Assembly (NCBI RefSeq): GCF_963675165.1
Contig: NC_087377.1
Span: forward strand, 1,389,501-1,453,500
DNA length: 64,000 nt
Origin: Halichondria panicea
Lineage: Eukaryota > Porifera > Demospongiae > Suberitida > Halichondriidae
Direction: 5' to 3'
Part shown: positions 1 through 64,000 of the stretch, piece by piece
How positions within the stretch are numbered: the stretch's first letter is position 1
How the letters are laid out: the number at the start of each line of letters is the position of its first letter
Translations under genes and position numbers: made by a program
The notes under the pieces: model-generated
The model's database searches: none
What the model saw: the letters and a program-made list of their open reading frames with translations, nothing else
What the model was told of the DNA's origin: nothing

Positions 1-1007
1 GCTCTTGCTGGCAGTGGTACTATCGCTCTTGCAGACAGCTTTTGTGGAGGCACTATATTTCTCGTACAGAAGATCGACTTTGATTTGCATTGTCAGTTCA
101 TCCTTGAAAGTACCTATGAGGGTAGCAACAGGCTTAGCAGAGCCTAGATTGCCCAGTTTACTACATAGCTCTATGTCAATATCCGAGTCAATCTTGGTAT
201 GATGGCTGATAGCTGAGAGGATTTGACAGAGCGTTTCTCTGTTTGTGTAAGTTGAATCGTACGGTGTGATCTTGTCCTTTCCTCGTTCGTAGGAGACTTG
301 ACACATGTCATCGAGGTCTTTGTCCAGTCGAAAAAATACCAGGAAAATCCCTGCGCCTTTGCTTAGAAATGGAAACATCTCCACGAATCCGGGCTGCCCA
401 CCTATATCGACCAGATTGAGTAGGACTTTGTTCAGCAGCTCATTAGTGTACTCTCCTGAACCCACAATACTCCGAAGTCTCGAAACAACCTTTTCAACAT
501 CTACAGTGGTCACTTTTACGACCTTTTCCGGTGGTTCTGGTGTTGGCCCAGGTGTTGGTGATACCGTTTCTTTGGGTGCAGTAGAAGCTTCATCAATCTT
601 GAGTTGAGTTTGCTTCTTTGGGTCAGTAGTTTCTTTTGTGGGCTGTTCCTTAAGTGGACTGACAGTGCTGTCTTCAATAGGTTCACAGGACATAAGGTAA
701 GAGAAGATAAACTGTGTTTCTTCCTCTAGACTTGAAGATGCTTTGAATTCAAGCTTGGTTCCAGATTTGTCAACAAAGGCCAATACTTGTTCACACTCGG
801 CTAGTAATGTACTGCAACGTTTCCTTTGATCTTCGGGCAGCAAAGACAGGTTAGTAATGGATCCAACAAGCCGCTGTCGAGTGGTCGTTTTTCCAAGACC
901 CGAGGGACCAATGAAGTGCGTCTTGAGATAGTGTAGCTCTATTGTACCACTTGTGTCGGCAATCAGCTCATCCAGTTTTTTCAAGTAGGTTCGGTTTTGA
1001 ATATTGA
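1..1007 (-). CDS. P-loop (ROCO-like) GTPase exon of the ankyrin-GTPase gene A, partial at window edge
   Basis: The minus strand is open from a 3' splice site (TTTTACAG just before 1007) to base 1 with no stop, about 335 codons. About 30 codons in is a Walker A loop GPSGLGKTT (plus strand about 888-915). About 200 residues later comes LVDIGGQPGF, which fits the DxxG switch-II motif of Ras/ROCO-type GTPases. Between them lies an acidic, threonine/proline-rich spacer. The exon starts in phase 1 (TC AAT ATT CAA), which fits the phase-1 ends of the ankyrin-gene exons at 5793-10626, so I infer it is the next exon of that gene. Ankyrin plus P-loop GTPase architectures are usually treated as intracellular signalling or innate-immune candidates in basal metazoans; here that role is inference. 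The C terminus, and any COR, WD or death domain, lies outside the window. Confidence 0.75.
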
Positions 1008-1357
1008 CTGTAAAACAGCAAACAATCGGTCATACATAATTATTTATTAAATCAAAGTACTTAATTTCAGTAAATTGAGGTATACAAATTGTAACATTAG
1101 ATCAACGGTACTAACTACAATTGTGTTCAATGGTTCGGGAGCAGAATTTAGTAGTTCCAATTTTATGATTTTCTGAACAAGACATCTCCACTGGCAAGTT
1201 CATAGTGAATGGTTGTCTATTTGGTGATACGTATAATTATATAGTAGCCATCATAAGTTTCCGTTTCGTTTTTAAAGCTGGCATAACAACACAACAGCAA
1301 CGCAAGGCAACTTATTACAAATTTATACGACGTTAGAGCATAATTATACATTGTTAA

Positions 1358-3298
1358 AGGGAAGGTACCATGAAAATATAAAGTTTTATTTTTTTGCCTT
1401 AAAATGTTCTTTGTGGGGTATAAAATAGCCCTGAGACAAAAAAATATTTTTCTGAAAATTAACTTTTCAGAGAAACAGGACTGTAGAAACACAATTTCTG
1501 GCTTAAAATTTTGCTTCCTGTTGTGGTCAAATGTGGGCGCGGTCAAACGTGACGTCAGAGTAGGCATTTGTGCTGCATGTAAAATGTATTCTGTGTGTGT
1601 TGAGTGTGTTGCAGCTGGTTGCTCCTTTACATCTAGCAGTCATACAGTTCTCTCAGTTGAAATATGAGTGGGAAAAACAAGTCCTATGTACCAGAGCTCA
1701 CTGAAAAGCAACAGAATCCTGTTTTTGTGTACAGTGAAAACTCACAGATATGACCTCCCTTGCTGCTCAGTTTGGGATCCAAAAGAGGAAGAAGCTGAGA
1801 TCTGAGGTCTGGAGCCATTCTAACTGTTTTCTATAAGGCAGTTATTCAGAAATAAACTGCCATATCGTCCTGTAAAAAGAGAGACCCTGAGATCAGAGTC
1901 ATGGAATGGAGAGATAGCCCTATAGAGAAGTGCCCGGTCGGCCGCTGTATACGGAAAAGCGAGAACGGAGACAGGTTAATAGCTTCTGTTTTTGTTCAAT
2001 CATGTATAATTATAATACCTCGCTGTAGTTGATACTTGATGCTTTACAAGAGACAACCTCTCTATACCGTGACTCCTGCATGTAGACCCGGCATGCAACT
2101 GAGACTCCTGATCAGACTACATATGCATGCAGTACCTCTCTTCCTATTTTCATGTTGGAAACAACTTCAGCAAGGGTCTCATTGTCATGCAAAGACAAGT
2201 GAAACCAAAACTTGACGTGTTAATAATGTAAAGATTACCGATAGTAACTCAAACCCCATCTAAATTATAAATTATAACTACCAAGGATGTCGATATTTAG
2301 TGTGAAGTGCTTGGACTCATGCATGGTGACTCTCCCCCTGTTGTCAAATCCCATACAACCTAATTTTGAGCCCAGCATCTTCTTCTCCTAAACGTTTGTC
2401 GCGACATTGACAAAAACGTAACTTTTAAATTGTCTCAAGAGTAATACACGTAATACAGGTTGAGTCAATAATCCTGCATGTGAAGAAGAAGGAAATTTGT
2501 TACGAATCGCAGCTATACTGCATGCACAGCTTGGTAGAACAACTCGTATAATTATATGTCTTCCAAGCCAGCCCCAGCACAACCGACTAGTTAAGAAAGT
2601 TATACCTTTCACACTGATAAACTTACTGGTGTATACTTCATTCTCATCTGCCTCACCATATCTGTGTTTGTGGGCAGTGTACACCATCTGTAGCACCCAC
2701 ATATCAAGGATCAAATCCATCACACTGATTCTCTATTGGTATAATACATTTCTACACAACGTACTACCGCATGCATTCACACCTGACACACTCAATTGCA
2801 TGACTGTATACTTATACATATAGACCTAGTCTATATACTAATTAGTCAATCAACATTTCCTATCCTGCCTTCATTGTCACCATCATCATCACCACTCGAA
2901 CTAGCATGGGAAGGCTTTCTCGCTCATACAGATATGGCTCCACAGCGCTTGTTTTATCTTCACTGCAGCTTTTTTCATGCTCAACAGATGAGAAGGAGTA
3001 GGAAAAACTCAACTGGCTTGAAAATCATAGCTAAAATCACATGTGTCTGTCAGTCAGACTCATGCAGCCACCAGTATGCATCAATTCAATGTTTACTAGT
3101 ACCTACTCTGACGTCACGTTTGACCGCGCCCACATTTGACCTCAACAGGAAGTAAAATTTTAAGCCTTTCTTAACAATCCTGTTCCTCAGAAACTTTAAT
3201 TTTTAAAAAAAATTTTTTGCATCAAGGTTATTTTATATCTCACAAAGAACATTTTAAGGCAAAAAAATAATACTTTATTTTTTCATGGTACCTTCCCT
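1358..3298. mobile_element. TTAA-flanked foldback element with roughly 220-bp inverted repeats
   Basis: The sequence AGGGAAGGTACCATGAAAA at 1358 is mirrored by its complement ending at 3298. The similarity continues inward for about 200 bp (for example GTGGGCGCGGTCAAACGTGA near 1532-1551 against its complement near 3115-3134). Both ends abut TTAA (1354-1357 and 3299-3302), the target duplication typical of piggyBac and Kolobok elements. No transposase reading frame was found inside, so it looks non-autonomous. Confidence 0.75.
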
Positions 3299-3437
3299 TT
3301 AATGTAGCGTATATGATACTATAAACGAGGCTATTTATTAAACCTACCCAGTTGCTATGATACAGACCCCAAGTGGGGAATATGATACTTTGTTGCATTT
3401 TGAGTGGGCAGATCAAAGGAAACACTGTGCCAAAATC

Positions 3438-3845
3438 TGCCATATGGCACAGGTCAAGCCTTGAACTGTGCCACTATCAGTATCTAGATACTGGCATAGT
3501 ATGGCTGAAGTTACCTAAAGCCCACCATATGGCACAGGTCAAGCCACAGGTCAAGCCTTGAACTGTGCCACTATCTAGATACTGGCATAGTATGGCTGAA
3601 GTTACCTAAAGCCCACCATATGGCACAGGTCAAGCCACAGGTCAAGCCTTGAACTGTGCCACTATCTAGATACTGGCATAGTATGGCTGAAGTTACCTAA
3701 AGCCTACCATATGGCACAGGTCAAGCCACAGGTCAAGCCTTGAACTGTGCCAGTATCTAGACTGGCATAGTATGGCTGAAGCTACCTAAAGCCCACCATA
3801 TGGCACAGGTCAAGCCTTGAACTGTGCCACTATCTAGATGTTACC
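3438..3845. repeat. about 91-bp tandem repeat, 4-5 copies
   Basis: The unit runs from AACTGTGCCACTATCTAGAT through CACCATATGGCACAGGTCAA. The first and last copies lack the short internal duplication of CAAGCCACAGGT. Non-coding. Confidence 0.85.
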
Positions 3846-5792
3846 TAAAGTCCACCCTCCACCCAGTAACCTGAAACGGTCCCTTTTATAGTATAACACT
3901 GTTAAACAGATTCAGTGGTAGGCAGAAAACATTTTTCATGCGTCTGGAGCATTCCACAGCCACCACAAGTAGTTGAAACTAGTTGTCCTATAAAAGGAGT
4001 GATGTGTACATGGAAAGGAATGCACAAGGAATGCAGTTGTTACACAGCTCACTCGTGCGCACATGGGATATATTGGCTCAGTAGTGCTCGAGGCCTGCGG
4101 CCCTCGGGCCTAAGTCACTATTCTACTCTATCTATACGAAATCTTGAATCTTGGAGAATTCTGACAAGTCATCTGTTTAGGTAATGTTAAATTCGTACGG
4201 AATGACCCACATGCAGGGAATGTCCCTTTAATCATTGGTGGGTGAGGTTTTACAATAAATCACTTAAACGTTGCAATCTGATGAATTGCACAATTTCAGC
4301 AGTTGGAACGAACTATAACATAGACATACACTGCCCTAGCTCAGTGTATTTACTGCATGTTCTTAGGTGCTCTAGTACATATCAATGCTTGCATGCTTCC
4401 TTGTTGAGGCTGCTGAGGAAGATATCCCATGTGTCATACTTGAACTCTTCATCACTTGTAGCGATACTCTGATTTAACCACACCCATTATATAATAATTA
4501 TCATAAAAAATTAATGTAGGCACTATAGCTACTTGTTGTCTGGAATCTCCTCGCCCGGCTTTAGAGACATCTCAATTTAGGTTGCTAGGCAACCAAAACA
4601 CATTCAATATGAAACCTTAATGAATAAATTATAATTAGCGTACAGTGAAAATTAATCTGACGGCAAAAATTAATTAAATTATGGTTAATAAGCTCAAAAA
4701 CAGTCCGTACTCCATGCAGTCATCGACTATGGTGAATCAGAGGGTCATGTATGGTAACATGACTATAGTGTATACCATATTCCTGACAACCCATGCAGGG
4801 TGTATGCACACACACACTACCATATACACATCGCTGTGCATGCGTGCCGAGGCATAATCATTCCATGCATGCACGGGCGCACAGTAAAACCTTTCAATCA
4901 CATGTACAGGGTCATGATAAAATGAGTATTATTATAACGTACAGTATAGCAGCCAATATAAAGTACCTGTTCTGTTTACGTAGTACGTCCGTAGTACGCT
5001 GGTAATAAACGCTAAAAAAATATACGCTCAAGATACACTGTAATTTATACACTGTTACGTTTTTTTTCTAATTCAACTGTTGTTACATTCGGCTATATAC
5101 CCATGCAGCTCTGCACGCAGCTAGCTATTATGAACTTTTGCAGCAGTTACCTGTTGGATAATTATTACAGCTAGCTATAGCTCTGACCTTGTAGAACAGA
5201 GATAGGGCTCATAATTATAGAGCTGCAGACATCCTGTTTGATGAGAAAGTTGAAAAACTTTGGTGCGTTTTATGTCTTTGTTGTAGATGCTTACAGCTAG
5301 ACATAACATAGCTAAGTAACTAGTCAGCTATGACACACGAGTTGACTAGGATTGTCTCTTAAAAACTTTGGTACGTTTTATGTCTTTGTTGTAGATGCTT
5401 ACAGCTAGACATAGCATAGCTAAGTAACTAGTCAGCTATAACACACGAGATGACTATAGGATTGTCTCTTCGTTTGTTTTCTAACACTTTTCTGCGAAAA
5501 GTATTTGCTTGCAACGTGCAACGGTAAATATAATACGGTGTGAAAACGGAAATGTTATAAACGTGTACTACGAACCTACTACAGACTTACTATACGTAAA
5601 CGGAACGGGTACTTTATATTGACCACTATTGTATGTGTATAAAGAGAAGAGGGCATGCAACTCACTAAAAGTGTGAGGCTGTATCAATTTACACATGAAC
5701 GGCAGGTCTAAAAATAGCGACAGTATGAATTATTTTGGCTGAGTCTGAGCAGCACGCCCACTTCTCTTAATAATTAAGGAATTATTACTCAC
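3846..5792. other. intronic or intergenic stretch with no recognised gene
   Basis: AT-rich DNA in which I see no coding exon on either strand. It holds a two-copy tandem duplication of about 109 bp at 5245-5468. Parts of 4260-5760 resemble 33850-34060, so it belongs to the segmental duplication shared with copy B. If the exon at 5793-5846 is joined to the exon at 1007, this stretch is part of a 4.8-kb intron. Confidence 0.5.
5245..5468. repeat. two-copy tandem duplication, about 109 bp
   Basis: AAAAACTTTGGTGCGTTTTA and the following roughly 105 bases are repeated once with a few substitutions, ending at GATTGTCTCTT each time. Confidence 0.85.
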
Positions 5793-7092
5793 TTGGGTTA
5801 GGGCCTTCCTTTGACGTGGAAGGATGTTTGGAACCATTTGGAGTATCTGAGGTGTAACAGTAAGAAGTCATAATAATTATGTACAACACAGTATAAAAAG
5901 TGATTCGAAAGGTCTTCGTTCTACAGTAGATGGGAAGGCACATGATCATTGTTGGGCTATAATAGAGTCTCCTACCAGTTGTTTCTGGTTGTTCATTGCC
6001 AGCACTGGGTGTCTGTTGACCAGAGAGAGGGTCAGAGGTCACTGGAGGAGAATGAGACAATTGTCTGACAGTCAGTACATAAAAACCAACTCCAATGACT
6101 ATAGGCTGTACACTGAAAAAAGGTCAGAATCACTTGAGACATAATCTTATGCCAATAACAATGCTGATAAAAAATCTCAACTGCTGTAGGAAAGGCAATG
6201 AATAACATTCGTCATTAAGACCGTAATTATTAGACTATTGCTCCTGCGTCCTCTGGGTGAGGATTAAAACATGTTTAGCTGACTCAGCATTAATAAACCT
6301 AACATGGTAGGGGAGTAGATGCTCAGTGTATAGCATATTACTAATCACATAGGATATGTAACACCAAGAGTTCATTAGGAAGAGTACGCAACTCCACTTA
6401 AAACCATAGTAGGCGTTCCTTCAGTCCTACGTCACAACCGCATGCTGTTGTATAAACTGTGAAATCAAATTTGCAATGAATAACATAGTGATGATTATCA
6501 CTAATGTTATTCATTTACAACTGAGGTAGGAAAGGCAATGAATAACAGCGTTACTAATTTTATTCATTGCCTTTCCTACTTGTTGCGGTTACAACAGCCA
6601 GTATCTGTAACGTAGGAGTGGAGGAATGCTTTTTGTGCACAGTCTATTGGAGTTGCGTAATGAACTCTTGGTAACACTCAATGACATAGTTACTAGAGAT
6701 TTATGGCAACGTAATGTTTAGGCAAGTAAACCACTTTACCCTAGCTTGGCTATAGGAACATGTTAGACTAGTGCGTAATTGAATGCCAAATTAATGTTAG
6801 AGCAAATGTTACAGGGTGGGGGAAAGTGAACCAGGGGGATATCCCTAACATTATGGGGGGGGGGGGGTAAATTGATCCACTTTCCTCCCCATGCACTGTA
6901 TGCCCTAGCCTGGTATTACTCACTTGATGAGGTCTTGTCAACAATTGAATTAGAAAGAAGTTGTTCGGAACCATTTCGAGTATCTGAGTGTGACAGTAAC
7001 AATTAATAATTATGTCATCTAACACATAAAGTATATACAACTGCAATAGTAATTCAGAACCTCTCCAATCTACGTAACAGTATAGACACACA

Positions 7093-7164
<72 letters not shown>

Positions 7165-9784
7165 GTCATGTGTAGCAGGTTTTTTAGCTGGATAGTAAAC
7201 CTGAGGGAGTGTAGTGGCTTGCAGAAGCCACTAATCACTCCAGGGTTACTATCCAGCTAAGAAGCTGTACTACACATGGTCTATCTCATGGTCTATCTCC
7301 CTTAGAAAATGCATTTTTGTTGGTACTAGTTAGAGCCCTGCTAGCAGGTCACTAACCAGATAGTGACCTGCTAGCAGGTTTCTTAGTTGGCAGTGGCCAC
7401 TTCAAAGCTTGAATATGCAAATTTTTTCTAAACAGTGCCAAAGTCTATTTGTTGAGGTTGACCTTCATAATGTTGTCATAACTCATAACTTTGTATACTT
7501 CTAAATTTACTAACCCTAAGCTTCATACATATACAATTGTATACCATTGGATTCCTTGTTAAAAGCGCTTCTTATCTGCATGCTGTAGAGCTGGTAAGCT
7601 CCAACCAGCTAAAAGTTAACCATGTAAAAGTTCCTGGCATACTTGTCAACCATAAATGAAGCCATAATTGATCACATAACTTCCGGGCAACACAAATAGA
7701 CTTTAGTGATGTATTATAGGCCAAGAAGTAGAATGGAATGTGCGTGGGAGTTGTCATTAATGAACTCCTGATTACCGTATAGCGGGTAATTTTCGTAGGG
7801 TAAAAAATTTTTCAAATCAAGAAACGATGGTTTTCGTGAGTAAAAATTTCGTTTAGTCTCGTTTCCCGCCTGCATTTCTATGTTCCGGTAAGCCATGCCT
7901 ACGTTGTGGAGGTCAGCTTGCCCACGAAAATAACGAATACATTACCCCACGAAAATTACCCGCTATACGGTATGACGTTTCATATTCCACGCCGGTATTA
8001 TTAGGGGTCTACAAAACACGTAATTGTACCACAACCATTTGTCCTACAAAAACAACGAAGGTATCTATGAAACCGGGATGGCTTGCTCTATTGGTGTACC
8101 AAATTTAAGCTTCATACACCTCTGTCTGTGGAAATTAGGTATGGGATTTCTAGAGACACATACCTGGTTCAGGAGTGGAGGGTTGTAGACACCGGAGATA
8201 ATTAATAACTTCAGTGCGACCCAACTGTACTGCCCAGTCAAGAGGAGTGTCGCCATCATCATCAGTCACATCTGGACAGGTAAGGGACAGAGATCTTGTA
8301 GTAGTACTGACAGAATTGACCATTACCATGCATGCACAATCAGCACAATCAGATACTTATCGAGTACAGGATGCCTATTATTATAATATTAGTATCGTGT
8401 ATGTATTGTATTACAGTTACCATAATTATAATTATGACTACATGATGATACATACAGGTACACTGATTAATTCACGGGTTGTTTACATTTCCAATCAGAG
8501 GATCTAATGAACCGGTACCCACTACAAAAATAACTCACCAACATCAACCTTGAGTACCTCCACAAGGTATTGCACTACTTCTATATATCCTCCCACACAA
8601 GCCAGGTGCAGTGGTGTTTGGTCCCCCTTGTTCCTCACATCTGTATGTGGTGATATAACCTCAGTGTAGTGATGACATGCACACACAATGACAACTCAAC
8701 TAAAATGTATTATTAGTTTGTATAGTATTCAAAATGAAGTTAATTATGATAATAAATACATCATGCAGTATTATAAGCTTCTCCGTGCTGGTCAGTAATT
8801 ATCCCAGCTGGGTGAGATAATTATGTTATTAGTGTGCGTGTACACAGTATCAAGGATTGTGGGAAATGAGAAATTACTTGAAAAAACATGTCTTATAATT
8901 ATTATTACAATCTACATGTACATCAACACATGCATGTTTTGTAATCTAGGAAATTAAACAGTCTATAAAAACATTCTTGTTGGGCTCAATCCTTTAGCTA
9001 TAAACACTACGCGACTGACACACACTTACCAATACGGCATTTCATCTCTTGTGATAAATACACCACAGTCTCCATATATCCTCCCGCACACGCCCAGTGA
9101 AATGCAGTCGTGCCCCATCGTCCATCACCTTTCTCTATATCAGCTCCACCACTAACGAGTGCTCTAGTGATCTCCAGGTAGCCCCTCCAGCATGGTAGGT
9201 GTACTGGAGGGATTCTACCCTTCTTAGTCCACTCCTCACTCCAGTAGAGCTGGTGATTGGGGTTGGCCCCCTGTCCCAAAACGGACCTCACTTTGCTGAC
9301 ATCATCATTCTCTACAGCCTCCCACAGATCCCTGGCCAGCTGCTCCTGAACACTGCATGTACAATAGTGTGTGCATGTGTGTGTGGGTATAGGTACATTT
9401 TGTAGGTAGGTGTGCGTGTGTGACATGCAATTCAACAAATTGCTTACGTGGGTGTATCTGGTTCAGTTTCCAGTCTCCTGTGTGATGTGTGTAGGTGTGT
9501 GTGTGTGTATGTGTGTGTGTGTGTGTGTGTGTGGGTATAGGTACATTTTGTAGGTAGGTGTGCGTGTGTGACATGCAATTCAACAAATTGCTTACGTGGG
9601 TGTATCTGGTTCAGTTTCCAGTCTCCTGTGTGATGTGTGTAGGTGTGTGTGTGTGTATGTGTGTGTGTGTGTGTGTGTGTGGGTATAGGTACATTTTGTA
9701 GGTAGGTGTGCGTGTGTGACATGCAATTCAATAAATTGCTTACCTGGGTGTATCTGGTTCAGTTTCCAGTCTCCTGTGTGATGT

Positions 9785-9823
<39 letters not shown>

Positions 9824-10626
9824 TAGGTACATTTTGTAGGTATAGGTGTGTGTGGGACATGCAATTCAACAAATTGCTTACCTGGGTGTATCTGGCACAG
9901 TGTCCAGCCTCCTGTGTGCATGTGTGTGTGTGTGTGTGTGGGTGTGTGTGTGTGTGGTGTGTGGGTGTGTGTGGGTGTATACAATGTACATTAATAAGCT
10001 CTTGTGAGCATTTATAAGCTCCACACTATAACAATCAGGTGGTGTCATTAAGGATTTAGTATAGAGGGGGAAATAAGGCGTGCTTTTGAAAAGTAACTAG
10101 AACATTTTTCTGAAAAAGGTCAACTGTTATTTCAATACCCTGTTAGTATGTAACACTTCCAGCTATGGTCACTCAGTCATACAACTAGTACCTGAATGCA
10201 AATTTTAGGGGGGGGGGTTGGAGCCAGAGGGAGATATCCCTGTATGACACCCTGACAATGATTAGCTATAAATTTATAGCCTGTTAAAATTAATTGCAAG
10301 CTAAATTGTACTTTGCTCACGTTCTCCTCTCTGGGGTCTTGAAACCGAGTTTCTTGCGAATCCACGGCACTAACCTGATGTGTGTGTGTTAGGGGGTCAA
10401 GTTTGTGTACGGACAATTATAATAATTATTACAATCAAAGTACTTCTTGATGCATGGTGGTATATGCAAGTTACTAGCTAGAGTAACACAACATGCAGAG
10501 CTTCCATTGATGAGCTCCAATTCTGATGAGGTGATTCCACCTCTGACTAATTAAAGGAATGATCCTCCCTCCATGCAATTACAAGGTCTACATGTTCACT
10601 CACCCTGAGTCTTCTCCAGTAGCCAT
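5793..10626 (-). CDS. ankyrin-repeat part of the ankyrin-GTPase gene, copy A
   Basis: Exons inferred from splice sites and phase, in transcript order: 10604-10626 (ATG, encodes MATGEDS), 9030-9352, 8539-8640, 8164-8271, 6924-6983, 5976-6041, 5793-5846, then probably 1007-1. The exon at 9030-9352 reads on from the first as GVQEQLARDLWEAVE and contains ankyrin repeats (GWxPxH-like PPVHLPCWRGYLEITRAL, then TAFHWACAGGYMETVVYL). The next two continue with QTPLHLACVGGYIEVVQYL and DTPLDWAVQLGRTEVINYL. The 3' exons encode a short Ser/Thr/Pro linker (TSDPLSGQQTPSAGNEQPE; DTPNGSKHPSTSKEGPNP). From exon 2 onward the internal junctions are mostly phase 1, as in shuffled repeat-module genes. Ankyrin arrays bind protein partners. 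Copy B lies 27 kb away on the same strand. Confidence 0.72.
6358..6680. mobile_element. MITE-like inverted-repeat element
   Basis: TAACACCAAGAGTTCATTA at the left is mirrored by TAATGAACTCTTGGTAACA at the right. Inner arms (CGCAACTCCA against TGGAGTTGCG) and nested hairpins such as GGAAAGGCAATGAATAA against TTATTCATTGCCTTTCC sit between. It lies in an intron of ankyrin gene A. Confidence 0.65.
7079..7160. repeat. (CA)n microsatellite
   Basis: An uninterrupted CA run preceded by a short CGCA run, intronic. Confidence 0.95.
7166..7277. mobile_element. hairpin MITE, about 112 bp
   Basis: CATGTGTAGCAGGTTTTTTA and the following GCTGGATAGTAAACC pair with GGTTACTATCCAGC and the final TACTACACATG, leaving a short loop. 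Intronic in ankyrin gene A. Confidence 0.65.
7774..7972. mobile_element. MITE of the ACCGTATAGCGGGTAA family
   Basis: It starts TACCGTATAGCGGGTAATTT and ends with the complement AAATTACCCGCTATACGGTA. Related copies occur near 17478, 30592, 34418, 36268 and 59796, and a single end lies near 19320. Confidence 0.75.
9388..9960. repeat. roughly 145-bp tandem repeat with embedded (TG)n, about 4 copies
   Basis: Each unit holds GGGTATAGGTACATTTTGTA, GACATGCAATTCAA, GTGGGTGTATCTGG and a variable GT run. It sits in the first intron of ankyrin gene A, just upstream of the exon at 9030-9352. Reading frames across it are low-complexity artefacts. Confidence 0.85.
10038..10253. mobile_element. MITE of the GGTGTCATacAGG family, copy 1
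   Basis: The ends GGTGTCATTAAGG and CCCTGTATGACACC are inverted. The interior (AAAGGTCAACTG, CCAGCTATGG, CACTCAGT, ATACAACTAGTA) matches the element at 38219-38394. Confidence 0.7.
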
Positions 10627-11103
10627 TGAAGCTTTATTCAAACACTCACCCCTTATTTGTCACTGCAGTAAACATAACAAAGTAAAGTGCCACACCCTCT
10701 TTCTGGGGCCTTCCCCTACTAATTAAACTGATCTATTTTTAGATACACAATTATAATTATTTGAGTGGGTGTTGATAATGATTCACAGCCACCACACTAT
10801 AAACAATAGCACATTAATGGTGGTGACCTAGGTAACTAGTAACTACACAGTTCTCTAGTGAGCAGCTCTTGAAATCCTCCAGCTCTTTGAAAGGACAGAC
10901 ATCCAGTTTAGCTCTCATATATACCTACAGTGGGAAAACAAGAGAGTCTCAAGTGGAATATTGTACTCTTGTGTGTGTGTGTGTGGGGGGGGAGTAGGTG
11001 GGTGGATATAAATATAAGGTGGGTGAATTTTTGTCCACCGTTCGTGTTACTAGCTCAAACGAAATGCTCACTTAAATATACAGCCAACCTCAAAGTCTCC
11101 ATT

Positions 11104-11366
11104 ATAGACCTGTGCTAGCAGGCCACCCTCTATAATACAGCTGGCCTCAAAGTCTCTATAGCATGTGTTTGGACCTGTGTTAGCAGGCCACCCTCTATAA
11201 TACATCCAGGTTAATGGGCCTCAAAGTCTCTATAGCATGTGTTTGGACCTGTGTTAGCAGGCCACCCTCTATAATACAGCCAGGTTAATGGGCCTCAAAG
11301 TCTCCATACCATGTGTTTGGACCTGTGTTAGCAGGCCACCCTCTATAATACAGCCACTGTTGGTCT
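11104..11366. repeat. 74-bp minisatellite, about 4 copies, in a kinase A intron
   Basis: The unit GGACCTGTGTTAGCAGGCCA ... CTATAATACAGCC ... AGTCTC ... ATAGCATGTGTTT is the same as in the 5.8-kb array of copy B (40229-46079). Both arrays end in CAGCCACTGTTGGTCTACC. Confidence 0.9.
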
Positions 11367-11722
11367 ACCGACCACTATACATACACAGGGTATACTAATA
11401 GTAAGGTACTCACAAAGACATTAGTGACATGGTTGGTGGTTCCTGTGATCCTGGACACCACCTCACACACTTGCCAGATACTGGGACGCAGCTCAGGGTC
11501 AGAGGTCAACAGGCAGCCTACAAAAGAGGGGGAGAATACACCTATCATTAGAGCAATACACTTAAGGATGGCAGAGTATCATAGCACCTGTAGCTAGTGT
11601 GTGTTCTTAAATAATTATAATTAGCTCTGAAAAAACAGGTCCAGTTCACAAAGAAAAAACCCCACTATTACAATAGTCTTAAACTAGATTTTATACGTAT
11701 ACCCAGTGGTACTGACTATAAG

Positions 11723-11758
<36 letters not shown>

Positions 11759-12029
11759 GGATGGAGGGTGTGAGGGGGTGGAGGGTGTGTGTGTGTGTGT
11801 GTGTGTACATGTACCTCTCAAGTTATGCAGCTGGGTCTTGTGTGTAGGGAGAGTCTTCAGGAATGCTGTACTGAGCACTGACTATGGCTAGAGGGTTGTC
11901 ACCAAATGGAGTATCCATGAAGCACAGCTTGAACAGTAGTACGCCCAGTGCCTGTGTGTGGGCAGGTGTGTGTTGTGTGAGGGTGTGATGATAATTATGG
12001 GTATTCAGTGTTCATTGAGAGCTTTCAAA

Positions 12030-13310
12030 TGACTACCACTTAACATGGTTCAGTAAACGTGATTCAAGGAAATTCTCCACTCATCCCCACATTCCACAGT
12101 CTTACACAGACAGACCACATTCACAAAATGCAAACCTTATTACAAAAAACATAAGTCAACCACTAGCTACAGTGTACACAGTGGGGACCACACATAAAGA
12201 GGAATTTCGCCCCTTTTAGCCTTGTTTCCCAGTAAACATAATCATTGCTCAGATCCTCCCCCTTTTCAGAGAGGTGTCACATTCCACCCCTTTCACAGTA
12301 CACAAAGCAATTTGGTTGAATGTCATTGAAAGGTCATAATTAGTGAAAGGTCACCTCCAATAGTACTGCCACATGTCCATCCATACATGCATGGATAAAT
12401 AATTACACCATACTGTAGTTTAAAATACAATGACAAATGAAACCTCTCAGCCCATGCCAACTCAGCTAGCATATGGTTGCTCAATATTGACCTCCCTCCA
12501 CCAAAGGTCTAATACATTGCTACAAGTCATCAACCATCTTTACCTGCACTTCCAGAGTTGAGCCAGCCTCCAGCTCATCAGTGTATGCATGGACTAACAC
12601 ACTAGAGCAATATCAGCAATCCCATCAAACTGCAGTCTGAAGGTGTACTCCATGCAGTGTATAGTTGCCCTCATGCAGGGGTAGGCTGTAGAGTGGTCCC
12701 AGCTGGCAGTCCATCCACCAATATCACATTGATACTGCCCTTGTCATGAGTACACCAGTACAGCCTCTGGACCATAGATGAGAGGAGGGAAGTTAGCTGT
12801 ATAGGTAAAGTTGACATGCAGTTAGCAATTGCAATAAGTATATACCCAAGTGGACTAAGTGGTGGTTTTAGAGGGCAGTACCTTGACCTTGTATAAGCCC
12901 TTATACCTGCACATACTCTTTCCTCAGATCAGGACATGAATTCTTGTGTACCATTGGGTACATTGCTAAACCTCACATGAACAATCTCCTACAACTGAGA
13001 TAAGCTAATTGCAAACCACATTAGTTATTATACACGTACTTGTATTATAGCCAGACAATAACACACATAATTATACGTATCTTCACAGCCCAACACTGCG
13101 TATACACTCTACGTATATGGAACAGATAACGAACATGCAAGCCTCTTATCAAGCTTTATATTTCTCACAAGTTATGATGCAGGATGATGCTGCCCACCCG
13201 GGGTACCTGTGTAGGGCTGAGGAATTGATGGACACAATAAAGACAATAGACTACCATCATGCACGCAGGTACACTACCACCCACTCCACTCATCACACAC
13301 CACCCACTAC
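12030..13310. other. intronic stretch of kinase A, no firm gene
   Basis: At 12130-12190 is a single copy of the 45-bp minisatellite unit found at 15312-17107, with similar left flank. On the minus strand around 12540-12780 are short coding-like pieces (RLYWCTHDKGSINVILVDG) in shifting frames. They could be a decayed extracellular-domain exon but cannot be assembled into a gene. Confidence 0.35.
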
Positions 13311-13314
13311 ATTA

Positions 13315-13590
13315 GGCCACTCCAAGTGACACTCTGGTTTCTGGTCCTGAAGTTTTTCTAATTGCATGCGGGCGGGCGGCTTTTCTCATTATGTCATTAT
13401 CAATTTCACCTTATGAACTCATTATTTTGCAAATGAATATCATTATATCACACCATTTTGTACTGCATGGACCATTCTGCGCATGCGTAGTAGAAATAAT
13501 AAGATAGAAATCCAATAATGAGATAGAAATCCAAGAATAAAATCTGATGCGGGCGGTGGACCAGAAACCAGAGTATCACTTGGAGTGGCC
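13315..13590. mobile_element. Harbinger-like MITE, 276 bp
   Basis: The termini GGCCACTCCAAGTGA and its near complement TCACTTGGAGTGGCC are flanked by TTA on both sides (13312-13314 and 13591-13593). The matching place in copy B (near 48650) reads CCATTAGTATGAG with no element, so that is the empty site. A TTA target duplication is typical of PIF/Harbinger elements. Confidence 0.85.
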
Positions 13591-13790
13591 TTAGTATGAG
13601 TACGCAATGGGGGACCATACATTACAACAAAGGGAGCTAGAGAGCTAGTCCATAGATAAAGTATCTGGGTCCACTCAATAAGACCTGACACTACTCACCC
13701 TAGCATTGTCCAGCTCCCTCTGCAGACTAGCCACCATATCCACCAACATTAATCAGGACTGCAATGCATGATCCTCCATTGTTCGCGCTC

Positions 13791-13840
13791 TAGCCTCGAG
13801 ACCAGCCGTTTGTTATAAGGAAAGGTTGGTCTCGAGGCTA
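13791..13840. mobile_element. 50-bp TAGCCTCGAG mini-MITE
   Basis: TAGCCTCGAGACCAGCC and GGTTGGTCTCGAGGCTA are inverted ends. The flanks TTCGCGCTC and CTCGCGCTC are an 8-9 bp target duplication. Same family as 23030-23245, 31889-31940 and 50909-50955. Confidence 0.85.
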
Positions 13841-14399
13841 CTCGCGCTCATGCCTGCCTTCTCTGATCTGAGGCTATGTGGTTAACAAGAAGCTGCAACT
13901 GAAGTGATCCCGTACCCAACAACAATGGTAAAGGGTCACTAAACTAGAAAGCTGAAATGAAATTTTGCCAAAAAAGTATAAAAATAGAAGGTGATGGTAT
14001 ATACATGTATGCACACACACACACAGAACACAGAGCATTATAATAGTCAGTACTTATAGTCAACACAGAGTCAGTTCTTTACTTGACATTCTTGCATGCT
14101 TCTTTACTTGACATCTTTATTCGTCCCTTTCAAGTAGCTCCAGTATCTGTATGAAAGCATGAGCACAGCACAATAAACTAGAGCCTTATAAGCAAAACAT
14201 TGCAATAAAACACTGTGTGCAATGAAAATAGGGATCAGATTTATGAATATTCCAGTAATAATCTGTTTAAAAACATGAGTGCATGATTTAGGAGCCCTCA
14301 GGGCTAGTAGAACCATCAAGTACTTAGAATGCTGTATACTATTATTGCATGGCACAACTGCATGACGAGCAAGTTCACAAAGTTAATAAGGTAACTCAC

Positions 14400-14738
14400 A
14401 TGTATCCTTGACACAGGCCTTGTGAATGCTGCGAACTGCCTCTCCGTCCTCAATCTCTGAGGCAATTTCCACTAATCGACCGTAAGTAGCTGTTGAATTC
14501 AATGGATTGAATTGGAGAATATTTTTACTCTTCCACTTCTTTAGAGCAGCGAGGAATTTCCCTGGAATACCAACAAATGTGTGATCGATAGCACCAATCT
14601 CAGCATCACTGAGGCCCAGCCTGTGCTTGTATCTGTCATAGCCAGCAATCTCGGTAGACAACTGGAGAAGAGCATCATCCCAGCACTCACTACTCAACTG
14701 AGCTGCAGTCGCTGTCACTATTGTCTTATGTGGTTGAA
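14400..14738 (-). CDS. death-domain exon
   Basis: The exon lies between a 3' splice site (CTGTACAG) and a GTGAGT donor. Translated in phase 1 it gives about 112 residues: a helix with CWDDALLQLSTEI, then YKHRLGLSDAEIGAIDHTF, a tryptophan helix LAALKKWKSKN, then ATYGRLVEIASEIED and AVRSIHKAC. This is the death-domain pattern (Trp in helix 1, LGLSxxEI, LxxW, ATxxxL, six-helix spacing). Death domains form homotypic signalling complexes in apoptosis and innate immunity. No further exons can be assigned with confidence. A possible last exon downstream reads ILELLERDE then stop near 14110-14145, but its phase does not match. It could belong to the kinase gene to its left; copy B shows no equivalent, so I keep it separate. 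Confidence 0.7.
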
Positions 14739-14739
14739 C

Positions 14740-15311
14740 TGTACAGATCAAAATACATTACATTATTTCCAATGACATGCAACGGCACGTAGTGGCAATA
14801 CTCTGAAATGTACACCAAATACTTTATCACTGTCACATGAGACCCCATACACAATACAACTGTCAAGGCTATAATTGAAGATTGCTTCAATTTAGATTGC
14901 TATACTTGTACAATAATGATGTCATGAATAATTATAGTGATCACATTAATTCCCAAGTTGTTCCCTTAATTAGCTTATTACCAATGCATATGATTTAATT
15001 AGATCTCACTTTTCATTGGCTAACTAGAGCTATGTGTACAGAGGACTTCTGCCAACCAACCTGAAATCCTCTGTACATGTATATGTAGAGAAGTACATTT
15101 GTATCCTCAAGCAAACTATAGTTTGGGCAGAATATTGGCAGTACATGGAATGCTGTGGTGAACCCATACAAATGTTATTATTGCTTTCACTTCATTTGAA
15201 ATGCAAACCTTAATTATTAAAGTCACCACTAGCTATTTGCATTGTCCTAATACAAATCTATTTTGTAGCTCTTTATCAAAATATGTGTTTAAATTAGCGA
15301 TAAGTCAACCA
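14740..15311. other. intergenic or intronic stretch, nothing recognised
   Basis: AT-rich, no coding exon seen. Bases 15195-15330 resemble 12120-12200, including the first unit of the adjacent minisatellite. Confidence 0.5.
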
Positions 15312-17107
15312 CTAGCTACAGTGCACACAGTGGGACCACACTATAGGGTCTGTACACTAGCTACAGTGCACACAGTGGGACCACACTATAGGCTCTGTAC
15401 ACTATAGCTACAGTGTACACAGTGGGACCACACTATAGGCTCTGTACACTAGCTACAGTGCACACAGTGAGACCACACTATAGGCTCTGTACACTAGTCT
15501 ACAGTGCACACAGTGGGACCACACTATAGGCTCTGTACACCAGCTACAGTGCACACAGTGGGACCACACTATAGGCTCTGTACACTAGCTACAGTGCACA
15601 CAGTGGGATCACACTATAGGCTCTGTACACTAGCTACAGTGCACACAGTGGGACCATACTATAGGCTCTGTACACTAGCTACAGTGCACACAGTGGGACC
15701 ACACTATAGGCTCTGTACACTAGCTACAGTGCACACAGTGGGACCACACTATAGGCTCTGTACACTAGCTACAGTGCACACAGTGGGACCACACTATATA
15801 GGCTCTGTACACTAGCTACAGTGCACACAGTGGGACCACACTATAGGCTCTGTATGTACTAGCTACAGTGTACACAGTGGGACCACACTATAGGCTCTAT
15901 ACACCAGCTACAGTGCACACAGTGGGACCATACTATAGGCTCCGTACACCAGCTACAGTGCACACAGTGGGACCACACTATAGGCTCCGTACACTAGCTA
16001 CAGTGCACACAGTGGGACCACACTATAGGCTCTGTACACTAGCTACAGTACACACAGTGGGACCACACTATAAGCTCTGTACACTAGCTACAGGGTACAC
16101 AGTGGGACCACACTATAGGCTCTGTACACTAGCTACAGTGCACACAGTGGGACCACACTACTATGGGCTCTGTACACTAGCTACAGTGCACACAGTGGGA
16201 CCACACTATAGGCTCTGTACACTAGCTACAGTGCACACAGTGGGACCACACTATAGGCTCTGTACACTAGCTACAGTGCACACAGTGGGACCACACTATA
16301 GGCTCTGTATGTACTAGCTACAGTGTACACAGTGGGACCACACTATAGGCTCTATACACCAGCTACAGTGCACACAGTGGGACCACACTATAGGCTCTGT
16401 ACACTAGCTACAGTGTACACAGTGGGACCACACTATAGGCTCTATACACCAGCTACAGTGCACACAGTGGGACCACACTATAGGCTCTGTACACTAGCTA
16501 CAGTGCACACAGTGGAACCACACTATAGGCTCTGTACACTAGCTACAGTGCACACAGTGGGACCACACTATAGGCTCTATACAGGGGCGGATCCAGGGGT
16601 GATTTTGAGGGGCTGAAGCCCCCCCCTTTTGAAAAAACTACCATGTGTTGTAGTCTGACTCTACAACAATTTTGCCACCAATTATGCATCTGTAGACTCA
16701 CTTGAAATCACTTGAGAGATGCTAGACAACAGCTACTAGGAGTATAAAGGATCTAGGGTAGCTAGCTGGACGTACCTAGCTAGCTAGCTATAGCTGTACG
16801 TACCTACTTACATCTGATCAGTGCAGTACAGTATCACCATAGTAAGTGCAGAGAGGTCAAAGTATTAATATAAAAGTTCAAAGGTCAAATCTTGCAAAAA
16901 AATCGCCTCCGGCGAGGCTGCCCTGGGCGGCTCCGCCACCCTAGTAAGGGGCTTTGCCCCTTTCTAGCTAGCCCCCCCCTTTTGTTTTTCCTGGATCCGC
17001 CCCTGCTATACACCAGCTACAGTGCACACAGTGGGACCACACTATAGGCTCTGTACACTAGCTACAGTGCACACAGTGGGACCACACTATAGGCTCTGTA
17101 CACTAGT
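15312..17107. repeat. 45-bp minisatellite, about 30 copies, interrupted by a MITE
   Basis: The unit is GCTACAGTGCACACAGTGGG followed by ACCACACTATAGGCTCTGTA and CACTA. The array runs to 16581, is broken by an element at 16582-17005 and continues for about two units. Because 45 is a multiple of three, long 15-residue-repeat reading frames appear. These are not evidence of a gene. Confidence 0.95.
16582..17005. mobile_element. MITE with CAGGGGCGGATCCAGG ends inserted in the 45-bp array
   Basis: The ends CAGGGGCGGATCCAGG and CCTGGATCCGCCCCTG are inverted. CTATA flanks both sides (16577-16581 and 17006-17010), and removing the element with one CTATA restores a normal array unit. The termini look hAT-like, but the duplication is 5 bp rather than the usual 8, so the superfamily is unsure. 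Confidence 0.85.
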
Positions 17108-17477
17108 CTACACACTGCATGTCAATTAGAGTAGCATTTCTGCAAACAAGGTGAAAATGGTTTTTAGTGGAACAGCTGTCTACCCCTGGGCCCATACACG
17201 CAGACATTCTACTTTCAAAGGACTATAGAATATTTGCATATACACAAATTGGAATTCCATGTAGTGGGACAAGACAACAGTCTGGCTAGGCTACCGATCA
17301 AAATTATCTCCGTAAAAATACAATTATTGGGGTCACAGATGTCACAGCTGAGTGGAGAGTGGAGTGGGAGGGCTAGCTGAATGAATATGAGGGATGATGG
17401 GATCATTGTGACAGGGCAATGGACCGCTACTAAACCCTAGTTATCAGTCAACAGCTGGAGCTTTATTTCCTACAATG

Positions 17478-17681
17478 CATAGCGGGAAATTTTTGCGGGT
17501 GCAATTTGGCTCCAGAACCCTCAGTAGAATTTTCGTGGGTTCTAATATTCGCGGGGTTCAATGCCAGGAAACCACACCCACCAATAGCTTTGCATGTGAA
17601 ATACCGGTGCATGGGAGTTTATCCCAGTTTTAAATGCTCTGCCCTCGAAAAACGACGAAAATTTCCCGCTATACGGTACTT
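17478..17681. mobile_element. MITE of the ACCGTATAGCGGGTAA family
   Basis: The left end GCATAGCGGGAAATTTTTGC and right end AAATTTCCCGCTATACGGTA form the inverted repeat. Confidence 0.65.
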
Positions 17682-18467
17682 GTTATCAATACCCCATTTT
17701 TAATAATACATGTGCAATGTATGCTAGCTGTGACAGGGCAATGGACCGCTACTAAACCCCAGTGATCAGTCAACAGCTGGAGCTTAATTAATAATAATTA
17801 TTATAATGAAGTTGATTGTTTCCCAGATGCTTGTTATCAATAATTATCCCGTCTTTGCTATATACAAAAGTACAGCTAGCATACATGTACATGTAGGTCC
17901 TAGGTGTGTTTTTTTACGTCAAAATCAGTACAGCTTAATTGCTTTTTTAGTATTTATTTGTATGCTAGCTGTACGTTTGGATCGACGTCAAATGATATTT
18001 CGGTCTCCCTTATTCCATTAAATAATGTGTGAAAAATTGATTAACTATTATAGTGTGGGAAGTAGGGAGGAGGCACAGTGTACAATAATAATGCTTTTCT
18101 AACTCCCTAAAAATTCTATTCACAAATTTTGAGACAGTTTGCTCAATATAATCTCAAAAGCCCAATGCTATGTCAACAGTTTATAACAAGAGAGCACAGT
18201 TAGCATACAAACAGCGTCAAATACAACAAATACAAGTTTTGCTGTTTCCATTAGAGGGAGTGTTAGCAAACGTGCTGTACAAAGTTCATTCTAATCTTCA
18301 CTGTCAGCTTTGAATCTGAGGCCTCAATTCACTTATTAGTTCTACTGCACGCTATAGCTGTACCTTAATTTGTAATTATTTCCCCCCACACACACACAGC
18401 ACACCCACACACACACCCACACACACACCCACACACCCCACACACACACACCCCACACAGCCTGTAC
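17682..18467. other. downstream flank of CFAP299, last exon not found
   Basis: The final CFAP299 exon (the family's C-terminal VVIFDH-type segment) should lie downstream of 18468 on the minus strand. I searched both phases by eye and did not find it. A CAGCTGGAGCTT-containing segment near 17735-17786 repeats one near 17410-17465. Confidence 0.4.
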
Positions 18468-20890
18468 CTTTGGGTCAACGTTAATAATCTTTCTGTCTCG
18501 TTTATTCTTAAACAGCAGACCTGAGGCATTGTCTGCAATCACCTGTGTGTGCGTGCGTGGGGGGTGTGTGTGTGCGAGTTCGAGTTATATCAAACAAATA
18601 CAAACAAAGTGTCCGTGTACAATAATCATGTCAACTAATTATGTACGACGAGACCAAAGGGAGCAACTGTATAATTGAGTAGTGCTATGGCGCCCTACAG
18701 ACTAGGAGGGCACTCACTAACTGTAGTGTTCCAAACACACGTTATAGGCTATCAAACTTCGCTGTGAAAACAAATTATGTTCTGAAAAAACACCCACTTT
18801 AATTATTAAAGCCCACGCTTTTTTTTATAACTTGTGCTCGTTGATATAAGGACACCATAATAATATTGTAGCAATACCAAACAGCTGCTAATAAAATAAT
18901 TAGCTTTTTGAAATTGGACGTTCCCAACACAAGTTATAGCCCTTCAAAGAAAAACTACGAAAACATGACGACATGTAATTAATACATATTTTGGCAACCA
19001 CCTCTTATTATATTCCCATGTATTTCAATATTTCTCACACGTACCTGATAATTAGGAGTGGAGTTGGACGAGGAGAAGTTAGTGTCCCAGTTATAGAAGC
19101 TCAAGTCACTGTGTCTAGGGAGCAGCTTCTTCCGTGACGAGAATATGGGGTCAAAATCATCCACCTACAATTATCATGTACATGTATAATACTGCATAGC
19201 AAGTTTTCGTATCAAACAAAAATTAAAACTAGGGAATTATTCTACTGCAAGAGATTCAATGCGTCACTATCCTGAGCTGTTGAGCTGTACTTAAAATACT
19301 AAATGGGAAGTTACGAAAATTACCCGCTATACGGCAGTTAGATCATTGGGGTGAGGTGTAATTTTATGTCATAAATACAGTACATGTTAGGACCTCGTTT
19401 ATTATTGGTAGTACCTTGAGTCGATGTGCGTAGTCAATGTATCCTGATATCTCCTGACCCTTGGCATTCCTGTCCCGAATAAATATAATTGACTGTGTGT
19501 GTGGGTGGAGGTGTGTGTGTGTGGAGGTGATGGTGGTGTGTGTGTGTGTGTGTGTGTGAGGGGGGATTGCTTATCATGTATTAAGAAGACTTACTGAAAT
19601 TTTCCCGTTTCTGTTAGTCTCTTCCCTCTGAGCCAGCCCCTCCTGGAACACTGATCCTTGCAGGTCCTTCCCAGCACTGCACAACACTCTGTACCATGGG
19701 GGGGGGGGGGACACTAGGTCAGCACAACACTCTGTACCATGGGGGGACACTAGGTCAGCACAACACTCTGTACCATGGGGGGGACACTAGGTCAGCACAA
19801 CACTCTGTACCATGGGGGGGACACTAGGTCAGCACAACACTCTGTACCATGGGGGGGACACTAGGTCAGCACAACACTCTGTACCATGGGGGGGACACTA
19901 GGTCAGCACAACACTCTGTACCATGGGGGGGGACACTAGGTCAGCACAACACTCTGTACCATGGGGGGGACACTAGGTCAGCACAACACTCTGTACCATG
20001 GGGGGGACACTAGGTCAGCACAACACTCTGTACCATGGGGGGGACACTAGGTCAGCACAACACTCTGTACCATGGGGGGGACACTAGGTCAGCACAACAC
20101 TCTGTACCATGGGGGGGACACTAGGTCAGCACAACACTCTGTACCATGGGGGGGACACTAGGTCAGCACAACACTCTGTACCATGGGGGGGGGGGGACAC
20201 TAGGTCAGCAGCGATAAATTAATCTGCTTGCAATCACATACTTACAATCAGTTCAGATTCTTTTGCAATCGCATATACAAACAAATCTTGTACAGTTTGT
20301 AGCTAAGAATCATTGCCAGTATACCTGAATTGTCCATAATAATTATTAGCAAAAGGGAGCGTTAATGTGACAAATACACACTCACCCCCACACACACCAC
20401 CCACACACCTCAGCTGGTCTCGACGTGCTAGCTTACTGGCTGCAGCCGCTTCTTTCCTGAGCTCAAAGTCTTCTCTCTTGAGCACTTCCCCTGATCCACG
20501 ATATCCTAGCTCTACTAGCTGACGTGCTAGTTCCTCGTCCTGTGTGTGTGTGTGTGTGTGGAGTGTGGTGTGTGAGTGTGGGTGGGTGGGTGTGTGTGTG
20601 TGTGTGTGAGGAGTGGAATGCAAACCACTAACTACGTAATACCGTAAAAATTACAAGCCACTGCAGATGTGTTTCTACTCGATATTTCATCTATAAGTGT
20701 GTGGGGGTTGGAGAACCGTCACCCCCCACAGTCAATCAACCCTACCCCCCACCTCGAGCTATAACCTCACCTCCAGGTAGAACAGATCAGTTGGTGTTAT
20801 TTGAGAGTCCAGGTTATCCTCATACGTGGCATACTCGGTGACTATAGTGTCTGCAGCGCTGTTACTAGCTTCCTCACCAGTAGCCGCCAT
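18468..20890 (-). CDS. CFAP299: cilia- and flagella-associated protein 299 (CFAP299/C4orf22 family)
   Basis: Six exons with good splice sites and matching phases: 20771-20890 (ATG), 20409-20539, 19595-19688, 19415-19492, 19045-19164 and 18468-18542. The protein begins [20 protein letters not shown] and continues [15 protein letters not shown], then [59 protein letters not shown] and [17 protein letters not shown]. These are the conserved blocks of CFAP299 in order, about 205 residues, without the last C-terminal segment (roughly 20-30 residues in the family), which I could not find. The family is tied to motile cilia and sperm flagella, with little known of its biochemistry. The start is the first ATG before the conserved [13 protein letters not shown] block. 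It is head-to-head with the SRCR gene, 111 bp between the two ATGs. Confidence 0.92.
19685..20206. repeat. G-rich minisatellite, 14 copies, each carrying the CFAP299 exon-3 splice acceptor
   Basis: The unit is CAGCACAACACTCTGTACCA, a run of 6-13 G, then ACACTAGGT (about 37 bp). On the minus strand each unit reads C-run, ATGGTACAG, AGTGTTGTGC, that is a pyrimidine tract, an AG acceptor and the first bases of exon 3. The true acceptor used by exon 3 (AG at 19689-19690) is the first copy. Confidence 0.9.
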
Positions 20891-21001
20891 CTTTATACAG
20901 TTCAGAAAGCTGGCGTTGTCATAGCAGTGGTTAGGTGTGTGTTTGTATCGGGTAAAGATCGGCAGATTAATAATTGCATTATTGACATCCACTATAATTC
21001 A
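20891..21001. promoter_or_regulatory. likely bidirectional promoter between CFAP299 and the SRCR gene
   Basis: Only 111 bp separate two divergent start codons, so any promoter of the two genes must overlap or reach into first exons. No TATA box or other site can be named with confidence. Confidence 0.45.
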
Positions 21002-22590
21002 ATGGCCACCCAGACCCAACAACTAGTACTGCTCCTGCTCTGTATCGTGGCTTCCCTGTTTAGCACAAGCACTGGTATATAATAATAAAAAGTGTTGTGT
21101 CTGATATTATTCTGCAGCTGTAATGCATTCAATTTACGTGTTTTATACTTTACTAATACGTGTTTTTTTGTACTGCAGGTAGCGATGACAACCATGTGTG
21201 GCTTCTCGGAGAGGACTCAGGTTACCATGACAACTACGATACTATCTACTCGTCATGTGACACAACTAGCATCGTAGCACTGACAAAGGTACGTCAGCTT
21301 GACTATTATATATAAATCACCCAAACCCTAACTTAAATTATTTTAAATATACTCTTTAATATTAAATTTTGATAGGTCTTTCAAAGAGCTACAAAATGCA
21401 TTCTTTAGAATTGTAATTGGGCAATCCTAACTCAAGTTATCGATCATCAAAGATCAAAGAAAAATATTATGTCTAGAAAATAATTGAGTATGAAAGAAAC
21501 CGTATGTATGACTAATTGTTCCCTTCATCTCAGGACAGGATTGATGTTGACTACTACACTGCTGTGGAACAGCTGAGAATGATTAGATTCAATTTTCCTC
21601 TAGCGGTTGATTTTGTGGTCACCCGAATGATTAACGAGGAACAACAGGACGAAGTGTTTGTGGCCGTGCATGAAGGTACGTGTGTGGGTGTGTGTGAGGT
21701 GTGGGTGTGTGAGGTGTGGAGTGTGGGTGTGTGAGGTGTGGAGTGTGAGTGTGTGTGTAGGTGGGTGTAAAAATTGACTAAAGTCATGTTCAAGCTTTAT
21801 TTAACACTGATGGGTCTCCTGTAATTTGAGAGTAGAGTTTTAATAATCAAAAGCCGTTCTCTAAATTTACTAACGGAACTGACGTTATTGCCGTTCAAAG
21901 ATGCATGCCTCTATAGTACACTGTGATCTCCCACAAGTGGAGCTGTGTGTGTGTGTAGTACTGTCCCTACAATGCTCACACTAATTATTGTTGACCTCCC
22001 TAAACACACACTATTAATCCACACACTCCACACTCCACACCACCCACACACACACAGGTTATATGAGCGTCAACAGATTTGGAAACTTCACGATCTTCCC
22101 CATCTCCATGGGCAAATCCTCCAGCCTCATCATGATCTCCAACCTTGCTTGTACCACTCCCGCCCACACCGCCCACACCACACACATACTCTGTGTCAAT
22201 GTAATCAAAGGAACGCAAAAAATATGCAAGGACGATATTCCACCTGGTTCCCATGGTTACTCGGACGTCTGCCCACGTTTGCAACTTGTTTATATAGTGA
22301 CATCGGATCAAAAGACGATTTTTAAATTCAACGTTAGCGATGATTGTCTTGTATTGATATCTAAGAAGTCTGGAAATGACTACGGTAGTGCCATGTGGTT
22401 TTCTTATAATAATGGTTCGACATTATTTCTGAGTAATGGACTGGCTTTGAATGCTGTTGATCTAGAGGCTGCTGGAACATTGGGTGGGGAAGATGTCGGC
22501 ACTGTACACTATAGCTCTGTGTCACAACTATACAGTCAGGCAAGCCAGCTAGGAGGATCTAGCAAACTATACTTACATGGCCTATCATAA
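21002..22590 (+). CDS. 5' part of the SRCR receptor gene: signal peptide and unknown ectodomain
   Basis: Exons 21002-21074, 21179-21288, 21534-21675 and 22058-22590 join in phase (1, 0, 1). The protein starts MATQTQQLVLLLLCIVASLF, a clear signal peptide, then HVWLLGEDSGYHDNYDTIY, EQLRMIRFNFPLAVDFVVTR and a roughly 175-residue stretch with scattered Cys and N-glycosylation sites (NFT, NVS, NGS). I do not recognise the domain. The frame ends at TAA 22588-22590, but coding-like sequence continues in the +1 frame from about 22568 (AYHNHTKWCHE, a stop at about 22613-22615, then SIPWSDLSSNG and PISLQYCQMDFAYALVTY) to a donor at 22776. That phase fits the next exon at 23291. So this may be one long receptor gene broken by a frameshift and a stop near 22570-22615, or a gene that ends here. 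The SRCR part (24527-28013) is in the same orientation. Confidence 0.6.
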
Positions 22591-22847
22591 CCATACGAAA
22601 TGGTGTCATGAATAAAGTATTCCGTGGTCGGATTTATCGAGTAATGGTACAGAGACTATTCCAAGCCCGAATGGCTACAGTATCGTCCGTCCAATCAGCT
22701 TGCAGTATTGTCAGATGGACTTTGCATATGCTTTAGTTACATACAAGAGGGAAAAGGACAATTTCCTTAGAACAGGTGTCGCTTATATTAAGTCTTATTT
22801 TTGAATTTTGCTGTTCATTAATTTTGCTATAATTATGTACGTATGTT

Positions 22848-22992
22848 ATTGCCCAGCCAGAGTGCAACATGCCATATTATGTTGCCGAGGGCATTATGTC
22901 ATCCCATAGATACTATGAATTACTGTAATTTATAGTATCTATGGTCATCCAGTGCAATATATGGCATGTTGCACGAGGGCGCCTGCAATAAC
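22848..22992. mobile_element. MITE/hairpin in the SRCR-gene intron
   Basis: TTATTGC...GTGCAACATGCCATAT at the left is mirrored by ATATGGCATGTTGCAC...GCAATAA. CCATAGATACTATGAAT/TATAGTATCTATGG forms the central hairpin. Confidence 0.65.
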
Positions 22993-23029
22993 CCCAATGA
23001 CGTTAAACTCGCAAATGGTTACTCTAGAA

Positions 23030-23245
23030 TAGCCTCGAGACCAGCCCTTCCTTATCTGAAAGAACGCCTGGTCAAGTTCCAATGTAGCACTTGTCCAGCT
23101 GAGTCAGCTTTTATAGCATCATAATGATATTCATGGGTAATACACCTTGGGCGGACCTTGTGCGGGCAATTACCGGTCCAACAAGTGCTACATTGGAAAT
23201 TGACCAGGCGTTCTTTCAGATAACAAACGGCTGGTCTCGAGGCTA
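23030..23245. mobile_element. 216-bp TAGCCTCGAG-family MITE with a perfect 9-bp duplication
   Basis: TAGCCTCGAGACCAGCC and GGCTGGTCTCGAGGCTA are inverted ends, with inner arms GTTCCAATGTAGCACTTG and CAAGTGCTACATTGGAAA. ACTCTAGAA occurs at both flanks (23021-23029, 23246-23254). Confidence 0.9.
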
Positions 23246-24082
23246 ACTCTAGAAGCGGCTCTTTTTGTGATAATCTGCATATTCCTCTAGCTGGCAGTAT
23301 GCGGCCTGGAATCGAGGATATACTAGACAAGATTAATTTTAACGCGCATGTGCAGTATAATTGCGAGAGCACGTATAAAAGTAGGGAATGTAGCCTAGGA
23401 TACTTTCATACTGAGTTGCAAGAAGCATTAGTCCATGATGAGTTGCTTACTGTGGAAATCAGTCACTGTCCTGAGCCTGGTTTGGGCTGTTGGAGGTGAG
23501 CTGGCTATGCCTCTGGCATTACATAATTATGTATCATAATTATAATGAAAGTAAAATAATAAAATTATAATTATTTCCCTTCCAATAATAATAATTATAC
23601 TTCTATACTATACTCTGTTATTAAATGTTTCTACTCTGTATGATCGATGATTGTTTCTGCATAGAGTTGGTTAGACATGTAGGTAGGAATTCGGTGAGCG
23701 AGAATCAACGTTTTCTGTTAATAATTATTCTACTGCATGGTATTGTTGCTGTCCTGTTATGTTTGTGTCATTGCTATAATTATGTATCGCGAGTAATTTT
23801 CGTATAGACTTTGTATTCTACAGCTCAAGATAGTGATGTAGAACTGAGAATAATTTTCCACTTTAAATTTCGTATGACACTTTACAATACAAAAATACGC
23901 ACCATGCGAAAGTAACTCGCTTAGCTAAAATAAAACAAAAGTGTTGTATAGCAGTTAGTAATGTCAATGAAGCTACTTATATTTATTTCAGCAGTTAAAA
24001 CTTGAAAAGGCTTCTGATGTACTAACATAATTATTTATCAATATATATACATGCAGGAACATACACATTCCATTACTTTCCT

Positions 24083-24303
24083 ATATTAATAAAGCTATTG
24101 ATTCCATGCTTTTCCTCTGAGTAATTGTAAGCTACCACAGTTATGTAGGTAGCATGTTTTTCAGTAATGGTGTGAGGGGGGAATAACTGACTGATTAATA
24201 AAGCTATTGATTCCATGCTTTTCCTCTGAGTAATTGTAAGCTACCACAGTTATGTAGGTAGCATGTTTTTCAGTAATGGTGTGAGGGGGGAATAACTGAC
24301 TGG
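24083..24303. repeat. two-copy tandem duplication, about 108 bp
   Basis: TTAATAAAGCTATTGATTCC to GGGGGAATAACTGACTG is present twice, almost identical. A third partial match follows to 24378. Confidence 0.9.
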
Positions 24304-24526
24304 CCTACTCATAATTAACTCACACCTTTCGTCCCTAATTGTTATAGTTACCACAGTTATGTGGGGAATACTGACTGGCCACTATTATGAGCCAATATCA
24401 GCTGCACACTGACTAATAAGACATAATTATAACAAGCCAGCTGTGAGCTAGAGAATCAGAGACATCAATTAATATGTTATGGATTCTAGCCGTGAGTGGT
24501 AATAATTCTTCATTTCGTGCCCTCAG

Positions 24527-28013
<3,487 letters not shown>

Positions 28014-28535
28014 TTATGGGGACCTACTATGCATGCAGTACATGTATTAACTGAAAGTAGTGAACTTTTAATAAGAGACATTGCAAATTGCAATTGACTG
28101 TATATAGCTGTTAGTGATAGCAAACTTCTATTATTTTTAAGTTTAGACAATGAGAATTTTGTTCCTCATTTTTTCACAAATTATTTTCAAAAGCAAACTC
28201 TTCGGCTGATTTTATGAATGTATATACAGCGCGTATTATGGTTTTAGCCAATAAACAATCGATTTCACACAATTTAAATGACATGTGCCATCGTAATAAT
28301 ACAAAATAATAGTTTATTCTACTGTTCACACAAATAGAAATAATGTTCCCTATAATTATATTACTGCAACGAGTACTTGCACACCACGCCCTCGTCGAGC
28401 ATATGCAGTATAATAGTCTTACTGCCTAACAACGTACACGACCCAAATGTAGTTGCTATGGAGCTATAGCATGGCCGGCCAACTGCACACAAACTTGGAT
28501 GCTTGGTTCATAATAAACAGGGACAATATATTCTG
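28014..28535. other. 3' flank of the SRCR gene, nothing recognised
   Basis: AT-rich 3' UTR or intergenic DNA. AATAAA occurs near 28250, a possible polyadenylation signal for the plus-strand gene. Confidence 0.45.
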
Positions 28536-29127
28536 TAGGAGGAAGGGAGGTTACTAGTGTAAACATGACAGTATAATATTATACGCGGGAGGAAGGGAGG
28601 TTACTAGTGTAAGCATGACAGTACGTGGGAGGAAAGGAGGTTACTAGTGTAAGCATGACAGTACGCGGGAGGAAAGGAGGTTACTAGTGTAAGCATGACA
28701 GTACGCGGGAGGAAGGGAGGTTACTAGTGTAAGCATGACAGTACGCGGGAGGAAGGGAGGTTACTAGTGTAAGCATGACAGTACGCGGGAGGAAGGGAGG
28801 TTACTAGTGTAAGCATGACAGTACGCGGGAGGAAGGGAGGTTACTAGTGTAAGCATGACAGTACGCGGGAGGAAGGGAGGTTACTAGTGTAAGCATGACA
28901 GTACGCGGGAGGAAGGGAGGTTACTAGTGTAATTATGACAGTACGCGGGAGGAAGGGAGGTTACTAGTGTAGGCATGACAGTACGCGGGAGGAAGGGAGA
29001 TTACTAGTGTAAGCATGACAGTACGCGGGCGGAAGGGAGGTTACTAGTGTAAGCATGACAGCACGCGGGAGGAAGGGAGGTTACTAGTGTAAGCATGACA
29101 GTACGCGGGCGGAAGGGAGATTACTAT
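28536..29127. repeat. 40-bp minisatellite, about 15 copies
   Basis: The unit is TTACTAGTGTAAGCATGACA followed by GTACGCGGGAGGAAGGGAGG, with very few substitutions between copies. Confidence 0.95.
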
Positions 29128-30363
29128 TTGGACCAACAAACATAGATCTACAGTGCATGCTATTAATTAAAATTGCTTATACCTCCTCATTCTTCCAATC
29201 CTCCCCCCGTATACCATTTGCTCGGACATCTGTTTAATATAGACTGTATCCTTCCCACACAAAAACTACTTAACACACAAGCATGTTAGATCCTTACTTC
29301 TGTTGCAGTCGGCCACATTTACATTTGTGCTGTTACTGTGGCTTTGGCGAGAGGTAGATGGTCAGGACTCCGGCATGCGCACATCTATATAATAACTTTC
29401 GTTTCTAAAGTTGTCGGCTGTATTGGTGCACTGGTCGGGACTCTGACTTAACTGGGACTCCAGTTACTGGCTAGGACTCTAGCTTGCGCAGAAGGTCAAG
29501 ACTCCAGCTATTTTTTGTTTACCTATTTTTTTACTTAATTAGTTTAATCATCACAGATAAAGAGAGGGAGCGAGAGATCTAGTGTTTATTTAATACCTAT
29601 TTCTTGAGGTTTGCGGACAGTAATTTGCTTTCCGGCAATGCCTATATCTTTCGTTTCCAAAGTTCTCAGTAATAATACTGTAGTAGACTTGTTCACTATC
29701 TGGGACTCCAGCCTGCACTTAGCTCATGGGACTCCATGCAGTTACCGCGTATACTGGCTGGGACTCCAGCTCACGCAATTTGATACCGCGTACTGGCTAG
29801 GAACTCATAGCTGAGACACCAGTTAAAGGTCAGGACGCCAGTTAAAGGTCAGGACGCCAGCTGAACTCCTTTTTTACTTTTAGTTGGACATCTAGAAACT
29901 ATGTGTATTGCCAGCTCACGCAAATGTAGGAAAACAAGTATATAGCTGTTATACCTAATAAAGCAATTAATCCCTTCCCGGCCCTTTTGATACAATGCCT
30001 TGCCATCATTCGTAAATGTATTTTTTTATTGTTGTGAAGTCCTATTGCTACAATGGTCTAACTAGGTAGATGGTTCAAGTATTGTTAAGGAAGTGCAAGC
30101 TATTAATTATTATAAGCAGCAGAATTCTTACACCGACAGTAAAACTTAAGGTTTGTCTTTCTGGTGATTATAGACATGCAAAGCTATGCATAGCAGACTA
30201 TATGCAAGCATTTGTTTGGTAAAGATCATTAATCACACAGATGAATAATAATTATGATAAATAATGTTTATTATAGCAACAAAGAAAGAGTCTTTTATGA
30301 GCAAAATGCATAATTATGGATTCGCTAGTTAAAGGTGAATTAGTCATTGCATGTGAGGGGGCG
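29128..30363. other. intergenic, irregular short repeats of GGGACTCCAG type
   Basis: No coding exon seen. The phrase GGGACTCCAGC / GGACTCTAGC / AGGACGCCAG recurs about ten times between 29365 and 29865 at irregular spacing, partly as a local tandem (GTTAAAGGTCAGGACGCCA, twice at 29821-29860). Confidence 0.5.
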
Positions 30364-31864
30364 TTATCCCAACTCGTACTTCTTGTCCAGTGCGGCGTAC
30401 GCCTACAGAGTATTGTGGAGCAGCTGGTCATAATATCTCAGATCCTTCACAGAGGGAGGGAGTTTGGGAATGGTGGCCAACTTTGTTATAAATGTTCTGA
30501 GTTTGCAGCTTAGCTCTTGGTGAAACCCCCTCCTCATCTGTTAGCTGATATCTGTACAATAATTATGAACAGTGATACGATCTTGTTAAAGTACCGTATA
30601 TAGTGGGTTATTTTCGTACGGTAGGAATTTTCGTATCTTTCGTATTGAAAAGCATTATACGAAAATTGAAATTGCAATACATTCAACGTCACTATCTTGA
30701 GCTGAGTGTACGAATATAAAATACGAATGGGTATATAGTCTGTACGAAAATTTTGCACCAACAAAAATTACCTGCTATACGGTATGCAGCATATAATTAT
30801 GGATCTAATTTCAACGATTTTGAAAGCTTAGAAAGAGACCTTTCAAATGGTGCCATCAAAGTTCAGATAAAAGTATTTGCCAATTTTCCCATACCATGGA
30901 TAATAATAGCCCATGGGTCCAAGGGAGAAAAATGACAAATTATGGCCCCGACTAATAAAAATGCTGATATTGATACTCGAGTTACGGCTGTTTAGAAATA
31001 ATGTTCAACTACTAAAATAGTCTATATAATACTATTCAACCATAATTTTAGATATTCCTAACTCAAGTTATGGACCATCACAATAATTAAGATAGCTACT
31101 AAAGCACTCCCTCCACACACACACTCACTTTAGGCACAAACAGAAGATGATTTTTTCTCGTCATCAAACAAGAAATGGGAATGGAAGTCAGTGAGGCGGT
31201 CCTCATCCGTGGGAAACTTCTGTTCCCTTGTGAAGACATTATTCTGACACAGCTTCTCTACACGTGTGTGTTGAAACTGTGTGTGGGGGAGCATGTTTAT
31301 AACATGCTCAAATGGGAGATATTAATATTGAGTTGAATCAAAAGCTTGTAATAAGTAAATAGTGCATTCTGTAGCTATTGGAGAGGACTATATATCACAC
31401 GCCTGACAACTACACCACCACAATAATTATTACCTCACATTATACTTTAATCTAAACACACCATTTGATAGCTCTTTCAAAGAGCTACAAAATGCATTCT
31501 TTAGAATTGTATATAGGACAATCTCAACTCAAGTTATTGCCAATCAAAGATAGCTTCTGAAATAGTAATGTCTCGTATAATTATTTCATTAAATCACCTT
31601 TCCCCTGAGCTCAATGTCTGGTTCTAGACTGAGTGTTAGTAGTCGCTGGTCAATATTCTGTTCAGCGCTGGATATCTGACCACCGATAACTGTACGAGGA
31701 AAATAAATAAGACATTCTTTTATAGAGATGATTGATACTAGGTGCATGCAGAATACAATGGCTGGTAGATCTAGACCTTTCTGTACAGGATGCTGTACTC
31801 GTGGTAGCTCTTTATGACAGGAGAGACTTGTGTTGTTGAGGTAGCAGCGCCGTGCTCGCAAGTA
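30364..31864 (-). CDS. unrecognised gene, four candidate exons
   Basis: Candidate exons: 31777 to about 31864 (CYLNNTSLSCHKELPRVQ), 31598-31689 (IGGQISSAEQNIDQRLLTL), 31130-31276 (FQHTRVEKLCQNNVFTREQ, then DRLTDFHSHFLFDDEKK) and 30364-30537 (RTFITKLATIPKLPPSVKD then RYYDQLLHNTL). The first three join in consistent phase through GT/AG borders. The third meets TAA two codons before an apparent donor. The fourth has TAG at 30403-30405 followed by AYAALDKKYELG and TAA, which looks like coding sequence on both sides of a stop. I do not recognise the protein. Either the exons are damaged or the gene has alternative ends. Confidence 0.4.
30592..30783. mobile_element. MITE of the ACCGTATAGCGGGTAA family
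   Basis: The left end ACCGTATATAGTGGGTTATT is matched by the right end AAAAATTACCTGCTATACGG in inverted orientation. It lies between candidate exons of the unrecognised gene. Confidence 0.65.
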
Positions 31865-31888
31865 CTAGCGCTAGTGCAAGTACTTTGT

Positions 31889-31940
31889 TAGCCTCGAGAC
31901 CAGGCCTTGTATATTTTAATCGCGGCCTGGATTCGAGGCT
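31889..31940. mobile_element. about 52-bp TAGCCTCGAG mini-MITE
   Basis: TAGCCTCGAGACCAGGCC is matched by the inverted GGCCTGGATTCGAGGCT. CTTTGT flanks both sides, a partly obscured duplication. Confidence 0.7.
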
Positions 31941-32128
31941 TTGTTACCACATGGCCAGTGGGTAAGGATCCTCAAACAAATATCACAACCAAACCAAACA
32001 AACAACAAAAGGGTCACTAAACTAGAAAGCTTGAACTGAAATAAATTCCCTGATATGCATTGGGGGAAATCCCCAAAACAAAATAATATGCATTCCAACT
32101 AAAGGTAAACAAAAACAAGTTAATTATT

Positions 32129-32954
32129 CTATTGCTGTGAATCTATTGAGTCAGTGTTGGGGTCAGAGTTCATTGGTTGCCTAGATGACTCTAACGGTAT
32201 AATAGGTGAAGGGAAACGATAATTTGCTGGAGCAGGTGAAAATGGAAACATTGGGAAGGACACGGGATTCAAATTAAATCGTGATGACTGTCCCAGCATT
32301 GAGTTGTGTGAAGAAGGTCCAGTGAAATGGTTGGGGAGTGGTGTATTGAATGGACCACCCCCGGGTACAAAGGTCGATTGCCCTGTGCTCATTAAACCAG
32401 TAGCTGAGGGGTACATGTGTTGAGGGTACGCTTGTGATCCGTGAGTGGGCGGGGCTGACTGCATGGATTCCACTTGTTGGCGAAGAGAAGATATTGTATT
32501 CCAGAGTGGTGTCAAGAGTGGTGTCAAGTCACTAATAGAGAGTGGAGCAGTAGAGCTTTGTGCTGTTTGTGATGGAGTATTGGGACCATTGCTGTCTTGA
32601 GATACATTGCTTTGATCATGTGACACTCCACTCGTATCATGTGATCTGTCCCCCTCCTGAGTGGTAGTATTAGTATTCGTTTGTACTCCTTTTTTCTTTC
32701 GTGGGTTAGTTTTGTTCTTGGATTTCTGAGCGTGTCCAGTTGAGGTCTTGTCAGAACTACAGAAATCTTTCCAACTGCCGTACACCAGAGGAGATTCAAC
32801 AAAGCTCTCGGCCAGTCCGGAGGTGACAAACTTCCTGTAGGTGTGGCGTGAGCGACTGGGCGTGTCATGTGACGTGGTAGAGGAGTCATGTGATTTGCTT
32901 GAATCTCTGTGCACTAGTACGACAATGTCAAATCCTAACAGAGACAGTTGGTCA

Positions 32955-33011
<57 letters not shown>

Positions 33012-36000
33012 TGTTCGCTCCCTACCCCAGGGAAAACTACTTCTATAATAATGGCTGTTTTGGAAAATTCAGACCTTTCCAAGCCCCCACAACTTCAATT
33101 TGGAAACTTTTTTGGGGGATTGCTATATATGTAGTAGTTGGAGCATGCAAAGACTGTATACGTACCCTAGGTTGTTCTAGCTATAAGGACAGAAACATCA
33201 TAAAGTGAAAAACTGTACCTACTTCCTATATAATGGTATAGCTTGTGTCATAATACCTATGAAGTGATCCCCTGCTCTGGCCCTTGGCTGGTTGACTGTT
33301 TCGTTGGAAACCAGGACATCCTGACACAGTAACTACTGTAGACTACTTCTCAAGAAGGAAAACTGTCACTGTTTCCAAGTTATGCATCTTTCTTTGCTAG
33401 AGGCGAATGCTGAAAAAGAGAAAATAATTTGAATATCAAACGTTGTAGACTACACTCTAAAAACAGGCTCTAAACTCACGGAAGCTACTCTTCCAGTATA
33501 TTTCACACACTCAGAGGCTATCTAGGTAGGTGGACAAGCATATTAAATCAGCTCAAAAGGCTTATAAAGGCTGAACTAGGAAAATGATGATCGCTATACC
33601 ACACAGAGCTTACTTGTGAAATGATCCTTTGCTGGGGCCTTGGCTGGTATACTCCTCTGTTCGAAACTTAGAGATCCTGGCAGAGTAGCATTTCTAGACT
33701 AGTTTGCAACAAAGTTGCCTGCAGAAAACTGCTACTGCTTCTTAGCTACGCATCTTTCTTTGCTAGGAGCTGATAATGAAAGTAATTTAGATTTTGGTTC
33801 CGCGGTGGGCGGTACTACGTATGAAATCATAACCGCGGCTATTCGGTTAAACATTGCAATCTGATTGGACAGCAGTTAGAACGAAACATATAATAGTTAT
33901 ACCTAACCCTCGTGTTGGCCATTCGTAACCATAGTAACATGACTATACATAAGTATAGTGTATAACATAACAATTATATTGATAAGAGAAGAACGAGAAC
34001 GGCAAGTCTAACAATGGCGACAGTACATAAGAATTTGCTGAGCCATATACACTCTTCATTTACGATTGTACCACTAATCGATATTAAATGAATTACTCAC
34101 TTGATGAGGTTAGGTTAGGGCCTTCCTTTGAAGTGGATGGAAGTTGTTTGGAACCATTTGGCGTATCTGAGGGTACAGTTAACAATAATTATTTATGTCA
34201 TGTACGGTACATATAAGATGGGGAAACAGGTGATATCTATACCAGGCATATATTTAATGATCATTGTTGGGCTATAATAGAGTCTCCTACCAGTTGTTTC
34301 TGGTTTCATTGCCAGCATTGGGTGTCTGTTGACCGGAGAGAGGGTCAGAGGTCACTGGAGGAGGAATGAGATAGTTACGTACATGTGCAGGTTAATAGCA
34401 ATAAATAGAATAATACAGTATAGCAGGTAATTTCGTGGGGTAAATATTGGTTATTTTTGTGGGCAAGCTGACCTACACGAAATACTTCCCCACGGGAACG
34501 TGGCTTACCGTAACGCATGCAATGCAGTTAAACGAAATTTGTGCTCACGAAAATCACCGTTTTCCATTTTTTACCACACAACGCTATACAGTAGTATAAA
34601 TGGTAAAGATTACGTGCAAATGGGATATAAATAATAGTTACCTTTTTGTTTCTCTGTTGGTGGTGGTCCATTCTCGACACTCCTGGAGTCAGTGTCTCCA
34701 GTCACAGCAGCTGTATAGACAGAGTAGCTGTATTGGACCACACTGTGTACTCATGATCCTAGTGAGCTTACATTGTTGTGGTAGAGACTTGAGGTAGTCA
34801 GCAATTGTGTGACCCACCCGTGTAGCAATGTCAAGAGAAGTCTTGCCATCACCGTTAGTTACACCTGAACAAGAGTGGGTGTAGAAACAAAGATATAACA
34901 CTGCATGGTGGTTGTGTTGTACTCACTGATATCACAGTTGGCCTTCTCCACCAAGTACTGCACCACATCTTTGTTTCCATGGGAGTTGCATGCATAGTGG
35001 AGAGGGGTCCAATCATGACGACGCGTCACACCTGCACATAACACACCATACGCTATTAGACACACAATCAAAACACTAATAGTTATAATTATACACAGTC
35101 TAATCAACAAAATTAAGTACCATGCAGGGACACTACTTGCTGGTTGTGTTACGCTCTGTAGCTTGTCATTAATAATTATGGACTTTGAACTTTCGATATC
35201 CATTTTAAACACTTATAGTCGATTATATTTACCATTCTGTTCCGCATGTCATTTCATGTTGTACATATAAATTGTAACTGTAATAGTCTGCTAGTACTGT
35301 AGCTTGTAGCTTCATTACCATAAAGCTTTAGCACCCGTTGAGTTAGCAAGTAGTGAACACATACTAAAAGAGGCCATTAAAAGCACAATAGATTATCACA
35401 CTCACTGGGGTCAACTTTGTGTTGCTCGACTAGTTCCTTCACTACACCCAGGTTGCCACGGTAACATGCTGCACCCAGTAACCTGGCTTTGTCCTCATCA
35501 CCACCACAGCCACGGCTCATCAGGTAGAGGGCAACATCCACACAACCATCATTATAACCTCCCAGAGCTTTGTCCAGTGGTGACTGTCCCTCATCATCCC
35601 TCACATCTGTACATTACACACAGTCAAACACAATAGTTATCAGGGTGTTTGAGAAAACGTTTGGGCGCGCGTAAGCGTCTGATGTTGTATTAATAATGAT
35701 GATTATGTCATAATTATATCTGATGGTGATGATGTCATTATTCTATGGGGGGAAGGTTAATTCACCCTCCCTGCCTCTAAACCAGGGCTGCATCCAGGAT
35801 TTTAGATCAGGGGGGGGGGGGTTTGGGCAATTAAAAATGTAGGAGGGGCAAAGTCATCAGAATTATTATAATAGCAGTACAAATGAATCTGCCAGATCCT
35901 AAGGGGGGTGCGAATTACCCCCTCGCCCCCCCCTCAATGCAGCCCAGCATGTAAACTCTTGGTTAGCTACATACACTGAATAGGACTGTGTCTAATCAAC

Positions 36001-39000
36001 TGGGAAGAATCAAAGCAAATGATACTAAGTACCATCAAGGGCGTATGAAGAGAAGAGGGCAAAAACTGTAAGTGGGCGGTGGAAATTAATGTAATATATA
36101 AAAATAGATTAATTTGTGTAAACTACATGTGCAGATAATAAATAGATTGAATGCAGTTTTTGCTCGCACGTTGGACTAATAGTGAGTTGCATGCCCTCTT
36201 CTCTTCATACGCCATTGATACCATGGATACGGTATGGTTGTGTTACACCATGAAGTAGTGAACACACACCGTATAGCGGATAATTTTCGTGGGGTAAAAT
36301 ATTTTCTTTATTTTCGTGGGCAAGCTGACCTACATGAATTTTTACCCCATAAAATTACCGGCTATACGGTATTCAAAGAGGGCACATTAAATCATTTACT
36401 CACTCTTGGGGTCAACTTCGTGTTGCTCAACCAGTTCCTTCACTACACCCAGGATACCATGGTAACATGCTGCACGCAGTAGGTTGGCTTTGTCCTGATC
36501 ACCACCACAGCCACGGCTCATCAGGTAGAGGGCAACATCCACACAACCTTTATGATCATAACCATACATATCCTCCATAGCTCTGTCCAGTGGTGACTGT
36601 CCCTCACCATCCCTCACATCTGAACATTACACACAATAATTACACGGAATCTGATTTAACAGGACTGTGTCTAATCAACTGGAAAGACAAACAGTAGGAG
36701 AGGCTATGGGAACAAATACAGAGCTAGAGACTATCAAAAATCTGACCCGGCTAAAATAATATAGCTCAACATAAATAAAGGAGTACAGAGATTGGCAATG
36801 GAATTCAAATGCCCTGCAGTTTGGATCAAATCTATTTTAATGTTGAAAAAATTTGGGGAAAAGGTCCAAAGAAACAGACAATTGTCTTACTGTCAGTACA
36901 ATACTTGAGGCATAACTATGAGACACAGTTCTAGCATAGATATAGATAATTACTATACGAAGTTTGTACACCTCAGCTACTTTACAACAGTCGGTCATTT
37001 CAAATTAAGCACTACAACAGGTAGTTTCTGGCAAGACAGTATAATTATATACATGTATGATGCCTACCAGCGAGGGGCATTGTATCAAAGCTTTGGGAGG
37101 GTTTGGAATGTATGAAAAAAATAGCAAATTCGTGAACAATTGTTTCGCTATAGACCAGAAATTATTATCGTGAAGGTATAACTATACACCCAGCACCTTC
37201 AGTATGAGCTCCATGAGTAACAAGTGTCTTCACAATCTCAAGGTTGCCCCTCAGGCAAGCCCAATGTAATGGAGGCTCCTCATCCGCCCACTCGTCACTC
37301 CAGTAGAGCTGGTGGTTGGGGTCTGCCCCCTGTCCCAACAGGGACCTAACTTTGGTGACGTCATTATTGTCTACAGCCTCCCATAAGTCCTCGGCTAACT
37401 TCTTTTGAGCACTGTACAAAATAGATGGTTGAGGGGTCAGTCATACAGAGAATTACTTGATATGTGTATATAGTTTATACAAGTGACACCATGCACATAT
37501 CCAGCTGTCACTTTGCTGTTACAGTGTTCCACCTCTGATCATAGCCTGCTCTGACTCTACTAATGGAATGAGCCTCCCTCCATGCAATCACAAGGTGCTA
37601 CCATGAGTAGTAATTATAGTCTACATCATTGTTCACTTACTCTGAATCTTGTTCAGCCATTGAAGCTTCTTTCAAACTCTGTCAAATTCTCCCCTCAGTA
37701 CAGTAAACAAAGCAAATTAAGTGCCACACCCTCTTTTTGTATTTCAAGGGTCTTTAAGCTTCCGGCCATAAAAACTTAATTACTCTTTCAACAAAGATAT
37801 TGCGTAAAGCACTGAACATCATTTATAATAATTATACCGACACAGTCAATAGTCCAGTCATGTGATCGATCCTACTACACACAAAACAACACTTATAAAA
37901 AATAATTATACTAAACAGACGGAAAAATAAAATGTTAAAATTCAGCTAAAAGGAACTGCTCCAAATTGATCTACAGTTGTCATTGTCGCCGTAACCTTTG
38001 AACCCTCTCCAAAGGGGGGTGCTCCAAACAAATCTCGTCTTGCATTGTCAGCAGTATTATAAGAGGGCGGGTAGAGGAACGTCCGTCAAAATTAATGGAG
38101 TGCTACCAAAGTCATCCGTAGGAAATGGACTGCCAGTCTGTGAGGTGTGTGTGTGGAGTGTGTGTGTGGGTGTGGAGTGTGGATGTGGAGTGTGGGTGTG
38201 GAGTGTGTGTGTGAGCAAGGTGTCATACAGGATTTTGAAGTAGAAGGGGGAAATGTTGCTAAAAAAAGGTCAACTGTTTCAATACTCTGTTATTGTAAAA
38301 TTGCCAGCTATGGACACTCAGTTATACAACTAGTAGTAATTTTAGAGGAGGGATATCCCCCCCCCCCCCCCCCCCCCGGGCCCTGTATAACACCCTGGTG
38401 AGTGTGTGTGTGAGAGAGTGAACACATGTGAGGGGTGGGAGTGAACACATGTGAGGGATGGGGGGTTGAATAAGCAGTATAGAGTTGTGTATTGTGGTCA
38501 CCCTCTATAATACAGCCAGGTTTAATAAGGGACCCAGAGTCAGCCTCTGCCCAGCCTAGGGGCCACCACAATAAACATTCTGTATAATTATAAGGCCATG
38601 CAAAGTCAATTTGAAGTCTCTCAGGCTCTCGCACTTGGAAATTGGCAAGTCAAATATCACGTGACCTCAGCACTAGAAAAAAAATTTGTATGGTTTTTTA
38701 TAATAATTATTATTGACTAAAATTAAAACATCTGCTTATTGAGGAAGTTATGTGTTTCAATTTACGTATAATAATAATCTCCTCAATCTGCTGGCTAATT
38801 GCAATTTGTGTGGCCTAAGGCAAGTAGTGAGAAAATAAACACTTAATTAATTTAACGCCCACTCACACACCCACACCCACACACACACACACACACACAC
38901 ACTCACCACTGTGGTCAGGTTGGTCTCTGATCCTATTCTTTGTGGAGTGAATGGGACATAACCAAAAGCATCCAGTCCACTGTCTACGCTCTAATGGAAT

Positions 39001-39213
39001 CCTGCATTCTGATTGGACGGCTTCAGGTTCAATACTCGTTGTTGCCATGACGAATTTGACCCTGAGTTGAAATGGATGTCGTGGTAACTGCTGTAGCAAT
39101 AGTGTTAATGGGAGGGTGACAGTTATGGAGGGTTTTGATTGGTTGGTTGGTTTCTTAGCAACAGGACGAGCATTTTTTGGAGAAGGGAGAGTATTTGGCG
39201 GACAAGGTGAACG
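32129..39213 (-). CDS. unrecognised Ser/Pro-rich protein gene, two exons about 6 kb apart
   Basis: The 3' exon 32129-32956 begins after a CA-rich acceptor and encodes VDQLSLLGFDIVVLVHR, a Ser/His/Thr-rich stretch, YRKFVTSGLAESFVESPLV, a KKK-rich basic patch (KNKTNPRKKK), a short helical stretch LWNTISSLRQQVESMQS and a Pro/Ser/Phe-rich tail ending DSIDSQQ and TAG. Upstream, 38907-39213 encodes ITVTLPLTLLLQQLPRHPFQ and FVMATTSIEPEAVQSEC, then after a +1 shift DAFGYVPFTPQRIGSETNL. Its donor (ACAGTG/GTGAGT) is phase 0, matching the 3' exon, so LTTV joins VDQL. Joining them would put the whole ankyrin gene B inside this intron on the same strand. The 5' exon has an internal frame break near 38985. 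I do not recognise the family. Confidence 0.4.
32957..33008. repeat. (TG)n microsatellite at a splice acceptor
   Basis: The run lies immediately upstream, on the minus strand, of the 32129-32956 exon and forms its CA-rich acceptor region. Confidence 0.9.
33240..33846. mobile_element. left-truncated copy of the TTAA-flanked element at 56913-59516
   Basis: It matches 58900-59516 closely (GAAGTGATCCC, GGTTGACTGTTTCGTTGGAA, AAGTTATGCATCTTTCTTTG) and has the same right end AACCGCGGCTATTCGG followed by TTAA (33847-33850). The left terminus is absent. Confidence 0.8.
34418..34593. mobile_element. MITE of the ACCGTATAGCGGGTAA family, decayed
   Basis: The left end TATAGCAGGTAATTTCGTGG and interior CAAGCTGACCTACACGAAAT match other copies. 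The right end (ACGCTATACAGTA) is degenerate. It lies in an intron of ankyrin gene B. Confidence 0.6.
35785..35944. mobile_element. MITE with GGGCTGCATCCAGG ends
   Basis: GGGCTGCATCCAGGATTTT is matched in inverted orientation by the CAATGCAGCCC end, with G/C-run interiors as in the element at 16582-17005, which it resembles only loosely. Intronic in ankyrin gene B. Confidence 0.5.
36268..36373. mobile_element. short MITE of the ACCGTATAGCGGGTAA family
   Basis: ACCGTATAGCGGATAATTTT is matched by the inverted end AAAATTACCGGCTATACGGT. About 105 bp, intronic in ankyrin gene B. Confidence 0.75.
38219..38394. mobile_element. MITE of the GGTGTCATACAGG family, copy 2
   Basis: GGTGTCATACAGGATTTT is matched by the inverted CCCTGTATAACACC. 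The interior matches 10038-10253. It contains a poly-C run at 38357-38377. Confidence 0.75.
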
Positions 39214-39247
39214 CTGTGTGGAGATAATTATAAATTATGGTGAATAA

Positions 39248-39377
39248 TATGATATTATCCTATGGATACTGAAGATTATCACGAGTCTGTGCCAGTAACT
39301 GCACGAGTGCCTGCAAGGCACGAGTGACAGTTACTAGGCACGGACGAGTGATAATCATCAGTATCCATGGGATAATG
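39248..39377. mobile_element. 130-bp hairpin MITE
   Basis: TTATCCTATGGATACTGAAG and ATTATCACGAG are mirrored by GTGATAATCATCAGTATCC and ATGGGATAA, with CACGAGTGCCTGCAAGGCACGAGTG-like repeats in the loop. Confidence 0.7.
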
Positions 39378-40228
39378 CATTTATTGCTTGGCAACCAAAA
39401 TGCAGGTTGAATCTGCGCATGCGCAACATGCGGTTGCTTTATCAACCAGAAGAATGCGTAGCAACACTCCCAGTTGAAGACTAGTTTAAGAGAAAGAAAA
39501 CAGCTAGAAAGACAAAGAAATAAGACTCTAGAACACCAAGAGAGCTTGCAGAAGGCTACTTAAAGATTTTGTAGAGAACAGACAAGAAAAACGTTGACAA
39601 CCAGCAACCCGTTTTGAAAATGGATAGTTCTGAAGGATAAACAGCATGTGCTTGCTTTCTATCATGCTCCAGTGGCTCCAGTGTATCAGAAGAGGAAACA
39701 TGCACCGCTATAACTGAAGAAAAGTGTGACAACCGTTTTTGAAGCCAAAACGACTTTATACAAGCCTGAACAGGCTTATATGGTGGTGCAGTACACTTCT
39801 ACATGTGCAATACTCCGCTCAAAGCACCCACTCCCAACACTGATGCCTGTTTGATGCATTAAATATGAATACTGACAACCTCCTGACCCTCAGCTTCACT
39901 GCAAAAAGAGCACAGAAGTGATACAGAGCATCAGAAAACAAGAAAAGAGACTGATAAACATTGCAATGCATGATTATAAGTGTGTAAACTATGTTTTTCT
40001 TGTTCTCTCACTGCTGAAAACGTTTTATTCCAAATAAGAATCACTTCCTAGTGTGCAATAACAAGTGTGCAATAATACTTCCGGGTGTGCAATATGGAAA
40101 AATATCTGCACAGTCGGTGATGAGTCGCTTCCTGTGCAATTTGAATGTAAAACGCTGATGTCAGCACTTATTAAAAAGCAATAATAACTAATACTTACAC
40201 AATTTTTACACTGAATGTCACTATAATT
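39378..40228. other. no gene recognised
   Basis: A purine-rich plus strand (AGAGAAAGAAAACAGC...) with no sustained reading frame and no homology noticed to copy A. Confidence 0.45.
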
Positions 40229-43200
40229 ATTAGCAGGCCACCCTCTATAATACAGCCAGGTTAATGGGCCCCAAAGTCTCCATAGCATGTGTTTGGACCT
40301 GTGTTAGCAGACCACCCTCTATAATACAGCCAGGTTAATGGTCCCCAAAGTCTCCATAGCATGTGTTTGGACCTGTGTTAGCAGGCCACCCTCTATAATA
40401 CAGCCAGGTTAATGGGCCCCAAAGTCTCCATAGCATGTGTTTGGACATGTGTTAGCAGACCACCCTCTATAATACAGCCAGGTTAATGGTCCCCAAAGTC
40501 TCCATAGCATGTGTTTGGACCTGTGTTAGCAGACCACCCTCTATAATACAGCCAGGTTAATGGGTCCCAAAGTCTCCATAGCATGTGTTTGGACCTGTGT
40601 TAGCAGGCCACCCTCTATAATACAGCCAGGTTAATGGGTCCCAAAGTCTCCATAGCATGTGTTTGGACCTGTGTTAGCAGACCACCCTCTATTATACAGC
40701 CAGGTTAATGGGTCCCAAAGTCTCCATAGCATGTGTTTGGACCTGTGTTAGCAGACCACCCTCTATAATACAGCCAGGTTAATGGTCCCAAGTCTCCATA
40801 GCATGTGTTTGGACCTGTGTTAGCAGGCCACCCTCTATAATACAGCCAGGTTAATGGGTCCCAAAGTCTCCATAGCATGTGTTTGGACCTATGTTAGCAG
40901 GCCACCCTCTATAATACAGCCAGGTTAATGGGTCCCAAAGTCTCCATAGCATGTGTTTGGACCTGTGTTAGCAGACCACCCTCTATAATACAGCCAGGTT
41001 AATGGGTCCCAAAGTCTCCATAGCATGTGTTTGGACCTGTGTTAGCAGGCCACCCTCTATAATACAGCCAGGTTAATGGGCCCCAAAGTCTCCATAGCAT
41101 GTGTTTGGACCTGTGTTAGCAGACCACCCTCTATAATACAGCCAGGTTAATGGTCCCCAAAGTCTCCATAGCATGTGTTTGGACCTGTGTTAGCAGACCA
41201 CCCTCTATAATACAGCCAGGTTAATGGGTCCCAAAGTCTCCATAGCATGTGTTTGGACCTGTGTTAGCAGGCCACCCTCTATAATACAGCCAGGTTAATG
41301 GGTCCCAAAGTCTCCATAGCATGTGTTTGGACCTGTGTTAGCAGACCACCCTCTATTATACAGCCAGGTTAATGGGTCCCAAAGTCTCCATAGCATGTGT
41401 TTGGACCTGTGTTAGCAGACCACCCTCTATAATACAGCCAGGTTAATGGTCCCAAGTCTCCATAGCATGTGTTTGGACCTGTGTTAGCAGGCCACCCTCT
41501 ATAATACAGCCAGGTTAATGGGTCCCAAAGTCTCCATAGCATGTGTTTGGACCTATGTTAGCAGGCCACCCTCTATAATACAGCCAGGTTAATGGGTCCC
41601 AAAGTCTCCATAGCATGTGTTTGGACCTGTGTTAGCAGACCACCCTCTATAATACAGCCAGGTTAATGGGTCCCAAAGTCTCCATAGCATGTGTTTGGAC
41701 CTGTGTTAGCAGGCCACCCTCTATAATACAGCCAGGTTAATGGGTCCCAAAGTCTCCATAGCATGTGTTTGGACCTGTGTTAGCAGACCACCCTCTATTA
41801 TACAGCCAGGTTAATGGGTCCCAAAGTCTCCATAGCATGTGTTTGGACCTGTGTTAGCAGACCACCCTCTATAATACAGCCAGGTTAATGGTCCCAAGTC
41901 TCCATAGCATGTGTTTGGACCTGTGTTAGCAGGCCACCCTCTATAATACAGCCAGGTTAATGGGTCCCAAAGTCTCCATAGCATGTGTTTGGACCTATGT
42001 TAGCAGGCCACCCTCTATAATACAGCCAGGTTAATGGGTCCCAAAGTCTCCATAGCATGTGTTTGGACCTATGTTAGCAGGCCACCCTCTATAATACAGC
42101 CAGGTTAATGGGTCCCAAAGTCTCCATAGCATGTGTTTGGACCTATGTTAGCAGGCCACCCTCTATAATACAGCCAGGTTAATGGGTCCCAAAGTCTCCA
42201 TAGCATGTGTTTGGACCTGTGTTAGCAGACCACCCTCTATTATACAGCCAGGTTAATGGGTCCCAAAGTCTCCATAGCATGTGTTTGGACCTGTGTTAGC
42301 AGGCCACCCTCTATAATACAGCCAGGTTAATGGGTCCCAAAGTCTCCATAGCATGTGTTTGGACCTGTGTTAGCAGACCACCCTCTATTATACAGCCAGG
42401 TTAATGGGTCCCAAAGTCTCCATAGCATGTGTTTGGACCTGTGTTAGCAGACCACCCTCTATAATACAGCCAGGTTAATGGTCCCAAGTCTCCATAGCAT
42501 GTGTTTGGACCTGTGTTAGCAGGCCACCCTCTATAATACAGCCAGGTTAATGGGTCCCAAAGTCTCCATAGCATGTGTTTGGACCTATGTTAGCAGGCCA
42601 CCCTCTATAATACAGCCAGGTTAATGGGTCCCAAAGTCTCCATAGCATGTGTTTGGACCTATGTTAGCAGGCCACCCTCTATAATACAGCCAGGTTAATG
42701 GGTCCCAAAGTCTCCATAGCATGTGTTTGGACCTATGTTAGCAGGCCACCCTCTATAATACAGCCAGGTTAATGGGTCCCAAAGTCTCCATAGCATGTGT
42801 TTGGACCTGTGTTAGCAGACCACCCTCTATTATACAGCCAGGTTAATGGGTCCCAAAGTCTCCATAGCATGTGTTTGGACCTGTGTTAGCAGACCACCCT
42901 CTATAATACAGCCAGGTTAATGGTCCCAAGTCTCCATAGCATGTGTTTGGACCTGTGTTAGCAGGCCACCCTCTATAATACAGCCAGGTTAATGGGCCCA
43001 AGTCTCCATAGCATGTGTTTGGACCTGTGTTAGCAGGCCACCCTCTATAATACAGCCAGGTTAATGGCCCCCAAAGTCTCCATAGCATGTGCTTGGACCT
43101 GTGTTAGCAGGCCACCCTCTATAATACAGCCAGGTTAATGGGCTCCAAAGTCTCCATAGCATGTGTTTGGACCTGTGTTAGCAGACCACCCTCTATATTA

Positions 43201-46079
43201 CAGCCAGGTTAATGGGTCCCAAAGTCTCCATAGCATGTGTTTGGACCTGTGTTAGCAGACCACCCTCTATTATACAGCCAGGTTAATGGGTCCCAAAGTC
43301 TCCATAGCATGTGTTTGGACCTGTGTTAGCAGACCACCCTCTATAATACAGCCAGGTTAATGGGTCCCAAAGTCTCCATAGCATGTGTTTGGACCTGTGT
43401 TAGCAGGCCACCCTCTATAATACAGCCAGGTTAATGGGTCCCAAAGTCTCCATAGCATGTGTTTGGACCTGTGTTAGCAGACCACCCTCTATTATACAGC
43501 CAGGTTAATGGGTCCCAAAGTCTCCATAGCATGTGTTTGGACCTGTGTTAGCAGACCACCCTCTATAATACAGCCAGGTTAATGGTCCCAAGTCTCCATA
43601 GCATGTGTTTGGACCTGTGTTAGCAGGCCACCCTCTATAATACAGCCAAGTTAATGGGTCCCAAAGTCTCCATAGCATGTGTTTGGACCTATGTTAGCAG
43701 GCCACCCTCTATAATACAGCCAGGTTAATGGGTCCCAAAGTCTCCATAGCATGTGTTTGGACCTATGTTAGCAGGCCACCCTCTATAATACAGCCAGGTT
43801 AATGGGTCCCAAAGTCTCCATAGCATGTGTTTGGACCTATGTTAGCAGGCCACCCTCTATAATACAGCCAGGTTAATGGGTCCCAAAGTCTCCATAGCAT
43901 GTGTTTGGACCTGTGTTAGCAGACCACCCTCTATTATACAGCCAGGTTAATGGGTCCCAAAGTCTCCATAGCATGTGTTTGGACCTGTGTTAGCAGACCA
44001 CCCTCTATAATACAGCCAGGTTAATGGTCCCAAGTCTCCATAGCATGTGTTTGGACCTGTGTTAGCAGGCCACCCTCTATAATACAGCCAGGTTAATGGG
44101 CCCAAGTCTCCATAGCATGTGTTTGGACCTGTGTTAGCAGGCCACCCTCTATAATACAGCCAGGTTAATGGCCCCCAAAGTCTCCATAGCATGTGCTTGG
44201 ACCTGTGTTAGCAGGCCACCCTCTATAATACAGCCAGGTTAATGGGCTCCAAAGTCTCCATAGCATGTGTTTGGACCTGTGTTAGCAGACCACCCTCTAT
44301 ATTACAGCCAGGTTAATGGGTCCCAAAGTCTCCATAGCATGTGTTTGGACCTGTGTTAGCAGACCACCCTCTATTATACAGCCAGGTTAATGGGTCCCAA
44401 AGTCTCCATAGCATGTGTTTGGACCTGTGTTAGCAGACCACCCTCTATAATACAGCCAGGTTAATGGTCCCAAGTCTCCATAGCATGTGTTTGGACCTGT
44501 GTTAGCAGGCCACCCTCTATAATACAGCCAGGTTAATGGGCCCAAGTCTCCATAGCATGTGTTTGGACCTGTGTTAGCAGGCCACCCTCTATAATACAGC
44601 CAGGTTAATGGCCCCCAAAGTCTCCATAGCATGTGCTTGGACCTGTGTTAGCAGGCCACCCTCTATAATACAGCCAGGTTAATGGGCTCCAAAGTCTCCA
44701 TAGCATGTGTTTGGACCTGTGTTAGCAGACCACCCTCTATATTACAGCCAGGTTAATGGGCCCCAAAGTCTCCATAGCATGTGTTTGGACCTGTGTTAGC
44801 AGACCACCCTCTATAATACAGCCAGGTTAATGTGCCCCAAAGTCTCCATAGCATGTGTTTGGACCTGTGTTAGCAGGCCACCCTCTATAATACAGCCAGG
44901 TTAATGGCCCCAAAGTCTCCATAGCATGTGTTTGGACCTGTGTTAGCAGGCCACCCTCTATAATACAGCCAGGTTAATGGGCCCCAAAGTCTCCATAGCA
45001 TGTGTTTGGACCTGTGTTAGCAGACCACCCTCTATAATACAGCCAGGTTAATGTGCCCCAAAGTCTCCATAGCATGTGTTTGGACCTGTGTTAGCAGACC
45101 ACCCTCTATATTACAGCCAGGTTAATGGGTCCCAAAGTCTCCATAGCATGTGTTTGGACCTGTGTTAGCAGACCACCCTCTATTATACAGCCAGGTTAAT
45201 GGGTCCCAAAGTCTCCATAGCATGTGTTTGGACCTGTGTTAGCAGACCACCCTCTATAATACAGCCAGGTTAATGGTCCCAAGTCTCCATAGCATGTGTT
45301 TGGACCTGTGTTAGCAGGCCACCCTCTATAATACAGCCAGGTTAATGGGCCCAAGTCTCCATAGCATGTGTTTGGACCTGTGTTAGCAGGCCACCCTCTA
45401 TAATACAGCCAGGTTAATGGCCCCCAAAGTCTCCATAGCATGTGCTTGGACCTGTGTTAGCAGGCCACCCTCTATAATACAGCCAGGTTAATGGGCTCCA
45501 AAGTCTCCATAGCATGTGTTTGGACCTGTGTTAGCAGACCACCCTCTATATTACAGCCAGGTTAATGGGCCCCAAAGTCTCCATAGCATGTGTTTGGACC
45601 TGTGTTAGCAGACCACCCTCTATAATACAGCCAGGTTAATGTGCCCCAAAGTCTCCATAGCATGTGTTTGGACCTGTGTTAGCAGGCCACCCTCTATAAT
45701 ACAGCCAGGTTAATGGCCCCAAAGTCTCCATAGCATGTGTTTGGACCTGTGTTAGCAGGCCACCCTCTATAATACAGCCAGGTTAATGGGCCCCAAAGTC
45801 TCCATAGCATGTGTTTGGACCTGTGTTAGCAGACCACCCTCTATATAATACAGCCAGGTTAATGTGCCCCAAAGTCTCCATAGCATGTGTTTGGACCTGT
45901 GTTAGCAGACCACCCTCTATAATACAGCCAGGTTAATGTGCCCCAAAGTCTCCATAGCATGTGTTTGGACCTGTGTTAGCAGGCCACCCTCTATAATACA
46001 GCCAGGTTAATGGCCCCAAAGTCTCCGTAGCATGTGTTTGGACCTGTGTTAGCAGACCACCCTCTATAATACAGCCACT
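40229..46079. repeat. 5.85-kb array of a 74-bp minisatellite with higher-order structure
   Basis: The unit is GGACCTGTGTTAGCAGGCCA, CCCTCTATAATACAGCC, AGGTTAATGGGTCCCAAAGT, CTCCATAGCATGTGTTT, about 79 copies, with variants (GACCA/GGCCA; TATTATACAG; TGGTCCCAAG, 72 bp). Blocks of several units recur: an identical run of about 246 bp starts at 42843, 43947, 44387 and 45196. It lies downstream of the kinase B exon at 46696, like the four-copy array in copy A. Confidence 0.95.
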
Positions 46080-46114
46080 GTTGGTCTACCCACCACTATA
46101 CATATACAGGGTAT

Positions 46115-46669
46115 TACGGTGGCCCTGAGTGCTACTCCTAGTTGATAGTTCAAACGCGTAGTTGGCAGTTGGAAGTTCATGACCTTTAAACTTTGCAACC
46201 TGTTTTTATGTGTAAGTTAAAATTATGATACTGGCACCAATAATAATTGCTAGATATCTAGCTGGCAGGCTAAGACGATAATTATATACACATCTAAGTA
46301 GGGAGGTCTAATCCCCATGCACCTATATTCCCGGTAGAGAGGGAGGGAGGGGCATTATAGAAACATGTTGTATGGCACTTAGATTCTATTGAGGCCGTTT
46401 GGTTAAAAGATTTGAGGCAGTGCAAAGATCTATATTATTATAACATAATTATTATGCTAACTGGCGTAGAAGATAATAGTCTTTGCTGGTCTCAGACGGC
46501 ACTATTAAACGTGTGTCCGCTATACAATGTACATTAAGTAGGGCTTGCCCCCATCAATGAAGGCTTAGAGAAACAGGTTTTGCAGATCTAGAATAATTCC
46601 TGGCATTAGTTCGTTGCGAAGTTTAAAGGTCACCAACTACCAACTAGGAGTAGCACTCGGGCCACCGTA
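46115..46669. mobile_element. 555-bp MITE with 6-bp target duplication
   Basis: TACGGTGGCCCTGAGTGCTA and the complement of the right end (TACGGTGGCCCGAGTGCTAC) match, and the inverted similarity continues to GACCTTTAAACTT. GGGTAT flanks both sides (46109-46114 and 46670-46675). Copy A has the empty site CAGGGTATACTAATAG near 11386. Confidence 0.9.
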
Positions 46670-46904
46670 GGGTATACTAATAGTAAGGTACTCACAAAGA
46701 CATTAGTGACATGGTTGGTGGTTCCTGTGATCCTGGACACCACCTCACACACTTTCCAGATACTGGGACGCAGCTCAGGGTCAGAGGTCAACAGGCAGCC
46801 TACAAGGGAGGAGGAGAACACATGTATCACACACACCTACACCCACACACACACACCTACACCCACACACACCCACACGGCAAGCATAAAACAAATGTGT
46901 CTTA

Positions 46905-48321
46905 TGTTATAGTTATAACACGGGCACGAGGGATGTATGGAATATATTGCACTGAAGCACGAGGGCGCCAGCCCCGAGGGCTGAGTGCAATATATGCCAT
47001 GCAGCTCGAGTGCACGTGTTATAACTAGTTTATATCCCGAGGGCATAGCAACATAACACTGTCCTAGTAACACAATAATTATAAACAGCACAAAAAAGAC
47101 AGAGACAACTCTAGACACAGCTCCATCTCTTCTCTCTTCTAGACACCAGTATCTGCAGCATATAAGATTGGCATGACCGACGAATGGCTTGACACAAAAT
47201 TGTTGGAGTTTCAACTGAAATCTGTAAAACAGCCCCACCCCACTTCTGGTGCTGCAAAACAGCCCCGCCCCACTTACTGCTGCAAAGAAACAGCCCCACC
47301 CCACTACTCAGTGAATACATGTATTAGCTGCTGGTCTACGCTCGGCCTCATAACCAAGCCAAGAAAGCTCGCTTCTACACTGCTGCAAAACAGCTCATGC
47401 CCCCAGCAAAAAGAGCCACTTCTAGTGCTATACGGTGAAGCAGAATTGACATGCATCACGATGTCGAGGACTAGGTCGATCTAGGAACACAGAATCTTCC
47501 ACAAAATGAATCTTGGACAATTTTAAAACCTGCATGGTTGCAAGAAGAAACTCCAGCAGTGCTGAACATTCATTCCTGCATGGCTGGACATACTTTGATA
47601 CTTGTTATTTCTCATGCGTATTAATTTAATTTTAATTTAATTGTCTAATTGCCAGAGGGGCGTTTTGCGGTCAGTGCAATATGACTTTCAGCAGTGCAAT
47701 ATGAAGCATATTGCACTTGGCAACAACGTAGCAACGGGATATAAGGGATAATTATTTATGTGATTAACTTTTAAACGACGCGATTTCAGTACAGGCCACA
47801 AATGGATATCACTGTATGATACAAGAGTATGCAGTGATTATGATAGCTGCTCACATAACAGCATTAGTATAAGTATCTATTACACATTTATTTCTGACTA
47901 CGACTATACACAACTATGGGATAGAGCTATTGAATGATACTTGATACTCTAAAATGGATGCTTTGTACAATAAATTATGTAACTAGTGAAATGCTTCCTC
48001 ACACACACAAACAGTGGAGCCACTCTTAATGACCTCAGCTGAAGAAAGTTCAACTGCAGGCTATGAGGTCCCAAATGAATAGTTTTTGTATACATGCAGC
48101 CAAAATTTTTTTCCCTAAACGTAATACAGTGAAACCTCTGTTAACAACCACCTCTGAATAAAGGCCAGTTGCTATATAACGGCCAGGCACCCAGGTCCCA
48201 AACGAACAGTTTATGTACAAAACAACCTCTCAACAAAGGCCACCTCTGTATAAAGGCCAAAACATTGTTCCCCAAAGGTGTCTGTTATAGAGGGGTTCCA
48301 TTATAGTTCAATTGTACATAC
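46905..48321. other. intronic stretch of kinase B with decayed repeats
   Basis: It contains an inverted-repeat segment at about 46905-47026 (GTTATAACACGGGCACGAGG ... GTGCACGTGTTATAAC) and TATATCCCGAGGGCATAGCAAC near 47031 matched in inverse by GCAACGGGATATA near 47732. There are three short copies of AACAGCCCCACCCCACT at 47232-47307, and a CCACCTCTGTATAAAGGCCA-type dispersed repeat at 48130-48290, also seen near 60722. Confidence 0.45.
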
Positions 48322-48686
48322 CTTGAGGTCACGATGTATGACGGGTTTTGTCCGATGGTGTAGCCTAGCAACGGCCTTAGCAACGTCAGAGAAGATATGC
48401 AACACTTCACGTTGTCTCAGTCGAGTGCCCGCTGATTCAGCAAATCTATCACCGAAGTACCTAATAGAATAAATAATAATAATAATATTAAAAGCTTAAT
48501 TTATCACTAATTAGCTACATGCAGACAGTGTTTGTGATTCTCACTACTGTACATGATCAATGGTACCACTCCATTAGTATGACTAAGCAATAGACTACCA
48601 TCATGCACGCAGGTACACTACCACCCACTCCACTCATCACACACCCACTCCATTAGTATGAGTAGGCAATGGAGGACCATACATTA

Positions 48687-49130
48687 TGCACCTATCAATG
48701 TGTCGCCCCACTCCCCCCAGGAGGGGTCGGGCTTATATGGGGATTTGACCTTACCTCAGGTCAAATTTCCCCTGATAGGGGAAGGATTCTGTGTTCAAAT
48801 CCCCCAGTCAACGGAGGATTTTTAAGCCCCAAGCAGTTGCACACATTAAAACAGGTTATACAAGCAGTCTTTACTACGCAAAGCCAGGTCAAATCCCCAA
48901 GTATGGGGCCAACATTTCAGGTTAAATTTCCCCGTATGTCCCGGGGGGGGGGGTAGTGGGGCAACACCAGAGGAGGTCCGACATGCGTGCACGAATCACT
49001 ATAAGTTCAGTGCATTGTGGTAATTGGGGTCACGTGATATGTCCAGGCCAAATGTACTAGCATTTGTAGTGATTCGTGCACGCATGTCGGACCGGGCCTC
49101 CTCTGGGGCAAAACATTGATGATAGGTGCA
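48687..49130. mobile_element. 444-bp Harbinger-like MITE
   Basis: TGCACCTATCAATG and CATTGATGATAGGTGCA form the ends; interior TCCGACATGCGTGCACGAAT has its own inverted copy. Flanks are TTA (48684-48686) and CTA (49131-49133). Copy A has the empty site CATACATTACAACAAAG near 13620. Confidence 0.85.
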
Positions 49131-49691
49131 CTACAACAAAGGGAGCTAGAGAGCTAGTCTATAGATAGAGTATCTGGGTCCACTCAATAAAATCTGACAC
49201 TGCGTACTCACCCTAGCATTGTCCAGCTCCCTCTGCAGACTAGCCACCATATCCACCACCAGCAGCAATCAGTCAGGATACCTTGAGACAGTCACTCTCT
49301 GCTAGCTCCATCTCTCTCTACACTGCTTGTAGCCTTGTGAGCATGGAGCCATCTCATGTTAGCAACTGGAGCTATATATTATAGAGTAGATCTGTTTCAA
49401 TGCTGCCTAGCTGTGAAGCGCTTAGTCTAGTCTATGGCAGAGTCTACAGCTAGCTAGGGTAGCTAGCTCAGTAGGCCGGTGTCATAAAATTTTGGGCCCC
49501 GGTGTCATAGGATAGAACCTCCGGGCGACAGTTTCTCCCCCGGAGCCTGCGGTCTTAGGACAATGCCTCCCCCCCGGTGGTTTTGTCCTAGGACAGAATC
49601 CCCGCCCCCAGGATATATCATCCGGGTACATGTACCCTGTCAAAACCTGTCAAAGCAGCTTTAGTATAATAAGCGTGCGCGTGCATGCGAA

Positions 49692-51076
49692 ATGTATAGA
49701 CTGTTAGCAATCAGAATGGCTACTCAACAAGAGTATGAGGACATACTGCTGTACAAGACTGCTGCCAGCAATGCTGGCCAGAAGAAATACAGAGACGGGC
49801 TTTCCACTAATGACAAGAGAAGTATAAGAGACAAAGCTCAAAGGTATGCTCTGCAGCAACAATGCTTATACCTGCCTGAGAAGGACAGCACTGGCATCCA
49901 TAGAATGAGAAGAGTTGTGGTGAAGCAAGAGGAGAAAAGCAGGATACTAAACATGTGCCACGATGGACTGGATGGAATGCATTTTGAGAGAGACAAGACC
50001 TATGGAAAGGTATATTTATCATCATATCTTATAAAGTATAATTATATCTGTTTCATGCATGTAGGTTGCTCAGGATTTCTACTGGAAAGGCCTACATGCT
50101 GACGTCATACAGCTCTGCAAGCACTGCGACTAATGCCAACGAACGAATCACCAACTGCAGAAGCCCAGAGCAGAACTACATCCCATCCCTGTAACAAAGG
50201 TCTGGTACAGAGTTGGTATTGACTTGGTAGGACCTGAAACAAGCTCTGGAAACAAGTACATTATCACGCTCTCAGACTATTTCTCTAAGTGGCCTGAGGC
50301 TGCCCCACTCCCATCAAAATCAGCAGAAGGTGTAGCAAAATTTCTGTTTGACACATTTTGCAGGCATGGGTGGCCAAAAGTGATTCAATCAGACCAAGGA
50401 AGAGAGTTTGTCAACGAAATCAATGTACACATGCAGCTGTGCAAATCTTCTTTGTTGAAGAATGACAGCACTGGATTGCCACTTCTCTGTTTAAGGGTGA
50501 ACTGTATTTGTACGACAGCTGCTTCAATGGAACGCTTTCCCCAAGTACTGAGCTCCAGATAGCACAAGTGTATAGCCCATTAATTCAATGCAATGGGCTG
50601 TTGATTTCTGTGGTGGCTCTCCAGCAGCAAGAGGGTGCTAACAACTGCGGACTATTTAGCATTGCTGCTGCATATCACGCTGCTATGAACGATAATGTGG
50701 ATTCTCTAGTGTTTGATGAGGCCAAAATGAGAGCACATATCATTAAGTGCTTTGAGAAGGGCAAACTCTCACGGTTCCCTCGCACAAAGAAAGCGATGCC
50801 CAAAAGACCAACACCACAAACCATTGCCATTACAATATACTGCATGTGCGAGAGACCGGACTCTTTTGAGGATATGGTCATGTGTGACAAATGTAGTGAG
50901 TGGTATCATAGCCTCGATTCAAGGCCGTATTTTAATCGGTCTGGAATCGAGGCTAGTGGTATCACTATCGCTGTGCCAAAATTCACAAAGAACCAGTAGG
51001 TAATTGGTTTTGTTCTGGTTGTATCACTTTATGATTTGTGCACTTTTGGTTATATTTATTGTACTTCTTTCTCTTG
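49692..51076 (+). pseudogene. Ginger-like integrase / Ulp1-like protease / PHD-finger protein, decayed
   Basis: Exon 49692-50009 ends in a GTATAT donor and joins 50065 onward. Domains in order: a His-Cys zinc-binding region (HDGLDGMHF ... QLCKHCD), with TAA at 50131 just before the final CQ; an integrase core with GIDLVGPE, SDYFSKWPEA and VIQSDQGREFVN, giving the first two acidic residues; then an abrupt change near 50425, so the expected third acidic residue is missing; then a Ulp1-like C-terminal part QQQEGANNCGLFSIAAAYH, where NCG is the expected catalytic Cys; then a PHD finger starting CMCERPDSFEDMVMCDKCSE. The PHD is cut by a 47-bp MITE (50909-50955), after which it resumes in another frame (CAKIHKEPVGNWFCSGC) and stops at TGA near 51076. 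The element cannot encode a complete transposase as read. Confidence 0.75.
50909..50955. mobile_element. 47-bp TAGCCTCGAT mini-MITE inside the PHD finger
   Basis: TAGCCTCGATTCAAGGCCG is matched by the inverted CGGTCTGGAATCGAGGCTA. GTGGTATCA is duplicated exactly at 50900-50908 and 50956-50964 (9 bp). Element plus duplication is 56 bp, so it shifts the frame. Confidence 0.95.
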
Positions 51077-51905
51077 CATTGTTGTATATATTGAGTATTG
51101 AATATTTGAGATCTATAACATAATAGATACAGCATCTAGTTAGGCTTTGTCTATGGCTGTTTACTTCGTAGCCTAGACTAGTCCTCTCAGATTACCTGTG
51201 GACTGACTTTCACCTGGGGTAGGAGCTTTTGTCCTAGGACAGAAACTCCGGGGGGAGGAAATATCCTAAGGACGGAACCCCCCCCCCGGAGCTCCTGTCC
51301 TGGGGGAGGCCGTGTCCTGTGACACCGGCCCCATGTTTAGGCCCCCCCCAGGCCTAGAATTTTAAAATTTTGGGCTAGTTTAGCTATTAGGTCTGGCCCC
51401 CAGACTAGTCAAAGAGACATAGGTAAGGTTAGCTCTATTAGTTGACAAAGCATCAAAGAGACTGCATGCATGCAAAGACTCTGTATCAAAGTAGCAAAAA
51501 TGTTTGCATTATTATTCTATCATGGAATTCAAAGTGAAGGAAGATTTACCTTTCAAGTTACTCATGCTTTACCTATAAGAGTTAAATGCTTTGATGCAGC
51601 TCTGCAATGTTGGATCTACCTGTAAGACAATCGATGTTGTTGCATAGCTATCGCCATATTTGCAATTTCGTGCTTACTTTCTTAGTCAAATTTCAGGACA
51701 AAAAAGTATAAAACACACAATTTCAGTGCAAAGACAACAATTCATATCTTCCTCCTATGTTTTCCTATATATACATAGAAGATGTAAATTGTTGTGGGAA
51801 TGCTCTAATAGCATCACTGGCTCAGCTCTCAAGCAATGTGGAATCACAGATAGAAGTCAAGAGAGAAACTGTTGTATCATGGTGGAATCACAATAGCAGT
51901 TTCCT

Positions 51906-52959
51906 TTTTTTTTTTTATAAAAGAGCAGATTCACAGAGGCTGACTTTGTTTTCAAATTGGGATTGTGGGTGGAGCTAAATCTACACATAGGGGAGGCGCT
52001 GCAATCAAAATAAATTTGGTAAAGGTCGACACAGTAACACTTAAAAGTGTCTTTTCATTTTCATTACACCAACCATTGTAAAATTAATGTTCAATAATGT
52101 TTGTATGTTCATTATCATAATTATTGTTCAGTTTGCAGTGCTCTTGCACACCAGAGAGAGAGAGAGAGAGTCCTCCCTCCATGCAGAGAGATAGTCCTCC
52201 CTCCATGCAGAGAGAGAGTCCTCCCTCCATGCAGTGTGACAGCCAGCACCGTCGCGAGTATGTGGCACTGCATCGCTGGCCCCCCACCCATCCGCCCATG
52301 GGACCATCTGGGATATCTGTAGCAAATGGTTGTGATATCTCAAATTGAATACAGTTAAGACAGCAATAACCAACCTAGAGGCTGTCCCAGTCCAGGTTAT
52401 TAGAAGGTAGTCTGGCCACGAGACTAATTAGTTACATCCAGGTGGTTAGAATTTGCTATCCAATGGAGATTCTCATGTAAGAGTTGCTGTTGCCTACAGG
52501 GACAAAGCATCGTGTACATACATGTAGGGTATCATACGCACACCCACCTAACATGAGGGTGTGGCCATCATGTGGGTGTGGCCACAGTTGTAGTAGGTGT
52601 GGTCTGACCACTCCCCCTCCAGAGAACCAGTAGATCGAGTTCATTTTTCATTTACAGTATGACAAACGAAAAGGAAATGAAAAATGATGGGGCGCCCCAA
52701 AAGTATGATTGTGATGAGTTATGTATGATGGTTCATTGCAGCAGCTATATAGCTGTGGGTACAAGGGAGAGGGGTTAGCAACATGCATCATATATACACA
52801 AAGGGACAATAAGAAGTTAGCAACTGCTGCCTCCTACAGATCAAGACACACAGCTATCTATAAGGAAGGACAGATTACATGCACTCACTCGTGGTTGAGG
52901 AGGAGGACATTGTTGCTTATTCCATCAGTGTTTGTGGGATTTGGTGATGTACATCAGTA
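51906..52959. other. no gene recognised; short GA and CTCCCTCCATGCA repeats
   Basis: A (GA)n tract and three copies of AGTCCTCCCTCCATGCAG (52170-52232). The remainder is unremarkable AT-rich DNA with no supported exon. Confidence 0.45.
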
Positions 52960-54860
52960 GATATATGTTCCATGCTTGACTTCAGTATGTGACGTGGTGG
53001 ATACTCCCTCCAGTGCAGTAGGTCCCCCGGAGCCAGAACCATGTAGTGTGAAGGGTAGGGTTAGGACACATACGTAGTACTACCTCATACATGGAATTAC
53101 ACTACACAAGGCTTGAACTGTATAATTATATATAAAAGCTTATAATTATTTAGAATTAATTATCAGACCACCACAACCGATACGTAGATGTCACCAGCAG
53201 TCCCTCTACTGTCAGATGTAATATGGAGTTTTTTCTCTATATAGAAATTCCGCCAGTTGTCATCCAGAGCTAGAACCATGTAGTGGGAGAAATAGATTAT
53301 TAGGGGGTACATGCATGCATGGGGTTAGGTACTCATGTCATGTAACACACAAGGCTTGTTACTGTATAAGGCTCAAATAAGAATAATTGTCAGACCATAA
53401 CCGATATAATTATGTAGATTCTTGATAGTGAAATGCCAGTGTGTCGAATAAAAACGAGTTCTTTCTAGAGATTCTGCCAGTTGGTCCCCAAGAGCCAGCT
53501 AGAACTCTATAATGCATGTATGACACCAGGGGTAGAGGTTAGGACACAGAGCACACACATGTACACAAGGCTTGCTACGTAACTAGCTGTGTATAAGGCT
53601 CAATATTATTTTAAACTTGTTAGACCACAACCGATATGTAGATTCTTGTTTGAAATGCTGTCGATCCAGTGTCGGATATAAACGAGTCTTTTATAGAAGT
53701 TCCGCCAGTTGTGTCATCCAGAGCTAGAACCATGTAGTGGGAGAAATAGATTATTAGAGGGTACATGCATGCATGGGGTTAGGTACTCATGTCATGTAAC
53801 ACACAAGGCTTGTTACTGTATAAGGCTCAAATAAGAATAATTATTATTTAGAATAATTGTCAGACCACCACAAGCGACATGTAGATTCTTGATAGTGAAA
53901 TGCCACAAGTAGTTCTTCCAGCGTGTCGAATAAACGAGTCTTTCTAGAAATTCTGCCGGTTGGTCCTCCAGAGCTAGAACCATGTAGTGGGAGAATTTGG
54001 TTAGAATAGGATTATAGGAAGTATACTATAGGTACGTCTGAAGCACACAATACATGCAGCTGGTGAGTGGTTCTACAGGGATGCAAGGTTTGAAAGAGAC
54101 AGACTATAGTAAAGCAGTTGGTTGTTGGGTATAGGACACATCAGTAGTAATCATACATGTACGAATATACACAAGGCTTGATAGAATGGTGTAAGGCTCA
54201 ATATATTAATCGTTAGACCACAACCGATATATAGGTTCTCGATATGCTGCCAGTATCCAGTGTGTCGGACATAAAAGAGTCTTTTCTATACAAATTCCGC
54301 CAGTTGGTCCCCTCCAGAGCAAGAACCATGTAGTGTAAGAAATAGATTAGGACTCATCAATACAGTACCAGGAGTGCCTGATAGTACTCATACATGCTAA
54401 TATACCAGGCTTGCTTGATAACTATCTAATGCCAAACTACAACCCATAATTATAATAATCATGTAGATTCTTGAAATGTCACCATCTGCAGTGCAGTGTG
54501 TCAGATCTGCCAGTTGGTCCCCCAGAGCAAGAACTATGCAGTGCGAGAAATAGATTATTAGGGGGTAGACATTAGTATAGACACGATTAAAGGCTTGATA
54601 TACAGTACGTATAAGGCTCGTCATAACTATCAGACCACAACCAGTCTGTGCGTGAGTACCACCATCTGCAGTGTTGATAGCCAGTGTCAGTGTCAGTGAT
54701 GTTAGTAGAAATGTTCCAGACTTGACTTCATAAGTAGTGGATAGACTTCAGTACTTCATATAGTTCAGATAGACTTCATTAGTTCACAATAGTTCAGTAG
54801 TGGATAGACTTGACTTCAATATTCCACCCAGTGGTCTCGTGTTGTCAGATCTGTAGAAAT
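52960..54860. repeat. degenerate tandem repeat, about 7-8 units of roughly 230 bp
   Basis: Each unit carries ACCACAACCGATATGTAGAT, a GAGTC/TTTCTAGAAATTC segment, GCCAGTTGGTCC, AGAGCTAGAACCATGTAGTG and AAATAGATTATTAGG, with many indels. Confidence 0.8.
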
Positions 54861-54897
54861 AAATCAGCATGTATTATTGAAAAGTTGCACAAGACAG

Positions 54898-55848
<951 letters not shown>

Positions 55849-56842
55849 TGTCATAAAATTTTGGGCCCCCCGGCCTAGAATTTTAAAACTTTGGATCCCC
55901 GGGCCTAAAATGTTAACAGTTTAGGCCCCCCAGGGGGTCCAAACTGTTAACATTCTAGGCCCCCCTCTTCTCAGCTATCCTTTTCTGCACGATAGAACAA
56001 AGTCAAAGAGATAATTATTATAATATGGTAAGGTTAGCTCTATTAGTTGACAAAGCATCAAAGAGACGCATGCATGCAAAGACTCTGTATCAAAGTAGCA
56101 AAAATGTTTGCATTATTATTCTATCATGGAATTCAAAGTGAAGGAAGATTTACCTTTCAAGTTACTCATGCTTTACCTATAAGAGTTAAATGCTTTGATG
56201 CAGCTTGGATCTGCCTGTAAGACAATCAATGTTGTTGCATAGCTATCGCCATATTTGCAACTTCGTGCTTGCTTACTTTCTTAGTCAAATTTCAGGACAA
56301 AAAAATATAAAACACACAATTTCAGTGCAAAGACAACAATTCATATCTTCCTCCATGTTACATAGAAGATGTAAATTGTTGTGGGGATGCTCCAATAGCA
56401 TCACTGGCTCAGCTCTCAAGTAATGTGGAATCACAGATAGAAGTCAAGAGAGAAACTGTTGTATCATGGTGGAATCACAATAGCAGTTTCCTTTCGGGAC
56501 AAGGGTAATAATTATTGGAAAGTCCGGACCAATTCGGGACAGTTGGCACCTATGTGCTTCGTGCTGCATGAGGCCTGATTCATAGAATGACATGGTTCAG
56601 TGTGATGGCTGTGAGACCAGTGGTATACTACTGTACATGCATGAAACGTGTGTGTGTGTGAGGATCGAGAGCTGCATTCAGTAACTGGCACTGCATAAAC
56701 TGTGAAGACCATAGAAGACTGTATTGGTGTATTTTGAGAATGCACTGTCACATAATGTTACCGCTGTTGCGCTGGGGGCCTAAAATGTTAAAATTCTAGG
56801 CCCGGGGGGGCCCAATCTCATGGGGCCTAAAATTTTATGACA
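55849..56842 (+). mobile_element. Ginger-like non-autonomous element, 994 bp
   Basis: The ends TGTCATAAAATTTTGGGCC and GGCCTAAAATTTTATGACA are flanked by CCGG on both sides (55845-55848, 56843-56846). The interior 56000-56490 matches 51400-51905. Near the right end a PHD-like remnant reads NDMVQCDGC then NWHCINCED, so it is a deletion derivative of a PHD-encoding element. Confidence 0.85.
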
Positions 56843-56912
56843 CCGGTACCGCCAAAATGTTAATAATATCCGCTGCTTAAGTATTGCAACACTCTTGCGA
56901 CCGTATAGTTAA

Positions 56913-58307
56913 CCGAATAGCCGCGGTTGACGCTTTGAAGCGTCAATACGTGAATAGCTGGTAGCCGCGGTTGACGCTTTGAAGCGTCAACCGCACATTA
57001 CTCTACTCTTAATTAATTTGTGGTGAGCTACAACCTTCCAGAGCTCCACAGCTTTGCAAGGCTTCTCTCGAAGGTCAACAGAAGCCGTACTGAGTCCGAT
57101 CACCATAGGTTAGCAATCAAAAATTTGCTGAAATTTTCATGTGAAATTTGTATTTCAATATCAATCTCAAAAGTGAACATACATTATAATAAATACAATT
57201 ACAATTAATTCTATGGTACAACAATGACTAAGAGGCCTCTGTACACAGGGGATGAGGTACTCCTAGGTATCCTGGATAGTAGTCACAGTGAGTAGACCTT
57301 CTCAGACCCATATGATGGTGGTGGTTCCATGGCAGATAGCAGTGACGATAGTTTCACAGACCTGCATGAGGAAGAAGGAGTATTACCAACCAAGCAGACC
57401 ACCTCTAGAATCAATTGTTCTTACACACAGTAGAACATAACCTCCTCAGAGACAAACACCAGCCAACAAGCCAGCCATAAAGAAATTGAATTTTAAATGT
57501 ACCTTTGTTTGGGGTGGTGCCTAAAAGATCAAAAGATTATCATGCAATCAATACACACACTAAATTGAATAATAACATTCAGCCACATAATTATAATTGA
57601 ATTGCTATAATAGACAGCAGACTAAAAATTAGGAATGTACAGGCACTAACTCACAAGCCAACAAACCTAAAAAAGTCTATTGAGAATGGCCATACACAAA
57701 GTACAGTACATCTCATACAAGGGTGCCAAATAATTATGAATCATGCAACCTTAGACATAATTATGTATAGGCTCCCACAAGCAAACTGACATGCAATGGA
57801 ACTCATAGGCACATATAAAGCAATTGTGATCCTACAACAAACTGGGAGTTCATAAAAAGATTCAACTTTGGACACAGAAGAATTACAATGCATATCACAG
57901 GCAAACACACAAGCCAACTAATCACACAAGCCAACTAATGACAAATTATGACCTAATCCTAGCTGGGGAGCATAACACAACCAACAAGCCTATTATGTTG
58001 GGAAGAAAATGTCCTTACACAAGTAAACAGTACACTCATAAGCCCAACAGCCTTTGCTTTCCCCTGAAAAGGTCAGAACATTATTATGCAATCAACCTCT
58101 GTACAAGTCATGTACAGTGAGCCTAATAGTAGTGAGCCTAATTGATTAGTAGCCTAATTGAATTGTAACCTTGGAAGCAAGCAGAAACTTCACACAAGCC
58201 TAGGCACAAGAATTAACTTTTGGCAGCACTGATAATGTAAATTGTTAGCAACATAAAGTATCATGCCACAGGCACACACAGGGGGCACACACGCACGCAC
58301 GGGCGGG

Positions 58308-58351
<44 letters not shown>

Positions 58352-59516
58352 CGCGGGCACCAATAGTGAGTACACATGCAGCTATTAACAGAATACATTG
58401 TGGATGAGACCAACAGATAGCTAAGCATAACACCTTTACATTGCAACACTGCTGAGCGTACATATTATAGGCTTCTGTATTTTAAACTCGGGCTTCAACA
58501 CACTGCTGGTGCAAGTATAGTTTACAAGCTACGTAGGTAAGCGTATAGTATTATCAGCTAAAAACATACGCACACAAAGCTTACCTCTAAAGTAATCTCT
58601 CGCTCTGTCCTTGGCTGGTTGACTCTTCGACTGTTCAGATAGAACTACAAGGTAGCTTGAAGAGAACTGTTACTGTTACTAAGGGGTGCATCTTTCTTTG
58701 CCACACTGAAACAAATAAATTGAATATCAAACAATGTACACTACACTCTAAAAACAGGCTCTAAACTAACTCAGCTTCTACACCAGTATACTTTACACAC
58801 TCATAAGCTATCTAGGCAAGTGCATAAGCATATTAAATCAGCTCAGAGGCTTCTGAAGGCTTATACTAGCTACATAATCCTTGCTATATACGCACACAAA
58901 GCTTACCTCTGAAGTGATCCCTTGCTCTGGCCCTTGGCTGGTTGACTGTTTCGTTGGAAACCAGGAGATCCTGACACAGTAACTACTGTAGACTACTTTA
59001 GTAAGAAGTTGAATAAAGAAAACTGTCACTGTTTCCAAGTTATGCATCTTTCTTTGCTAGAGGCAAATGCTGAAAAAGAGAAAATAATTTGAATATCAAA
59101 CGTTGTCGACTACACTCTAAAAACAGGCTCTAAACTCACAAAGCTACTCTTCCAGTATATTTCACACACTCAGAGGCTATCTAGGTAGGTGGACAAGCAT
59201 ATTAAATCAGCTCAAAAGGCTTCTAAAGGCTGAACTAGGAAAATGATGATCGCTATACACACACAGAGCTTACTTGTGAAATGATCCTTCGCTGGGGCCT
59301 TGGCTGGTATACTCCTCCGTTCAAAACTTAGAGATCCTGGCAGAGTAGCTATTCTAGACTAGTTTGCAACAAAGTTGCCTGCAGAAAACTACTACTACTT
59401 CTTAGCTACGCATCTTTCTTTGCTAAGAGCTGATAATGAAAGTAATTTAAAATTAATTAGATTTTGGTTCCACGGTGGGCGGTACTACGTATGAAATCAT
59501 AACCGCGGCTATTCGG
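56913..59516. mobile_element. 2.6-kb TTAA-flanked (piggyBac-like) element
   Basis: The ends CCGAATAGCCGCGGTT and AACCGCGGCTATTCGG are perfect inverted repeats flanked by TTAA (56909-56912 and 59517-59520). A subterminal repeat GCGGTTGACGCTTTGAAGCG occurs twice at the left. A remnant at 57222-57430 reads MTKRPLYTGDEVLLGILDSS, a stop, then an acidic DSSDDSF stretch, like the acidic N terminus of piggyBac transposases. No catalytic core was seen. Two or three degenerate roughly 350-bp units fill 58590-59450. Confidence 0.8.
58289..58344. repeat. (CA)n-type microsatellite
   Basis: CGCACGCACGGGCGGGCACG followed by an uninterrupted CA run. Confidence 0.9.
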
Positions 59517-60815
59517 TTAATGGACAAAATGTAAGCTTTAAAGCACCAGAAAACACATGGATAGGAGAATATAAAACCAGTTATGGTAGGTAGGATTTGA
59601 AGGATACCCTTGCTGGCATACATAGAAGGGATAATGATGAGACAACAGGCAGGCTTTAATCAATTACCTCAGTAGATAGCAAACACATTAAAATCGAGAC
59701 AGCAATCAAAATCCATGGCGTATGCAATTGCCACGCCAATTTTTGTAACTTATTATCAATTGAAAACAACGTTGTCATGTATACTATGCATATCGTATAG
59801 TGGGTAATCATAACGGCGAGTAAAAATATTTGTTATTTTTGTGGGGAATCTTCATGGCCTACACGAAATTTTCACCTACGAAAACGTAGGTATGCTTATA
59901 CAGTAACGCATACTATACTCGCGAAAATCACCATTTCCCATTCAGTGAAACGAATCTCACGAACATTTACCCACTATGATTATATGGTAGTAAGACTTTT
60001 GCTCAGAAGTAGAGATACAAAAACCTGTTCACATTTCTTAAGCTCAGATGGCACCAATGCAAAACTGTGAAAATACTTTCAATGTAAGTACAACCAGAAG
60101 TCTCGAGGTCAGCTGCGCGTTTACCTCCTCAAGAGAAGGCCACACACAGATTGAAGCCAGTACAAGAGCACTGACTTACACTTGTACCTCTGCTTCAGAG
60201 CAAAATGAGCAAAAATAAAATTGCTTCTCCTCCAAACACTTCAAGCTTTTTAAACTAGTCCGCCAATTCTTAATTTCATGAAAACATTCTCCCTTAGGTA
60301 TTACAATAGAGATATAATAATACAGTCCTACACTTTGCCCACTTTATGTGTTACCTCATTGAAATCAATTTAGCATTATTATAAATTAGGTATGGGCAAA
60401 GTGTAGTATCTGTTGTAATTTGTTTCACCTTATAATTATCACGGAGCTCAGACAATGGAAGATACCAGACTTGAGTTTCATTCTGATTTCTGTCACAGAT
60501 CTTGATCCTTTGATATCGTAGAAACGGAACTTGCACGCATGCAGCAGTAATTCAGTCTGCAGATGTGATGCATGTGTAGTCAGGGGGAATCAAAGTGATA
60601 AGAACACATGCATGTTCAATGCTGTTAACAAGGTGCAACAGAGAATTTCCTAACAGCAAAACCACAATAGATAATGATTTCTTAAGCCTAAACTTGCACC
60701 AAGCAAGAGTACTCAACAAAACAGCCCCTATAAAGGCCACCTCTGTATAATGACCAAAACATTGCTCCACAAATGTGTTCAGTGCAAGCATTCTTCATGC
60801 AGATAATCTTGTACA
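59517..60815. other. no gene recognised; one decayed MITE
   Basis: At 59796-59992 is a degenerate ACCGTATAGCGGGTAA-family MITE (ATCGTATAGTGGGTAATCAT ... CATTTACCCACTATGATTAT). No exon is supported in the rest. Confidence 0.5.
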
Positions 60816-61556
60816 GCTAAGGTCCTAGACTTCATCACATAATTGTTCAATGGTTTAGGTATCCTGACAATCCCTTTATGGGTGTTACAAATGTTCACAG
60901 TGTTTATAATTCATGATTTACTGGTTTTCAGGTACACTTTTGGTTAGAGTAATAACTTTTGAAAAATTAATAGCTTAGCTTTCAAATTTCTGTAGTAAGT
61001 TTACAGATAAATGGGCTACATTTTGATACCAAGAACATCCTATATGCTTATTCCATTGCTGAGATAACACTGAAAAGCTACATAATTTACTATTTTCTAC
61101 TGTTTTGATGACATCGCAGCTGCAAACCACAAACCAGTGATGCTTTAATCAACCACAAACGTAATTAAAAGTGGGCGGACAGTTATTGTACGCCCACTTA
61201 CATTACATGTTAATTTGAGTGTCATTGATTTGTGGTTAGCAGCTTGTGATGTCATCAAAACAGTAGAAAATAGTAGAATATGTAGTTTTTCAGTGATATT
61301 CAACAATGGAATAAGCATAGAGGATGTTCTTGGTATCAAAATGTAGCCCATTTATTTGTAAACTTACCAGAGAACTTTTAACGCTAAGCTATAAAATTTT
61401 CAGAAGATATTACTCTAACCAAAAGTGTACCTAAAAACCGGTAAATGATGAATTATAGACACTGTGAGCATATGTAAGACCCATAAAGGGATGGTCAGGA
61501 TACCTAAACCATTAATCTATTGTGTGATAAAAGTCCAAGACCTTAGCTGTTTAAGG
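60816..61556. mobile_element. 740-bp long hairpin / foldback element
   Basis: ACAGCTAAGGTC at the left is mirrored by GACCTTAGCTGT at the right. Arms of about 340 bp stay alignable throughout (for example GGTTTAGGTATCCTGACAAT against ATGGTCAGGATACCTAAACC, and GGGCTACATTTTGATACCAA against TTGGTATCAAAATGTAGCCC). The centre GTGGGCGGACAGTTATTGTA/CGCCCAC is a short hairpin. Confidence 0.9.
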
Positions 61557-64000
61557 TTAGTGTTTTATTACTCTAACCGGTTACCCACTATAACAATTTG
61601 CTGTTGTTCTATTAATCACCACAAACCCACCACCTTATGTTTCAATGGAAACATTTTTGATACGTTGTAGTTCAGTCATTCATCTACACACGGGTATCAA
61701 CACCATTTCTTAGAAATGCTCCAATCAAAAGATATTTACATTTAAGTACAACTACTCACACATTTGTGGTAATCTACTCTCTAGACTAAATGAACTGTAC
61801 ATACTATAAGCTTTTCAACACTGCTATCACAGGTTTGGTTTGGCCCTAACGATATACTACATGGTACTCTTCTTTTGCAAGTGAAAGTCTGCAATCCACT
61901 GTGTGTATGGATGTGATGACTGAGAGGTGTAATGACTAGGACAGAATAGGTGTGGCTTAGTAGATTAGATGATAGATTAGGCATGGGTTCGATTCCCTTG
62001 GGGGACTTTTCTTACATTTTTTTAATAATTTCTCTAATACTACATACTTCCTCTCAAGTCATAGAATCAAGTTGGGGCATCGCCCGCTTTCACGGAAACC
62101 AGGCAACAACATTAATTTTTTTGTAGAAGTGGCCAAAATAGTTCAACTAACACTAAAAGTATTTTGATCATATCTAACAATCTAATAGTGGTTTTGCTGT
62201 GGCATGCACTCTGTTGCAAGTCACTGTATACATTTCCCACTCTGCACAAAACCCACAAGTGTGTGACTGAGGCAAAACAGTTGGTAAACCACAGACATAA
62301 GACACTGCCTACTTCTCACAACATGAGTAACAACTGTAGCTAGAGAATAAAGGACTGCAAGCCTCTCTGTACCAGCTATCCTCTCTGTACCAGCAATTCA
62401 AGCCTCTCTGCACCAGATACCCTTGATATTGTAAGCAATTCCTATACTAGGTTTGTGAGCTACTACTACTAGTCACACAGACTGAATGTCTGGAGCTATA
62501 AGAGAGAAACTGTCTCCTCAGCGTCGGGGCAAGGTACTTTAGATAGTTCTATATAGTTTTTTTACATGTATACTGGAAAATACCCTCTAGACCTACTTTG
62601 AGTGTAACCAGTAATATATTCCCCATACATGCACCCAGCAATACTATGTTCACCTGATGGGATGTTGTGGGGGGGGGGGGGGGCTGCATGGGGTAACTGG
62701 ATTAAGACTCTCATGCAGGGGGGTGGAGTCTTGTACACCCTTGCAGCTGGAAGGCCTGGGAGAGAAAAAAAGGATGAAATGTGAAGACATCTGCAGAACA
62801 ACAATTAACGTTGTTAGCATGCATGATTGCTGAATACACTGTATATAGTTTATACAATTAATTTTAATTATACTGAATATAAATGTTTCCTCACTAGTGT
62901 AGCGCCTCCATGATTATGCAGCCAGTCAGTGACATCAATCTCGCTCGCTGGTTTGTGTTGTCACTAAGAGTTGAGACATCTGCAAAACAGCAAAACAGGC
63001 AATAATTGTTAGCTGGTTGCAGAATACAGACTGCAGAATTATTAATGCACAGAATAATATTATTGTGACAATGACCTAACAGCAAAACTCATGCTTGCGC
63101 TTACTAGTTATACATATATACAACTATAGGATTTTATTATACACAGCAATCCACTTACCATCAGTTGCTTGGGTGGTTGGAAAGACACTATTTTCCTCTG
63201 GTGAGTTTCTTCATCCTCCACGAGGAGGTTGCGCAATCAGTAGATCTACGCATGTGCAGAAATAGTGAGCCCCACCCCCCTTCTTGTTTTTGCACACATG
63301 GACTGTTTCCCATGTTTAATATAGCTATGGCAGCTAGCTGTGGGCCTCAAGGATCCCACTTCTGTACAAGCCAACTCCTGGAAGGAGGAGTAGGTATAAT
63401 GTTTGCATTCCCAAGTTTATGTTCATTTTTTATTCTGGTTCTCAATAACATTGCTGCTGAATTATTAGCAAGAGCGGGTGCATGTGATACACAACTGTTA
63501 CAAGACTAATAGTTGATGGTTTCAAATGTTCAAGACTATGGACTTCAGAGAACTGATCTCTCGTTCCCTCGTGACATCCCAGCAGCTGGCTATCTTGTTA
63601 ACTGCGACTTCTCTTTAGTTTACCTGAGAGAGAGAGAGAGAGAGAGAGAGAGGTTATCATGCAAACAATGTAGGAGGAGGGTCTAATGTGTATAATAATC
63701 AATTTTCAGTTAATAAAGGTATTGACTAAATATTGACCAGGTGCATGTTTCCTTTACCATTCAATCAATGGGTATCCCAACTCTTTGAAATCGGATGTTC
63801 GTAGTACAACCTAAAATTTAGCTATAAAATTCTGAAAAGTACATGCACCCATTTATACTGAATAATTATATAGCCCAAGCTATGGACAATTTGGGCCTGA
63901 CCGATCTAAAAACACCATTATTGGACGTTCCAAACAAATATACTGTGTTTGGTCCTGCTTGGTCTAAATACAGTTACCATAAGACCTCAATTTAATTAAA
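61557..64000. other. no gene recognised to window end
   Basis: It contains a tRNA-like pol III promoter remnant near 61953-61996, a G-run at 62670-62683, a (GA)n tract at 63626-63651, and repeats of CCTCTCTGTACCAGC at 62360-62415. Short minus-strand open stretches (62700-62790, 62885-62985) cannot be tied to a protein. Confidence 0.45.

Follow-up and report, generated by a model that had tools for sequence, protein, structure and literature searches.

MITEs are short, non-coding elements with inverted ends, target site duplications and high copy number, generally of 50-800 bp according to the description of MITE Tracker, where this is the default range of a search tool and not a mechanistic one (PMC6171319). 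Duplications of 8-11 bp are described for Mutator-like (MULE) elements (PMC6446971), and for the animal MULE Muta1 of Aedes aegypti, duplications of 8 or 9 bp with no apparent sequence preference are reported (PMC5225508). Rehavkus, a MULE-related element, combines a PHD finger, a minisatellite and a 9-bp duplication in the account of PMC6446971. Ginger1 transposons are described as having CCGG duplications, TGTNR ends and a Gypsy-like integrase, with Ulp1 and PHD in Hydra Ginger1-9_HM (PMC2836005). A Ulp1 or OTU domain at the C-terminus, joined in some members by PHD, is a further feature of Ginger1. The excised sequences (IESs) of Paramecium are transposon-linked, reach down to 26 bp and show a 10-bp periodicity (PMC3464196).

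Here we analyse a 47-bp element in a 64,000-nucleotide stretch of the Halichondria panicea genome (the window; C1:1389501-1453500), together with its relatives in the whole assembly (131,455,214 bases, 39 contigs). Like the Muta1 derivatives described in PMC5225508, which are Mutator/MULE MITEs, these elements have inverted ends, 8-9-bp duplications and no strong target preference. However, the ends of Muta1 measure 145 bp and the tested construct Muta1AR 500 bp, whereas the elements here are 39-58 bp whole. They share the general features of usual MITEs listed above (PMC6171319), but the 47- and 39-bp copies lie under the 50-bp default floor; the 58-bp sister form falls inside the conventional range. 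Like Paramecium IESs they are linked to transposons and far below the persistence length of DNA (PMC3464196). In contrast to IESs, which are excised by the domesticated PiggyMac and decay after insertion, many sites here carry near-identical copies flanked by 9-bp duplications. In the literature covered by our search, which included the relevant parts of PMC5225508, PMC6171319, PMC12628747 and PMC1562414, no MITE under 50 bp with a 9-bp duplication was found, a result that leaves its absence unproven.

A 47-bp element with an exact 9-bp duplication

The insertion consists of the following features.

50909-50955, unstranded: 47-bp palindromic non-autonomous element (MITE) with ends TAGCCTCGATTC / GAATCGAGGCTA
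50900-50908, unstranded: left copy of the 9-bp target site duplication GTGGTATCA
50956-50964, unstranded: right copy of the 9-bp target site duplication GTGGTATCA

Read directly from the window, the element is TAGCCTCGATTCAAGGCCGTATTTTAATCGGTCTGGAATCGAGGCTA, an imperfect palindrome between two identical 9-mers, which confirms the initial annotation of a 47-bp MITE with an exact 9-bp duplication. A repeat search returned arms of 19 bases (50909-50927 and 50937-50955) with 89% complementarity, the terminal inverted repeats of a MITE. Folded as single-stranded DNA, the element formed one hairpin of -16.8 kcal/mol (z -7.16), equalled by none of 200 shuffles. When 56 bp (the element and one repeat) were omitted, the sequence read on in a single frame as had been claimed, with the translation ...CDKCSEWYHYRCAKIHKEPVGNWFCSGC; the joined reading across the insertion site is CSEWYHYRCAKIHKEPVGNWFCSGC. 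With the element present the frame is shifted and runs into a stop codon at 50997-50999. We conclude, with a probability of about 0.9, that the 47-bp element arose by transposition, as a MITE reduced to both terminal inverted repeats that belongs to a genome-wide family.

The initial annotation further held that the frame fixes the element boundaries to the base. We searched the whole genome for the predicted empty site, a 27-base join of the flanks, allowing up to three mismatches. Of 38 matches, 18 were exact, 16 had one mismatch, one (on C4) was divergent with three mismatches and three were filled; the reversed-pattern control gave 0. Because empty sites exist, the boundary argument is good to the base. 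The three filled places look like copies of one insertion. The window copy and that at C1:2459322 are 99.8% identical across 10,002 aligned bases, a 10-kb segmental duplication, and the filled copy at C1:13119147 has the same duplication as the window and a host flank that is 98.6% identical across 291 bases. Given this segmental duplication and common host flank, the copies at C1:2459322 and C1:13119147 are not independent insertions.

The duplicated segment comprises at least 10 kb (45887-55874 of the window) and recurs at C1:2454300-2464299 with 99.8% identity, ~1 Mb away on the same contig.

The interrupted frame lies in a probable Ginger1-like transposon

The sequence around the insertion carries the features below.

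49503-51324, + strand: Ginger1-like transposon copy, probable extent, with TGTCA ends and internal damage; boundaries probable
49499-49502, unstranded: left CCGG copy of the 4-bp duplication flanking the Ginger1-like element
51325-51328, unstranded: right CCGG copy of the same 4-bp duplication
50134-50562, + strand: open frame that contains an integrase core (rve at 33.9 bits; cut-off 32.6)
50466-50999, + strand: C-terminal open frame, matching the start of a PHD finger at 18 bits (below the cut-off of 24) and interrupted by the 47-bp element

The insertion had been placed in a PHD finger. Its carrier is a transposon, probably Ginger1-like, and not an evident host gene, the putative PHD finger being the tail of this mobile element. 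In common with Ginger1 as described in PMC2836005, the carrier has CCGG duplications, TGTNR ends and a Gypsy-like integrase as transposase (rve above its cut-off), and possibly a PHD finger. Unlike Ginger1, the copy here is short and damaged, has no Pfam match to Ulp1 and matches PHD below the cut-off. An Ulp1-like stretch in the C-terminal frame is a reading by eye, and H2C2 scored 18.9 bits, below its cut-off. The host open reading frame had no match in the phage collection.

The ends of the Ginger1-like copy, TGTCATAGGAT / TGTCACAGGAC, pair at 15 of their first 20 bases. Between 46000 and 54000, a search for 4-bp duplications next to TGTNR ends 1-7 kb apart gave a single pair with at most 7 mismatches in 20, the CCGG-flanked 49503-51324. 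In the whole window this was the sole pair with at most 5 mismatches in 20 among 174 equal-flank pairs, against an expectation of ~0.05 derived from 14 of 49,121 pairs. CCGG also flanks a rival pair, 49480/56842, whose ends differ at 1 of 20 bases. Since its end also matches 55849, it looks like the ends of another repeat, but because this pair exists the host boundaries are probable, not certain.

Positions 55849-56842 form a second CCGG-flanked pair of TGTNR ends, ~1 kb apart with 1 mismatch in 20. An end of this type also lies at 49480, and the pair perhaps represents another Ginger1-like non-autonomous family.

Family members share ends and 9-bp duplications

The genome contains the 12-base end TAGCCTCGATTC 1335+1297 times, 2,632 in all, compared with 0+2 for its reversed control. 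The sister end TAGCCTCGAGACC occurs 450+471 times (control 0), and TAGCCTCGA was found 7 times in the window where 0.12 are expected. The window contains these related elements.

23030-23245, unstranded: related 216-bp element with TAGCCTCGAGACC ends and an exact 9-bp duplication, ACTCTAGAA
13791-13840, unstranded: related 50-bp element with TAGCCTCGAGACC ends; duplication TTCGCGCTC/CTCGCGCTC, one mismatch
31889-31941, unstranded: decayed related element with one altered end, AAGCCTCGAATC, and no clear duplication

The proposed test of the insertion, that other copies carry matching duplications, was run on 23 neighbouring plus/minus pairs less than 2 kb apart, picked by eye among the first 100 listed TAGCCTCGATTC places (C1 up to 5.09 Mb); wider pairs were dropped. 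Small members measured 39, 47 (two), 51, 52, 58 (five), 59 (two), 65, 84 and 126 bp, and large ones 355, 541, 602, 603, 606, 871, 1355 and 1861 bp. Exact 9-bp duplications flanked 16 of the 23, two had one mismatch, the 52-bp L020 had an 8-bp repeat (TACTATAC) instead, and four (L002, L016, L022 and L025) had none. In shifted-flank comparisons of the same pairs 0 of 230 reached even one mismatch, and the claim withstood the test. The pairs collapse to 19 sites, 12 of them exact, with GGGGGGTGC seen three times and GTTAAAGGT and GTGGTATCA twice each.

A wider scan of 58 sources (353,883 bases), in which TAGNCTC ends were allowed, yielded 44 rows with exact 9-bp duplications, including two composites of neighbours and some copies of one host site; shifted comparisons gave 0 in 4 x 6265. 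Across many sites the target site duplication keeps a constant length, a further property of MITEs. At 41 distinct sites the duplicated 9-mers showed a weak G at position 1 and a weak C at position 9 (0.49 each).

The wider inverted pairs C1:4867594-4875333 (7.7 kb) and C1:1659262-1674123 (14.8 kb) have ends without a 9-bp duplication. Neither was retained as a candidate autonomous element. The flanks of the latter are reverse-complementary, which indicates one element in an inverted repeat: L066 and L067 (C1:1659262 and 1674123) are the same element end, 14.8 kb apart in an inverted segmental repeat.

L006, L008, L009 and L010 have the same duplication, GGGGGGTGC, the element having spread inside another repeat, and L008 (285 bp) holds a further insertion. 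Between 1.40 and 2.38 Mb of C1 there are eight 50-bp TAGCCTCGAGACC pairs in 1 Mb, with none of that size elsewhere among the places listed to 5.87 Mb; this is likely a segmental-duplication cluster.

The 47-bp form recurs at distinct sites and probably moves at that size

Within three mismatches, the 47-mer was found at 16 places in the whole genome (control 0), all of which were read: the window with L014, and fourteen others. They represent 14 distinct sites. Exact 9-bp duplications were present at 12 of these, or 13 counting L038, which has CGGTAAAGC on both sides and one extra base at its left end; L032 had no duplication. The flanks of different sites were unrelated at E 1e-5, the exceptions being L039 and L042, which have a 107-base stretch in common but on opposite sides, and L038 and L041, which match over 41 bases.

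The 58-mer, in which two ends stand back to back, was found at 83 places (copies not collapsed; control 0). Five places were read. The duplication is exact at L063 and at L011 and L013, which represent a single site; it has one mismatch at L018 and is absent at L016. The 39-mer occurred at four places (control 0), with exact duplications at L019 and L046, one mismatch at L045 and none at L047. Still other relatives measure 41 bp, 36 bp (L052, in a stack) and, in an array, 23 bp. The initial annotation ranked the insertion among the smallest credible ones; this has to be moderated, as 47 bp is not the family minimum. The counts of the 47-mer and 58-mer nevertheless reveal the homogeneous size classes at high copy number that are typical of MITEs.

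Internal deletion in a longer element probably gave rise to the short forms. L024, one of the ~602-bp type, starts with TAGCCTCGATTCCAGGCCG and finishes with CCAGGCCGTATTTTAATCGGCCTGGAATCGAGGCTA. It has an 8-bp direct repeat, CCAGGCCG, and a deletion between the two copies of this repeat would leave exactly 47 bp; a loss of 11 bp would turn the 58-mer into the same 47-bp form. The deletion may have recurred, since the fourteen 47-bp sites carry, by reading, five left/right end-haplotypes. At least the 58-bp form, and probably the 47-bp form too, would then have moved as such, with ~12-16 bp per end sufficing.

Movement at 47 bp is probable, although the same products could also be formed after landing. 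An element of 58 bp or ~602 bp would have inserted and been cut to 47 bp in place, by slippage across the palindrome or the CCAGGCCG repeat, and the tiny forms would be decay products, immobile at that size, comparable to Paramecium IESs in that these too decay once inserted. Several observations are consistent with such shrinkage: the 47-bp junction is exactly that which the repeat deletion in L024 would leave, the five end-haplotypes are as compatible with repeated deletion as with a single jumping source, three internal sequences occur among the four 39-bp copies, and the sizes 51, 52, 65 and 84 bp each appear singly in the 23-pair sample. We nevertheless regard it as the less likely course, as an identical 47-bp junction recurs at 14 distinct sites and an identical 58-bp junction at 83 places, which favours movement at small size. 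Furthermore, the 47-bp sites L041 and L042 share the same GCATTTT variant yet differ in their duplications. Very short substrates are not impossible for machines derived from transposases, because Paramecium sequences of 26 bp are described (PMC3464196).

The orientation of the 47-bp copies is uneven, 14 of 16 (12 of 14 distinct sites) lying the same way on their contigs, which may be chance.

Candidates for the mobilising transposase

Insertion most likely proceeded by a staggered 9-bp cut into the probable Ginger1-like transposon, which was later copied with its insert. Such a cut together with end recognition fits a DDE transposase. We favour a Mutator-like (MULE) enzyme as the one that mobilises the family, because of the 9-bp duplication, a length within the 8-11 bp of MULEs, and because MULE genes are present, with 31 MULE-domain matches in the genome.

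No autonomous element with TAGCCTCGA ends was found at the 8 of 31 MULE loci that were read (L029, L030 and L048-L053), two of which (L030 and L049) were represented by stretches too short to exclude TAGCC ends. Nor could such ends be shown in the stretches beside two relatives. Among the best 40 of 815 and of 748 candidates for 602-bp-type ends, none lay within 10 kb of a MULE match when the lists were compared by eye. Where MULE ends were defined, L052 had CGCTGTGACTATTCT and a duplication of 9 bp, and L053/L054 had GGGATTGACTAAG and a duplication of 10 bp.

These results leave some room for another DDE transposase that makes 9-bp duplications and is not Mutator-like: among the MULEs examined none was found to be TAGCC-ended, and both MULE families with defined ends differ from the family studied here. 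Against this stands the span of MULE duplications (PMC6446971), within which 9 bp falls, as well as Muta1, an animal MULE with duplications of matching length and no apparent sequence preference (PMC5225508). We therefore think a non-MULE enzyme the less probable and retain the Mutator-like enzyme as the working candidate.

The segment C1:11418385-11426235 was considered as the autonomous element, because it contains a MULE between TAGCC-type ends and has a 9-bp duplication (CATTTGCGA). It was rejected when two relatives of the inner MULE were compared and the ends of that MULE read, as it is nested and has its own GGGATTGAC ends and a 10-bp duplication. The segment (L054+L053) is a nest of three levels, in which the TAGCC-ended element with CATTTGCGA holds the 4.8-kb MULE with its 10-bp duplication; within the left end of the TAGCC-ended element is a TAGACTCGCC-ended element with a 9-bp duplication of its own, CCTCGATCC.

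Two further MULE genes, L029 (2245-6001) and L050 (1675-5501), have transposase open reading frames of ~800 amino acids with a C-terminal zinc finger, followed by a minisatellite of 9-bp or 20-80-bp units. They resemble Rehavkus in this zinc finger, a PHD finger by eye, and in the minisatellite behind it. Unlike Rehavkus, Pfam listed no PHD at E 0.01 in either gene, and no TAGCC ends were found around them (L029+L058, L050+L059).

Elements stack on one 9-bp target

Junctions of the form CGAGGCTA-N9-TAGCCTCG, the mark of two elements sharing one 9-mer, occur at 38 places in the genome with 31 different 9-mers (control 0). The pattern is its own reverse complement, and forward and reverse counts refer to the same places. 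Six junctions were read (L052, L060, L061, two in L062, and L063), and the outer 9-base copies were exact except in L063, whose leftmost copy is visible over seven bases, one of which differs.

In several cases the stacked elements differ. L039 has the order ACAAAAAGC-[65 bp]-ACAAAAAGC-[47 bp]-ACAAAAAGC and L052 the order GCAACTTCC-[57]-GCAACTTCC-[36]-GCAACTTCC, each with two different elements, and in L063 elements of 98 and 58 bp are stacked at CATGAGTAT. The 216-bp element of the window (23030-23245) is alone at ACTCTAGAA, while an additional element of 41 bp is stacked there in the paralogues L060 and L061. L062 has elements of 40, 23 and 23 bp at GTAGTACGG, the 23-mer being TAGCCTCGATTGAATCGAGGCTA, two fused ends. 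Because slippage of a 32-bp unit could have doubled the 23-mer, L062 is no proof of jumping at 23 bp. Spacings of 4-15 other than 9 were empty in the sequence examined, except for a single match at 14, which involved another end; of the four spacing-9 cases in this comparison, two (L060 and L061) had been chosen because of the pattern.

Repeated insertion into one duplicated site is already described as a route to tandem arrays (PMC12628747), and stacking as such therefore has a precedent; what stands out here is how frequent and exact it is. Stacks built on a single 9-bp target provide a natural record of repeated site use, and bear on how the ends of transposons draw in later insertions and give rise to satellite-like arrays.

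Implications for minimal transposons

A chance palindrome or assembly artefact can be dismissed as an explanation of the 47-bp element, as the controls for the window, the 12-base end, the 47-mer, the empty site, the 58-mer and the shifted flanks were zero or near zero.

The persistence length of DNA is ~150 bp, and elements of 39-58 bp are so short that they would be far too stiff to loop as ordinary duplex. Tentatively, and with less confidence than in movement at 47 bp by itself, we propose that elements of 39-58 bp, consisting of two ends of 12-16 bp, may move as units, perhaps via a cruciform or hairpin. The same transposase would target resident ends, stacking element, 9 bp and element into arrays such as that of 40+23+23 bp. 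A cruciform would, as a conjecture, set both ends side by side.

If the 39-58-bp elements are mobile as such, they place a lower bound on what a cut-and-paste transposase needs, and imply a two-ended complex that handles DNA well under the persistence length. With many similar tiny elements in this genome, transposons that are nearly ends only seem able to spread. Insertions of less than 50 bp would be missed by a common MITE finder at its 50-bp default, also in coding sequence, where 56 bp shift the frame.

Elsewhere in the window, positions 40289-46004 are occupied by a large tandem repeat array, in which a 191-base query gave BLAST matches stepwise at ~74 bases.
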